36,824 nt of DNA from a virus: positions 1-36,824 of the IMG/VR virus record IMGVR_UViG_3300047994_000169; one strand, given 5' to 3'. Under the pieces are notes generated by a model. The model was given only the letters and a program-made list of their open reading frames with translations, was not told the origin of the DNA and made no database searches. How positions within the stretch are numbered: position 1 is the first letter of the stretch; the number at the start of each line of letters is the position of its first letter. The translations under genes were made by a program, and so were the position numbers. Below are positions 1 to 36,824 of the stretch, piece after piece.

Positions 1-360
1 AAGTTCCTATTAACCATAATGCATTGTAATGGAGTGCTATTAGTGCTTACTGTGTCACAGTTTTAATACTTGACTCTTATGTCACATGTGCTGAGCCATG
101 CGACAGCATATGTCACATGTGCTGAGCATATGTCCAATCCTATTATGTCAAAAATACAGTGTTTCTGGGTCCCATCCGGGGAGTGGCTTCTACTCTCTGT
201 TCGGGGTACCTTCGTTAGTTGCTCTCTTTAATTTTAAAAATTTTAATAGGATTGTTCTTAAAGGTTCGCTGCTGCACGTTTCTTAATAAGTCCGTTTCAA
301 AAAATTAAAAATAAAATTTTGAGTCTTAAAAGGTTCGCTGGGATAATAGGACCGTAATAA
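1..360. other. Non-coding stretch with short repeats
   Basis: I see no convincing gene here. The stretch holds a 19-bp exact direct repeat (78-96 and 109-127), each copy containing the palindrome CACATGTG. It also has two copies of an AAAGGTTCGCTG element (about 261 and 329) and several TAATAGGA or TCCTATTA words. No tRNA cloverleaf was recognised. It could be a regulatory or replication region, or the decayed flank of the HNH remnant that follows. Confidence 0.5.
78..127. repeat. 19-bp direct repeat, two copies, 31-bp period
   Basis: TATGTCACATGTGCTGAGC occurs at 78-96 and again at 109-127. The core GTCACATGTG contains the 8-bp palindrome CACATGTG, and a partial third start (ATATGTCC) follows. 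Tandem palindromic sites of this kind often bind a protein, but no function is shown. Confidence 0.7.
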
Positions 361-546
361 GAACACGGTGATTTAGATGGCTTATTAAAACGTGGCCATA
401 TTATTAAGAAAGCCTGTGAGATGTGTGATGACCCAAAGAGTCAAGCACATCACGAAGATTATAACGATCCTCATACAGTCAAGTGGTTATGCAGATCTTG
501 TCATCTTGAACATCACAAATTGTCAATCGTGGAACATCAAATATGA
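361..546 (+). pseudogene. HNH endonuclease remnant lacking a start codon
   Basis: The reading frame opens after a TAA at 358-360 and encodes a recognisable phage HNH zinc core: a CEMC pair, then AHHEDYNDP, then WLCRSCHLEHH, ending at TGA 544-546. This matches small phage HNH homing-type nucleases, with two CxxC pairs around the HH motif. No ATG, GTG or TTG start lies before the core; the only ATG falls inside the CEMC motif. The N-terminal DNA-binding part is therefore missing and the gene is probably a truncated remnant. The last bases overlap the next small frame (ATGA). Confidence 0.6.
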
Positions 547-617
547 ATATTAAAGATCTTTCTGCTATGATAGAAGTATCTAAACAAACTGAGGATACAG
601 AACAATGTATTATTTAA
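543..617 (+). CDS. Very small ORF, 24 residues
   Basis: ATG at 543 overlaps the stop of the HNH remnant (ATGA). The product is a 24-residue polar peptide beginning MNIKDLSAMIEVSK, and it overlaps the start of the next gene. I recognise no family. The tight overlaps on both sides are the main reason to list it; it may be translationally coupled or spurious. Confidence 0.3.
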   Translation: MNIKDLSAMIEVSKQTEDTEQCII

Positions 618-859
618 TTGAACACAAAATACTCGAACTTCATGATTATACACATTCCAGATATATGGAAGTTGGAGCCATATCTATGACCAATACCATT
701 AATAAAATTAACAATGTTATCGACAATGGTAGGTACACATTGATCCACGATTCAGAAATCGGTCTTATTAGGGTTGAAAGTGTTCTAGATGAAATCGAGC
801 AGAAGATTGCCGAGATTGACAAGAAAATTCTAGATGTCAATGGAACGTTAGCCATATGA
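605..859 (+). CDS. Hypothetical protein with C-terminal coiled coil
   Basis: The 84-residue product is not recognised. The C-terminal half (about residues 55-80) is a heptad-like helix rich in E, I and K (VLDEIEQKIAEIDKKI) that could form a coiled coil. There is no clear ribosome site at 605; an in-frame ATG at 686 could be the true start. Its stop overlaps the start of the next small membrane gene (ATATGA), which argues that both are translated. Confidence 0.5.
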   Translation: MYYLIEHKILELHDYTHSRYMEVGAISMTNTINKINNVIDNGRYTLIHDSEIGLIRVESVLDEIEQKIAEIDKKILDVNGTLAI

Positions 860-948
860 ATGATCTAGACGCATTTCTGTTTGGTGTTGCAATTTTGATC
901 GTTGCTGGATTTGCGCTGCGCATCTTGCTTGACATCTTAATTCTTTAA
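856..948 (+). CDS. Small single-span membrane protein
   Basis: This 30-residue peptide begins MNDLDAFLFGVAILIVAGFA, so nearly the whole chain is one hydrophobic helix followed by LRILLDILIL. It starts inside the stop of the preceding gene (ATATGA). No family is recognised; such peptides are common in T4-like accessory regions, where some modify the host membrane. Confidence 0.5.
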   Translation: MNDLDAFLFGVAILIVAGFALRILLDILIL

Positions 949-984
949 GATTAAAGTGATCCTAGTTGTATAGGAGGAACAGTA

Positions 985-1191
985 ATGTCGATGAATGAAT
1001 TTGTGCCCATGGGCTGGCGTTGCCCGAATTGTGGAAGCGCACATGCGCCGAATGTGGTCACTTGTCCTGTGCAAGTGCCGACCACCACGACAATGTCCAA
1101 TACCTGTGAGTTGCCATGGAAATGTCAAAACTGTGGCAAACTGAATAGTTCATTACTTCAAGAGTGTCATCATTGTCATTTTTTAATTTAA
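985..1191 (+). CDS. Small double zinc-ribbon protein
   Basis: The 68-residue product carries two treble-type Cys sets: CPNC with a later lone Cys (CP), and CQNC followed by CHHC near the C-terminus. This spacing fits two zinc-ribbon or zinc-knuckle units. A strong Shine-Dalgarno (GGAGGA at 972-977) precedes the ATG. The family is not named; a nucleic-acid or protein adaptor role is inferred from the fold type only. Confidence 0.65.
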   Translation: MSMNEFVPMGWRCPNCGSAHAPNVVTCPVQVPTTTTMSNTCELPWKCQNCGKLNSSLLQECHHCHFLI

Positions 1192-1198
1192 GGATTAA

Positions 1199-1756
1199 AT
1201 GATGATCCATGATCCCCGTTATGAACCAGTCGAACAGTCTCTTCCTGAGGTTCTACCTCCTATCAGCATGAAAGACGCTCTGGGTGTTTATAAGCGCCTG
1301 GTGAAGACTTTCGGCAAGACGAAGGATATCCCGGTGGGTGTCCTGGAACAGCGTGGTGGGCGTCCTATTGGCACCAACAGGCAAAAAGCCAGACGTTGCT
1401 GGGCATCGACCAAACCGACCAAGAGTCATTACAAGGGTTGGGGTCGTCTGATCCATGATGCTTCTCATTATGTCTTTAAGAAACGTCATCCTCGTGCAAG
1501 GCCCCATGATGGTGGCCATGCCACTCTGGAACGTGAGATGGTCGAATGGGTGATGAAGAAAGGTCTGATTGAAAAGACCCTCAAGAAAGGTGTCAAGAAA
1601 CCTAAGACCGTGGACTCGAAAATGTTGGCCATTGATGCGTCCATTGAACGATGGGAACGAAAGGCCAAGCGAGCCGAGAATGCCCTGAAGAAATTGCACC
1701 GCAGAAAGAAAGCCTTGACATCTCGACTCGATTCTCTTAGAGTCACTTCAATCTGA
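1199..1756 (+). CDS. Hypothetical basic protein with C-terminal coiled coil
   Basis: The product is 185 residues, strongly basic, with many Lys/Arg clusters (RRKK, KRHPRAR, KKGVKKPK). Residues about 140-180 form a helical, heptad-like segment (IERWERKAKRAENALKKLH). Two adjacent ATG codons (1199, 1202) are possible starts, with AAGGA a few bases upstream. No domain is recognised; basic charge and coiled coil suggest binding to nucleic acid or an acidic partner. Confidence 0.6.
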   Translation: MMIHDPRYEPVEQSLPEVLPPISMKDALGVYKRLVKTFGKTKDIPVGVLEQRGGRPIGTNRQKARRCWASTKPTKSHYKGWGRLIHDASHYVFKKRHPRARPHDGGHATLEREMVEWVMKKGLIEKTLKKGVKKPKTVDSKMLAIDASIERWERKAKRAENALKKLHRRKKALTSRLDSLRVTSI

Positions 1757-1767
1757 TCCTATTAGGA
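1757..1767. promoter_or_regulatory. TCCTATTAGGA palindrome overlapping a ribosome site
   Basis: An exact 11-bp palindrome whose right arm forms part of the AGGAGG Shine-Dalgarno of the gene at 1774. The same 11 bases recur at 12063-12073, again just before a start codon, and half-sites (TAATAGGA) recur at several other gene starts. It may be an operator or simply a favoured leader. Confidence 0.4.
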
Positions 1768-1773
1768 GGAACC

Positions 1774-2025
1774 ATGAAAGAGCACGGCACCGAAACCTAT
1801 AAACTTTTCCCGGTCTTTCATCCGACAACTGGTGAGAAGATCTTTTTGGAATACGGTTTGTTAGGTTTCCTTAAGGCCGATACTGAGGACAGAATTAAAT
1901 TGTGGGATTCCATGTATGGCTCTTTTAGCTTCACTGAGAAGCAAGCTGCCATGGCAGGTTCCATGTTTGGTTGGGACGTTCCTCCTGCCAAGCCAGCAGT
2001 TGACCGCGTCATGGCCTTTAATTAA
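1774..2025 (+). CDS. Hypothetical protein
   Basis: The 83-residue soluble protein is preceded by a strong AGGAGG site. It has an aromatic-rich middle (LWDSMYGSFSFTEKQAAMAG) and a Pro-rich end. No family is recognised. It lies 18 bases after the preceding basic protein and 19 bases before the next gene, so it is probably in the same transcript. Confidence 0.6.
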   Translation: MKEHGTETYKLFPVFHPTTGEKIFLEYGLLGFLKADTEDRIKLWDSMYGSFSFTEKQAAMAGSMFGWDVPPAKPAVDRVMAFN

Positions 2026-2044
2026 AGAACTGTTAGGAGTTTAC

Positions 2045-2743
2045 ATGGAAATCAATGAACAGGTTGCACTCAAGGTTCTTCAGACCATTGACCAAGGACT
2101 TGTCAGGGGTCTAGGTGATCCAGTTCCTGGTCAAATGTGCGTTGAAGCAGCGGTATGTTTTGCCCTAGATCTGCCTCATTCTGATAAACCCGGATGTGTC
2201 AGCGATACACTCCGTCTTTTAAAGATCATGTTGAATGATTGTGAATGGTCATCTTCTCAGTCAAGAGCAGCTGGCCTTCGTCGCCTCGGAATTGCCCAAC
2301 TTGGCACTAAGGATCAGCTAGATGAGATTGAATTTGTCAAGCGTGTTATTGTAATGGTAGTTAACACCACATTGGCCGAAGCACTCGACAGAGCAGGACT
2401 TTCAAATCATGCAAAAACCTGTCGCAATGTGACTGATATAGAATCTGCTAGAGATGCTGCTACGGATGCTTTTGGTTTTGGTGCTTGGAGTACTAGTCTT
2501 GCTAGTTGGTCTGCTGCTGTTGGTGATGTTGTTTTTGCTGCTAATTGTATTGCTAGTAGTGATCCTCTTCTTATTTACACCTATGCTGTTGAATATATTA
2601 CTCGTGTTGTTGCTTGGATTTCTAGTGACCTTGACGATGCAAACTGTGACAAAGTGCTTTCAGACTTTGCTGAGCGTGTAGTTCAGATTCTGATTGATAT
2701 GAAGGCAGCTGGTACTCAGTGGCTCTACCTAACAGAAACATGA
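2045..2743 (+). CDS. Conserved phage hypothetical protein (GDPVPGQMCVEAAVC family)
   Basis: The 232-residue product starts at 2045, where TTAGGAG lies 6 bases upstream; the frame extends further 5' but without a ribosome site. The block GLGDPVPGQMCVEAAVCFAL, then HSDKPGC, recalls a family of phage and bacterial proteins of unknown function that I know only by this motif. Residues about 137-177 are Ala/Ser/Val-rich and likely helical. That part is written almost only in codons ending in T (2453-2575), unlike the rest of the gene, suggesting a different origin or a local constraint. Confidence 0.65.
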   Translation: MEINEQVALKVLQTIDQGLVRGLGDPVPGQMCVEAAVCFALDLPHSDKPGCVSDTLRLLKIMLNDCEWSSSQSRAAGLRRLGIAQLGTKDQLDEIEFVKRVIVMVVNTTLAEALDRAGLSNHAKTCRNVTDIESARDAATDAFGFGAWSTSLASWSAAVGDVVFAANCIASSDPLLIYTYAVEYITRVVAWISSDLDDANCDKVLSDFAERVVQILIDMKAAGTQWLYLTET

Positions 2744-2752
2744 GTAATTATT

Positions 2753-2923
2753 ATGACCTTTGAAGAATTTCTTGCATCGATTGGTTTTGGTCCGGGTGCT
2801 CGCGTCGATGCCAATTGGAAACAGGTATGGGATGCGGGTTATGAATCCGGTCGTGCCGATGGCTATGAGTCTGGTTATGACGCTGGACATTATGATGCTA
2901 GTAACCATGAACACGAGAAATAG
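2753..2923 (+). CDS. Small Gly/Tyr-repeat protein
   Basis: A 56-residue product whose second half repeats a GY-x2-G pattern (AGYESGRADGYESGYDAGHY) and ends in a charged NHEHEK tail. Gly-Tyr heptad repeats like this are seen in many small phage proteins. No clear ribosome site precedes it, but it starts 10 bases after the preceding stop. No function is known to me. Confidence 0.5.
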   Translation: MTFEEFLASIGFGPGARVDANWKQVWDAGYESGRADGYESGYDAGHYDASNHEHEK

Positions 2924-2965
2924 ATTATAAACGCAATAACTGACACATCACTTTTCATAATTGCT

Positions 2966-3178
2966 ATGCTTGCTTTTATAACAATTGTGGGATGCATTTC
3001 TTACATCATCTTTGATGAAGATGATTTGATCATTCCTCTTAAGAAAGTTATTAAGTTCTTTTTCTACACACTAGTCGGAATAGGTGCCGTACCAGCGTTT
3101 ATTATTGGTTTTGCTTTAATGATTATCTTCGGCCCATTTTATATGTTGGGTAAATTTTTCGTGACAGGAAAGGAATAA
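2966..3178 (+). CDS. Two-span small membrane protein
   Basis: The 70-residue product has a hydrophobic N-terminus (MLAFITIVGCISYIIF), an acidic/basic linker (DEDDLIIPLKK) and a second long hydrophobic run (about 32-65) ending in FVTGKE. This fits an inner-membrane protein with two or three spans. No good ribosome site is visible. It opens a run of five consecutive small membrane ORFs (to 3656). Confidence 0.55.
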   Translation: MLAFITIVGCISYIIFDEDDLIIPLKKVIKFFFYTLVGIGAVPAFIIGFALMIIFGPFYMLGKFFVTGKE

Positions 3179-3179
3179 A

Positions 3180-3290
3180 ATGAAATTTAGCTACGATAAT
3201 TTTTTGGTTAATATACTTAAAACCTGTCTAGTCGGGTTTCTTGTATTAATGTTTGTTGTGCTGATCCACGTTGTTGCTATTTACTGGTAA
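3180..3290 (+). CDS. Small single-span membrane protein
   Basis: This 36-residue peptide begins MKFSYDNFLVNILK and then runs through one hydrophobic span (CLVGFLVLMFVVLIHVVAIY). It starts two bases after the previous stop, behind an AAGGAA ribosome site inside the previous gene end. The family is not recognised. Confidence 0.5.
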   Translation: MKFSYDNFLVNILKTCLVGFLVLMFVVLIHVVAIYW

Positions 3291-3301
3291 GGAGAAATTA
3301 A

Positions 3302-3460
3302 ATGATCTGGTTTTTACTTCTCGGTTGGACAGCAATAAGCGTTTTATATTTGTACACTTTCGGTTTTACACCGAAGACATTCTTACAAATGTTTATCCTT
3401 CTTCCAGTATTCTTAATAGGATTGATTACAGTATTGTTCCTAGACTTCTTTCGCCTATGA
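3302..3460 (+). CDS. Two-span small membrane protein
   Basis: The 52-residue product has two hydrophobic spans (residues about 2-20 and 28-50). Its ATG has a good AAGGAG site 8 bases upstream, which decides this frame over a longer overlapping one. It ends in CTATGA, sharing bases with the next start, so translation is probably coupled. Confidence 0.55.
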   Translation: MIWFLLLGWTAISVLYLYTFGFTPKTFLQMFILLPVFLIGLITVLFLDFFRL

Positions 3461-3534
3461 ACTGGTTTCTGTTTTTCTTTGCGTTGGTCCTTTTGATTCT
3501 CTTATTACTCAAAGATACGAGCGGCCCACAATGA
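3457..3534 (+). CDS. Small single-span membrane peptide
   Basis: A 25-residue peptide (MNWFLFFFALVLLILLLL, then KDTSGPQ). It starts within the stop of the preceding gene (ATGA) and its own stop overlaps the next ATG (AATGATC). Overlap on both sides supports a coupled operon of membrane peptides. Function is unknown. Confidence 0.45.
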   Translation: MNWFLFFFALVLLILLLLKDTSGPQ

Positions 3535-3656
3535 TCATCACACTCACATGTCTTGCCGTAGATAGCGCATGCACGCTCTGGCTTTTCATAAAGTTTTTTG
3601 ACTGGTGGTTCGATATGCTTTATTCACCTGATGAGGAAAATTATGAGCACTATTGA
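3531..3656 (+). CDS. Small membrane-associated protein
   Basis: A 41-residue product with an N-terminal hydrophobic part (MIITLTCLAVDSACTLWLFI), an aromatic stretch (FFDWWFDMLY) and an acidic tail (SPDEENYEHY). It overlaps the preceding stop by four bases and the next gene start by fourteen. No family is recognised. Confidence 0.4.
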   Translation: MIITLTCLAVDSACTLWLFIKFFDWWFDMLYSPDEENYEHY

Positions 3657-3858
3657 TCAACGAAGAGCAGCGGCATTCTTAAGACTTGCTGAAGATAAGG
3701 CACTCCTTGAAATTCGTGTTGCCATGCTCGAAGAACATTTACGCAGGGCCGATGAAGTTGAAGCCACTATCACTGCCGAACAATGGTTCACGGAGCGAGA
3801 CAGACTTTTGGGTCGTAATGAAATACATCACTTGTATCTCAGGGAAATGGCTACCTAG
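3643..3858 (+). CDS. Hypothetical helical protein
   Basis: The 71-residue soluble product starts at 3643 behind GAGGAA. It is almost fully helical by composition, rich in Ala, Glu, Arg and Leu (RRAAAFLRLAEDKALLEIRV), with coiled-coil character. No family is recognised. Confidence 0.5.
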   Translation: MSTIDQRRAAAFLRLAEDKALLEIRVAMLEEHLRRADEVEATITAEQWFTERDRLLGRNEIHHLYLREMAT

Positions 3859-4066
3859 CGGTGGCGTACATGTCAATGAAGTTAGAACTGGCCACATTTG
3901 TCCAAAGTGTGGATTTCACCACGAATGGTCTGCTTACGTTTATGCCCATTGGGATATTGCACTGGAGCATCATTGTCAGTGCCACACAGTTACTGTGTTA
4001 AAATCTGGTGTAATTAAAGAAATTGACGGCGAGCCGTTGTTTGAGGACCTAAATGATTTCGAGTGA
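3818..4066 (+). CDS. Small zinc-binding protein
   Basis: The 82-residue reading starting at ATG 3818 contains CPKC followed by HHEW, then a later HHCQC cluster, a pattern fitting one zinc ribbon. The frame stays open further 5', but the alternative start at 3686 would overlap the previous gene almost entirely. Ribosome-site support is weak, so the start is uncertain. The stop region overlaps the next ATG. Confidence 0.5.
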   Translation: MKYITCISGKWLPSGGVHVNEVRTGHICPKCGFHHEWSAYVYAHWDIALEHHCQCHTVTVLKSGVIKEIDGEPLFEDLNDFE

Positions 4067-4208
4067 GAGACTTGATTGGATGGCAGCTACTGCCAAGCTA
4101 AAGGCCAGTGAGGGCAGCGCATCCCTATGGGATAAGGATGTGGCCAAGGCGCTTGCAGAACTTCTAGAGAAGCGCCAGGAGGCAGACAATGATATTCGGA
4201 AAGGATAA
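4053..4208 (+). CDS. Small helical protein
   Basis: A 51-residue, Ala/Lys/Glu-rich helical product (SERLDWMAATAKLKASEG). It overlaps the preceding gene by 14 bases and the following one by 20. Its codons near 4175 carry the GGAGG that serves as ribosome site for the next gene. Function is not recognised. Confidence 0.45.
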   Translation: MISSERLDWMAATAKLKASEGSASLWDKDVAKALAELLEKRQEADNDIRKG

Positions 4209-4422
4209 GATTGAACTCGATTGTCTGAAACTAGAAAATAGATCCCTCAAAGGGAAATTAGAAACTGTGGAGCTAGATTTCATAAAATTGGAGAAGGAAT
4301 ATTATAGAGTTATTGACGAAAATAAAGTTCTCCAGGCCAAAGTCGATTCTATCAAAGGAAATGAACCGAGTTCTGAATTGGCTGAAGTCTTAAACGCTTT
4401 ATTAAAAATGTCAGAAGGATAA
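4189..4422 (+). CDS. Coiled-coil protein
   Basis: A 77-residue product. Residues about 8-55 are a continuous heptad-like helix (LKLENRSLKGKLETVELDF and on), typical of a short dimeric coiled coil. A CAGGAGG site sits 8 bases before the ATG, inside the preceding gene. It ends two bases before the HNH gene. The family is unknown. Confidence 0.55.
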   Translation: MIFGKDKIELDCLKLENRSLKGKLETVELDFIKLEKEYYRVIDENKVLQAKVDSIKGNEPSSELAEVLNALLKMSEG

Positions 4423-4424
4423 CT

Positions 4425-4835
4425 ATGTCTTCTACTGTATACGGGGGCTATAAAGATTTGAAGCCTGTACGAAATAGAAGATTTGATGAACAAGGTGGAC
4501 TTTGTTATTACTGTAAACGACCCATGATTCGCGGTCCATTAGATGTTACAGGTAAGAAACAGCCAAATTTGTTATGTACGTTAGAACATCTGATTGATCG
4601 TCTAAATCCTTCTCGATGGGATGAAAACCATAACAGTGAAAAGAGATACGTCGCTGCATGTGCCCAATGTAATCACGGGCGATCCGCATGGAACACAAAA
4701 CATGCTCCTAAAGATTTGATTATGATGCTCAGTCATAAGCCTCGTAATATGACTGCCAAAGATTTGATTCTTGGATACTACGCGACCCGAGAATACGTAG
4801 AACCGCCACCGTTTGTCCCACAATGGAAAGATTAA
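4425..4835 (+). CDS. HNH endonuclease
   Basis: The 136-residue protein has the HNH fold signature: CYYC (residues 27-30), LEHLIDR (the HNH His, about 48-54) and AACAQCNHGRSAWN (second zinc pair and the N/H part, about 76-90). Such free-standing nucleases nick or cut DNA and often home into phage genomes. It lies between unrelated small genes rather than in an intron that I can see. Domestication for packaging or DNA metabolism is possible but not shown. Confidence 0.8.
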   Translation: MSSTVYGGYKDLKPVRNRRFDEQGGLCYYCKRPMIRGPLDVTGKKQPNLLCTLEHLIDRLNPSRWDENHNSEKRYVAACAQCNHGRSAWNTKHAPKDLIMMLSHKPRNMTAKDLILGYYATREYVEPPPFVPQWKD

Positions 4836-4836
4836 C

Positions 4837-4867
4837 TTGATTTTTAAGAATTAGAATGTTTTAATAA
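4837..4867 (+). promoter_or_regulatory. Probable sigma70 promoter
   Basis: TTGATT (4837-4842), 17 bases, then TTTAAT (4860-4865), in the gap between the HNH gene and the HTH gene. AT-rich surroundings make chance matches likely, so confidence is moderate. Confidence 0.4.
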
Positions 4868-4896
4868 TACCTTCACTACACTTAATGGAGATTGAG

Positions 4897-5097
4897 ATGA
4901 CTCAGACAGAACAAGTTTATAATCACCTTCGCAACCATGGCTACATGACCCAAGTCATTGCCAGTAACTACGGTATTCGTCGTTGTGCGGCTCGCATCAA
5001 TGATTTGAAGAACCGTGGCATTCAGATCAATTCTGAAACCAAGTTCGATGACGCTGGTGTTCGTTACGCTTATTACACACTGGCTAAGAAAAAGTAA
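4897..5097 (+). CDS. Small winged-helix DNA-binding protein
   Basis: The 66-residue product fits the phage helix-turn-helix (HTH_39-like) family: a first helix (TEQVYNHLRNHGYMTQ), a turn, a recognition helix (YGIRRCAARINDLKNRG) and a short wing (IQINSETKFD...YAYYTLA). The start at 4897 has GGAG 6 bases upstream; an in-frame ATG at 4885 lacks one. It probably binds phage or host promoter DNA. It has its own candidate promoter. Confidence 0.7.
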   Translation: MTQTEQVYNHLRNHGYMTQVIASNYGIRRCAARINDLKNRGIQINSETKFDDAGVRYAYYTLAKKK

Positions 5098-5098
5098 A

Positions 5099-5377
5099 AT
5101 GGGCTTCTTTACACATTGGGGAAGGCCATCTAAGAAAGATGAGCCTGATCGTCCAAAATACCGGATTGTGAAAGAAGAATGGCCTAGCGGCAAGGTCAAG
5201 TATTGGATCGAGGAATGGACAAGCCACTATGCTTGCGAAGAAAACATTTGGTTGACTGTTGCATTTCCTGGATTCATTCCAAATTCTTTCGACACATTGG
5301 AAGAAGCTAGGAAGATGTTAGATTCCCTTTTATTGCCGGTTCCAGAACCAATTACGACAGTCGTGGAAGAACGATGA
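5099..5377 (+). CDS. Hypothetical protein
   Basis: A 92-residue product starting two bases after the preceding stop. It is rich in Trp and charged residues (YRIVKEEWPSGKVKYWIEEW) and suggests a small beta-alpha fold: strands followed by a helix (TLEEARKMLDSLL). No family is recognised. Its stop overlaps the next start (ATGATTAC). Confidence 0.55.
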   Translation: MGFFTHWGRPSKKDEPDRPKYRIVKEEWPSGKVKYWIEEWTSHYACEENIWLTVAFPGFIPNSFDTLEEARKMLDSLLLPVPEPITTVVEER

Positions 5378-5592
5378 TTACTGCCTATTTTCAATTTTTG
5401 TTTGATGGTCGTCTTGACGGAAAGCCGGTCTCAAAGACGTTCAAAACCGAACAAGATAAAGTTGCGTGGTTTCGCCAAGCACAGAAAGACTTGAAATCCG
5501 ATATTCGCTTTCGAAGAGACATTCAAGAAATTGGTGACGACACCGTAACGTGTGGTCACTGTCACGGAACAGGTAAGGTGTACAGAACATGA
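5374..5592 (+). CDS. Hypothetical protein with single CxxCxGxG motif
   Basis: The 72-residue product ends in CGHCHGTGKVYRT. CxxCxGxG is the zinc half-site found in DnaJ-type and related small zinc proteins; with one copy, metal binding would need dimerisation or extra ligands. The N-terminal part (FQFLFDGRLDGKPVSKTF) looks beta-stranded. It overlaps the previous gene by four bases. Confidence 0.55.
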   Translation: MITAYFQFLFDGRLDGKPVSKTFKTEQDKVAWFRQAQKDLKSDIRFRRDIQEIGDDTVTCGHCHGTGKVYRT

Positions 5593-5707
5593 AAGAATGG
5601 TGTATCAATAGTCCCTTTTGACTTTCTGGATTATCGTCATTGTTGCAATATGTCTGGATAACATAATTAGCAATCTTCTTCGGGTCTTTGTGGTTAAGAA
5701 GAAATAG
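5589..5707 (+). pseudogene. Probable frameshifted small membrane ORF
   Basis: ATG 5589 overlaps the previous stop (ATGA) and encodes MKEWCINSPF before a TGA at 5619-5621. In the -1 frame from 5618 the DNA encodes a typical membrane helix (TFWIIVIVAICLDNIISNLL) ending KKK at 5707. One extra T in the TTTT run at 5616-5619 would join both parts into one 39-40 residue membrane protein. A TTG start at 5618 is the alternative. Confidence 0.35.
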
Positions 5708-5736
5708 TTGACATCTAAATTCTGAACTATTAAGAT
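5708..5736 (+). promoter_or_regulatory. Sigma70-type promoter
   Basis: TTGACA (5708-5713), 17 bases, then TAAGAT (5731-5736): a consensus -35 with ideal spacing, placed just after a stop and 30 bases before the start of the gene at 5766. A short inverted repeat (TAGTT at 5705-5709 and AACTA at 5725-5729) overlaps the -35. Confidence 0.65.
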
Positions 5737-5765
5737 TACCCTAATCGGGAAACATAGGAGATTGT

Positions 5766-5867
5766 ATGTACATTGAAGCACTATTCGGCTTAGTTATACT
5801 CGGAACCGTTCTATTTGCACTTCAGGCAAAGGTTACGAAAACATTTGGGATCTTCCCATGGTTTTAG
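5766..5867 (+). CDS. Small single-span membrane protein
   Basis: A 33-residue peptide (MYIEALFGLVILGTVLFALQ, then AKVTKTFGIFPWF) behind a good AGGAG site and just downstream of the promoter at 5708. It is the first gene of this transcript. Family unknown. Confidence 0.5.
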   Translation: MYIEALFGLVILGTVLFALQAKVTKTFGIFPWF

Positions 5868-5929
5868 CAGCTTTATTTTGTTTTGGTGCAGCTGGCTACG
5901 GTTTTTTCAAACTAGCTTTTCAAATTTAA
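5858..5929 (+). CDS. Very small hydrophobic peptide
   Basis: A 23-residue peptide (MVLAALFCFGAAGYGFFKLA, then FQI) overlapping the end of the preceding membrane peptide by ten bases. One hydrophobic helix; translation is plausible through coupling but not proven. Confidence 0.35.
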   Translation: MVLAALFCFGAAGYGFFKLAFQI

Positions 5930-5941
5930 GGAGATTATATT

Positions 5942-6562
5942 ATGTCTAAAATGAAAGAATGGGATGAATGCACACCCAAAGAAAAAATTGAACGTTGGGT
6001 CAATGCCGAACGTGTGTTGACCAGTCTTCCGAAACACGAACGCGCCAAACACTGGAATATGCGTCATTGGGGTGTTGAGACCGAATGCGGTACTGTGTGC
6101 TGTGCTGCCGGTCATTGTGGTCTTGATCCCTGGTTCAACAAACGAGGTTTCATTTTGAAGCCAGTCAAACTCGAAAACTTGATCGAGACATACGCACCCA
6201 GTCTTTTGGAAGAGGATAATGTACCCAAAACACTCAAAGAATTGGATGAGGTAATTGGCCCAGTGGAAGCCGGTCGTGGTGGCTTCATGAACGATGTTCA
6301 AACTTATGATTTTTTTGGCGACGGTGCTGATGAGATTTTTGGCAATCCAGACAGTCGTTCTGTGAATCAGGTCATCAAAGAAATTCGTCGCCACATTAAG
6401 AATATGAAGCAAGAAATCGAACTTTCCGAAAAGCTTATGAAGCAAGAAATCGAACAACTTCGAACTCTTTATAAAGAAAGGAAAAGGGATTTTCTTAAAG
6501 ATCTCGATAAGGATCTTGAAGAGGAAATCAATGCGATCCGTGAAAATTACAGAATCGGTTGA
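5942..6562 (+). CDS. Conserved phage hypothetical protein with Cys-rich motif
   Basis: A 206-residue product with a good AAGGAG site. The segment ECGTVCCAAGHCGLDPWF (about residues 48-65) resembles a motif I have seen in phage and bacterial proteins of unknown function, followed by a second block with FFG and IFG. Residues about 140-205 are a long charged helix (IRRHIKNMKQEIELSEKLMK) that could be a coiled coil. The four Cys within 14 residues suggest a metal site. Function is unknown. Confidence 0.6.
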   Translation: MSKMKEWDECTPKEKIERWVNAERVLTSLPKHERAKHWNMRHWGVETECGTVCCAAGHCGLDPWFNKRGFILKPVKLENLIETYAPSLLEEDNVPKTLKELDEVIGPVEAGRGGFMNDVQTYDFFGDGADEIFGNPDSRSVNQVIKEIRRHIKNMKQEIELSEKLMKQEIEQLRTLYKERKRDFLKDLDKDLEEEINAIRENYRIG

Positions 6563-6572
6563 AACTTAAACC

Positions 6573-6887
6573 ATGAAAGCTATACTTATTGATACGAATG
6601 TCAAGGAAGTCCGCGAAATTGACATAACGGGCGACCTTGGCTCCCTATACTCTGCCATTGGCTGCGATCTGATCGAGAGCGTTTACGCACCAGTACTCGT
6701 TGGTGATGATGTGATGTACGTCGATGAAGAGGGCCTGTTTAAGTCAGACATCCCGATGTTTGAGTTTGCCGGTGGGCTACAACCCTTTGCTGGCAGAGCA
6801 ATCATTATTGGTAATGACGATAATGGCGAAAGTTCCGACGTTCAGACACCTTTGAGCATTATACAGGACAGCACATATTTTTGGTAA
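6573..6887 (+). CDS. DUF3846-like protein
   Basis: The 104-residue product has the layout of DUF3846: an N-terminal strand (MKAILID), LYSAIGCDLIESV, VYVDEEGLFKSD-like strand, and a late PFAGRAIIIGNDDNG block. Members are common in phages and plasmids and have no assigned activity. It begins 10 bases after the preceding gene, without a clear ribosome site. Confidence 0.6.
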   Translation: MKAILIDTNVKEVREIDITGDLGSLYSAIGCDLIESVYAPVLVGDDVMYVDEEGLFKSDIPMFEFAGGLQPFAGRAIIIGNDDNGESSDVQTPLSIIQDSTYFW

Positions 6888-6926
6888 AATCTTTTTGTGT
6901 GGGTTACCGTACAGACATGAAACTTG

Positions 6927-6935
6927 TGGTATGAT
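6927..6935 (+). promoter_or_regulatory. Extended -10 promoter
   Basis: TGGTATGAT (6927-6935) is an extended -10 element. No good -35 lies at normal distance (TTACCG at 6904 is 20 bases away). Transcription would begin about 6941-6943, at the base of the hairpin at 6938-6963. Confidence 0.45.
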
Positions 6936-6937
6936 CC

Positions 6938-6963
6938 TCGGTGTAGGAAATTACCTACACCGA
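6938..6963 (+). promoter_or_regulatory. Perfect 10-bp hairpin at a transcript 5' end
   Basis: TCGGTGTAGG (6938-6947) and CCTACACCGA (6954-6963) are exact reverse complements around an AAATTA loop. It lies between the -10 at 6930-6935 and the ribosome site at 6970. It could be a 5' mRNA stabiliser or an operator; with no T-tract it is not a terminator. Confidence 0.65.
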
Positions 6964-6984
6964 TTTACCAAGGAGTTAACATAT

Positions 6985-7221
6985 ATGGGTTCTGCGAGCA
7001 ACGCCAAGCTAAAGCCTGAAACTGTGACGCATTACACAGTGTTCCATCGATACACCCACGAGGCAGTAGGCGACGATTTCACACTCGATGGTGCCAGGTA
7101 CTGGGCAGCTAGGCTCAACGAAGAAGACGATGCCGATTTCTGGTCATACTTCGAAACAGAGAAGTTTCAGATGCTTGACAGCCTGTTGAGTCTCGTTCAG
7201 GATCACGAAAACAGGGGGTGA
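6985..7221 (+). CDS. Hypothetical protein
   Basis: The start at 6985 is set by AAGGAG at 6970-6975; the frame extends further 5' across the hairpin but without a start that fits. The 78-residue product is acidic and soluble, with helical parts (LDGARYWAARLNEEDDADF and FQMLDSLLSLVQDHE). No family is recognised. It is the first gene after the promoter and hairpin. Confidence 0.6.
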   Translation: MGSASNAKLKPETVTHYTVFHRYTHEAVGDDFTLDGARYWAARLNEEDDADFWSYFETEKFQMLDSLLSLVQDHENRG

Positions 7222-7224
7222 TCT

Positions 7225-7410
7225 GTGATGGAAGATCAGGGTAAACCACACGGAAAATGCAACAGAAGGGCGTGTAATAATCGCCCTGCCGTTTGCTATT
7301 CAGATGTCGAAAATGCCTATTACTGTGTGAGATGCGCTGCTGAAATCAACCTATGGCTTCCTGCCAACGTCAAACCAATCGACATCCCGAAAGGAGAACA
7401 TCGTGACTGA
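7225..7410 (+). CDS. Small zinc-finger-like protein
   Basis: A 60-residue product starting at GTG 7225 or ATG 7228 behind AGGGGG. It has four Cys in the order CNRRAC, then C (PAVC), then CVRC, with an aromatic NAYYC in between, a pattern fitting one zinc-binding unit. Its end overlaps the next gene. Confidence 0.55.
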   Translation: MMEDQGKPHGKCNRRACNNRPAVCYSDVENAYYCVRCAAEINLWLPANVKPIDIPKGEHRD

Positions 7411-7612
7411 TAGAGTACATTCGTTGACCATTGTCCTAAAACATGACGTTCGTGTGGACGAATTGGAGGACATTGAGACGGCTTTGAAGATGATTCAAGG
7501 CGTTCTGTCGGTTGGTCGCAATATTTCGGATCACACAGAGTATGTGGCACAAGAGCGTGCCACCTGGGAACTTCGCAACAAGATTCGCGATGTTCTTTGG
7601 CCACAAAAGTAG
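7403..7612 (+). CDS. Conserved small phage protein (RVHSLTIVL family)
   Basis: The GTG start at 7403 lies behind AAGGAG. The 69-residue product (DRVHSLTIVLKHDVR, a helix with KMIQGVLSVGRN, then a C-terminal helix ending VLWPQK) resembles a short protein shared by many phages of Gram-negative bacteria: a ferredoxin-like alpha/beta plan with no known activity. Confidence 0.6.
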   Translation: MTDRVHSLTIVLKHDVRVDELEDIETALKMIQGVLSVGRNISDHTEYVAQERATWELRNKIRDVLWPQK

Positions 7613-7640
7613 TTGCTAATTATTAAAAGCAACGTATAAT
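7613..7640 (+). promoter_or_regulatory. Strong sigma70 promoter for the kinase-like gene
   Basis: TTGCTA (7613-7618), 16 bases, then a perfect TATAAT (7635-7640). A 6-bp inverted repeat with a 10-base centre (GTTGCT at 7612-7617, AGCAAC at 7628-7633) covers the -35 and spacer, so a repressor site is possible. Confidence 0.75.
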
Positions 7641-7666
7641 AGAATCATTCTAATAGGAGACCACGA

Positions 7667-8353
7667 ATGAATGCTGCACTTGACCTAAGAAACAGTGATC
7701 AGTTTGATTACTATCATCATCCGTTGCCGGTCAATCAGGATTGCCACGATTTTATTAAAACTTTAGTGAATGCAAACGGTTGTTCTCAAAAAATTGCCTC
7801 TGGTTCTTATGGTTCTGTTTACCAAATCGGTGACAGTGATAAAGTGTTAAAGATTTGTCAGTCTCCAAGTTTAGACCGAGACGGTTATCATACGTTTCTA
7901 GAAATGGTGGTGACGATGAAAAATAACCGATTTTTTCCTAAAGTTGAAAATTTTATCAGGTATAAAACAAACCAACCTGTCATTGTTTACGGTGTCGTTA
8001 TGGAAAGGCTTGTCGAAATGAGAGATGCGTCCATCCAACAGTTAACAGCCATAGCACATGATTCATTTATTAATTTCAAGATGCCTGAACCTTGGGGTGT
8101 ACAGGTCACGGATACACAGTCGTTGACATCTTGGGAAATTATCCATCAAATAGTTACCTATCTTCGAGAAGCAATTCGTACTGACAAAATAGACACTGTG
8201 ATTAACAACTTGGAATTACGTGAGGCTTGTAAAAGTATTTCGCGTCTTTTGCAAAAGAACAGGGGTTTCTGCAATGATTTAGGCAGTTCTAATATCATGT
8301 TGCGTCCTGTTGATGACGAATTTGAACTTGTAATAACCGATCCAATCGCATAA
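7667..8353 (+). CDS. Protein kinase-like protein
   Basis: The 228-residue product has the landmarks of the protein kinase fold in order: a Gly-rich loop (IASGSYGSV, 43-51), the ATP-anchoring Lys in VLKI (K62), a likely helix-C Glu (E79), a hinge (YGVVMERL, 108-115), a catalytic-loop equivalent CNDLGSSNIML with D204 and N209, and a metal-binding Asp in TDP (D225) in place of DFG. The chain stops three residues later, so the usual C-lobe after DFG is absent. All core residues are present, so activity is possible. Phage kinases such as T7 gp0.7 alter host transcription; that role is only an analogy here. A strong promoter of its own suggests early expression. Confidence 0.7.
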   Translation: MNAALDLRNSDQFDYYHHPLPVNQDCHDFIKTLVNANGCSQKIASGSYGSVYQIGDSDKVLKICQSPSLDRDGYHTFLEMVVTMKNNRFFPKVENFIRYKTNQPVIVYGVVMERLVEMRDASIQQLTAIAHDSFINFKMPEPWGVQVTDTQSLTSWEIIHQIVTYLREAIRTDKIDTVINNLELREACKSISRLLQKNRGFCNDLGSSNIMLRPVDDEFELVITDPIA

Positions 8354-8363
8354 AGGAAAAATA

Positions 8364-9422
8364 ATGGCTTACTTTCTTAAATCAGGAACAACTTTTAAGG
8401 TCTCTTCTAAAGAGCAGATGGATCTTTATGAAAATCTTCCTGCTGGAAATTACACAATCAAGGTAGCCCCTGGTGTTGGTTTCTATCTAGATCAAATAGA
8501 AGATTTTGTGATGCCACCAAAAATTTACGGTGATGTGTCGAAGAACACCAATCGTATCATAAGCACTTTTAAAGACCGTAAAGGTAGCACTGGTATTTTG
8601 CTATGTGGTGAGAAAGGTTCAGGAAAAAGTCTTTTGGCAAAAAATATTGCCATTGAGGGTGCAAAAATAGGCATCCCAACTCTTACCATTAACTCCGCTT
8701 TTTGTGGAGATGCATTCAACAGTTTTATGCAATTGATCGATCAACCTTGCATAATTTTGCTTGATGAATACGACAAGGTCTACAATGCTGAGGAACAACA
8801 ACAGTTGTTGACTCTTCTCGACGGTGTGTTTCCTTCTAAAAAGTTGTTTGTGCTTACGGTTAACAACAAGTGGTCTATTGATCAGCACATGAAGAACAGG
8901 CCGGGACGCATTTACTACATCATCGATTATGATGGTATAGACGAGCAGTTTATTCGTGAGTTCTGCCAAGATAATTTGAAAAACCAGTCTGAAATTGATA
9001 GAGTCGTTCAAGTGGCTCACACGTTTGATAAATTCAATTTCGACATGTTGAAGGCAGTTGTCGAGGAAATGAATCGATACGGTGAATCTGTTGTTGATGT
9101 AATTAGATTGCTAAACGTCAAAGCGGAGTTTGCTTCACAAGTCAATTATGAAATTACTCTTAGTGTAAACGGTATACGTATTAATTTAGACTCATATAAC
9201 AATTCTGTTTTAACTAACCCTCTTTCTAAACATTTTGTTGTAGACTTTCCAATAGGAAAAGATGAAGATGGAGATGTTATTGAGCAGTTTATCGAGGTCA
9301 CACCAAACGATTTGAAATCAATCGAACAAGGTGGCCAACGATATATCTTCGAGAAAAGCGGAGCGGTAATAACGCTCACTAAAGCAAAGCCTGTAACATA
9401 CAATTATTTGGATCGCATGTAA
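8364..9422 (+). CDS. AAA+ ATPase
   Basis: A 352-residue product with Walker A GEKGSGKS (82-89), Walker B CIILLDEYD (D134, E135), sensor-1-like NN (167-168) and a likely arginine-finger region NRPGR (178-182). The order and spacing fit a single AAA+ module (about 55-250) with an N-terminal beta domain and a C-terminal beta-rich domain (about 255-350) that may bind substrate. ATPases of this type recur in large phages with no settled role; remodelling of a protein complex is the family expectation. It follows the kinase-like gene by 10 bases and overlaps the next gene. Confidence 0.8.
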   Translation: MAYFLKSGTTFKVSSKEQMDLYENLPAGNYTIKVAPGVGFYLDQIEDFVMPPKIYGDVSKNTNRIISTFKDRKGSTGILLCGEKGSGKSLLAKNIAIEGAKIGIPTLTINSAFCGDAFNSFMQLIDQPCIILLDEYDKVYNAEEQQQLLTLLDGVFPSKKLFVLTVNNKWSIDQHMKNRPGRIYYIIDYDGIDEQFIREFCQDNLKNQSEIDRVVQVAHTFDKFNFDMLKAVVEEMNRYGESVVDVIRLLNVKAEFASQVNYEITLSVNGIRINLDSYNNSVLTNPLSKHFVVDFPIGKDEDGDVIEQFIEVTPNDLKSIEQGGQRYIFEKSGAVITLTKAKPVTYNYLDRM

Positions 9423-9631
9423 TGGCTCATTACGAGGAAGCATCGAAACGTTTGATAACCTGGATCAATTCTGATCTGGGTCGTCAGGCCGATTTCAAAA
9501 AACTCTATCCTGGTACGGTGCAAGAATATTTGAATCACTTTGCTTATAAACATAATGCAATTCCAGACTTGATAAGAGCGATTTTAGTGATCGAAAATGA
9601 AAGAGTTGTTGACAAGATCATGAAGCTGTAG
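9422..9631 (+). CDS. Small helical protein after the ATPase
   Basis: A 69-residue, all-helical looking product (EEASKRLITWINSDLGRQAD). Its ATG shares bases with the TAA of the ATPase gene (TAATGG), so it is translationally coupled and may act with it. No family is recognised. Confidence 0.55.
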   Translation: MAHYEEASKRLITWINSDLGRQADFKKLYPGTVQEYLNHFAYKHNAIPDLIRAILVIENERVVDKIMKL

Positions 9632-9637
9632 TATTAA
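9609..9637 (+). promoter_or_regulatory. Sigma70 promoter for the lipoprotein gene
   Basis: TTGACA (9609-9614), 17 bases, then TATTAA (9632-9637). It lies at the end of the preceding gene, 31 bases before the lipoprotein start. An 8-bp inverted repeat overlaps the -10 (separate entry). Confidence 0.65.
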
Positions 9638-9655
9638 TAGGATTCCTTTAATACT
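9630..9655. promoter_or_regulatory. Inverted repeat over the lipoprotein promoter -10
   Basis: AGTATTAA (9630-9637) and TTAATACT (9648-9655) are exact reverse complements with a 10-base centre, covering the -10 and the expected start site. As DNA it is a good operator candidate; as RNA only its right part would be transcribed. Confidence 0.5.
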
Positions 9656-9667
9656 ACTGGAGGTAAC

Positions 9668-10423
9668 ATGAAAAATTTATTCGTTATGATCGGTTGTTTG
9701 GTTCTCGCGGCCTGTGGTGGGTCCGTTCAGGTTGTTAAGAACCCACCTCCCGTTGTTCAGACTTATACCGGCCCCGCTGGTTACTACACCTACGAAAATC
9801 CTTCTACGGGGGAAAGCGGTAAGCTGCTTTTGGCACCGAACGGATTTTTCTATTCTGAGACTTCTGTCCCACAATGTATTATGTTACAAACCGGCTCTAT
9901 TACGGTAGCCAGTGATAACTTTACGATCAGTGGTGCCGAAGTCAGTGTCGAAGATCAGCTTGCCGACAACTTTGCTTGTACGGGAAACACGAATCTGACT
10001 ATTGGTGGTGATGTTATCGTCGGACAAGAATTGGATTTCAATACGTCTGACGGTGGTGATATCGAATGGGTTTACGATCCTTCGACATCACAGGAGACTG
10101 CCAGCCTTACGAAGATTGCTGGCCAGTACCAGACCGAAGATGGTACGGTATTGAACATCAACGTTGATGGGACTATTGATGCTCAAGACAGCACTACGGG
10201 CTGCGTCATCAGTGGAACTGTCGTGGTTCCTAACTCTGCCGTCAACGTCTATGCAGTCACGTTTACATTCAATAATTGCACTGGTAGCAGCGCCATTCTT
10301 AACGGTAAGACCGCGAATGGTTATTATGCCTACGATTACGACAATAATTTGTTGTTTGGTGGCGCATCATTGATCTATCAGGGTGCCACTTACATCGTAG
10401 AAGGTGAGGTTCAGAAACTATGA
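9668..10423 (+). CDS. Phage-encoded lipoprotein
   Basis: A 251-residue product with a short signal (MKNLFVMIGCLVLAAC) ending in a canonical lipobox LAAC-GGS, so the mature protein would be lipid-anchored from Cys16. The body is beta-rich, with two similar halves, each starting GYY or GQY, with a dG-turn and Cys pairs. Serine after GG and no Asp at +2 suggest the outer membrane. Phage lipoproteins often block superinfection or receptors; that role is inference from location, not from sequence. It has its own sigma70 promoter with an operator-like repeat. Confidence 0.75.
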   Translation: MKNLFVMIGCLVLAACGGSVQVVKNPPPVVQTYTGPAGYYTYENPSTGESGKLLLAPNGFFYSETSVPQCIMLQTGSITVASDNFTISGAEVSVEDQLADNFACTGNTNLTIGGDVIVGQELDFNTSDGGDIEWVYDPSTSQETASLTKIAGQYQTEDGTVLNINVDGTIDAQDSTTGCVISGTVVVPNSAVNVYAVTFTFNNCTGSSAILNGKTANGYYAYDYDNNLLFGGASLIYQGATYIVEGEVQKL

Positions 10424-10695
10424 AAGCCTATGTCACAAAATATGCATTAACCACTGGCATCCTAGTAGTTGATGGTGAAGTGTCTACAACTAGCTCTGAC
10501 ATGTTGATCTACAAGTATGGTTCGGATTATCCGCAATACGCGCACAAGCAAGGTAAAGATTGGCACACGACTGTGGAAAGTGCTGTCGCACAATCCATGA
10601 AATTGCGTGAAAAGAAACTTAAATCTTTACGCAAATCCTTGGCAGATATTGAAGCGATTATTGAACAGGATTTTGTGGATCAATGTTCTAGCTAA
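10420..10695 (+). CDS. Conserved small phage protein (VTKYALTTGI family)
   Basis: A 91-residue product with an N-terminal beta part (MKAYVTKYALTTGILVVDGE), the DWHTTVESAVAQS segment and a C-terminal charged helix (LREKKLKSLRKSLADIEAI). I recognise this pattern from several phage proteins of unknown function. It overlaps the lipoprotein stop by four bases (ATGA), implying coupled expression. Confidence 0.6.
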   Translation: MKAYVTKYALTTGILVVDGEVSTTSSDMLIYKYGSDYPQYAHKQGKDWHTTVESAVAQSMKLREKKLKSLRKSLADIEAIIEQDFVDQCSS

Positions 10696-10710
10696 ATTTG
10701 GAGCGAATTA

Positions 10711-10866
10711 ATGAAACATGTTACGGGTTTTTTGATATGGCTACTCGATATTCTTTTCGGTGTAGCAGTGATTTTTGGCATTGTCTTGATTGTTCAAGTG
10801 ATATTCTTTCCTCAGGAAAATCTATTGCTTGATTTCGGTAAATGGTTGAGTTCTCGTCAATTTTAA
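10711..10866 (+). CDS. Small membrane protein
   Basis: A 51-residue product with one long hydrophobic segment (about residues 6-34: FLIWLLDILFGVAVIFGIVL) and a polar C-terminus (ENLLLDFGKWLSSRQF). It sits behind TTTGGAGCG. It directly precedes the SPFH-like fragment, and membrane partners are typical of that family, but no link is shown. Confidence 0.5.
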   Translation: MKHVTGFLIWLLDILFGVAVIFGIVLIVQVIFFPQENLLLDFGKWLSSRQF

Positions 10867-10877
10867 AAGGAAATTTT

Positions 10878-11090
10878 ATGAGTTTTGCTAGTCGATATAT
10901 CAATGAAGTGAAAACTAAGGACTATCGTGGTAATGAATCTTCGAATCAGACCTTGAATGTTTTTCGTTTGGTTCGTGATGTTGCAATTGTGCTTGGATTG
11001 GTTGTGCTGGTTCTATTTTTGAATCCAATTACGTCAGTGGACACAGGTACTCGCGGCGTCGTGACGAATGGTGGCAGACGGTCTTATTAA
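10878..11090 (+). CDS. Truncated Band-7/SPFH (prohibitin-like) N-terminus
   Basis: The 70-residue product has an N-terminal cytosolic part, one membrane span (DVAIVLGLVVLVLFLNPI) and then VDTGTRGVVTNGG. In SPFH/prohibitin proteins the span is followed by a very similar V-x-aG-x-RGV-x2-x-x-G stretch opening the Band-7 domain. Here the chain stops six residues later and the DNA beyond is AT-rich non-coding, so the domain is missing. It is either a decayed prohibitin-like gene or a small membrane protein keeping only the anchor. Confidence 0.45.
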   Translation: MSFASRYINEVKTKDYRGNESSNQTLNVFRLVRDVAIVLGLVVLVLFLNPITSVDTGTRGVVTNGGRRSY

Positions 11091-11150
11091 TATAATTATA
11101 ACTATTAATAAAAACCGCGTATTATTGATATTGACTGATAGGTTACGAAG

Positions 11151-11158
11151 TATAAATA
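11151..11158 (+). promoter_or_regulatory. T4-like late promoter box TATAAATA
   Basis: An exact match to the T4 late -10 sequence TATAAATA, 37 bases before the start of the signal-peptide gene at 11196. Related boxes precede the structural genes further right, which supports reading it as a late promoter. Confidence 0.6.
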
Positions 11159-11195
11159 CGTGTTCATAACCCATATTTCATACAGGAGAATTCAC

Positions 11196-11777
11196 ATGTT
11201 CAAATCACTTATTGCAACGGCTCTGGTCCTAATCGGATTGTCTTCAGTGGCGTTTGCTGATGAACATATCGATATCAAGGGATTCCACCTTGGAATGACT
11301 CAGCAGGAAGTTGACACATTCAAAAACGGTTATTACCGTACTGATGCACCAACATTCGATAGAAAGACATTCAAACAGCTACCACCTTTGGTGCCTTGTT
11401 TTGATGACTGTAAGCCTGGTGAAACACCGATCTTTACTATTGGTGGTGCGGGAATCATGTTTGATTCAACACAACCATTTGTTCATTACACGGAAAATAT
11501 CGCAGATAGAGTATTGATTACTCTTAGTCCTTCTAAGTTTGATGTAATAAAGGACGCTTTGTTAACAAAGTATTCTGCTACGAAGTGTGTAGACAGTGAT
11601 GTTAGTAACGCTATGAACGCTCATTTCACACAAACGCAATGCACGTATCAGACGGCTACAGAGGTTTTGACCTTAACCAGGTACGTTGACTTAACCACAT
11701 CAGCAATTACTATCAATAGTGTTGACAATTTGAAGGCTAATGCTGAACAAGCAGAAAAAGCGAAGAGGGATTTATAA
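11196..11777 (+). CDS. Secreted or periplasmic protein, late expressed
   Basis: The start at 11196 follows CAGGAG. The 193-residue product begins with a clear Sec signal (MFKSLIATALVLIGLSSVAFA, cleavage before DE). The mature part starts IDIKGFHLGMTQQEVDTF, a G-x2-L-G-M-x4-V motif common in small bacterial periplasmic proteins, and carries several Cys that could form disulfides (CFDDC; ATKC; TQC). A TATAAATA box just upstream implies late expression, unusual for a periplasmic phage protein outside lysis. No lysis domain is visible. Confidence 0.7.
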   Translation: MFKSLIATALVLIGLSSVAFADEHIDIKGFHLGMTQQEVDTFKNGYYRTDAPTFDRKTFKQLPPLVPCFDDCKPGETPIFTIGGAGIMFDSTQPFVHYTENIADRVLITLSPSKFDVIKDALLTKYSATKCVDSDVSNAMNAHFTQTQCTYQTATEVLTLTRYVDLTTSAITINSVDNLKANAEQAEKAKRDL

Positions 11778-11779
11778 CG

Positions 11780-11787
11780 TCTAAATA
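11780..11787 (+). promoter_or_regulatory. T4-like late promoter box TCTAAATA
   Basis: TCTAAATA, 25 bases before the start of the gene at 11813, between two stop/start pairs. It matches the CTAAATA form seen upstream of the sheath gene. Confidence 0.5.
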
Positions 11788-11812
11788 CACCATACAACCC
11801 ATATGGTGATGA

Positions 11813-12052
11813 ATGGACTACAAGACTCGCGATATCGTCTGTGCCGCAACAATGTTGATTTTTGATGCTCAGCTTAAAAACATTGAAATCGAACCAGGCA
11901 CCCGTAGAGGAACGTTTGTTCTTACTAACGTGCTAGAAGAAGACCTGGATCAATTCAACCTTGGAAACTTGTTAGTAGAACCTGTGCGATTCAATGCTCA
12001 GGTACGTTTCCTTTCCAGTGCTATTAGTAAGCTCATTGAAAAACGTTCATAA
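11813..12052 (+). CDS. DUF5659-like protein
   Basis: The 79-residue product follows the pattern of DUF5659: YKTRDIVCAATMLIFDAQL, then IEIEPGTRRGTFVLTN (strand pair), then LVEPVRFNAQVRFLSSAISKLI. Members are small phage and bacterial proteins without known activity. The late box at 11780 is its likely promoter. GGTGATG is a weak ribosome site. Confidence 0.6.
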   Translation: MDYKTRDIVCAATMLIFDAQLKNIEIEPGTRRGTFVLTNVLEEDLDQFNLGNLLVEPVRFNAQVRFLSSAISKLIEKRS

Positions 12053-12082
12053 TTGACACCAATCCTATTAGGAGCATTCGTT

Positions 12083-12183
12083 ATGGTCGAAAAAAAGTCA
12101 GGCAATCGGTGACCTTGGAAACAGGGTTACCCTTTGAGCCTAAATACCATTTGATTCTGGTTAGAAATTGTTGCATAATTTGA
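12083..12183 (+). pseudogene. Small ORF joined only by a -1 frameshift at A AAA AAG
   Basis: ATG 12083 (AGGAG 8 bases upstream, within the palindrome TCCTATTAGGA) reads nine codons to TGA 12110. The heptamer A-AAA-AAG (12091-12097) lies in the right phase for -1 slippage. The -1 frame then reads VRQSVTLETGLPFEPKYHL and on to TGA 12181, giving 33 residues. A 7-bp stem with one G-T pair (12108-12114 with 12125-12131) follows ten bases after the heptamer. This could be programmed frameshifting, or one base lost from the A7 run. Confidence 0.4.
12139..12146 (+). promoter_or_regulatory. T4-like late promoter box CCTAAATA
   Basis: CCTAAATA followed by C, as at 11151 and 11780. It lies 67 bases before the small membrane gene at 12213 and is the nearest late box to the TIG-GH5 gene at 12432. 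Confidence 0.5.
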
Positions 12184-12212
12184 TTGTCATCTACCAAACG
12201 GGAGAAACAATT

Positions 12213-12413
12213 ATGTTAATGGGACCAGAACCTTCAGTTTTAGACACCGCAGCGTGGGTAATAACCGTCACTGGACTTATTATCGCTGCAATTTTTCGGT
12301 TCATTAAACCGAAGAAAAACGCTGAATCTGATGCAACGATACATAATCCGGTATGCATTCATGGTCGCGGCAACAAAGAATATTGCTTGAGGTGCGACAT
12401 GAACGAATGGTAA
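12213..12413 (+). CDS. Small membrane protein with cytosolic zinc-knuckle tail
   Basis: The start at 12213 has GGGAGA upstream. The 66-residue product has one span (AAWVITVTGLIIAAIF) followed by a basic stop-transfer (RFIKPKKN) and a C-terminal CIHGRGNKEYCLRCD that could bind zinc (C, H, C, C). It lies 18 bases before the TIG-GH5 gene and probably shares its late transcript. Confidence 0.55.
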   Translation: MLMGPEPSVLDTAAWVITVTGLIIAAIFRFIKPKKNAESDATIHNPVCIHGRGNKEYCLRCDMNEW

Positions 12414-12431
12414 TCTTTAGGAGAATAATAA

Positions 12432-14213
12432 ATGACAGGTTCAGTATTAACGCTCACTCTCAGTGCGGCAGATCTTGCTGCTTTAAATTCTGGTAATGTA
12501 ATTATATTGCAAGGTCCACAACCGGCGTCAAACACGCCAGTTGCAAATACGACACCTGTAGGAAATACAACTCCTGTAGCTAACACTACCCCAGTTGCAA
12601 ATACGACACCTACACCTAACACAACTCCAGTGGCTAATGCCCTATCTATCACCAGTTTTGCTCCAACAACTGGTGGTATTGGAACCCAATTTACGATTAA
12701 TGGAACGGGTTTCACTCAAGCCAATGCGGTTAAGATTGGCGGGTTACAATTTGCACCTACTAAGATCGTATCTGATTCTCAGATTGTGGCTACAGTGCCA
12801 TCTGGTGCGGTTACAGGCGGCATTGCTGTAGGATCTCCTATTACCTGGGCATTCGACAACAGTCAATTTACAGTTACCGGCACACCAGCACCTACTCCAG
12901 TTCCAACTCCTAACACTGCACCAACTCCGGTAGCAAATACTTCTAATTCAACACTTGTAGCAAGTACTTCAATTCCTGTACGTACTATTACACCTTTGAC
13001 TCCACCAACAACCGGTATGAAATTTATTAAGGTGAGTGGTAATACATTCGTTGATCAAAACGGAACAGAAATTGTCCCTAATGGTGTTAACGTATCAGGT
13101 CTCGAAAATACTGCAATTCAAGATTGGGATGGTTCTAATTATTGGGGTGATTCTGGATTCCCAGGATTACCACCGGTTGCATTGTTACAAGAATGGGGCG
13201 TCAACATCGTTCGTATTCCATACAACACTGCAAGCTGGTTAGGTTTGGTTTGTGTCGATGGTGAAGGCGTAAAGCTTATGCCAGCTGATCCTGCTGGAAT
13301 CTATCCAACAGTTCTAGACCAAGCAGTTTTGGCCTACACTGCGGCAGGTTTCTACATTATCATCGAGCAACATTGGTCTGCTCCTTTCCTTAAGACTATT
13401 CCTAATTACCCTAATGGTGCGTATTTGGCACCACAAGGTCAAGGTTCATTTTCTGATGCATCAACCAGCCCTGTAGCGTTTGCCGAAATTGCAACTCGTT
13501 ACAGTAAGTTCACTAATGTGATTTTGGGCTGTTTCAATGAGCCTTTCTTGGATAGTTTTGGTCCTGTTGTTCCATCTGATGTCGGTGTTGTTCAAAAGCT
13601 TGGTGGAACCTGTGGTAGGTTCTCTAACAATTCAGATGCCGGTGCCGATTTCACTATCACTGAAACTTGGGAAGTCTGTGGGTTTCAAACCATGATTACT
13701 GCTGCTCGTAATGCAGGATTTACCGGTCCAATTTCTGTTTCTGATCGTTCATATGCTCAAGATCACTCAGCATGGTTGACTAATGTTCCAACAGATCCTC
13801 TTAAGAACATTTTTGCTGATTGGCATGCATATCCAACGTTTGGTACTACATGGGGAACACCGGCTTACACACTTGCTAATTACGGTGCCAACAATTCTGT
13901 AAGTCCAACTACTGGTATTAAGGGAACTTGTTACGAGTGGGTACTTGACATTAAAGCAGCTGGTTATCCAGTAATGATTACTGAATATGGTGATCATAAT
14001 GCTGCCAATACTGTCGGAGCACCTTTCGCTTCAGCAATCACAACTTTTGCAAAAGCAAATAAAATTGGTACAATAGCTTGGGCATTCTGTGTAACTGGTG
14101 AACCAGACAACAATTTGCTTAAGGATACCAATGCGACACCTTGTGATGGATACGGTGTGTTTGTAAAGCAGTTCTTGACAACGGGAAATACTGCGAACCC
14201 TACCCATAATTAA
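12432..14213 (+). CDS. TIG-domain GH5-family glycoside hydrolase
   Basis: The 593-residue product has three parts. Residues 1-70: a short N-terminus with no signal peptide, then a tandem NTTPVA repeat. Residues 71-150: an IPT/TIG Ig-like domain (ITSFAPTTGGIGTQFTINGTGF). After a Thr/Pro linker, residues about 196-593 form a GH5 (cellulase-clan) catalytic domain. It has R261 in NIVRIP, H314 in EQHW, acid/base E370 in CFNEP, H465 in WHAY, nucleophile E518 in ITEYG, and W550. Both catalytic Glu are present, so it should cleave a beta-linked glucan or similar polymer. No signal peptide plus a late-type promoter box suggests a virion-bound enzyme acting on biofilm or surface polysaccharide. AGGAG precedes the ATG; a hairpin terminator follows. 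Confidence 0.85.
   Translation: MTGSVLTLTLSAADLAALNSGNVIILQGPQPASNTPVANTTPVGNTTPVANTTPVANTTPTPNTTPVANALSITSFAPTTGGIGTQFTINGTGFTQANAVKIGGLQFAPTKIVSDSQIVATVPSGAVTGGIAVGSPITWAFDNSQFTVTGTPAPTPVPTPNTAPTPVANTSNSTLVASTSIPVRTITPLTPPTTGMKFIKVSGNTFVDQNGTEIVPNGVNVSGLENTAIQDWDGSNYWGDSGFPGLPPVALLQEWGVNIVRIPYNTASWLGLVCVDGEGVKLMPADPAGIYPTVLDQAVLAYTAAGFYIIIEQHWSAPFLKTIPNYPNGAYLAPQGQGSFSDASTSPVAFAEIATRYSKFTNVILGCFNEPFLDSFGPVVPSDVGVVQKLGGTCGRFSNNSDAGADFTITETWEVCGFQTMITAARNAGFTGPISVSDRSYAQDHSAWLTNVPTDPLKNIFADWHAYPTFGTTWGTPAYTLANYGANNSVSPTTGIKGTCYEWVLDIKAAGYPVMITEYGDHNAANTVGAPFASAITTFAKANKIGTIAWAFCVTGEPDNNLLKDTNATPCDGYGVFVKQFLTTGNTANPTHN
12540..12641 (+). repeat. 18-bp tandem repeat coding NTTPVA units
   Basis: About five imperfect 18-base units encode the repeated hexapeptide A/G-NTTPV in the TIG-GH5 gene (residues about 37-70). 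It acts as a flexible spacer between the N-terminus and the TIG domain; such repeats can change copy number. Confidence 0.65.
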
Positions 14214-14216
14214 TTT

Positions 14217-14238
14217 GGCCCTGAAAGGGCCTTTGTGA
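14217..14238 (+). terminator. Hairpin terminator after the GH5 gene
   Basis: GGCCC (14217-14221), loop TGAAA, GGGCC (14227-14231), then TTTGTG. Short stem and short T run, but placed directly after the stop at 14213; moderate strength. Confidence 0.6.
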
Positions 14239-14250
14239 GAACTTTATATT

Positions 14251-15141
14251 ATGATTATTGAACATTTGACCGCTTTATTGGAAAAAGACAGACTTTATGT
14301 CTGGGATCTAGATAGTGCGGTCGAAATGTGTCGTTTGATCGAACCTATAGCACCCAAGTACGGCTGTCACGTTGCTTTAACCGGTGGATGCCTTTACAAG
14401 GATGGTCGTCGTAAAGACGCTGACATCCTGTTTTACCGCATTCGTCAAATAAGTGTAATTGATGAAGCTGGTTTATTAGAAAACCTTAAAGAGCTAGGTT
14501 TCGAAATAATCAAACGAAGCGGTTGGGTCGTTAAAGCCAAATATGAAGGCAAGCCATTAGACCTTTTTTTTCCAGAAGAACAGAAAATCGATGTTAGTGG
14601 TAATTGTATTGATGATCAATACCCAGCTGGCGACAGATGCCCAGCTTGTAATGAAAAACGTTATCTCCACATCGATCCGGCTTACCCGGATGTTGAAATT
14701 TGGGTTCATAAAAGAGGTCAATTTAAAGCCTGTCCTGAACTCCATAAGACATGGACAGAATCAGATGTTCCAGACAGAAAAATGTGTCCAGAGTGTAATC
14801 AAAGACTAGATTTTGATCTGGAAACAAATCAATGGTATCACCCACTAAACAAAATCATACCCAAAACTTGTCATAGAGTCATCTACGGTCAAGAAGCGGG
14901 AGTCGGTCTTATTAACCCTCTGTCAGGTGAAAAACATTGCCCAGATTGTAGTGAAATAATGTATTATCATCCATATGTAGATGCTTGGACACACGATAAA
15001 TCGGGTTTTATTCCTAATCAATTAAAGTGTTCGAGAACTTACAACATTTGGAATATGTGGGATGTTCCGGATAATGGATTATGTCCAGATTGTAATGTTA
15101 GACTGCTTAAAAACGATGTTAATTTTTATCACCCAATGTAG
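14251..15141 (+). CDS. Nucleotidyltransferase-fold protein with four CPxC zinc modules
   Basis: The 296-residue product joins two parts. Residues 1-110 look like a minimal nucleotidyltransferase: LTGGCLYKDGRRKDADILF gives the GG motif (45-46) and paired D56/D58, and KPLDLFF gives a third Asp (D104). Residues 127-296 hold four repeats starting CPAC, CPEC, CPDC, CPDC (130, 179, 230, 278), each followed by a Y/W-H step and, in the first three, a lone Cys (161, 207, 260): likely tandem C2HC-type zinc units. I do not know this combination. A nucleotide-transfer activity aimed at RNA or protein by the zinc repeats is an inference. The ribosome site is weak (GTGAGA). Confidence 0.6.
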   Translation: MIIEHLTALLEKDRLYVWDLDSAVEMCRLIEPIAPKYGCHVALTGGCLYKDGRRKDADILFYRIRQISVIDEAGLLENLKELGFEIIKRSGWVVKAKYEGKPLDLFFPEEQKIDVSGNCIDDQYPAGDRCPACNEKRYLHIDPAYPDVEIWVHKRGQFKACPELHKTWTESDVPDRKMCPECNQRLDFDLETNQWYHPLNKIIPKTCHRVIYGQEAGVGLINPLSGEKHCPDCSEIMYYHPYVDAWTHDKSGFIPNQLKCSRTYNIWNMWDVPDNGLCPDCNVRLLKNDVNFYHPM

Positions 15142-15176
15142 TTGACTTTTCAATTTAATAATATTAGGATAGGTCT

Positions 15177-15620
15177 ATGAACAAAGGTGAAATGTTAAAC
15201 AAAATGTTGGTGCTGGTCACCAACAAATTTGAAGGTGTTTACGACAAGGCAGGTCAGCCATATGTTTTACATTGCCTAAAGGTCATGTATTACACCAAAA
15301 CAGATGACGAAGAACTTCAATGCATTGCTCTCGGTCACGATTTGATTGAGGATACCGATGTGACATTCCAGTCATTATATGACATGGGTTTCACTAAACG
15401 AATCGTAAGTGGAATATCTGCCATGACTAAGATGCCAGGGCAAACTTCAGAAGAGTATCTTGAGGGCATCAAGAAAAACGGTAAGGATGCTATTCGTGTC
15501 AAATTAGCCGATTTACGACACAATAGTGATATTCGTAGATTGAAGGGTATCACCGAAAAGGATATCAAAAGGATTGCCAAGTATCATTCCATGTATCTAG
15601 AATTAAAGGACCTACTATGA
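15177..15620 (+). CDS. HD-domain small alarmone hydrolase-like protein
   Basis: The 147-residue single-domain protein fits the (p)ppGpp hydrolase (SpoT-HD/MESH1) family. It has QPYVLHCLKV with H32, then ALGHDLIEDTD with the HD pair H54/D55 and ED (58-59), and VKLADLRHN with D112. These are the metal ligands and the KLAD-x-x-HN signature of that family. The length matches small alarmone hydrolases. The expected reaction is removal of the 3'-diphosphate from (p)ppGpp; other nucleotide substrates are possible. It is preceded by TAGGATAGG and coupled to the next gene (ATGA). Confidence 0.7.
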   Translation: MNKGEMLNKMLVLVTNKFEGVYDKAGQPYVLHCLKVMYYTKTDDEELQCIALGHDLIEDTDVTFQSLYDMGFTKRIVSGISAMTKMPGQTSEEYLEGIKKNGKDAIRVKLADLRHNSDIRRLKGITEKDIKRIAKYHSMYLELKDLL

Positions 15621-15847
15621 AGTTTGCTTTGACATTGATTGCTTCTCTATTGAATTATTTTATGAGGATAGTATTATTCCTTGCAGCAGTTGTTTTATTG
15701 ATATTGGCTTTGGTGACTGCGTTTATTGCAATGGTCCTAAGAATTCCGGGTAATTTAGTTGTTATTTTGAGCAACTACCTGTTTATCTATGGTAATCGTC
15801 TTACTGTTTGGTTAATCTCACCAACAAAGAAAGTGGAGGAAAAATGA
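15617..15847 (+). CDS. Two-span membrane protein
   Basis: A 76-residue product with two hydrophobic spans (about 5-25 and 27-45, LFLAAVVLLILALVTAFIAM) and a third weak one, ending in TKKVEEK. It overlaps the alarmone-hydrolase-like gene stop by four bases, so translation is coupled. Family unknown. Confidence 0.55.
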   Translation: MKFALTLIASLLNYFMRIVLFLAAVVLLILALVTAFIAMVLRIPGNLVVILSNYLFIYGNRLTVWLISPTKKVEEK

Positions 15848-16107
15848 CAGTTCAATTGACTATTCATGTTTTTTCTGGAAAGCGAACAAAGAATCTTTTC
15901 AAGAAATCTGAAAGAATAGTCGTAGAGGATGGAATCACTACGATTCGTCCTTGGCGCAATGGTGGTCCTGGTGGGACACCCAAAGAGATTGAAGCGGCTT
16001 TTGCTGAATTTGCTCGTGCCATTAGGCCGGATGGTAATTGTCCTAGCGGCAATGCTGAGTCGCAAGGTTTCATCGAATATCAACTTGATTTGGAAGGAGC
16101 CGTCTAA
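15844..16107 (+). CDS. Hypothetical protein
   Basis: The 87-residue product starts at ATG 15844 (GGAGG upstream, within the previous gene). It starts with beta strands (TVQLTIHVFSGKRTKNLF), has a Gly/Pro loop (PWRNGGPGGTPKEIEAAFAE) and a final strand (QGFIEYQLDLEG). No family is recognised. Its stop overlaps the next start (TAATG). Confidence 0.55.
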   Translation: MTVQLTIHVFSGKRTKNLFKKSERIVVEDGITTIRPWRNGGPGGTPKEIEAAFAEFARAIRPDGNCPSGNAESQGFIEYQLDLEGAV

Positions 16108-16301
16108 TGCTTTCTCAACGTGATTTTACCATGGACACAAAAATTCAACTTCGTTGGGAGTTGGCAGAGATTTCCAATCGTTTGAATAAGCTTCTTCGCT
16201 TGCACGCGAAACAAGGTCCTAGGGGTTCTACGGATACTGAGATTCACGAATTGCGAGCTAAGAGAGATAAGCTCCTTTCTCAGCTGAATTCTTATGGGTA
16301 A
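16107..16301 (+). CDS. Small coiled-coil protein
   Basis: A 64-residue helical product (LRWELAEISNRLNKLLRLHA; ELRAKRDKLLSQL), probably a helical hairpin. The start at 16107 overlaps the previous stop; an in-frame ATG at 16131 is possible. It overlaps the next gene by eight bases. Confidence 0.5.
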   Translation: MLSQRDFTMDTKIQLRWELAEISNRLNKLLRLHAKQGPRGSTDTEIHELRAKRDKLLSQLNSYG

Positions 16302-16569
16302 GAAAACCCGTAAAGATCTTCGCATCGAGGAATTGGAAGCACAGCTTCTCGAACAGACTAATCGTGCAAATGCCGGTAGAATCCTGTCTGGGAAGTTGTT
16401 TTCACATTTGATCGAAATCAATAAGTGGCTTTCTTACTCAAATGAAGTGGATCGCCATTATGGAGATGTTGAATCGCATATTGACTTTAACAATCAAATG
16501 ATAGAGACTGTGCGCAAACGTCTTAAGGGTCAGAGAACGATCAAAGTAACAATCGACGGAGGACTGTAA
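16294..16569 (+). CDS. Coiled-coil hypothetical protein
   Basis: A 91-residue product. The N-terminal helix (LRIEELEAQLLEQTNRANAG) is a clear coiled coil; the C-terminus is basic (ETVRKRLKGQRTIKV). It overlaps genes on both sides, consistent with an operon of small coiled-coil proteins (16107-16766). No family is recognised. Confidence 0.5.
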   Translation: MGKKTRKDLRIEELEAQLLEQTNRANAGRILSGKLFSHLIEINKWLSYSNEVDRHYGDVESHIDFNNQMIETVRKRLKGQRTIKVTIDGGL

Positions 16570-16766
16570 TGAGAGTCAATAGCGCGAAACGTATTTCCAA
16601 GCGTCGTCAAGGTGCCTTGGTGCGTCGTGAAGCCAACCTGAAGATGTTGGGTCAATTGGGCGTTCTTACTGGTAAGACCCAGGAAGAAAGGGACGAAATA
16701 GCGCGGAAGATTAACATTGCGAAGACCGATATCGACAATCTTCAAAAGAAAGGAGTACGTGTATGA
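16569..16766 (+). CDS. Small basic helical protein
   Basis: A 65-residue, Lys/Arg-rich product (AKRISKRRQGALVRREANLK, then a charged helix EERDEIARKINIAKTDIDNL). ATG shares its first base with the previous stop. Nucleic-acid binding is plausible from charge only. Confidence 0.5.
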   Translation: MRVNSAKRISKRRQGALVRREANLKMLGQLGVLTGKTQEERDEIARKINIAKTDIDNLQKKGVRV

Positions 16767-16879
16767 ACTGGACATTTTTCACTGGCTTTGTTGCCGGTTA
16801 CGTTTCATGTTTCATCATGATTCGTGTGGTTAGGCGCATCGATGCTGCTCTCCTTGAAGATGCCACAAATGATGAGTAA
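16763..16879 (+). CDS. Small single-span membrane protein
   Basis: A 38-residue peptide (MNWTFFTGFVAGYVSCFIMI, then RVVRRIDAALLEDATNDE): one span and a charged cytosolic tail. AAGGAG lies upstream, inside the previous gene end, and it overlaps that stop by four bases. Family unknown. Confidence 0.5.
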   Translation: MNWTFFTGFVAGYVSCFIMIRVVRRIDAALLEDATNDE

Positions 16880-16922
16880 ACAGTACAGCGCGTCGCATCA
16901 CAGTCTGACAGAGGATCTGAGC

Positions 16923-17234
16923 ATGAGTAAACCAAATTGTTACAAATGTGTACATCGCCAGGGCATTCCCGGCAATTCACATTCATCGTGCCATCACCCT
17001 TCATTGAAGGCACTCAATGAAGATCCAATTGCCGTATTGATGGGACTTTTAGGTAAGCAAGCACCTTACATAAAAGCGAATGACTATTTTCCTAACGCGA
17101 TTAAGGTTGTAGGTAATTCACACGGTATCGCTCACGGTTGGTTTGCTCATCCCTTTAATTATGATCCAGTCTGGCTTGAAAAGTGTGATGGGTTCACTGA
17201 GAAAGTAAATGACGCTATTGCAAGCACTCGGTGA
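16923..17234 (+). CDS. Conserved phage protein with CYKCxxR-xPGxxHS zinc motif
   Basis: The 103-residue product starts at 16923 behind GAGGA. NCYKCVHRQGIPGNSHSSCHHP at the N-terminus (C6, C9, H20, C23) and HGIAHGWFAHPFNYDPVWLEKC near the end form a pattern I recall from phage proteins of unknown function; the Cys/His set should bind zinc. An in-frame ATG at 16872 would add 17 residues but lacks a ribosome site. Confidence 0.6.
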   Translation: MSKPNCYKCVHRQGIPGNSHSSCHHPSLKALNEDPIAVLMGLLGKQAPYIKANDYFPNAIKVVGNSHGIAHGWFAHPFNYDPVWLEKCDGFTEKVNDAIASTR

Positions 17235-17352
17235 AATTCTTGTAGCATTTGTATTTGCTATTGCTATATTTGGTCTGTCCTTAATTATAACAGTAGCTGA
17301 TTTTATGTTTACGATCCTGTATTATATTTACAGTAAGATTTTTAAAAGTTAG
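17209..17352 (+). CDS. Small membrane protein
   Basis: A 47-residue product, nearly all hydrophobic (LGEILVAFVFAIAIFGLSLI, then ITVADFMFTILYYIY) with a short basic tail (SKIFKS). It overlaps the end of the preceding gene by 26 bases. Family unknown. Confidence 0.45.
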   Translation: MTLLQALGEILVAFVFAIAIFGLSLIITVADFMFTILYYIYSKIFKS

Positions 17353-17361
17353 GGGAAACTT

Positions 17362-17556
17362 ATGCTTGTCGAATACATTGTTGTAATAGTGTCTAGATTT
17401 ATCCTCCTAGTGTTAACATGCCTTGGATTTGCCAAGGTTCTAGAAATCGCAGAAAGGCTTTGGGGTAAGAAAATATCCCTAATCATCACCTGTGTTCTTG
17501 CATTACTTACCATAATAGGGTTTGTCGTAGAATTTCATATTAGGAATGAGACCTAG
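17362..17556 (+). CDS. Two-span small membrane protein
   Basis: A 64-residue product with two spans (MLVEYIVVIVSRFILLVLTC; ISLIITCVLALLTIIGFVV) joined by a charged loop (EIAERLWGKK). AGGGGAAA precedes the ATG. Hairpin two-span phage proteins include holin-like and immunity proteins, but no such signature is visible. Confidence 0.5.
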   Translation: MLVEYIVVIVSRFILLVLTCLGFAKVLEIAERLWGKKISLIITCVLALLTIIGFVVEFHIRNET

Positions 17557-17587
17557 TTCTTGTTCCTATTAAAGAACCGTGTATAGT
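17556..17587 (+). promoter_or_regulatory. Sigma70 promoter with inverted repeat
   Basis: TTGTTC (17560-17565), 16 bases, TATAGT (17582-17587), 31 bases before the next gene. GTTCTT (17556-17561) and AAGAAC (17572-17577) form a 6-bp inverted repeat with a 10-base centre over the -35, the same geometry as at 7612-7633. Confidence 0.55.
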
Positions 17588-17618
17588 AGACCTACCTAGT
17601 CACTTACAGGAGAAACAT

Positions 17619-17852
17619 ATGAACGAAGAAATTATGGAAGTGAAGATTCTTGGTCAACGGCGCGAATTGGATCGTTTTCTGGCCTACGCAGCTGAGAATG
17701 CTCATCGATTCGCTACCGTCGAGCGTTTTACCGCTCATGGTCGTTTGACCACTGATCCGAATCGAGTCAGCTACGAAGTTGGCACCGTGGATCGCCCAAG
17801 CCTGATGAAAGCTTACGTTCAGCATGTCCATAACCAAAGCGAGGCTGCGTAA
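17619..17852 (+). CDS. Hypothetical protein
   Basis: A 77-residue soluble product behind CAGGAG, first gene of the transcript from the promoter at 17560. It suggests an alpha/beta plan (MEVKILGQRRELDRFLAYAA, then a beta part around RVSYEVGTVDRPSL). No family is recognised. The final base overlaps the next ATG. Confidence 0.55.
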   Translation: MNEEIMEVKILGQRRELDRFLAYAAENAHRFATVERFTAHGRLTTDPNRVSYEVGTVDRPSLMKAYVQHVHNQSEAA

Positions 17853-18046
17853 TGATAATTCAATTCCATAAGACGGTTGCTAAGCAGAAACTTAACGACG
17901 ACTCTAAGCAAATTGTTCAGACTGTGACTGAAGTCGCCATTTTGGACGACAAAATTGCTAAGGCTAGGTATTTTTTGGAACGTCAAGGAATCAAAGATAT
18001 CAAGCCGTTGATTGCTGCACCCGAAAAAAGAGCAAATTGTGGATAA
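17852..18046 (+). CDS. Hypothetical helical protein
   Basis: A 64-residue product, mostly helical (KQKLNDDSKQIVQTVTEVAI; DDKIAKARYFLERQGI). ATG overlaps the preceding stop (TAATG). No family is recognised. Confidence 0.5.
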   Translation: MIIQFHKTVAKQKLNDDSKQIVQTVTEVAILDDKIAKARYFLERQGIKDIKPLIAAPEKRANCG

Positions 18047-18049
18047 CCT

Positions 18050-18277
18050 ATGAGTGATGACGCTACAGACGCTGCTCGATACCGATGGTTGCGTGATACC
18101 GATCATTGGAACAAACCAATGCTGCCAGATTTTAACGGAACATTGATTCGTGGAGTCAAATGCACCAACTTCCATCAAGGCAGCGTCGCTTGTGTAGATT
18201 GGTTGAACGGCTCGCAGCTTGATGAAATTATTGATCTTGAAATGGCTGCGACTACTTCCAGCGGAGAAGTGAAATGA
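18050..18277 (+). CDS. Small phage protein of the AARYRWLR family
   Basis: A 75-residue product starting MSDDATDAARYRWLRDTD and ending with LDEIIDLEMAA. This start (D-AARYRWLR) and the acidic C-terminal helix mark a small family widespread in phages and prophages of proteobacteria, function unknown. Its codon use is more GC-rich than its left neighbours, suggesting import. It overlaps the next gene by four bases. Confidence 0.65.
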   Translation: MSDDATDAARYRWLRDTDHWNKPMLPDFNGTLIRGVKCTNFHQGSVACVDWLNGSQLDEIIDLEMAATTSSGEVK

Positions 18278-18519
18278 CGGAAGGCACCTCAAAATGCGAT
18301 GTTTGCGGCCACGACAAACCGCATGGGCACACTGAATTTGATGTGGTGCAGGAGCGGTTTGCGCTGAAATCGTTTGAAAGCCGCTACTCGAATACGGTCA
18401 CGAGTTCATGGGATGGGGATACATCTACAATCGTCCCGCAGAGAACCAGTCGGGACATTGCCGCTGGCTATCATGGCGTGTTGTTCTCTTGTTTTTTGTT
18501 GCATGATCGCCTGTTGTAA
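18274..18519 (+). CDS. Zinc-motif hypothetical protein, possibly frameshifted
   Basis: The 81-residue reading starts with CDVCGHDKPHGH, a small zinc-binding motif, then FALKSFESRYSN. From about 18390 the -1 frame gives a more protein-like sequence (EYGHEFMGWGYIYNRPAENQ, then SGHCRWLSWR) ending at a TGA near 18507. The annotated frame instead ends in an unlikely VLFSCFLLHDRLL. A one-base loss around 18370-18390 would explain it. GC content is higher than in the surroundings. Confidence 0.45.
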   Translation: MTEGTSKCDVCGHDKPHGHTEFDVVQERFALKSFESRYSNTVTSSWDGDTSTIVPQRTSRDIAAGYHGVLFSCFLLHDRLL

Positions 18520-18684
18520 CGCGCCAGAAAAATATTTTGTGCATATGTGTGGTTACATAAAGAGTAAGCATGACATTGTGTCTCACTAACAAAAGGTGAT
18601 TAATGAGTAACATATTACTTGATACTTGCGATTAAATCAAGATCCCTACATAATAGTAATCGGATTAATTTGAAGGAGAATTTT
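18520..18684. other. Intergenic region with a promoter
   Basis: No gene of support here. It contains the promoter at 18626-18654 and a 6-bp inverted repeat, CTTGAT (18618-18623) with ATCAAG (18636-18641), overlapping its -35. Confidence 0.5.
18626..18654 (+). promoter_or_regulatory. Sigma70-type promoter
   Basis: TTGCGA (18626-18631), 17 bases, CATAAT (18649-18654), followed 17 bases later by GAAGGAG and the frameshifted membrane ORF at 18685. Confidence 0.5.
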
Positions 18685-18758
18685 ATGGGTATCTTTATGT
18701 TTTTTTGGTTGTAGAGGTAATAGGATTTTTACTTCAGTTGTGGGTGGCTAAGCGTTAA
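18685..18758 (+). pseudogene. Small membrane ORF broken in a T7 run
   Basis: ATG 18685 has a strong GAAGGAG site but stops after nine codons (TAG 18712). Re-reading one base in the T7 run (18700-18706) gives MGIFMFFLVVEVIGFLLQLW then VAKR, a normal one-span peptide ending at TAA 18756. A promoter and ribosome site in front argue that the joined form is the real gene, with one T lost in evolution or in sequencing. Confidence 0.5.
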
Positions 18759-18807
18759 TGCATGCGGTAAGCGGTCAATACCGACACCATTATTAAGACG
18801 ATCCAAC

Positions 18808-19398
18808 ATGGAAATAACAACACCGGCAGTCACGCCTGCTGGAGGAACGAGTACATGTTTTGGTTGCAAAATTCGACACAAGCTTCAGTGGGATGCTGAG
18901 CAATCGAAAATGACTGTTGAACGTTGCACTTGCAAACAACACAGGACAGATGGAATACAAGCGACAGAGCCAGACAGGTTGACAATGGTGATAAGTATGG
19001 ATAAAGTATTTCGCAACGTGCCGACATTTCATATTGAAGACGGCGAGAGCGTGGCCTACGTAGACCGTACTGACCCTACTAGAATTGTTTTTGAGTTTGA
19101 TTGCTCGTCAATTGATACCGAGACTGCGGGCCGATTAATTGATTGGTTGACGGAGGCACTGCCTTTGGAAACGAAAGATAAACGACCGCGATCATTTCAA
19201 ACCGGCGAAACAAGCTGCTACGGGTGCGAGGGTTCGCCATCCGGAAGCAACATTCCTTGCGCCGTTTGTGGGCGCGGATCGTCGGAAACGAAACCTCTTG
19301 GATGGTGCGTTCGATCTAATCAACATCACATGAATGCTCATCCTAAGGCAGACGACTGCATTGATTGGGTGGATCGTTCTGGGTCAACATTGGAGTAG
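18808..19398 (+). CDS. Cys-rich hypothetical protein
   Basis: A 196-residue product with two Cys clusters: CFGCKIRHKLQWD then CTC near residues 17-42, and CYGCEGSPSG then CAVCGRG at about 137-157; a further C and a late H/C set follow. The middle (about 65-120) is alpha/beta with FEFDCSSIDTETAGRLIDWL. No ribosome site is evident at 18808, and the true start may be internal. Its composition is richer in GC than the flanks, as in the genes at 18050 and 18274. Function unknown. Confidence 0.5.
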   Translation: MEITTPAVTPAGGTSTCFGCKIRHKLQWDAEQSKMTVERCTCKQHRTDGIQATEPDRLTMVISMDKVFRNVPTFHIEDGESVAYVDRTDPTRIVFEFDCSSIDTETAGRLIDWLTEALPLETKDKRPRSFQTGETSCYGCEGSPSGSNIPCAVCGRGSSETKPLGWCVRSNQHHMNAHPKADDCIDWVDRSGSTLE

Positions 19399-19400
19399 TA

Positions 19401-19637
19401 ATGGGTGTACATATACATGACAGTACAATGCCTGGTGGATTAACACCAATTTGTAATGAATGTGGAATTGCCTTATGTATGGATATCAGTGAAAACGAAT
19501 ATAAAAGACAAACCAAATTTTGGGATGAATGGATTTGTAAAGAATGTAACGGTGGCGAATCTATGAAGTATCCTAACTTTCGACCCATTAAAATTATTGA
19601 AAGAAAACCAAAAGAACAAACTTCCGGACATGTATGA
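19401..19637 (+). CDS. Small zinc-ribbon protein
   Basis: The start at 19401 lies behind TGGAG. The 78-residue product has CNECGIALC and CKECNGG, two CxxC pairs 26 residues apart with an aromatic stretch between (FWDEWIC), a typical zinc ribbon, then a basic tail. The family is not named. Confidence 0.6.
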   Translation: MGVHIHDSTMPGGLTPICNECGIALCMDISENEYKRQTKFWDEWICKECNGGESMKYPNFRPIKIIERKPKEQTSGHV

Positions 19638-19863
19638 AAAATAAATGTATTTGTGAAGGAAATTGGCGAGAAATTGTCAAAAATATGATCACTTAATAGG
19701 AAAGAAGTTTAAAGACAACTTCACCGGCAAAACCTATAGATTGTTTGGTTTAGTTCATGGTGGAGACGATTACTATTATGGTTTTCAGAATATTCATAAT
19801 CATGCTATATTGTCTTCCTGTGTTGGTCGTTTAGAGGATAGTTTTAAGCTCATTGAGGATTGA
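19634..19863 (+). pseudogene. CEGNWREIV-family phage protein, one-base frameshift
   Basis: ATG 19634 overlaps the previous stop (ATGA) and reads MKNKCICEGNWREIVKN before TAA at 19694. The -1 frame continues KYDHLIGKKFKDNFTGKTYR, then LFGLVHGGDDYYYGF and LSSCVGRLED to 19863. I recall a common phage family with both halves in one chain (CEGNWREIV...LIG...FGLVHG-DDYYYG...SCVG). One A missing from the A5 run at 19679-19683 explains the break. A TTG start at 19663 for the second half is the alternative. Confidence 0.6.
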
Positions 19864-19865
19864 TT

Positions 19866-20210
19866 ATGAATTGGACTACTGTTCTTTCCCACGTTGCCGT
19901 TTTTAGCATCACTTTAGTTGTTGATGTTTTCTGGGCAAATTACAATATGCGATCTGCTGAAAAGAAACCGCACCCTGCGGCGTTTTGGTCAGCTATGATT
20001 ATTCTTGCCGGAACTTTCTCAACTCAGATCTGGCTTTCCAATCATTGGGTGGTTATCGATGGAGCCTTAGGAGCCTATCTAGGGACCTGGTGGGCCTTTA
20101 CTAGGGGTAGAAGGCTGGAAGCCGCTCAGAAGGCTTCTAATGACCATACAGACGCTACCGAGTTAGCTAACACGCATGTTCCCATTTTTTTAACGGAGGC
20201 TAATAAGTGA
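19866..20210 (+). CDS. Multi-span membrane protein
   Basis: A 114-residue product behind GAGGAT with three likely spans (VLSHVAVFSITLVVDVFWAN; AFWSAMIILAGTFSTQIWL; VIDGALGAYLGTWWAFTRG) and a polar C-terminus. The VDVFWANYN and GALGAYLGTWW features recall a phage membrane-protein family of unknown role. It is followed closely by another membrane gene. Confidence 0.6.
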   Translation: MNWTTVLSHVAVFSITLVVDVFWANYNMRSAEKKPHPAAFWSAMIILAGTFSTQIWLSNHWVVIDGALGAYLGTWWAFTRGRRLEAAQKASNDHTDATELANTHVPIFLTEANK

Positions 20211-20410
20211 AATTTTATTCTTATTGGGTTATTTCGGTCGTGTTGGCTAGTTTGGCAGCAGCAGAAAAGTTCGTATCAGCACTTCAACAAAAAGAACCAA
20301 CCTATTTCTGGTTTTTAATAGCATTTGCATTTTTCTTTTGGTTATCTGCTTACGGTGCCATGGTCGAGGCCCGTATAGAAAAAGATCCACCAGATGACAA
20401 CCCGTTTTGA
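20207..20410 (+). CDS. Two-span small membrane protein
   Basis: The GTG start at 20207 is set by ACGGAGG 8 bases upstream and overlaps the previous stop. The 67-residue product has two spans (YWVISVVLASLAAAEKFVSA; FWFLIAFAFFFWLSAYGAM) and an acidic/Pro tail (KDPPDDNPF). Probably co-translated with the preceding membrane protein. Confidence 0.55.
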   Translation: MKFYSYWVISVVLASLAAAEKFVSALQQKEPTYFWFLIAFAFFFWLSAYGAMVEARIEKDPPDDNPF

Positions 20411-20446
20411 TAAGTATATGAAGATAACCTCAATTAGGAGTCTTCT

Positions 20447-20740
20447 ATGCTTGCCATTCATGATGTGGTTCGAATTGTAGATCTCCGTAAACCTGAAGAC
20501 GAATGGAACGGGACATTAGCTCTTTGTATCTCAGAAGAGTATATCCATTCAAGATTAGACTGCCGTGTTATTAAAATTAAGATTGGTGATGGCCTATGGG
20601 CCATAGAAGTTGGCCATGTCGAAAAGGTTGACGAAGAAGAACGATTACAATACTTTCGAAACCTAGAATCTAATAAGATTGTCGAATGGTCTCAATGCCA
20701 CTGGAAACCTGATCTTAAAAGGAAAGACTTTAATATATGA
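20447..20740 (+). CDS. Hypothetical beta-rich protein
   Basis: A 97-residue product behind TTAGGAG. It begins with strands typical of a small barrel (IHDVVRIVDLRKPEDEWNGT, LALCISEEYI, DCRVIKIKIGDGLWAIEVG) and ends in a charged tail. An SH3-like barrel is a guess. No family is recognised. Confidence 0.5.
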   Translation: MLAIHDVVRIVDLRKPEDEWNGTLALCISEEYIHSRLDCRVIKIKIGDGLWAIEVGHVEKVDEEERLQYFRNLESNKIVEWSQCHWKPDLKRKDFNI

Positions 20741-20922
20741 GAAAGAAGAAAGGTGTCAGCTGGAAAGAACCTTGTGGTTGTGAGGTAGATGCTGTCAGGT
20801 TTATTAAGATGTGTCCTGCTTGCAAGAAATCTTTTGATGAAGTCTCTGCTCGCTGGGATATTGATTTTAATAACCGTACCGAGTTACCTGAAAAGACCGG
20901 TCTTCTTAAGAAACAGAGATAA
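20737..20922 (+). CDS. Small zinc-binding protein
   Basis: A 61-residue basic product with PCGCEVDAVRFIKMCPACKK (C13, C15, C26, C29), a likely zinc site. It overlaps the preceding stop by four bases and is the last accessory gene before the structural cluster. Confidence 0.55.
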   Translation: MRKKKGVSWKEPCGCEVDAVRFIKMCPACKKSFDEVSARWDIDFNNRTELPEKTGLLKKQR

Positions 20923-20924
20923 CT

Positions 20925-20932
20925 TCTAAATA
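20925..20932 (+). promoter_or_regulatory. Late-type promoter box upstream of a terminator
   Basis: TCTAAATA just after the stop at 20922. A strong terminator begins at 20950, so a transcript from here would be only about 40-50 bases. It may be a chance box or may give a short RNA. Confidence 0.4.
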
Positions 20933-20949
20933 AAATGCTTCGCAGGCCG

Positions 20950-20981
20950 AGCCAGGGACTTCCACCTGGCTTTTTCCTTTA
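20950..20981 (+). terminator. Strong intrinsic terminator before the sheath gene
   Basis: AGCCAGG (20950-20956), 8-base loop, CCTGGCT (20965-20971), then TTTTTCCTTT. The stem is perfect. It would insulate the late structural genes from accessory transcription to the left. Confidence 0.85.
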
Positions 20982-21002
20982 TTGGGCCAAGGGTTTCATA
21001 TT

Positions 21003-21010
21003 CCTAAATA
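21003..21010 (+). promoter_or_regulatory. Late-type promoter box of the sheath gene
   Basis: CCTAAATA, 30 bases before the sheath ATG and after the terminator; ATTAGGAG is the ribosome site in between. This is the best placed late promoter in the window. Confidence 0.7.
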
Positions 21011-21039
21011 AAAACGTATTTCATTAGGAGTTTCTACCA

Positions 21040-22779
21040 ATGGCAAATTTCCCTGTCAGTCCCGGCATCAGCACTACAGAAACAGATCTAACCACTTCCA
21101 TTCCAGCGGTTGCAACCTCTATTGGTGGCTTTGTTGGTACATTCAATTGGGGTCCAGTTAACTATGTGACTCCGGTAAGTAACGAAGTTCAATTAGATTC
21201 TATCTTCTCTGATCCTGACGACACAACAGCAGAAAGCTTTTTCACAGCTGCTGACTTTTTGTCTTACTCTAACAATTTGAATGTTGTTCGTGCTCAAGGT
21301 ACGGGCATGTTGAATGCTACCGGTTCTAACACTGGTGTGGCTATCGAAATCGATAACCCAACAATTTATTTTAACGGTATCTATAATACAACACTTGCTT
21401 CTAACAACTACATTGCTCGTTTCCCTGGCGGTCTTGGAAACAGCATTGCAGTTATCACATTCGCTAACGGTGCAGCATGGACTGCGGCAGCTACTAACCC
21501 ATCCAGCCCTTACTACACCTATGCGAACTATTTCTCATGGGCACCAAACACAACTCCTTACGTAGCTCAGGTCACCAATGGTCAGGTTACAGGAGACGAA
21601 CTTCACATCCTTGTTGTGGATGCTGGTGGTTTGATCACCGGCAAGGCAAACAGTGTTCTTGAAGTTTACCAAGGTCTTTCTCGTCTTAAGGACGGTCTTG
21701 ACGCATACGGTAACGCAAACTATTACAAAGAAGTCATTTGGTCTCAATCTAACTATATTTACAACGTTGGTGTTCCTTGCTCTAACACTGTTGGTTGGGG
21801 TAACACTACAGCACAACAAATTGGAACCGGTTCATTCGGTAACGATGCAAGCGCAAACGTTGCACAATTTGCTAATGGAAACAACGGTGTAGTAACTTCT
21901 GCTAACGTGGTAACTGGTCTTGGATTGTTTGCAGATCCTACCTTCGTTCAAGTTAACTTGTTGATGACAGGTACTTCTAACACTGTTGTCCAGAACTACG
22001 CTATTCAAGACGTTGCTGCGGTTCGTAAGGACTGTGTTGCATTCTGTTCTGCTCCATTGAGTGCTGATCAAACATCTTCTGGTGCTCTTGCTCCAGTACT
22101 TGCTTGGGGTGCAAATGTTGCTTACAACTCTTACGCTGTTCTTGATACCGGTTACAAGTACCGTTACGACAAGTACAACGACAAGTACCGTTACACTCCA
22201 TTGAACGGCGATATCGCTGGTCTTTGCGCTCGTACCGACCAAACCAACGCTCCATGGTGGTCTCCAGCTGGTCTTCAGCGTGGTGTGATCAACAACGTTG
22301 TGAAGTTGGCTTACAACCCAGGTCAAACTGACCGTGATGCTCTTTACCAGGCAGGAATCAACCCGGTTGTTTCTCTTCCAGGCCAGGGAACACTTCTTTA
22401 CGGTGACAAGACCCACTTGAACTATGACTCTGCATTCAGCCACATTAACGTGCGTCGTTTGTTTATTGTCATGGAACAACAGATTAGCCTTGCAGCACGT
22501 TCTAGCTTGTTCGAATTCAACGACACGTTCACTCGTGCTCAGTTTGTCAGTTTGATCAACCCATATTTGAGAACGATCCAGGGTCAGCGTGGTATCACTG
22601 CGTTCCAGGTTGTTTGCGACACCACAAACAACACACCTGAAGTTATCGATGCTAACCAATTCGTTGGTGACATCTATGTTCAGCCAGCCCGTTCTATCAA
22701 CTTCATTTTGTTGAACTTCGTTGCTGTGGCAACTGGAGTCAGCTTCAACGAAGTTATTGGCCAGTCTGGAATCGCGTAA
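21040..22779 (+). CDS. 18: Tail sheath protein (T4 gp18 homologue)
   Basis: The 579-residue product is the contractile sheath subunit that stacks around the tail tube and shortens during infection (T4 gp18 is 659). The N-terminus (VSPGISTTETDLTTSIPAVA) and the C-terminal core (VVCDTTNNTPEVIDANQFVG, then ARSINFILLNFVAVATG) are typical of T4-type sheaths; the C-terminal part makes the subunit-linking strands. A Tyr/Lys-rich loop (YKYRYDKYNDKYRY) in the middle also occurs in other T4-like sheaths. Late box and AGGAG lie upstream; the tube gene follows. Confidence 0.95.
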   Translation: MANFPVSPGISTTETDLTTSIPAVATSIGGFVGTFNWGPVNYVTPVSNEVQLDSIFSDPDDTTAESFFTAADFLSYSNNLNVVRAQGTGMLNATGSNTGVAIEIDNPTIYFNGIYNTTLASNNYIARFPGGLGNSIAVITFANGAAWTAAATNPSSPYYTYANYFSWAPNTTPYVAQVTNGQVTGDELHILVVDAGGLITGKANSVLEVYQGLSRLKDGLDAYGNANYYKEVIWSQSNYIYNVGVPCSNTVGWGNTTAQQIGTGSFGNDASANVAQFANGNNGVVTSANVVTGLGLFADPTFVQVNLLMTGTSNTVVQNYAIQDVAAVRKDCVAFCSAPLSADQTSSGALAPVLAWGANVAYNSYAVLDTGYKYRYDKYNDKYRYTPLNGDIAGLCARTDQTNAPWWSPAGLQRGVINNVVKLAYNPGQTDRDALYQAGINPVVSLPGQGTLLYGDKTHLNYDSAFSHINVRRLFIVMEQQISLAARSSLFEFNDTFTRAQFVSLINPYLRTIQGQRGITAFQVVCDTTNNTPEVIDANQFVGDIYVQPARSINFILLNFVAVATGVSFNEVIGQSGIA

Positions 22780-22785
22780 TAAATA
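22778..22785 (+). promoter_or_regulatory. Possible late-type box AATAAATA
   Basis: AATAAATA overlaps the sheath stop codon, 18 bases before the tube ATG. It departs from the C/T-TAAATA form at the first bases, so it is weaker evidence than the others. Confidence 0.35.
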
Positions 22786-22803
22786 AGGGAATCAGGAGAT
22801 AAC

Positions 22804-23370
22804 ATGTCATTCGATGTAACTCAATTTAGGACTAATCTTACAGGTGATGGTGCTCGTGCCAACTTGTTCGATATTCAACTTCCATTCCCTTCTTACGTCA
22901 ATTTGGCGGGTCAAGCAGGTCAATTGGTAACTTTCCAGGCTAAAGCTGCTCAGCTTCCAGGTACGACAATCGGCACCGCTCCACTTTACTATTTCGGTAG
23001 GGAAGTGAAGCTTGCTGGAAACCGTCAATATCAAGACTGGACAATTCAGGTTATCAACGATGAAAACTTCACCATTCGTTCAGCATTTGAACAATGGGCA
23101 AATGGTATTAACGATCCAGTTCTTAACGTTCGTAATACTGCTGCTGAAATCATCGACGGTGGTTACGGTGTTGATGCTACCGTTACTCAGTACGGTAAAG
23201 ACGGCACTCAAATCAATCAGTATCAGTTCATTGGCATTTGGCCAACGGATGTTTCTCCAATTGAACTTGATTGGGGCAGCAATGATCAAGTCGAAGAATT
23301 TACTGTAACTCTTGCAGTTCAGTACTTTCTTTCTGCTGGCGCTGGAGATTATCAACCAGCAGCAGTCTAA
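22804..23370 (+). CDS. 19: Tail tube protein (T4 gp19 homologue)
   Basis: A 188-residue product (T4 gp19 is 163) that should form the hexameric rings of the rigid inner tube. The N-terminus (FDVTQFRTNLTGDGARANLF) and the YFGREVKLAGNRQYQDWTIQ block, followed by ENFTIRSAFEQWANGIN, are characteristic of T4-type tubes. It has a CAGGAG ribosome site, and its position directly after the sheath is the T4 order. Confidence 0.93.
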   Translation: MSFDVTQFRTNLTGDGARANLFDIQLPFPSYVNLAGQAGQLVTFQAKAAQLPGTTIGTAPLYYFGREVKLAGNRQYQDWTIQVINDENFTIRSAFEQWANGINDPVLNVRNTAAEIIDGGYGVDATVTQYGKDGTQINQYQFIGIWPTDVSPIELDWGSNDQVEEFTVTLAVQYFLSAGAGDYQPAAV

Positions 23371-23389
23371 TTTTTGAAAGGATTATATT

Positions 23390-25018
23390 ATGGCTTTAAA
23401 GCTATTCGGCTTCACTATTGCAAGGGATGACGAAAAAGAAATCCCTGAAAGTGTAGTTTCTCCTGCATTAGATGACGGTGCAGTCAATATAAATTCTGGC
23501 GCGCATTACGGAATATATGTTGACCTTGATGGCAGCTACAGAAGTGAAGTTGACCTTCTTTCTAAGTACCGCACGATGGCTATGCAGCCAGAAATGGAAA
23601 ATGCCATTGACGATATTATTAACGAAGCTATCGTCCATGACGAGCACGGTAAGGTTGTAGACATTGTTCTTGATGATCTAGATCAACCAGACAACATCAA
23701 AAAGCTTATTCGCGATGAGTTCGGCAACGTTCTCAAACTTTTAGACTTCAATAAGTTTGGTTCCGAAATTTTTCGTAGATGGTATGTCGATGGTCGTGCG
23801 TATTGGAATGTGGTTATTGATCCAGACAAACCTCGTGACGGTATCCAACAATTGATCTTCATTGACCCACGTCGTATCCGTAAGATTCGTAATATCACAA
23901 AACAAAAGAACGCAGACGGTGTTGATGTTATTACCAAGATCGAAGTGTTCTATCTTTACAACGAAAAGATTGTTAACAACAACATTCAAACTCCACAAAT
24001 TATCGGTAACTTTGCGGGTGGCGTAAAGCTATCTGAAGACTCTGTTATCCATTTAACTTCTGGCTTATTTGATCCGGCCAAATCAACGGTCTTAAGTTAC
24101 CTTCATAAAGCGATTCGCCCTATGAATCAGCTTAGATTCATCGAAGATGCAACGGTCATTTATAAGGTCACGAGAGCGCCTGAAAGGCGTGTGTTTTACG
24201 TAGACGTTGGCAACATGCCGCGTGCTAAAGCAGAACAATATTTGAAAGATGTCATGACCAAGTTCCGTAACAAATTGGTTTATGACGCCGGTACTGGTGA
24301 AATCCGTGATGACCGTAAACACTTTTCTATGCTTGAAGACTTCTGGATGCCGCGTCGTGGTGGTGACAGCAAGTCAACTGAAATTACAACCCTTCCTGCC
24401 GGTCAAGGTTTCGACAACATGGATGCTGTGTTGTACTTTGAAAAGAAGCTATACCGTGCTTTGAACGTTCCTATTAGCCGTCTTGAAGCCGGTACAGGGT
24501 TTAACCTTGGTCGTAGTTCTGAAATCAGCCGTGATGAAATTAAGTTTGACAAGTTTGTTCAAAAACTTCGTAACCGTTTCTCTATTTTGTTTGATGAACT
24601 ATTAAAGCGTCAGCTTGTTCTTAAGGGTGTTTGTACCCTAGATGAATGGGCAGAAATGAAGCAGGATGTTCAGTATCGATTTGAGACTGACAACAATTTT
24701 ACAGAATTAAAAGAAGCCGAGATGATCACAAATCGAATCAACACGTTGATGTTGGTCGATCCGTTTGTTGGCAAGTATTACAGTCACCTTTGGGTTCAGA
24801 AAAACATCCTTTGTATGGATGAAGAAGAAATTGCTGTCGAAAAGAAGCAAATCAACAAAGAAGCCAAGGACATGGAGAAGGAATCTGGCGCATTAATGGG
24901 TGGCCCACCACCAGGCGAGCCACCTCCACAAATGGGTGCTGATGGCAAAGTTAAAGAACAAAAGCCAGTTGGTGATCCCAAGTCATTAAACAAGCGAGTT
25001 GCTGATCAACTTGTCTAA
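23390..25018 (+). CDS. 20: Portal vertex protein (T4 gp20 homologue)
   Basis: A 542-residue product (T4 gp20 is 524) that makes the dodecameric portal for DNA entry and exit and nucleates prohead assembly. Conserved parts are a YRTMAMQPEMENAIDDIINE block near the N-terminus, FIDPRRIRKIR, and LEAGTGFNLGRSSEISRDEI followed by FVQKLRNRFS. The C-terminal tail is Pro/Gly-rich (GGPPPGEPPPQM) and charged. AAGGAT precedes the ATG. It follows the tube gene, as in T4. Confidence 0.94.
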   Translation: MALKLFGFTIARDDEKEIPESVVSPALDDGAVNINSGAHYGIYVDLDGSYRSEVDLLSKYRTMAMQPEMENAIDDIINEAIVHDEHGKVVDIVLDDLDQPDNIKKLIRDEFGNVLKLLDFNKFGSEIFRRWYVDGRAYWNVVIDPDKPRDGIQQLIFIDPRRIRKIRNITKQKNADGVDVITKIEVFYLYNEKIVNNNIQTPQIIGNFAGGVKLSEDSVIHLTSGLFDPAKSTVLSYLHKAIRPMNQLRFIEDATVIYKVTRAPERRVFYVDVGNMPRAKAEQYLKDVMTKFRNKLVYDAGTGEIRDDRKHFSMLEDFWMPRRGGDSKSTEITTLPAGQGFDNMDAVLYFEKKLYRALNVPISRLEAGTGFNLGRSSEISRDEIKFDKFVQKLRNRFSILFDELLKRQLVLKGVCTLDEWAEMKQDVQYRFETDNNFTELKEAEMITNRINTLMLVDPFVGKYYSHLWVQKNILCMDEEEIAVEKKQINKEAKDMEKESGALMGGPPPGEPPPQMGADGKVKEQKPVGDPKSLNKRVADQLV

Positions 25019-25029
25019 GTCCTTAATTA

Positions 25030-25037
25030 GCTAAATA
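25030..25037 (+). promoter_or_regulatory. Late-type promoter box
   Basis: GCTAAATA, 37 bases before the gene at 25075, in the gap after the portal gene. It would start a transcript for the whole core-protein block. Confidence 0.6.
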
Positions 25038-25074
25038 AATTGTCGAACATAACCCGTTTATCGAGGAATCAACC

Positions 25075-25854
25075 ATGTCTCTAGTACAACTTGCTCACAA
25101 CAAAGATGCTGTTAATTTTCAAAAAGCTTTAACCGAAAGGCTAGAAGCCAAGGTTGGTCAAGTATTGGCCGAGACCAAGATTGAAATCGCAAGCACTCTT
25201 CTTGAAAATCCAAACGGCATTACTAGCTCTGCTGGTGGTGTTAAGACTAAGGCCGAGGGTGGCATGGTTGGTAAAGACCGTCTTCCTGATACAACCGATA
25301 TCAAGTCATCTGAAGGAATTGCGCCTCCAGGTGGTACACACATTTCTGGTGTAACCAAAAAGCCTTCTCCACATGAAAAAGGTGGAAGGAGTGTTCCTGG
25401 TGACAACAGTACCTTTGACGCAAAGATGCCTGGTAAGACCAACGAAGAAACTGCACCAAAGCCTGAACCACATGAACAAAAGTCTGCTGGCAAGGGAAAG
25501 CGTGCTCTTCGTATGATGATGAAGAAGAAGTACGACAAGAAGCAACATGATGAATCTGTACAGGTGATTCCCCACGGTGAAGTAAACGAAAAAATTATTT
25601 CTCCAGGTACAGTTGAACACATGTCCCATGCTGTTCACGCTTGTGCAACCGGTCATTGTCCTGCTGTGTCACACCGTGGAACGTTTACTCACTATGAACA
25701 CCCACATTATAGCATTCATAAGGACCATGGTGGAATTCATCCTGACAAGGCTGAGCATCATTATTACGTAGCCGGTGCTGGTGGAATGCATCAATTTTCT
25801 GTTCACCACAGCAGCAAAGGTGTTGACGTTAAGCACGTTAAGCAGGTTTCTTAA
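25075..25854 (+). CDS. Putative prohead core protein (gp67 position), His-rich C-terminus
   Basis: A 259-residue product in the place of T4 gene 67 (after portal). The N-terminal helix (KDAVNFQKALTERLEAKVGQ, then KIEIASTLLEN) resembles the start of small core proteins in T4-like phages. A KGKRALRMMMKKKYDKKQ block (about 141-158) recurs as KGKRAARFKFKKKYDKQ in the next gene. The last 80 residues are rich in His (HYEHPHYSIHKDHGGIH). L/I-x-E sites that the prohead protease might cut include VLAE and VNE. The role as head-core or packaged protein is inferred. Confidence 0.6.
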   Translation: MSLVQLAHNKDAVNFQKALTERLEAKVGQVLAETKIEIASTLLENPNGITSSAGGVKTKAEGGMVGKDRLPDTTDIKSSEGIAPPGGTHISGVTKKPSPHEKGGRSVPGDNSTFDAKMPGKTNEETAPKPEPHEQKSAGKGKRALRMMMKKKYDKKQHDESVQVIPHGEVNEKIISPGTVEHMSHAVHACATGHCPAVSHRGTFTHYEHPHYSIHKDHGGIHPDKAEHHYYVAGAGGMHQFSVHHSSKGVDVKHVKQVS

Positions 25855-25868
25855 TTAGGAGAACCTTA

Positions 25869-28157
25869 ATGAGTTCATTCAAACAATTTTTAGAAGAAAA
25901 GAATCTAGCCATTCATGTAAAGAAAGGCGGGTTTCATGCTTGGTTAGGTAAGTCTCCTGACGAACCAATCACTGCGGCAGATATTGCCAAGGGTAAGGCT
26001 GCTGGTGGTCATGCTGAAAAAATGGCCATTTTTGCTCAAAACTTTGGACATGTTGGTGAAGAAGTTCTTGATGAAGCATCTCCAGTAACTGGAACCAGAA
26101 TGGTGTCTAGGCACGGAGTTGTTGGTTCTGCGCACCATGCGGAAGTTCGTTACAACAAAGATTACGAAGAATACTCTGTTCACCACTACGCACACGGTAA
26201 GCACATGGGTGAAGGCCCAGTTTCTTATCACGGTAACGATAAAGAAGATGCTAAGAACACCGCAGAACATGAAGTAAAAAGACATGCTGTGAAAGAAAAC
26301 GTACAAGAATCATCTGACGAGATTCTAACCCATACGAAGCGTCACACTGATCTCGATGCTTGGAAAACTGACGCTGCGCGTCATGGGTATGTTGTTCACA
26401 ATGACACTATATTTAAAGATCATTATGTTGCACATGTAAAAGGTGAAAAACCATACGGAAAGCATAGTCGTGGAAGTTTTAACACGACACTTCAAAAGGG
26501 CGTAGTGCATTCTATCAAAGAAGACACAATCAACGAATTGAGCAAAAAGACTCTCGGTTCTTACATCAACAAGTCCGCTAATGAAGTTCATAGCGCTGGA
26601 TGGGCACAAGGAAAAGCTAAATCAATTTATGCTCATGACAGATCAACAAAGTGGGCCGATAAGCGTAAAAATGGTATCGAAACAGCTACTAAGAAATTGA
26701 CTAAGGAAGAAACAACGGTTAACGAAAAGATCACTGACAGTAAGGAACAGCTTGAAAGGGCTATTGCTGCTGCTGAACGTAAAGCACAAGCTGCCCCATC
26801 TAGCCAAACATCTTCTTATGTTGAAGCTTTGAAGAAAGCATTGCGTCGTATCAAAGGTCGTAAGAACATTCGTGCCGATGAAGTCGGTTTGAAGGCTGAA
26901 GAAACCGAGAAGCATGAGCCAAACCACAAGGAACACGGTAAGGGCAAGCGTGCCGCACGTTTTAAGTTTAAGAAAAAATACGACAAGCAGAACGAAGGTA
27001 CTGAGTACTTTACTGAAGAACTTGGTCCAGAACATCATGCAGCATTACACCGTTATGCAACAAAGCACGGTCGCACTTGGAAAAACAAGTTAAACACTGA
27101 TTGGGAAAAGGGTCACACTCATGGTGATGACACTGCCGCTCTTCGTCAGGTTCGCAACAACATTGGACCATCTGGTCTTATGAAATACAAATTAGACCCT
27201 AGCCGTGACGATCATCCAAACAATGCTTGGAAAACAAGAATACATTCAAAAGGTGAACATGATGTCAAGGAAGAAGTACAACCATTAAGCGAACTTTCAA
27301 AGAAAGTTCTTAAGTCTTATCGTGAAAAAGCACTCAATCAATTGAAGTCTGGTTCAGGTCCTTTAAACGGCAAAGAAGAAAAGCGTTTCAATGGTGTCGC
27401 TAAGTCTGTAAAAGAAGAAATTGATGAAGGTCTTTTTGAATTGATTTACGAAGCCGATCAAGCTTTCCACACACAAGATGAGTTTCTTAACCACGCACAA
27501 TCTCGTGGTCACAAAATTAAAACAATTCTTCGTGGTGCCAACGCACATCTTCATGCTAAAGATCCTAGCTCAGGCAAAACACATGGTCTATTTGATGTAA
27601 AGAAAGAACATGGTGTTTATTCAACAATGCCTATTCACGTTGGTGAAGGTGTTGAAACTATCGATGAACTTTCAAGAACTACTTTAGCTTCTTACGTTCG
27701 TAATGCAGCTTCTGATATGGGAGATCGTCAGGTCGATCATATGAGATCTAAACATGGAAGTGAAGAAGCAAACAAGCATTTGCACAAATTTAGCAAAAGG
27801 TATAGGGGAATTCTTAGAGCTACAAATCATAAAAGATTAGCAAAAGAAGAAACCATCACCGAAGAAATGTCAGATGCTGCACATGAACTTGTGCTTCATG
27901 CCGACTATGATGCTCATTTGCACCACAGTTCTCATCAGCCAATTATTTCTAATTTGAAAAAGAAAGCCAAGAAAGGTTCTTACGATCCAGAAAAGGCAAA
28001 AAAACTTTGGAAGTATCACGCTGACCGTGCTGCACAATCTTATCACAAACAACATGGCGATAAGCACACTGCATGGCATCACATGTTTACCACACATGAT
28101 CGTCATCAGGCAGCTGCCCATTGGGAAGCACACCACAGGGATGAAGTTCACGAGTAA
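25869..28157 (+). CDS. Large modular internal head polyprotein (putative)
   Basis: A 762-residue basic, His-rich product. It starts MSSFKQFLEE, ten residues ending L-E-E, like the T4 internal-protein capsid-targeting leader that gp21 removes. Further L/I-x-E sites are VLDE (69), INE (223), LSE (475), IDE (520), IYE (528), IDE (600) and ITE (665). Three of these precede an LSKKTLxSY-type box (224, 476, 601). The segment from 666 (HELVLHADYDAHLHHSSHQP, SYDPEKAKKLWKYHADRAAQ) resembles a family usually found as a separate short protein. I infer a polyprotein packaged in the prohead and cut into modules. Module functions are unknown. AGGAG precedes the ATG. Confidence 0.6.
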   Translation: MSSFKQFLEEKNLAIHVKKGGFHAWLGKSPDEPITAADIAKGKAAGGHAEKMAIFAQNFGHVGEEVLDEASPVTGTRMVSRHGVVGSAHHAEVRYNKDYEEYSVHHYAHGKHMGEGPVSYHGNDKEDAKNTAEHEVKRHAVKENVQESSDEILTHTKRHTDLDAWKTDAARHGYVVHNDTIFKDHYVAHVKGEKPYGKHSRGSFNTTLQKGVVHSIKEDTINELSKKTLGSYINKSANEVHSAGWAQGKAKSIYAHDRSTKWADKRKNGIETATKKLTKEETTVNEKITDSKEQLERAIAAAERKAQAAPSSQTSSYVEALKKALRRIKGRKNIRADEVGLKAEETEKHEPNHKEHGKGKRAARFKFKKKYDKQNEGTEYFTEELGPEHHAALHRYATKHGRTWKNKLNTDWEKGHTHGDDTAALRQVRNNIGPSGLMKYKLDPSRDDHPNNAWKTRIHSKGEHDVKEEVQPLSELSKKVLKSYREKALNQLKSGSGPLNGKEEKRFNGVAKSVKEEIDEGLFELIYEADQAFHTQDEFLNHAQSRGHKIKTILRGANAHLHAKDPSSGKTHGLFDVKKEHGVYSTMPIHVGEGVETIDELSRTTLASYVRNAASDMGDRQVDHMRSKHGSEEANKHLHKFSKRYRGILRATNHKRLAKEETITEEMSDAAHELVLHADYDAHLHHSSHQPIISNLKKKAKKGSYDPEKAKKLWKYHADRAAQSYHKQHGDKHTAWHHMFTTHDRHQAAAHWEAHHRDEVHE
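26529..26588 (+). repeat. LS-box copy 1 (INE-LSKKTLGSY)
   Basis: Residues 221-240 of the polyprotein. The box [IVL]-x-E-L/I-S-x-[KT]-[TV]-L-x-SY recurs at 27285, 27660, 28979 and 29909, in three different genes, each time just after an L/I/V-x-E triplet. Confidence 0.75.
27285..27338 (+). repeat. LS-box copy 2 (LSE-LSKKVLKSY)
   Basis: Residues 473-490 of the polyprotein; same pattern as copy 1, followed by a basic helix (REKALNQLKS). Confidence 0.75.
27660..27719 (+). repeat. LS-box copy 3 (IDE-LSRTTLASY)
   Basis: Residues 598-617 of the polyprotein; same pattern, followed by VRNAASDMGDR. Confidence 0.75.
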
Positions 28158-28159
28158 CC

Positions 28160-29371
28160 ATGAAGAAATTCAGCGATCTACTCAAGGAAATAACCGAATC
28201 AACAGCATTTAACGACCCACCGGTAATGCTAGTGTTGCGTCGTAAAGCTATTCGTACATTTCCTGGTGGTCAAAGTATAGCTCAATATACAAATGACAAT
28301 TTGAAGATCGATGTAGCTATTCCTTACACACCTGGTCAGTTGGGTAAAAAGCACACAAACATAGCAACAACTTCAGAAGAAACTCATCCAAAATTTACTA
28401 AAGTAAGAATCAACAAACCAGATGATGAATATCATGGTGAAGTTGGTGCCGTCACTGGACATTTCTCTAAAGATCCAAACAAGCATTTTGTCGAATTCTC
28501 TGATGTTAAAGGCAATAAGAGAGTTTATAAGGGTCACGAATTGACAGCAGAATCAATGATGACTATAGATGAAATTAGGGATTTAGGGAAAGATTCACGA
28601 GATATTAATGCAGGTTTGGGTCATAGGTATTCACATCTTCGCGTAAAAGAAAACCCAAAAGCGCATAAGGCTAATTCTAGCTATGCGGCTTGGACCGTTC
28701 ACGGTAAAAATGATGGTGATAAAAAAGGTAAAGCAATAGCCACATTGGTACACAAACTTAATACTAAATTTGAAGAAACTCAAATCGGTATTGATGAAGC
28801 CATGTCACCTGAACTTAAAAAGATTCGCAAAGAACGTGCAATGTTCAAGCGTGATCTTTCTCGTCAAGAAGACAATTTTGACACAGCAAAACAGCGTCTA
28901 GACTGGGCCAAAAAGGCTCTTGCTGGTCACATAAAAAAGCACGGAAAGACGTTAAACCCATTGGGTGAAGAGATTGTTAATGAACTTTCACAGAAAACTC
29001 TCAAATCATACATCCACAAAAACCTTGATGCACACGGTAAAGATAGGAAAGGAAGAGAAACACAAAGAGCTTTTGGATTTTATCGTGCTATCAACAAAAT
29101 AAAAAAAGAAGAAGTTGAAAACGATACTATTATGGAAGCAACAATTCATTCTTTGCATACTATTATGAAAACACAACATCCTGCAACTGTTCGTTTCAGA
29201 GATGGTTCAACAGCAATGATCGATCATCCAACAGCGCATCAAGTAATGCACCTTCACGGTAAGGTCAATCGTCAGAACAAGAAGAAGATAGAAAGCTTAA
29301 TAAATAGTGGTGCTAGCGGAATCAAAAAGATTAGCGCATTCATCGCTAAACATATGAAGGTAGGAAAATAA
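28160..29371 (+). CDS. Second putative internal head polyprotein
   Basis: A 403-residue basic product starting MKKFSDLLKE, again ten residues ending L-x-E as in a capsid-targeting leader. Internal sites of the same type are IDE (138), IDE (213), VNE (275) and IME (326). The segment 24-60 (LRRKAIRTFPGGQSIAQYTN) resembles phage proteins found near head genes; an LS-box lies at 276-290 (LSQKTLKSYIHK). Residues 214-265 form a charged helix. It follows the large polyprotein by two bases. Packaging and processing are inferred from the leader and sites. Confidence 0.55.
   Translation: MKKFSDLLKEITESTAFNDPPVMLVLRRKAIRTFPGGQSIAQYTNDNLKIDVAIPYTPGQLGKKHTNIATTSEETHPKFTKVRINKPDDEYHGEVGAVTGHFSKDPNKHFVEFSDVKGNKRVYKGHELTAESMMTIDEIRDLGKDSRDINAGLGHRYSHLRVKENPKAHKANSSYAAWTVHGKNDGDKKGKAIATLVHKLNTKFEETQIGIDEAMSPELKKIRKERAMFKRDLSRQEDNFDTAKQRLDWAKKALAGHIKKHGKTLNPLGEEIVNELSQKTLKSYIHKNLDAHGKDRKGRETQRAFGFYRAINKIKKEEVENDTIMEATIHSLHTIMKTQHPATVRFRDGSTAMIDHPTAHQVMHLHGKVNRQNKKKIESLINSGASGIKKISAFIAKHMKVGK
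28979..29035 (+). repeat. LS-box copy 4 (VNE-LSQKTLKSY)
   Basis: Residues about 274-292 of the second polyprotein, the same motif as the three copies in the gene before. Confidence 0.7.
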
Positions 29372-29372
29372 C

Positions 29373-29870
29373 ATGGCACCAAACGTACCAGAAGTTCAAA
29401 TTTTGTTTGATACAGGTGATAAGACTGTGGTCAAGGTTGTCGGTTATTTTACCGCTGCAACTAACAGTAACACCAAGATCGTTCAAGCTAATACACTCAG
29501 CTATGCAAACTCTAGTTTGCCTTGCATTCTTTCAGCAACAACCGTGCAGTACGCAGCAGGTTTTGCTAACGGATATTGCTCTATTCAATGGGCAGCTGGT
29601 GGAGCAGCAACAAACAACGATATGTTGATTTTGGGTGGTAAAACATCTAGCCAATTTGTTGCCTACATGCCAAACCCTCTTGCATCAAACACTGCAAACC
29701 TTGCCGGTGGCAGTGGTGATATCAACTTGTTTATCGAAGGCGCTGAACCGTTCGACTCATTCTCTTTGATCCTTACATTGATTAAAGAAGGTGGTGCTGG
29801 TGGTGGTTACGCAAATGTTTACGCACAATACAACGATAACTTCTTTGGATTGGCTAAGCAGCCAGCTTAA
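29373..29870 (+). CDS. Putative virion structural or decoration protein
   Basis: A 165-residue, beta-rich product with low charge, many Ala/Asn/Thr/Gly and no basic clusters, unlike its neighbours. Parts such as QILFDTGDKTVVKVVGYFTA and AGGSGDINLFIEGAEPFDSF look like strands of a beta sandwich. It has no leader and no clear L-x-E site. A head decoration or other capsid-surface role is a guess from position. It starts one base after the previous stop. Confidence 0.5.
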   Translation: MAPNVPEVQILFDTGDKTVVKVVGYFTAATNSNTKIVQANTLSYANSSLPCILSATTVQYAAGFANGYCSIQWAAGGAATNNDMLILGGKTSSQFVAYMPNPLASNTANLAGGSGDINLFIEGAEPFDSFSLILTLIKEGGAGGGYANVYAQYNDNFFGLAKQPA

Positions 29871-29872
29871 CA

Positions 29873-30265
29873 ATGAAACTTTTTAGGGCATATCTCAGAG
29901 AAGATAGGCTAGATGAAATAAGCAAAACAACACTTGCTTCTTACATCAAAAAGTCTAGCAAAGAGATTGCTCATCATGCATCAGCTAAGGAAAAGGTTCC
30001 GAAGAAAGATATTGAAGCTAATGCTTATCATAAAGGTAAGTTGAAGAAGAGATTGGCAGGTGTTAGGAAAGCAACTACTAAGCTTAAAAAACAAGCTAGT
30101 GTAGTTAAATTACCGAAACCAAAACCAGTCAAAATAGCTAAACCAAAGAAGGTTGCTAAGAAAAATAGTCTAGCTGGACAAGGTGTTTATAACCTTATTA
30201 GCAGGGGCATTTCTTCAGGTATCAAGAAAGGCACTATTGGAATAGTTCGAAAGGTTTTGAAATGA
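29873..30265 (+). CDS. Short basic internal head protein (putative)
   Basis: A 130-residue, very Lys-rich product starting MKLFRAYLRE, a third ten-residue L-x-E leader, then DRLDE (second site at 15) directly before an LS-box (ISKTTLASYIKKSSKEI). Residues 60-105 are a Lys/Pro/Val tail (KLPKPKPVKIAKPKKVAKK) like DNA-compacting proteins. I infer that it is packaged with the DNA after leader removal. It overlaps the next gene by four bases. Confidence 0.6.
   Translation: MKLFRAYLREDRLDEISKTTLASYIKKSSKEIAHHASAKEKVPKKDIEANAYHKGKLKKRLAGVRKATTKLKKQASVVKLPKPKPVKIAKPKKVAKKNSLAGQGVYNLISRGISSGIKKGTIGIVRKVLK
29909..29962 (+). repeat. LS-box copy 5 (LDE-ISKTTLASY)
   Basis: Residues 13-30 of the short basic protein. 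Here the box stands almost at the N-terminus, right after the leader. Confidence 0.7.
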
Positions 30266-30525
30266 GTTTTAAGGCACATGCAGGAGCCAGGATAAAGCGA
30301 ATCAGATCGCGTATTCGTGGTGGAAAGATACAACGAAACATCAAGAGAAGTGGTGTCAAAGGATACGCTTTGCGTGGTGGTAAGTTGGTACGTATGTCTG
30401 CCGCAGAAAAACTACATAGAAGAATGGGTGCAAGAAAAGGTAAGTTGAAGAGAAGGGCAAAAGCCGCTAGATCATTGATCAAAAGATTAAGAAGTTTAAA
30501 ACGCAGGGATAGCTTGGGATTGTAA
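30262..30525 (+). CDS. Small Arg/Lys-rich prohead core protein (gp68 position)
   Basis: An 87-residue, extremely basic product (HAGARIKRIRSRIRGGKIQR, then NIKRSGVKGYALRGGK, and a final KRRAKAARSLIKRLRSLKRR). Small basic proteins of this kind sit directly before the prohead protease in T4-like phages, in the position of T4 gene 68, a minor core protein affecting head shape. The match is by position and composition. It overlaps the previous gene (ATGA). Confidence 0.6.
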   Translation: MSFKAHAGARIKRIRSRIRGGKIQRNIKRSGVKGYALRGGKLVRMSAAEKLHRRMGARKGKLKRRAKAARSLIKRLRSLKRRDSLGL

Positions 30526-30527
30526 AA

Positions 30528-31175
30528 ATGAAACTATTAACAGAAGCATTCGATTCAAGAGTTCTTATCGAAGAAGGTAAGGACGGTAAACCTAAGCAGT
30601 ATTTTATTGAGGGTATCTATATTCAATCTGAAGTACGCAATAGAAACAATCGTATGTACAAGTACGAAAGCCTTAAGCCAGAAGTTGACCGTTATATTAA
30701 AGAAATGATCGACACTAACCGTGCCGTTGGTGAATTAGGTCACCCAACTAGCCCAACTATTAATTATGATCGTGCTAGCCACAAAATCCTTTCTTTGAAA
30801 GAAGACAAATACAATTGGATCGGTCGCTCTAAGATCCTTAGCACCCCAATGGGTGAATGCGTCAAACATTTAATTGATGACAACGTTCAATTTGGTACTT
30901 CAACCCGTGGTATGGGATCTCTTAAAGAATCTAATGGTTTGAACATCGTCCAAAGTGATTATCACCTTGCTACTGCCGGTGATATTGTTTCAGATCCTTC
31001 TGCTCCAGATGCTTTTGTAAATGCCATGATGGAAGGTCGCGAATGGATATGGGCTAATGGGGTGATTGTCGAGGCGGATATTGCTGAAATGAATAAGACA
31101 ATCAAAGAAGCTAAACAACATCAATTAGAAGAAGTTGCTTTGTCTATCATGCAAAATTATTTGAGCAAGCTTTAA
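30528..31175 (+). CDS. 21: Prohead core protease (T4 gp21 homologue)
   Basis: A 215-residue product (T4 gp21 is 212), the serine protease that sits in the prohead core, cuts scaffold, capsid and internal proteins after L/I-x-E, then destroys itself. Signature parts: RNRNNRMYKYE, GELGHPTSP with the catalytic His (H72), FGTSTRGMGSL with the Ser (S125), and ATAGDIVSDPSAPDA with a possible third residue (D152). Its own N-terminus reads LLTE-A, a possible self-cleavage site. The GIY-YIG gene starts on its last base. Confidence 0.93.
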   Translation: MKLLTEAFDSRVLIEEGKDGKPKQYFIEGIYIQSEVRNRNNRMYKYESLKPEVDRYIKEMIDTNRAVGELGHPTSPTINYDRASHKILSLKEDKYNWIGRSKILSTPMGECVKHLIDDNVQFGTSTRGMGSLKESNGLNIVQSDYHLATAGDIVSDPSAPDAFVNAMMEGREWIWANGVIVEADIAEMNKTIKEAKQHQLEEVALSIMQNYLSKL

Positions 31176-31627
31176 TGAATGATTGTTATGTATACGCTCT
31201 AGTCGAGCCATTCAATGATGTCCCATTCTACTTTGGTAAAGGAACTGGCGATAGAGCATTTGTACATGGCAGAACAAGAGATAAGCACAATAAGGATAAA
31301 TGTAGAATTATTAATACTATTAGATCTTTGGAACTTGAACATCGAGTCGAATTTGTAGCCACCGAGTTGTCTTCAGAAGAAGCTTTGAAACTAGAGAAAT
31401 TCTGTATAGAACGATTCAGATTGATGTATCCAAACTATGAATTAACAAACAAAGATAACATGATTCCTGATAGAACAGGAACCAGAATGTCCGTAAAGGC
31501 TATAGAAAAGATTAAGAATTGGCACAAGCGAAACAAGCAAATCCCTTGGATAAAGGGTAAGACGATAGCTAATGGTGGCCTACCATCAAATCACGGCGAA
31601 TTGATTTCCGCTGGGATGAAGAAATAG
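31175..31627 (+). CDS. GIY-YIG homing endonuclease
   Basis: A 150-residue product with the GIY-YIG core in the form YVYALVEP...PFYFGKGTGDRAFVHGR (residues 5-33, Arg27 and His31 in active-site positions) and a following EEALKLEKFCIERF with the metal-binding Glu. The C-terminal part (KAIEKIKNWHKRNK) is like a NUMOD3 DNA-binding repeat. Its ATG overlaps the protease stop (TAATG). A free-standing selfish gene inserted between protease and scaffold genes is the best reading. Confidence 0.8.
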   Translation: MNDCYVYALVEPFNDVPFYFGKGTGDRAFVHGRTRDKHNKDKCRIINTIRSLELEHRVEFVATELSSEEALKLEKFCIERFRLMYPNYELTNKDNMIPDRTGTRMSVKAIEKIKNWHKRNKQIPWIKGKTIANGGLPSNHGELISAGMKK

Positions 31628-31649
31628 ATAATCCCCTGAAATTCAAAAG

Positions 31650-31657
31650 TATAAATA
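31650..31657 (+). promoter_or_regulatory. Late promoter box TATAAATA of scaffold and capsid genes
   Basis: Exact TATAAATA, 27 bases before the scaffold ATG; AAGGAG lies between. No other late box precedes the capsid gene, so this is its nearest promoter. Confidence 0.7.
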
Positions 31658-31684
31658 AACCCGTATTCCAAGGAGTTCTAAAAT

Positions 31685-32899
31685 ATGTCTCACAAGTCAC
31701 TAACCGAAGCAGCAGCAGAAGTACTAAACAAGTCTCGTACCGATTCTCCAAGAATGCCTATGCAAGACCTTGAAACGGTACGTGGACCGCAACCACAAGC
31801 ACAAGGTCGTGTAGATCTTGGTGGTGCAACTCATAAGGACCCACAGGGCAATGAGATTGGTAAGGTAACCGCTGCACACCGTGGTGTTGCAACACCTCCT
31901 GGCGAATCTGCTACACAAGATAGCAATGAGCCAATGCACGATTTGAAGATTGCCGGTGGTGGTCGTGAAGCAGCTGCAAAAGCTTCTCTTCAAGGTGCTG
32001 GCGCACATACATCTCCAGATGAAAACAATGGCGAAGGCGTATCTACTGCCGGTCATGAATACATGCATCCTACTAAGGAAGAATTTGAACTTACTGACGA
32101 AGAGCTTGCAGAAGCAAAGGCAGAAAAAGTTGCCAGAATGAAAGAAAAGATGAAGGAAAAGGACGTTAAGGAAGATATCGATGCGATTCTTTCTGGCGAA
32201 ACATTCTCTGAATCTTTCAAGACCAAGCTTACCACTATTTTTGAAGCCGCAGTTCTTGCCCGTGCCGTTATGGTTGCAGAAGAACTTGAAGCCGAAATCA
32301 TTGCAGCAGCAGAAGAATCTGTTGAAGAAATCACTGCTGAAATGGAAGAACAGGTCGAAGAATATTTAGACGCTATGGTCAACGAATGGAAGGAAGAAAA
32401 TCAAGTTGCTATTGAGTCTGGTTTGAAAGCCGAAATCGTTGAAGATTTTCTTAGCGGTTTGAAGAATTTGTTTGAAGATCACTACATCGAATTGCCTTCT
32501 GAGAAGGTAGATGTTGTTGAAAGCTTGACACAAGAAATTGCAGAACTTACAGAAAAGCTAAATAACAGCATCAATGCACAAATTGATCTTGGAAAGAAGA
32601 TCAACGAAGCAAAGAAGGAAGAAATCCTTGTTAAGGTTTGTGAAGGTCTCACCGCCACACAAGCAGTCAAGGTAAAGACTCTCGCAGAGGGAGTTGAGTT
32701 CGTCACAGAAGACGATTACAAGAAAAAGTTGACCGTAGTTCGTGAGAGCTATTTCAACAAGGTGAAGCAGGACAATCAGCAACCAGCAACAGTTAATTCT
32801 ATTGCTCTAGCAGAAAGTGAAGTTCCTGCCCAGAACGAGACGGAAAATTCCCCTCTTATGGACGCTTATGTAAATGCTATTTCTAGGACTCAACTTTAA
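31685..32899 (+). CDS. 22: Prohead core scaffold protein (T4 gp22 homologue)
   Basis: A 404-residue acidic, helical product (T4 gp22 is 269). The C-terminal half, with VEDFLSGLKNLFEDHYIELP and the following SEKVDVVESLTQEIAELTEK coiled coil, is typical of gp22; the N-terminal 130 residues are an extra, less ordered part. Many L/I-x-E protease sites are visible (LTE-A near the start, LAE-A, IFE-A, LAE-S), as needed for its destruction during maturation. It sits between protease and capsid genes as in T4. Confidence 0.9.
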   Translation: MSHKSLTEAAAEVLNKSRTDSPRMPMQDLETVRGPQPQAQGRVDLGGATHKDPQGNEIGKVTAAHRGVATPPGESATQDSNEPMHDLKIAGGGREAAAKASLQGAGAHTSPDENNGEGVSTAGHEYMHPTKEEFELTDEELAEAKAEKVARMKEKMKEKDVKEDIDAILSGETFSESFKTKLTTIFEAAVLARAVMVAEELEAEIIAAAEESVEEITAEMEEQVEEYLDAMVNEWKEENQVAIESGLKAEIVEDFLSGLKNLFEDHYIELPSEKVDVVESLTQEIAELTEKLNNSINAQIDLGKKINEAKKEEILVKVCEGLTATQAVKVKTLAEGVEFVTEDDYKKKLTVVRESYFNKVKQDNQQPATVNSIALAESEVPAQNETENSPLMDAYVNAISRTQL

Positions 32900-32920
32900 T
32901 TGCGATAGAGGAAAACAAAA

Positions 32921-34273
32921 ATGTATCTTTCAGAAAATCTACAAAAGAAGTGGTCTCCAGTTATGGACCACCCAGGTCTTGCACCAATTGGTGACAAGTA
33001 CCGTCGTGCCGTCACTGCCGTTATTCTTGAAAACCAAGAAAAGGCTGCTCGTGAAGAAGCACGTATTAACAACGGATTCTTGACAGAAACTGCTCCAGCA
33101 ATGGCAGCAGGTACTGGTGGTTACAGCGGTTCTGCCGCAGCAGCTGGTCCAGTAGCCGGTTTCGACCCAATCTTGATCTCTCTTGTTCGTAGGTCTTTGC
33201 CTAACTTGATCGCATACGACGTATGCGGTGTTCAGCCAATGACTGGTCCAACAGGTTTGATCTTTGCAATGCGTTCTAAGTACACCCTTGCTAACGACAC
33301 CACCTTCGGTGTTGAAGCTTTGTACAACGAAGCAAACAACCAGGTGTCTGGTAACGGTACCTTCAGTCCATTTGACGGTACACAGAACACCAACCCAGCA
33401 AACTCAAGCTTTGGCTTGGCTAACACTGGTTACGGTTTCCCAACAGGTGTTGGTGAAGATCTTGGCGGTGCATACGCATGGGGAACCATGGGTTTCAGCA
33501 TCGAAAAGGTTACAGTTACTGCAAACACTCGTGGTTTGAAGTCTGATTACACCTTGGAACTTGCACAAGACTTGAAGGCAATTCACGGTCTTGACGCAGA
33601 AACCGAGTTGAGCAACATTCTTTCAACCGAAATTTTGGCCGAAATCAACCGTGAAGTTATCCGTACAATCTACGCAACAGCTAACGTTGGTGCGCAGTTC
33701 GGTTCTAACGTCGCTGGTATCTACAACCTTGCATTGACTGGTGGTGACACCGCAGGCCGTTGGCAGGTTGAAACTTACAAGTCTTTGATCATGCAAATTG
33801 AGCGTGAAGCAAACAAGATTGGTAAGGACACTAGGCGTGGTAAGGGTAACATGCTTATCTGCTCTACTGACATCGCATCTGCGTTGGCAATGAGTGGTTT
33901 GCTTGATTACCAGTCTGCATTGACCAACAACACCAACTTGAACGTAGACGACAGTGGCAACACTTTCTGCGGTACCTTGTTCGGTCGTATGAAAGTTTAT
34001 GCCGATCCTTACTCTGTATCTGGTGCTGACTACGTAACCGTTGGTTACAAGGGTCAAACTGCATACGACGCAGGATTGTTCTATTGCCCTTACGTTCCTC
34101 TTCAGATGGTTCGTGCTATCGACCCTAACACCTTCCAGCCAAAGATCGGCTTCAAGACTCGTTACGGTTTGGTTGCAAACCCATACGCAGGTGGAACTAA
34201 CCAGCAACTTGGTGCTATCACAGCTAACACCAACTGCTACTACAGGAAGTTCATTGTTATTAATTTGAAATAA
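32921..34273 (+). CDS. 23: Major capsid protein (T4 gp23 homologue)
   Basis: A 450-residue product (T4 gp23 is 521) with the HK97-type coat fold of T4-like phages. The N-terminus (LQKKWSPVMDHPGLAPIGDK, then AVILENQEKAA) and the RRSLPNLIAYDVCGVQPMTG and GPTGLIFAMRSKY blocks are family hallmarks. The maturation site is very clear: GFLTE at 52-56 matches the T4 gp23 cleavage site, so the first 56 residues should be removed. GAGGAA precedes the ATG; an intrinsic terminator follows. Confidence 0.96.
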   Translation: MYLSENLQKKWSPVMDHPGLAPIGDKYRRAVTAVILENQEKAAREEARINNGFLTETAPAMAAGTGGYSGSAAAAGPVAGFDPILISLVRRSLPNLIAYDVCGVQPMTGPTGLIFAMRSKYTLANDTTFGVEALYNEANNQVSGNGTFSPFDGTQNTNPANSSFGLANTGYGFPTGVGEDLGGAYAWGTMGFSIEKVTVTANTRGLKSDYTLELAQDLKAIHGLDAETELSNILSTEILAEINREVIRTIYATANVGAQFGSNVAGIYNLALTGGDTAGRWQVETYKSLIMQIEREANKIGKDTRRGKGNMLICSTDIASALAMSGLLDYQSALTNNTNLNVDDSGNTFCGTLFGRMKVYADPYSVSGADYVTVGYKGQTAYDAGLFYCPYVPLQMVRAIDPNTFQPKIGFKTRYGLVANPYAGGTNQQLGAITANTNCYYRKFIVINLK

Positions 34274-34297
34274 TTAATACTTTGATAACCAACTTAG

Positions 34298-34321
34298 ACG
34301 GCTCCGAAAGGGGCCGTTTTT
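34298..34321 (+). terminator. Intrinsic terminator after the capsid gene
   Basis: ACGGCTCC (34298-34305), GAAA loop, GGGGCCGT (34310-34317), then a T run. An 8-bp stem with one G-T pair and a stable GNRA-type loop: a strong terminator. Confidence 0.85.
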
Positions 34322-34340
34322 GTTTGTGCATACATAGAAA

Positions 34341-34868
34341 ATGCACTATATCATTTACCGTCTGACAAACAGGAACACCGGCAAGATTTATGTCGGTATA
34401 ACGTCCACTAGCCTAACCCAGAGACTTGCAGCACATCAAAGTTCTGCTAAAGGTGGCTCGTTTTATATACTTCATCAATCTATAAGAAAACATGGTTGGT
34501 CAACTTTCATTGTTGATCATATCTTCACTGCATTTGATGAGTTATCAGCAAAGGAAATGGAGAAATATTTTATAGCTGAATATAGAAGCTACGGTGGTGG
34601 CTATAATATGACTCCTGGAGGCGACGGACATCCATGCACACCAGAGATAGCTGAGGCTATTTCCAAAGCTAAGAAAGGCAAACCTCTTCCTTGGATGATA
34701 GGTCACACTCACAACAATGGTTTCTTCTGGATAACCGATGGAATCACATCTATGCAATGTAGAGACGGCTTCATTCCGGAAGGTTGGAGGCGCGGTAGAA
34801 TCAATAAGGTTGGTCCGCGCCTGAACGGTACCAACAGACCAAAATTCCCTAATGGATACGCCAAATAG
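34341..34868 (+). CDS. GIY-YIG homing endonuclease after the capsid gene
   Basis: A 175-residue product with YIIYRLTNRNTGKIYVGITS (GIY...YIG core, residues 3-22), LTQRLAAHQ (Arg28), a later KEMEKYFIAEY with the catalytic Glu, and NUMOD3-like EIAEAISKAKKGKPL. The C-terminal WITDG...IPEGWRRGR unit also occurs in phage homing nucleases. T4 carries the GIY-YIG gene segD between genes 23 and 24, the equivalent place. Translation probably needs read-through of the terminator or its own promoter, which I do not see. Confidence 0.85.
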   Translation: MHYIIYRLTNRNTGKIYVGITSTSLTQRLAAHQSSAKGGSFYILHQSIRKHGWSTFIVDHIFTAFDELSAKEMEKYFIAEYRSYGGGYNMTPGGDGHPCTPEIAEAISKAKKGKPLPWMIGHTHNNGFFWITDGITSMQCRDGFIPEGWRRGRINKVGPRLNGTNRPKFPNGYAK

Positions 34869-34883
34869 ACTATTAAGAATATA

Positions 34884-34930
34884 AAGCCCATAATATGAGT
34901 ATCTTAATATTTGAGAATTAATATGGGCTT
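34884..34930 (+). promoter_or_regulatory. Inverted repeat enclosing a start codon
   Basis: AAGCCCATA (34884-34892) and TATGGGCTT (34922-34930) are exact 9-bp complements. The right arm contains the ATG at 34923, so the folded mRNA would hide the start and the weak GAG site just upstream lies in the loop. This could repress translation from long transcripts. Confidence 0.5.
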
Positions 34931-35279
34931 AGAGAACGAGTATCTATTTCATCAGTTGACGAAACTGGCTGATTCCATTCACAAAGAATTCGGTGCTCCA
35001 AATCTATTGGAATTAGACACAACTGTGATGCCTCCTGGTGTGCTGATAGTCTCGTGCAATGATGTCGATCACATGACTCAGACCATCAAAACATACGATG
35101 ACGGTAAGCCAATACGCATCATGCGTAGATTTACATTCCACATCGAAAACAATGGCAATATTGAATTAGATTCATTGCAAGTATCTCCAGCTTGGCTCAA
35201 TAAACCCGGAATGATTTATGCACACGCCAGTCCCAACGGCGTCGTTGCTCATATTAAACATTGGTTGGAAACACAATGA
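34923..35279 (+). CDS. Hypothetical protein
   Basis: A 118-residue product with an alpha/beta look: helix (LFHQLTKLADSIHKEFGAPN), strands (GVLIVSCNDVDHMTQTI and FTFHIENNGNIELDSLQV) and a final helix (VVAHIKHWLETQ). No family is recognised. The start lies within an inverted repeat (34884-34930). It overlaps the next gene by four bases. Confidence 0.55.
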   Translation: MGLENEYLFHQLTKLADSIHKEFGAPNLLELDTTVMPPGVLIVSCNDVDHMTQTIKTYDDGKPIRIMRRFTFHIENNGNIELDSLQVSPAWLNKPGMIYAHASPNGVVAHIKHWLETQ

Positions 35280-35488
35280 ATGATCAAGAAGAAAATATAG
35301 CTGCTGGCATCAGACAGATACTAAAACGCGCTGATGAGTTAAAAGACCTTGTCATTGCGTGGACAATCATAGATTTGTTCTGGTTCTGTGTTCTGTGCTG
35401 GTTCCATTTTCCAATAATGTGGACTGGTGTTTTAATTACCATCATAGCCATACAGTGGTATCTACACAAGAAGTGGTCTAGATTATAA
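35276..35488 (+). CDS. Two-span membrane protein
   Basis: A 70-residue product: polar helix (NIAAGIRQILKRADELKDLV) followed by two Trp-rich spans (AWTIIDLFWFCVLCWF; TGVLITIIAIQWYL) and a basic tail. It overlaps genes on both sides (ATGA; TAATG), so it is part of a coupled set 34923-35670. Function unknown. Confidence 0.55.
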   Translation: MNDQEENIAAGIRQILKRADELKDLVIAWTIIDLFWFCVLCWFHFPIMWTGVLITIIAIQWYLHKKWSRL

Positions 35489-35670
35489 TGTACAATCTGA
35501 ATCGTCTCCGTGAAACTTTTCTGATCCGATCAACTATTAAGGATGAAATCACATCTGGGTTGGCGAAGATAGAGTCTTCCTACCCATACAAAGACTATTA
35601 CACTATTACCACATTCAAACAGAGCGAAACCGATTTAATCGTTCAGGTTTGGGAAAACTATCGTTTCTAA
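35488..35670 (+). CDS. Hypothetical protein
   Basis: A 60-residue product (LNRLRETFLIRSTIKDEITS, then a strand pair ending DLIVQVWENYRF). ATG overlaps the preceding stop, and its own stop overlaps the glycosyltransferase start (TAATG). No family is recognised. Confidence 0.5.
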   Translation: MYNLNRLRETFLIRSTIKDEITSGLAKIESSYPYKDYYTITTFKQSETDLIVQVWENYRF

Positions 35671-36662
35671 TGAAAATAGCTTGCATCACACAGGTCCGTG
35701 ATGAATGCGATATTATTGAGTTGTTTGTTCGAATCAACAGTCGTATTTTCGATCACATTTATATCATTGACAACAACAGTGTTGATGCGACCGCTTACAT
35801 TCTCAATAAACTCAAACAAGAAGGTTTACCAATTAGCACCACATTTGATGGTGATAACACCTACAATCAGGACGGTCTAGTCACGAATGCCCTTCGATCC
35901 ATCAATGCCAATGGTCAATATGATTGGTTTATGTTTTTGGATGCTGATGAATTTCTCGAAGAGACCAAAGACGATATCCTAGAGAAATTAGAGAGAACAC
36001 CAAAACACCTTGTTCCAAAGGCCATGTGGCGATCTTGGGTGCCGACAAGTTTGGATTATTTTGAACACAAAAACCCTTTATACACCGTGTTCAATCCATT
36101 GGAAAACGAGAATCATATTACTTACAAAGCGATCATTGATCGGAATCGTGCGCCACATGTGAAGATCACGCATGGTAATCATGAGTGGAAAAGACTAGAT
36201 AACGGTTTGATTGTACCTGACTACTATTCAGGTATTAGGATCAATCATTTTCCTATTCGTAGTGTTGAGCAAATAACATCAAAAGCTGTTCTGAACCATT
36301 ACAGACAGTTGACTAGGAACGCAGCAAAAGCAAACAACAAAGCCGATCTTGGGCGTGTCAGAACATTCTTTCAGTTGGCAAGCATTCACACAGAATTAAG
36401 GAAAAAGAATTTTGCTGCGACTTTGGAAGATTTGCGTCGTTGGGCGGTTTGGTATAACACAGAGATTCCTCCTACCGGTAGAGATCCACAGATCGATTCA
36501 GCGATTCCTGGGGTTGGATTCGGTTTTGAGGATGATGAGATTCAATATCTCGACCTATCAAAGATCTACCTTGGGGCACGCTTTGACAAGCAGATGGACA
36601 TCATGCACGGTGTTATTATGAAAATGCACCGTAAATTACAGGAGTTCGGAGTAGCCCTATAA
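35670..36662 (+). CDS. Family 2-type glycosyltransferase
   Basis: The start at 35670 (TAATG overlap) gives a 330-residue product. The N-terminus is a GT-A fold: MKIACITQVRDECDIIELFV, YIIDNNSVDAT (nucleotide-binding strand and Asp34/Asp39), then WFMFLDADEFLEE with the metal-binding DAD (91-93). The C-terminal half is helical. Such enzymes move a sugar from a nucleotide-sugar onto a surface, protein or modified base. Being next to virion genes, it may decorate capsid or tail proteins; glycosylated DNA is the alternative. No signal or span is seen, so it acts in the cytosol. Confidence 0.8.
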   Translation: MKIACITQVRDECDIIELFVRINSRIFDHIYIIDNNSVDATAYILNKLKQEGLPISTTFDGDNTYNQDGLVTNALRSINANGQYDWFMFLDADEFLEETKDDILEKLERTPKHLVPKAMWRSWVPTSLDYFEHKNPLYTVFNPLENENHITYKAIIDRNRAPHVKITHGNHEWKRLDNGLIVPDYYSGIRINHFPIRSVEQITSKAVLNHYRQLTRNAAKANNKADLGRVRTFFQLASIHTELRKKNFAATLEDLRRWAVWYNTEIPPTGRDPQIDSAIPGVGFGFEDDEIQYLDLSKIYLGARFDKQMDIMHGVIMKMHRKLQEFGVAL

Positions 36663-36665
36663 ATA
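36658..36665 (+). promoter_or_regulatory. Late promoter box TATAAATA overlapping the stop codon
   Basis: Exact TATAAATA across the glycosyltransferase stop, only five bases before the next ATG (36670). A T4-type late start would fall at about the ATG itself, giving a leaderless message or indicating a start further in. Confidence 0.5.
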
Positions 36666-36669
36666 GGGG

Positions 36670-36824
36670 ATGAGTATAACACCCTTAATTGCTGGCATTA
36701 ATGCCAATCCAACTGATCAAAACTTGCTTCAATCAAGCACGTTTCAGATGACTTTTTCTAGGCTCCCTTACGTTCAATTTTTCCTTCAAGATGTCAACAT
36801 TCCAGGCATTAGGGTAGCCGCAGC
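36670..36824 (+). CDS. Tail-tube-fold structural protein, partial
   Basis: The first 51 residues of a gene cut by the window end. NLLQSSTFQMTFSRLPYVQF followed by FLQDVNIPGI matches the opening of gp19/gp54-like tail-tube-fold proteins of large myoviruses (F-x-L/M-T-F-x-RLP-x-VQ-F...V-x-PG). It is probably a tube-related or baseplate component. No good ribosome site precedes 36670. Confidence 0.6.
   Translation, partial: MSITPLIAGINANPTDQNLLQSSTFQMTFSRLPYVQFFLQDVNIPGIRVAA

Follow-up and report, generated by a model that had tools for sequence, protein, structure and literature searches.

What are three basic proteins doing among the genes that build the prohead core of a T4-like phage, and why do they begin like the internal head proteins of T4? 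The question is raised by a 36.8-kb fragment of a T4-superfamily phage from a record classed as virus (the window, by which we mean the whole stretch of 36,824 nucleotides that was analysed). We suggest that the three genes, here g762, g403 and g130, probably encode T4-type internal head proteins organised as polyproteins, which are cut between their domains and packaged with the DNA as cargo.

The head gene cluster and its leaders

The head genes of the window run in the order gp18, gp19, gp20 (portal), g259, g762, g403, g165, g130, g87, gp21, a GIY-YIG-like ORF, gp22 and gp23; those that matter here are listed below.

Upstream of the set: T4-type portal gp20 (PF07230, E 3e-164)
25075..25854, + strand: g259, 259 aa, gp67-like N-terminus with a His-rich basic extension
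25869..28157, + strand: g762, 762 aa, modular, pI 9.2, 8.8% His, ten [LI]xE triplets
25869..25898, + strand: g762 leader MSSFKQFLEE (F4, F7, L8, E10), T4 capsid-targeting type
28160..29371, + strand: g403, 403 aa, modular, pI 9.8, 5.7% His, leader MKKFSDLLKE, processing site perhaps ITE-13
29373..29870, + strand: g165, 165 aa, acidic, without leader or D module, outside the set
29873..30265, + strand: g130, 130 aa, minimal member, pI 10.6, leader MKLFRAYLRE, LDE-15, one D module (residues 16-74), basic tail
30262..30525, + strand: g87, 87 aa, very basic (pI 12), resembling the C-terminus of T4 gp68
30528..31175, + strand: gp21-type prohead protease (PF03420, E 7e-31)
Between gp21 and gp22: GIY-YIG-like ORF, labelled from reading the sequence
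31685..32899, + strand: gp22-type scaffold (family match), pI 4.6
32921..34273, + strand: gp23-type major capsid protein

In T4 the stretch from portal to protease contains just genes 67 and 68, whereas in the window it holds six genes, three of them with leaders. Since the N-terminus of g259 resembles T4 gp67 (blastp E 0.001; phrog_1064 (prohead) E 0.007) and g87 resembles the basic C-terminus of T4 gp68 (E 1e-5), g762, g403 and g130 are additions inside the prohead-core gene set; they themselves gave no gp67- or gp68-type match in family searches. An earlier note on this DNA had described three consecutive genes between portal and protease, and the family matches on either side bear out the location, but the genes are not consecutive, as the leaderless acidic g165 separates the second from the third. 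Its description of the products as basic or His-rich holds in its first half for all three and in its second for g762 and g403 only, g130 being Lys-rich instead (23%). In the protease, the catalytic H85 and S140 of T4 gp21 are conserved in an alignment, and FLTE at residues 53-56 of the capsid protein matches the T4 maturation site FLTE-65, which makes a site preference like that of T4 gp21 likely for the window enzyme.

ORF translation confirmed the ten-residue starts ending in L-x-E that had been reported at 25869, 28160 and 29873, namely MSSFKQFLEE, MKKFSDLLKEITE and MKLFRAYLRE. In T4, residues 4 and 7 of the capsid-targeting sequence serve targeting and residues 8 and 10 processing, and the first ten residues of IPIII are enough for packaging; with Asp at position 10 processing stops while targeting goes on (PMC9026906). 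The leaders of T4 IPII and IPIII are identical (MKTYQEFIAE), whereas IPI starts MKTFKEF and has its site later, at ITE-19. All three window leaders conform to the T4 rule, with an aromatic or hydrophobic residue at positions 4 and 7 and [LI]xE at 8-10. The pattern M..[FY]..[FYLIMVW][LI].E matches 3 of 70 gene-like ORFs in the window, whereas shuffling predicts 0.018 (Poisson p ~1e-6), a value that is descriptive because the pattern was devised after the window leaders had been seen; all three matches belong to the six genes that separate portal from protease.

Close relatives keep the leader or its site. In L001, where the flanking head DNA is ~96-98% identical to the window, g762 begins MGSFKQFLEE; in L002, where the protease is 72% identical to the window gp21, MKSFKQYLSE begins the gp68-like gene (its window counterpart g87 starts MSFKAHAGARI, without this leader) and MGVFKEYLNE a 230-aa gene. 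Instead of a ten-residue leader, the g762 counterpart in L002 has a much shorter possible one, its start being MLTEASY. The claim that the leaders are exactly ten residues long stands as a pattern in all three proteins, with g403 a possible exception: the site kept in L002 is ITE-13 (LTE-14 there) and not LKE-10, so its leader may have 13 residues rather than ten.

Data independent of the window come from cyanophage S-CREM2, whose virion proteins were identified by mass spectrometry by authors who could not exclude contamination of the virions (PMC10665884). With the pattern fixed beforehand, 3 of 48 virion proteins match against 0 of 167 non-virion proteins (p 0.011, in a comparison that left out the virion proteins gp85 and gp128-130): the SAM hydrolase gp6, the kinase gp14 and the cytidylyltransferase gp154, with leaders MKDFDSFLEE, MKRFDAFLTE and MKNFSSFLTE. 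Including gp13 (MKDLHSFLTE) post hoc gives p 0.002, and a looser leader of nine or ten residues gives 3/48 against 2/167. Cytidylyltransferase-like proteins have been detected repeatedly in cyanophage virions (PMC3037559, PMC9602691, PMC10665884). Those of S-RIM2 and S-CAM22 start MKKFSAFLTE and that of ACG-2014f starts MRSFLTFLTE; in S-B43 and P-TIM68 the L/I is replaced by F, and those of P-HM2 and Cr30 have no leader. Taken together, the position rule, the prohead-core location and the recurrence of the same leader on S-CREM2 virion enzymes uphold the earlier description of the leaders as T4-style. It is very probable that they function as capsid-targeting sequences, and only slightly less so that gp21 removes them.

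Modules and the triplets between them

Behind the leaders, g762 and g403 are built from modules with [LI]xE triplets between domains, which supports the polyprotein-like build that had been proposed.

25899..26075, + strand: module A (residues 11-69, FHAWLGK domain), ending at LDE-69; pLDDT ~85 at residues 20-50
26076..26300, + strand: module B (residues 70-144); phrog_7884 match, E 3e-9
26301..26522, + strand: module C (residues 145-218), ending at IKE-218; not in L001, present in L002
26538..26714, + strand: module D1 (residues 224-282), two-helix hairpin after INE-223 (HMM, AlphaFold)
26997..27266, + strand: module G (residues 377-466), with small-protein relatives on plasmids
27294..27416, + strand: module D2 (residues 476-516) after LSE-475 (HMM)
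27453..27668, + strand: module H (residues 529-600), flanked by IYE-528 and IDE-600 (sites, model)
27669..27854, + strand: module D3 (residues 601-662) after IDE-600 (HMM)
27864..28154, + strand: module I (residues 666-762) after ITE-665, helical (model)
28985..29113, + strand: g403 D module (residues 276-318) after VNE-275 (HMM)
29138..29368, + strand: g403 conserved C-terminal domain (residues 327-403), directly after IME-326; homologues in far-T4 phages

Neither the whole proteins nor the single modules match a Pfam or NCBIfam family above cut-off, and most modules are without an annotated family. Searched with tblastn against phage records, g762 as a whole gave a single short match; module A found no match in phage records and module I no relatives in phage or plasmid records. 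Module G has relatives among small proteins on 204 plasmid records, mostly of Agrobacterium, Rhizobium and Pseudomonas, which among the matches listed are hypothetical proteins, one annotated as SANT/Myb-like.

One helical module, here D, recurs: the HMM finds three copies in g762 and one each in g403 and g130. Its consensus comprises [LIV]xE, LSKxTLGSYxxKA, a loop of variable length and KRxxGIxxAxxKLxKE. The module occurs in Caulobacter phage Cr30 (gp064, four HMM-scored copies), Prochlorococcus phage P-TIM68, Synechococcus phages S-SKS1 and BUCT-ZZ01, cyanophage P-RSM6 and at ~30 IMG/VR loci. In other phages with D modules, the proteins found with leaders include enzymes, namely HAD-type phosphatases, CTP_transf_like nucleotidyltransferases and DUF6267 proteins. 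Structure prediction, which the earlier note had proposed for each module, gave a two-helix hairpin for D (AlphaFold, mean pLDDT 81.7) and, for g762 as a whole, a model of mean pLDDT 54.5 built on a shallow alignment of nine sequences; when the PDB was searched for similar folds, neither the D module nor the full g762 model gave a match with E below 0.001.

Among the internal sites listed in that note, residue 275 of g403 lies in V-N-E rather than [LI]xE, and sites at 218 and 524 in g762, 13 and 270 in g403 and 15 in g130 had been overlooked. Their number says little. The triplets amount to 10 in g762 (6.2 expected, p 0.08), 6 in g403 (3.3 expected, p 0.09) and 2 in g130 (0.8 expected, p 0.18), or 18 against 10.6 when pooled (z 2.5), and ordinary ORFs are themselves 1.37x enriched for the same spacing. 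With counts near chance and control ORFs enriched too, we rejected site counting as evidence.

Where the triplets lie is, as far as the low-confidence model of g762 can be trusted, better evidence than how many there are. In that model 9 of the 10 [LI]xE glutamates fall in linker segments with pLDDT < 50, compared with 22 of the 51 other glutamates (Fisher p 0.007), and with VxE added the figure is 16 of 18 (p 0.0007). Conservation can also be followed into homologues, where loss of the triplets would have counted against the earlier proposal; they are kept at site 326 and before every classifiable D module. The domain behind IME-326 constitutes the entire mature part of 104-110-aa proteins whose genes take this place in many marine far-T4 phages. 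These proteins begin MKTFKEFRES... or MKTYKEFRKS..., and in them the domain is preceded by LEE, LTE, LKE, LGE or LME, so that the hydrophobic P3 and the Glu at P1 are kept and the middle residue is free; some homologues have IIE or IFE with one extra residue before the domain, and others VKE. Before the D module, [LIV]xE stands in 53 of 53 classifiable non-redundant copies, two further envelopes being unclassifiable; the proportion is somewhat inflated because the search pattern and the HMM itself contain the triplet. The search used a consensus query, and its VDELSKKT pattern may favour modules with VDE, whereas extra D copies within the same proteins are independent of that query. VxE, frequent before D modules, is absent from the T4 consensus.

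Across relatives the modules behave as units that are gained, lost and reordered. The L001 allele of g762 is without module C and carries a different insert near residue 377. Set at the DNA level, as blastp domain edges are over-extended, the breakpoints between L001 and the window lie at the codons for KE, NE and KEE; these are module-sized indels ending in glutamate codons, although not all of the triplets are [LI]xE. Module A comes fourth rather than first in L002, with the order of B and C unchanged, and what distinguishes L109 from L110 is a single additional D-like module with Glu-ended boundaries on both sides.

Cargo, core or uncut protein

From the leaders, the conserved protease and capsid-protein site, the modular build and the placement and conservation of the triplets, all directly seen here, we infer proteolysis, packaging and delivery as follows. 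The N-terminal leader would dock each protein onto the prohead core, and the gp21-type protease would cut behind the leader; it would also cut, to some extent at least, the interdomain linkers behind [LI(V)]xE. What remains in the head with the DNA would be a set of small basic domains, which include several copies of one helical-hairpin module and would from there probably enter the host. As the modules are gained, lost and reordered as units, the cargo would change quickly, which suggests that the head holds a variable mixture of small basic proteins. We consider cleavage at several internal sites probable, retention of the products in the head equally so, and their injection into the host an even bet. 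An anti-defence role, which the earlier note had offered by analogy with T4 IPI, seems doubtful; searches of Pfam, NCBIfam and PHROGs linked none of the modules to a defence or counter-defence family.

The strongest rival holds that the modular proteins are prohead-core or scaffold-like components which build or size the core and are then shredded by gp21, their peptides mostly leaving the head; the LxE sites would serve demolition, not the release of functional domains. It owes this rank to D modules that also occur as fusions, with gp22 in L112 and probably with a gp67-like protein in BUCT-ZZ01 (a weak match), and it fits both the position of g762, g403 and g130 among gp67- and gp68-like genes and the fate of the core proteins in T4, which undergo many cuts and for the most part leave the head (PMC9026906). 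Yet the three proteins are basic like T4 internal proteins, whereas the scaffold of the window is acidic. A modular protein of this type remains in S-CREM2 virions: gp160, detected with seven peptides, has LxE between its modules and shares modules with the D-module protein gp159 of P-TIM68 at 80% and 66% identity. Module content that differs between close relatives would be odd in a core that determines size, the confidently modelled domains are spared by the sites, and relatives of module G exist as separate proteins on plasmids. We judge a core role of this kind unlikely, if the most serious of the alternatives. The two roles are not exclusive, for a core-binding module could carry other modules along.

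Alternatively, the proteins might be packaged with only the leader removed, the rest persisting as one flexible multidomain protein like the injected polyvalent proteins, with the internal triplets reflecting linker composition or part of a domain motif. The near-chance counts and the enrichment of the spacing in ordinary ORFs agree with this, and a structural role for the Glu in front of the D module is conceivable; a protease site nevertheless explains better than a fold constraint why the triplets lie in linkers, why the Glu before D is invariant and accompanied by a hydrophobic P3, and why P2 is free at site 326. We give this reading a small chance. That these are ordinary disordered, tail or decoration proteins outside the head, with coincidental leaders, would suit the low model confidence over most of g762 and the many modules without an annotated family, but is highly improbable given three leaders against 0.02 expected and their recurrence in homologues and on virion-detected enzymes.

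Relation to known head proteins and meaning

Packaged cargo proteins cut between domains would differ from each of the systems they recall. They share with T4 IPI, IPII and IPIII the leader length and key positions, small basic mature domains (predicted here), dependence on a gp21-type protease and a content that varies between phages (PMC9026906). With its leader and one small basic domain, g130 is close to a plain T4 internal protein; the T4 proteins are single and short, however, while g762 and g403 have multiple modules, repeated domains and many further sites, and we found no sequence homology to them beyond the leader. T4 gp67, gp68 and gp22, which gp21 cuts at several L/IxE sites, offer a parallel in gene neighbourhood (gp67- and gp68-like neighbours, and D joined to gp22 in one relative) and in the several LxE sites per protein, but the present set is basic and His-rich, with shuffled modules and a T4-type leader.

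Polyvalent proteins likewise unite numerous unrelated domains in a single chain that is believed to be injected along with the DNA (Iyer et al. 2017, PMC5512222). They are large and enzymatic, some with their own metallopeptidase (PMC5512222), whereas this set has small domains, prohead-protease-type sites between them and a capsid-targeting leader; Pfam and NCBIfam searches met no recognisable enzymatic domain of the 131 described for polyvalent proteins. The ejection proteins of the giant phages SPN3US and phiKZ, which carry long propeptides (PMC10052503, PMC5694885), are packaged along with the DNA, and a gp21-related protease cleaves them behind Glu residues, several times per propeptide. 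Those cuts destroy the propeptide, whereas the sites here separate folded, exchangeable modules. Capsid-targeting leaders and gp21 processing are thus already known, while the open-access literature that we searched gave no description of prohead-protease cargo polyproteins or of cyanophage capsid-targeting leaders.

More broadly, and more tentatively, many T4-superfamily phages of water bacteria might load their heads through one address system, in which leaders bring in enzymes of host takeover (nucleotidyltransferases, kinases, SAM hydrolase, HAD phosphatases and ligase-like DUF6267) and module polyproteins, the latter being cut by the prohead protease into a cocktail delivered with the DNA. 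The finding would widen the scope of T4 capsid targeting beyond single internal proteins to the modular and rapidly changing cargo polyproteins of far relatives, and would offer an answer to why cytidylyltransferases, kinases and a SAM hydrolase recur in purified cyanophage virions. For each of the S-CREM2 proteins concerned, the leaders predict specific packaging and a defined new N-terminus. The modules would also be a reservoir of small phage proteins not described before, whose action, if any, would fall within the first minutes of infection.

Virion proteins of cyanophage S-CREM2

T4-type leaders begin three S-CREM2 enzymes, a SAM hydrolase, an APH-like kinase and a cytidylyltransferase, all of which have been detected in virions by others. 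A leader-like stretch, LRFASFMAE, lies ~25 residues into gp12, a virion protein annotated as Cas9. Within the modular, cargo-like gp160, residues 17-70 match phrog_696, a family of major head proteins, over its N-terminal part (E 5e-10).

Leader or leader-like S-CREM2 virion proteins, and gp160
L161:3837-5081 (-), leader/leader-like
L161:10579-12846 (-), leader/leader-like
L162:24608-25468, leader/leader-like
L162:28342-29235, gp160

Possible rearrangements in the window and related phages

The D module, a predicted two-helix hairpin directly preceded by [LIV]xE, behaves as if mobile, judging by a small protein (SYILTPNGR..., FPELTEKYIEENYE) in which it precedes the protein's own C-terminal part in one phage and follows it in another. 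Two D modules are also fused N-terminally to a gp22-type scaffold protein (T4_CASP match, E 5e-58).

D-carrying proteins
L114:411-842 and L098:528-983, small protein
L112:157-1566, scaffold protein

The gp68-like gene carries the leader MKSFKQYLSE in L002 (12106-12384) but only MSFK in the window (30262-30525), a difference that could reflect either trimming or acquisition of the leader. Different sites in the same gene cluster hold probable homing endonucleases.

Endonuclease-like ORFs
window 31175-31627, GIY-YIG-like, between gp21 and gp22
L002:4850-5284 and L002:5991-6512, between tail and portal genes

Leader-bearing DUF6267 proteins

T4-type leaders also begin DUF6267 (PF19782) proteins at three loci.

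DUF6267 proteins
L152:3598-4815 (-), MKTFNSFLKE
L147:4645-5838 (-), MLTFKTFLKE
L114:2569-3801, MKSFHSYLSE

All three contain KYDG/KWDG and, further on, QGD, which we take to resemble nucleotidyltransferase/ligase motifs. A packaged nucleic-acid end-repair kit is conceivable, made up of these proteins plus the CTP_transf_like proteins and HAD phosphatases that also carry leaders.
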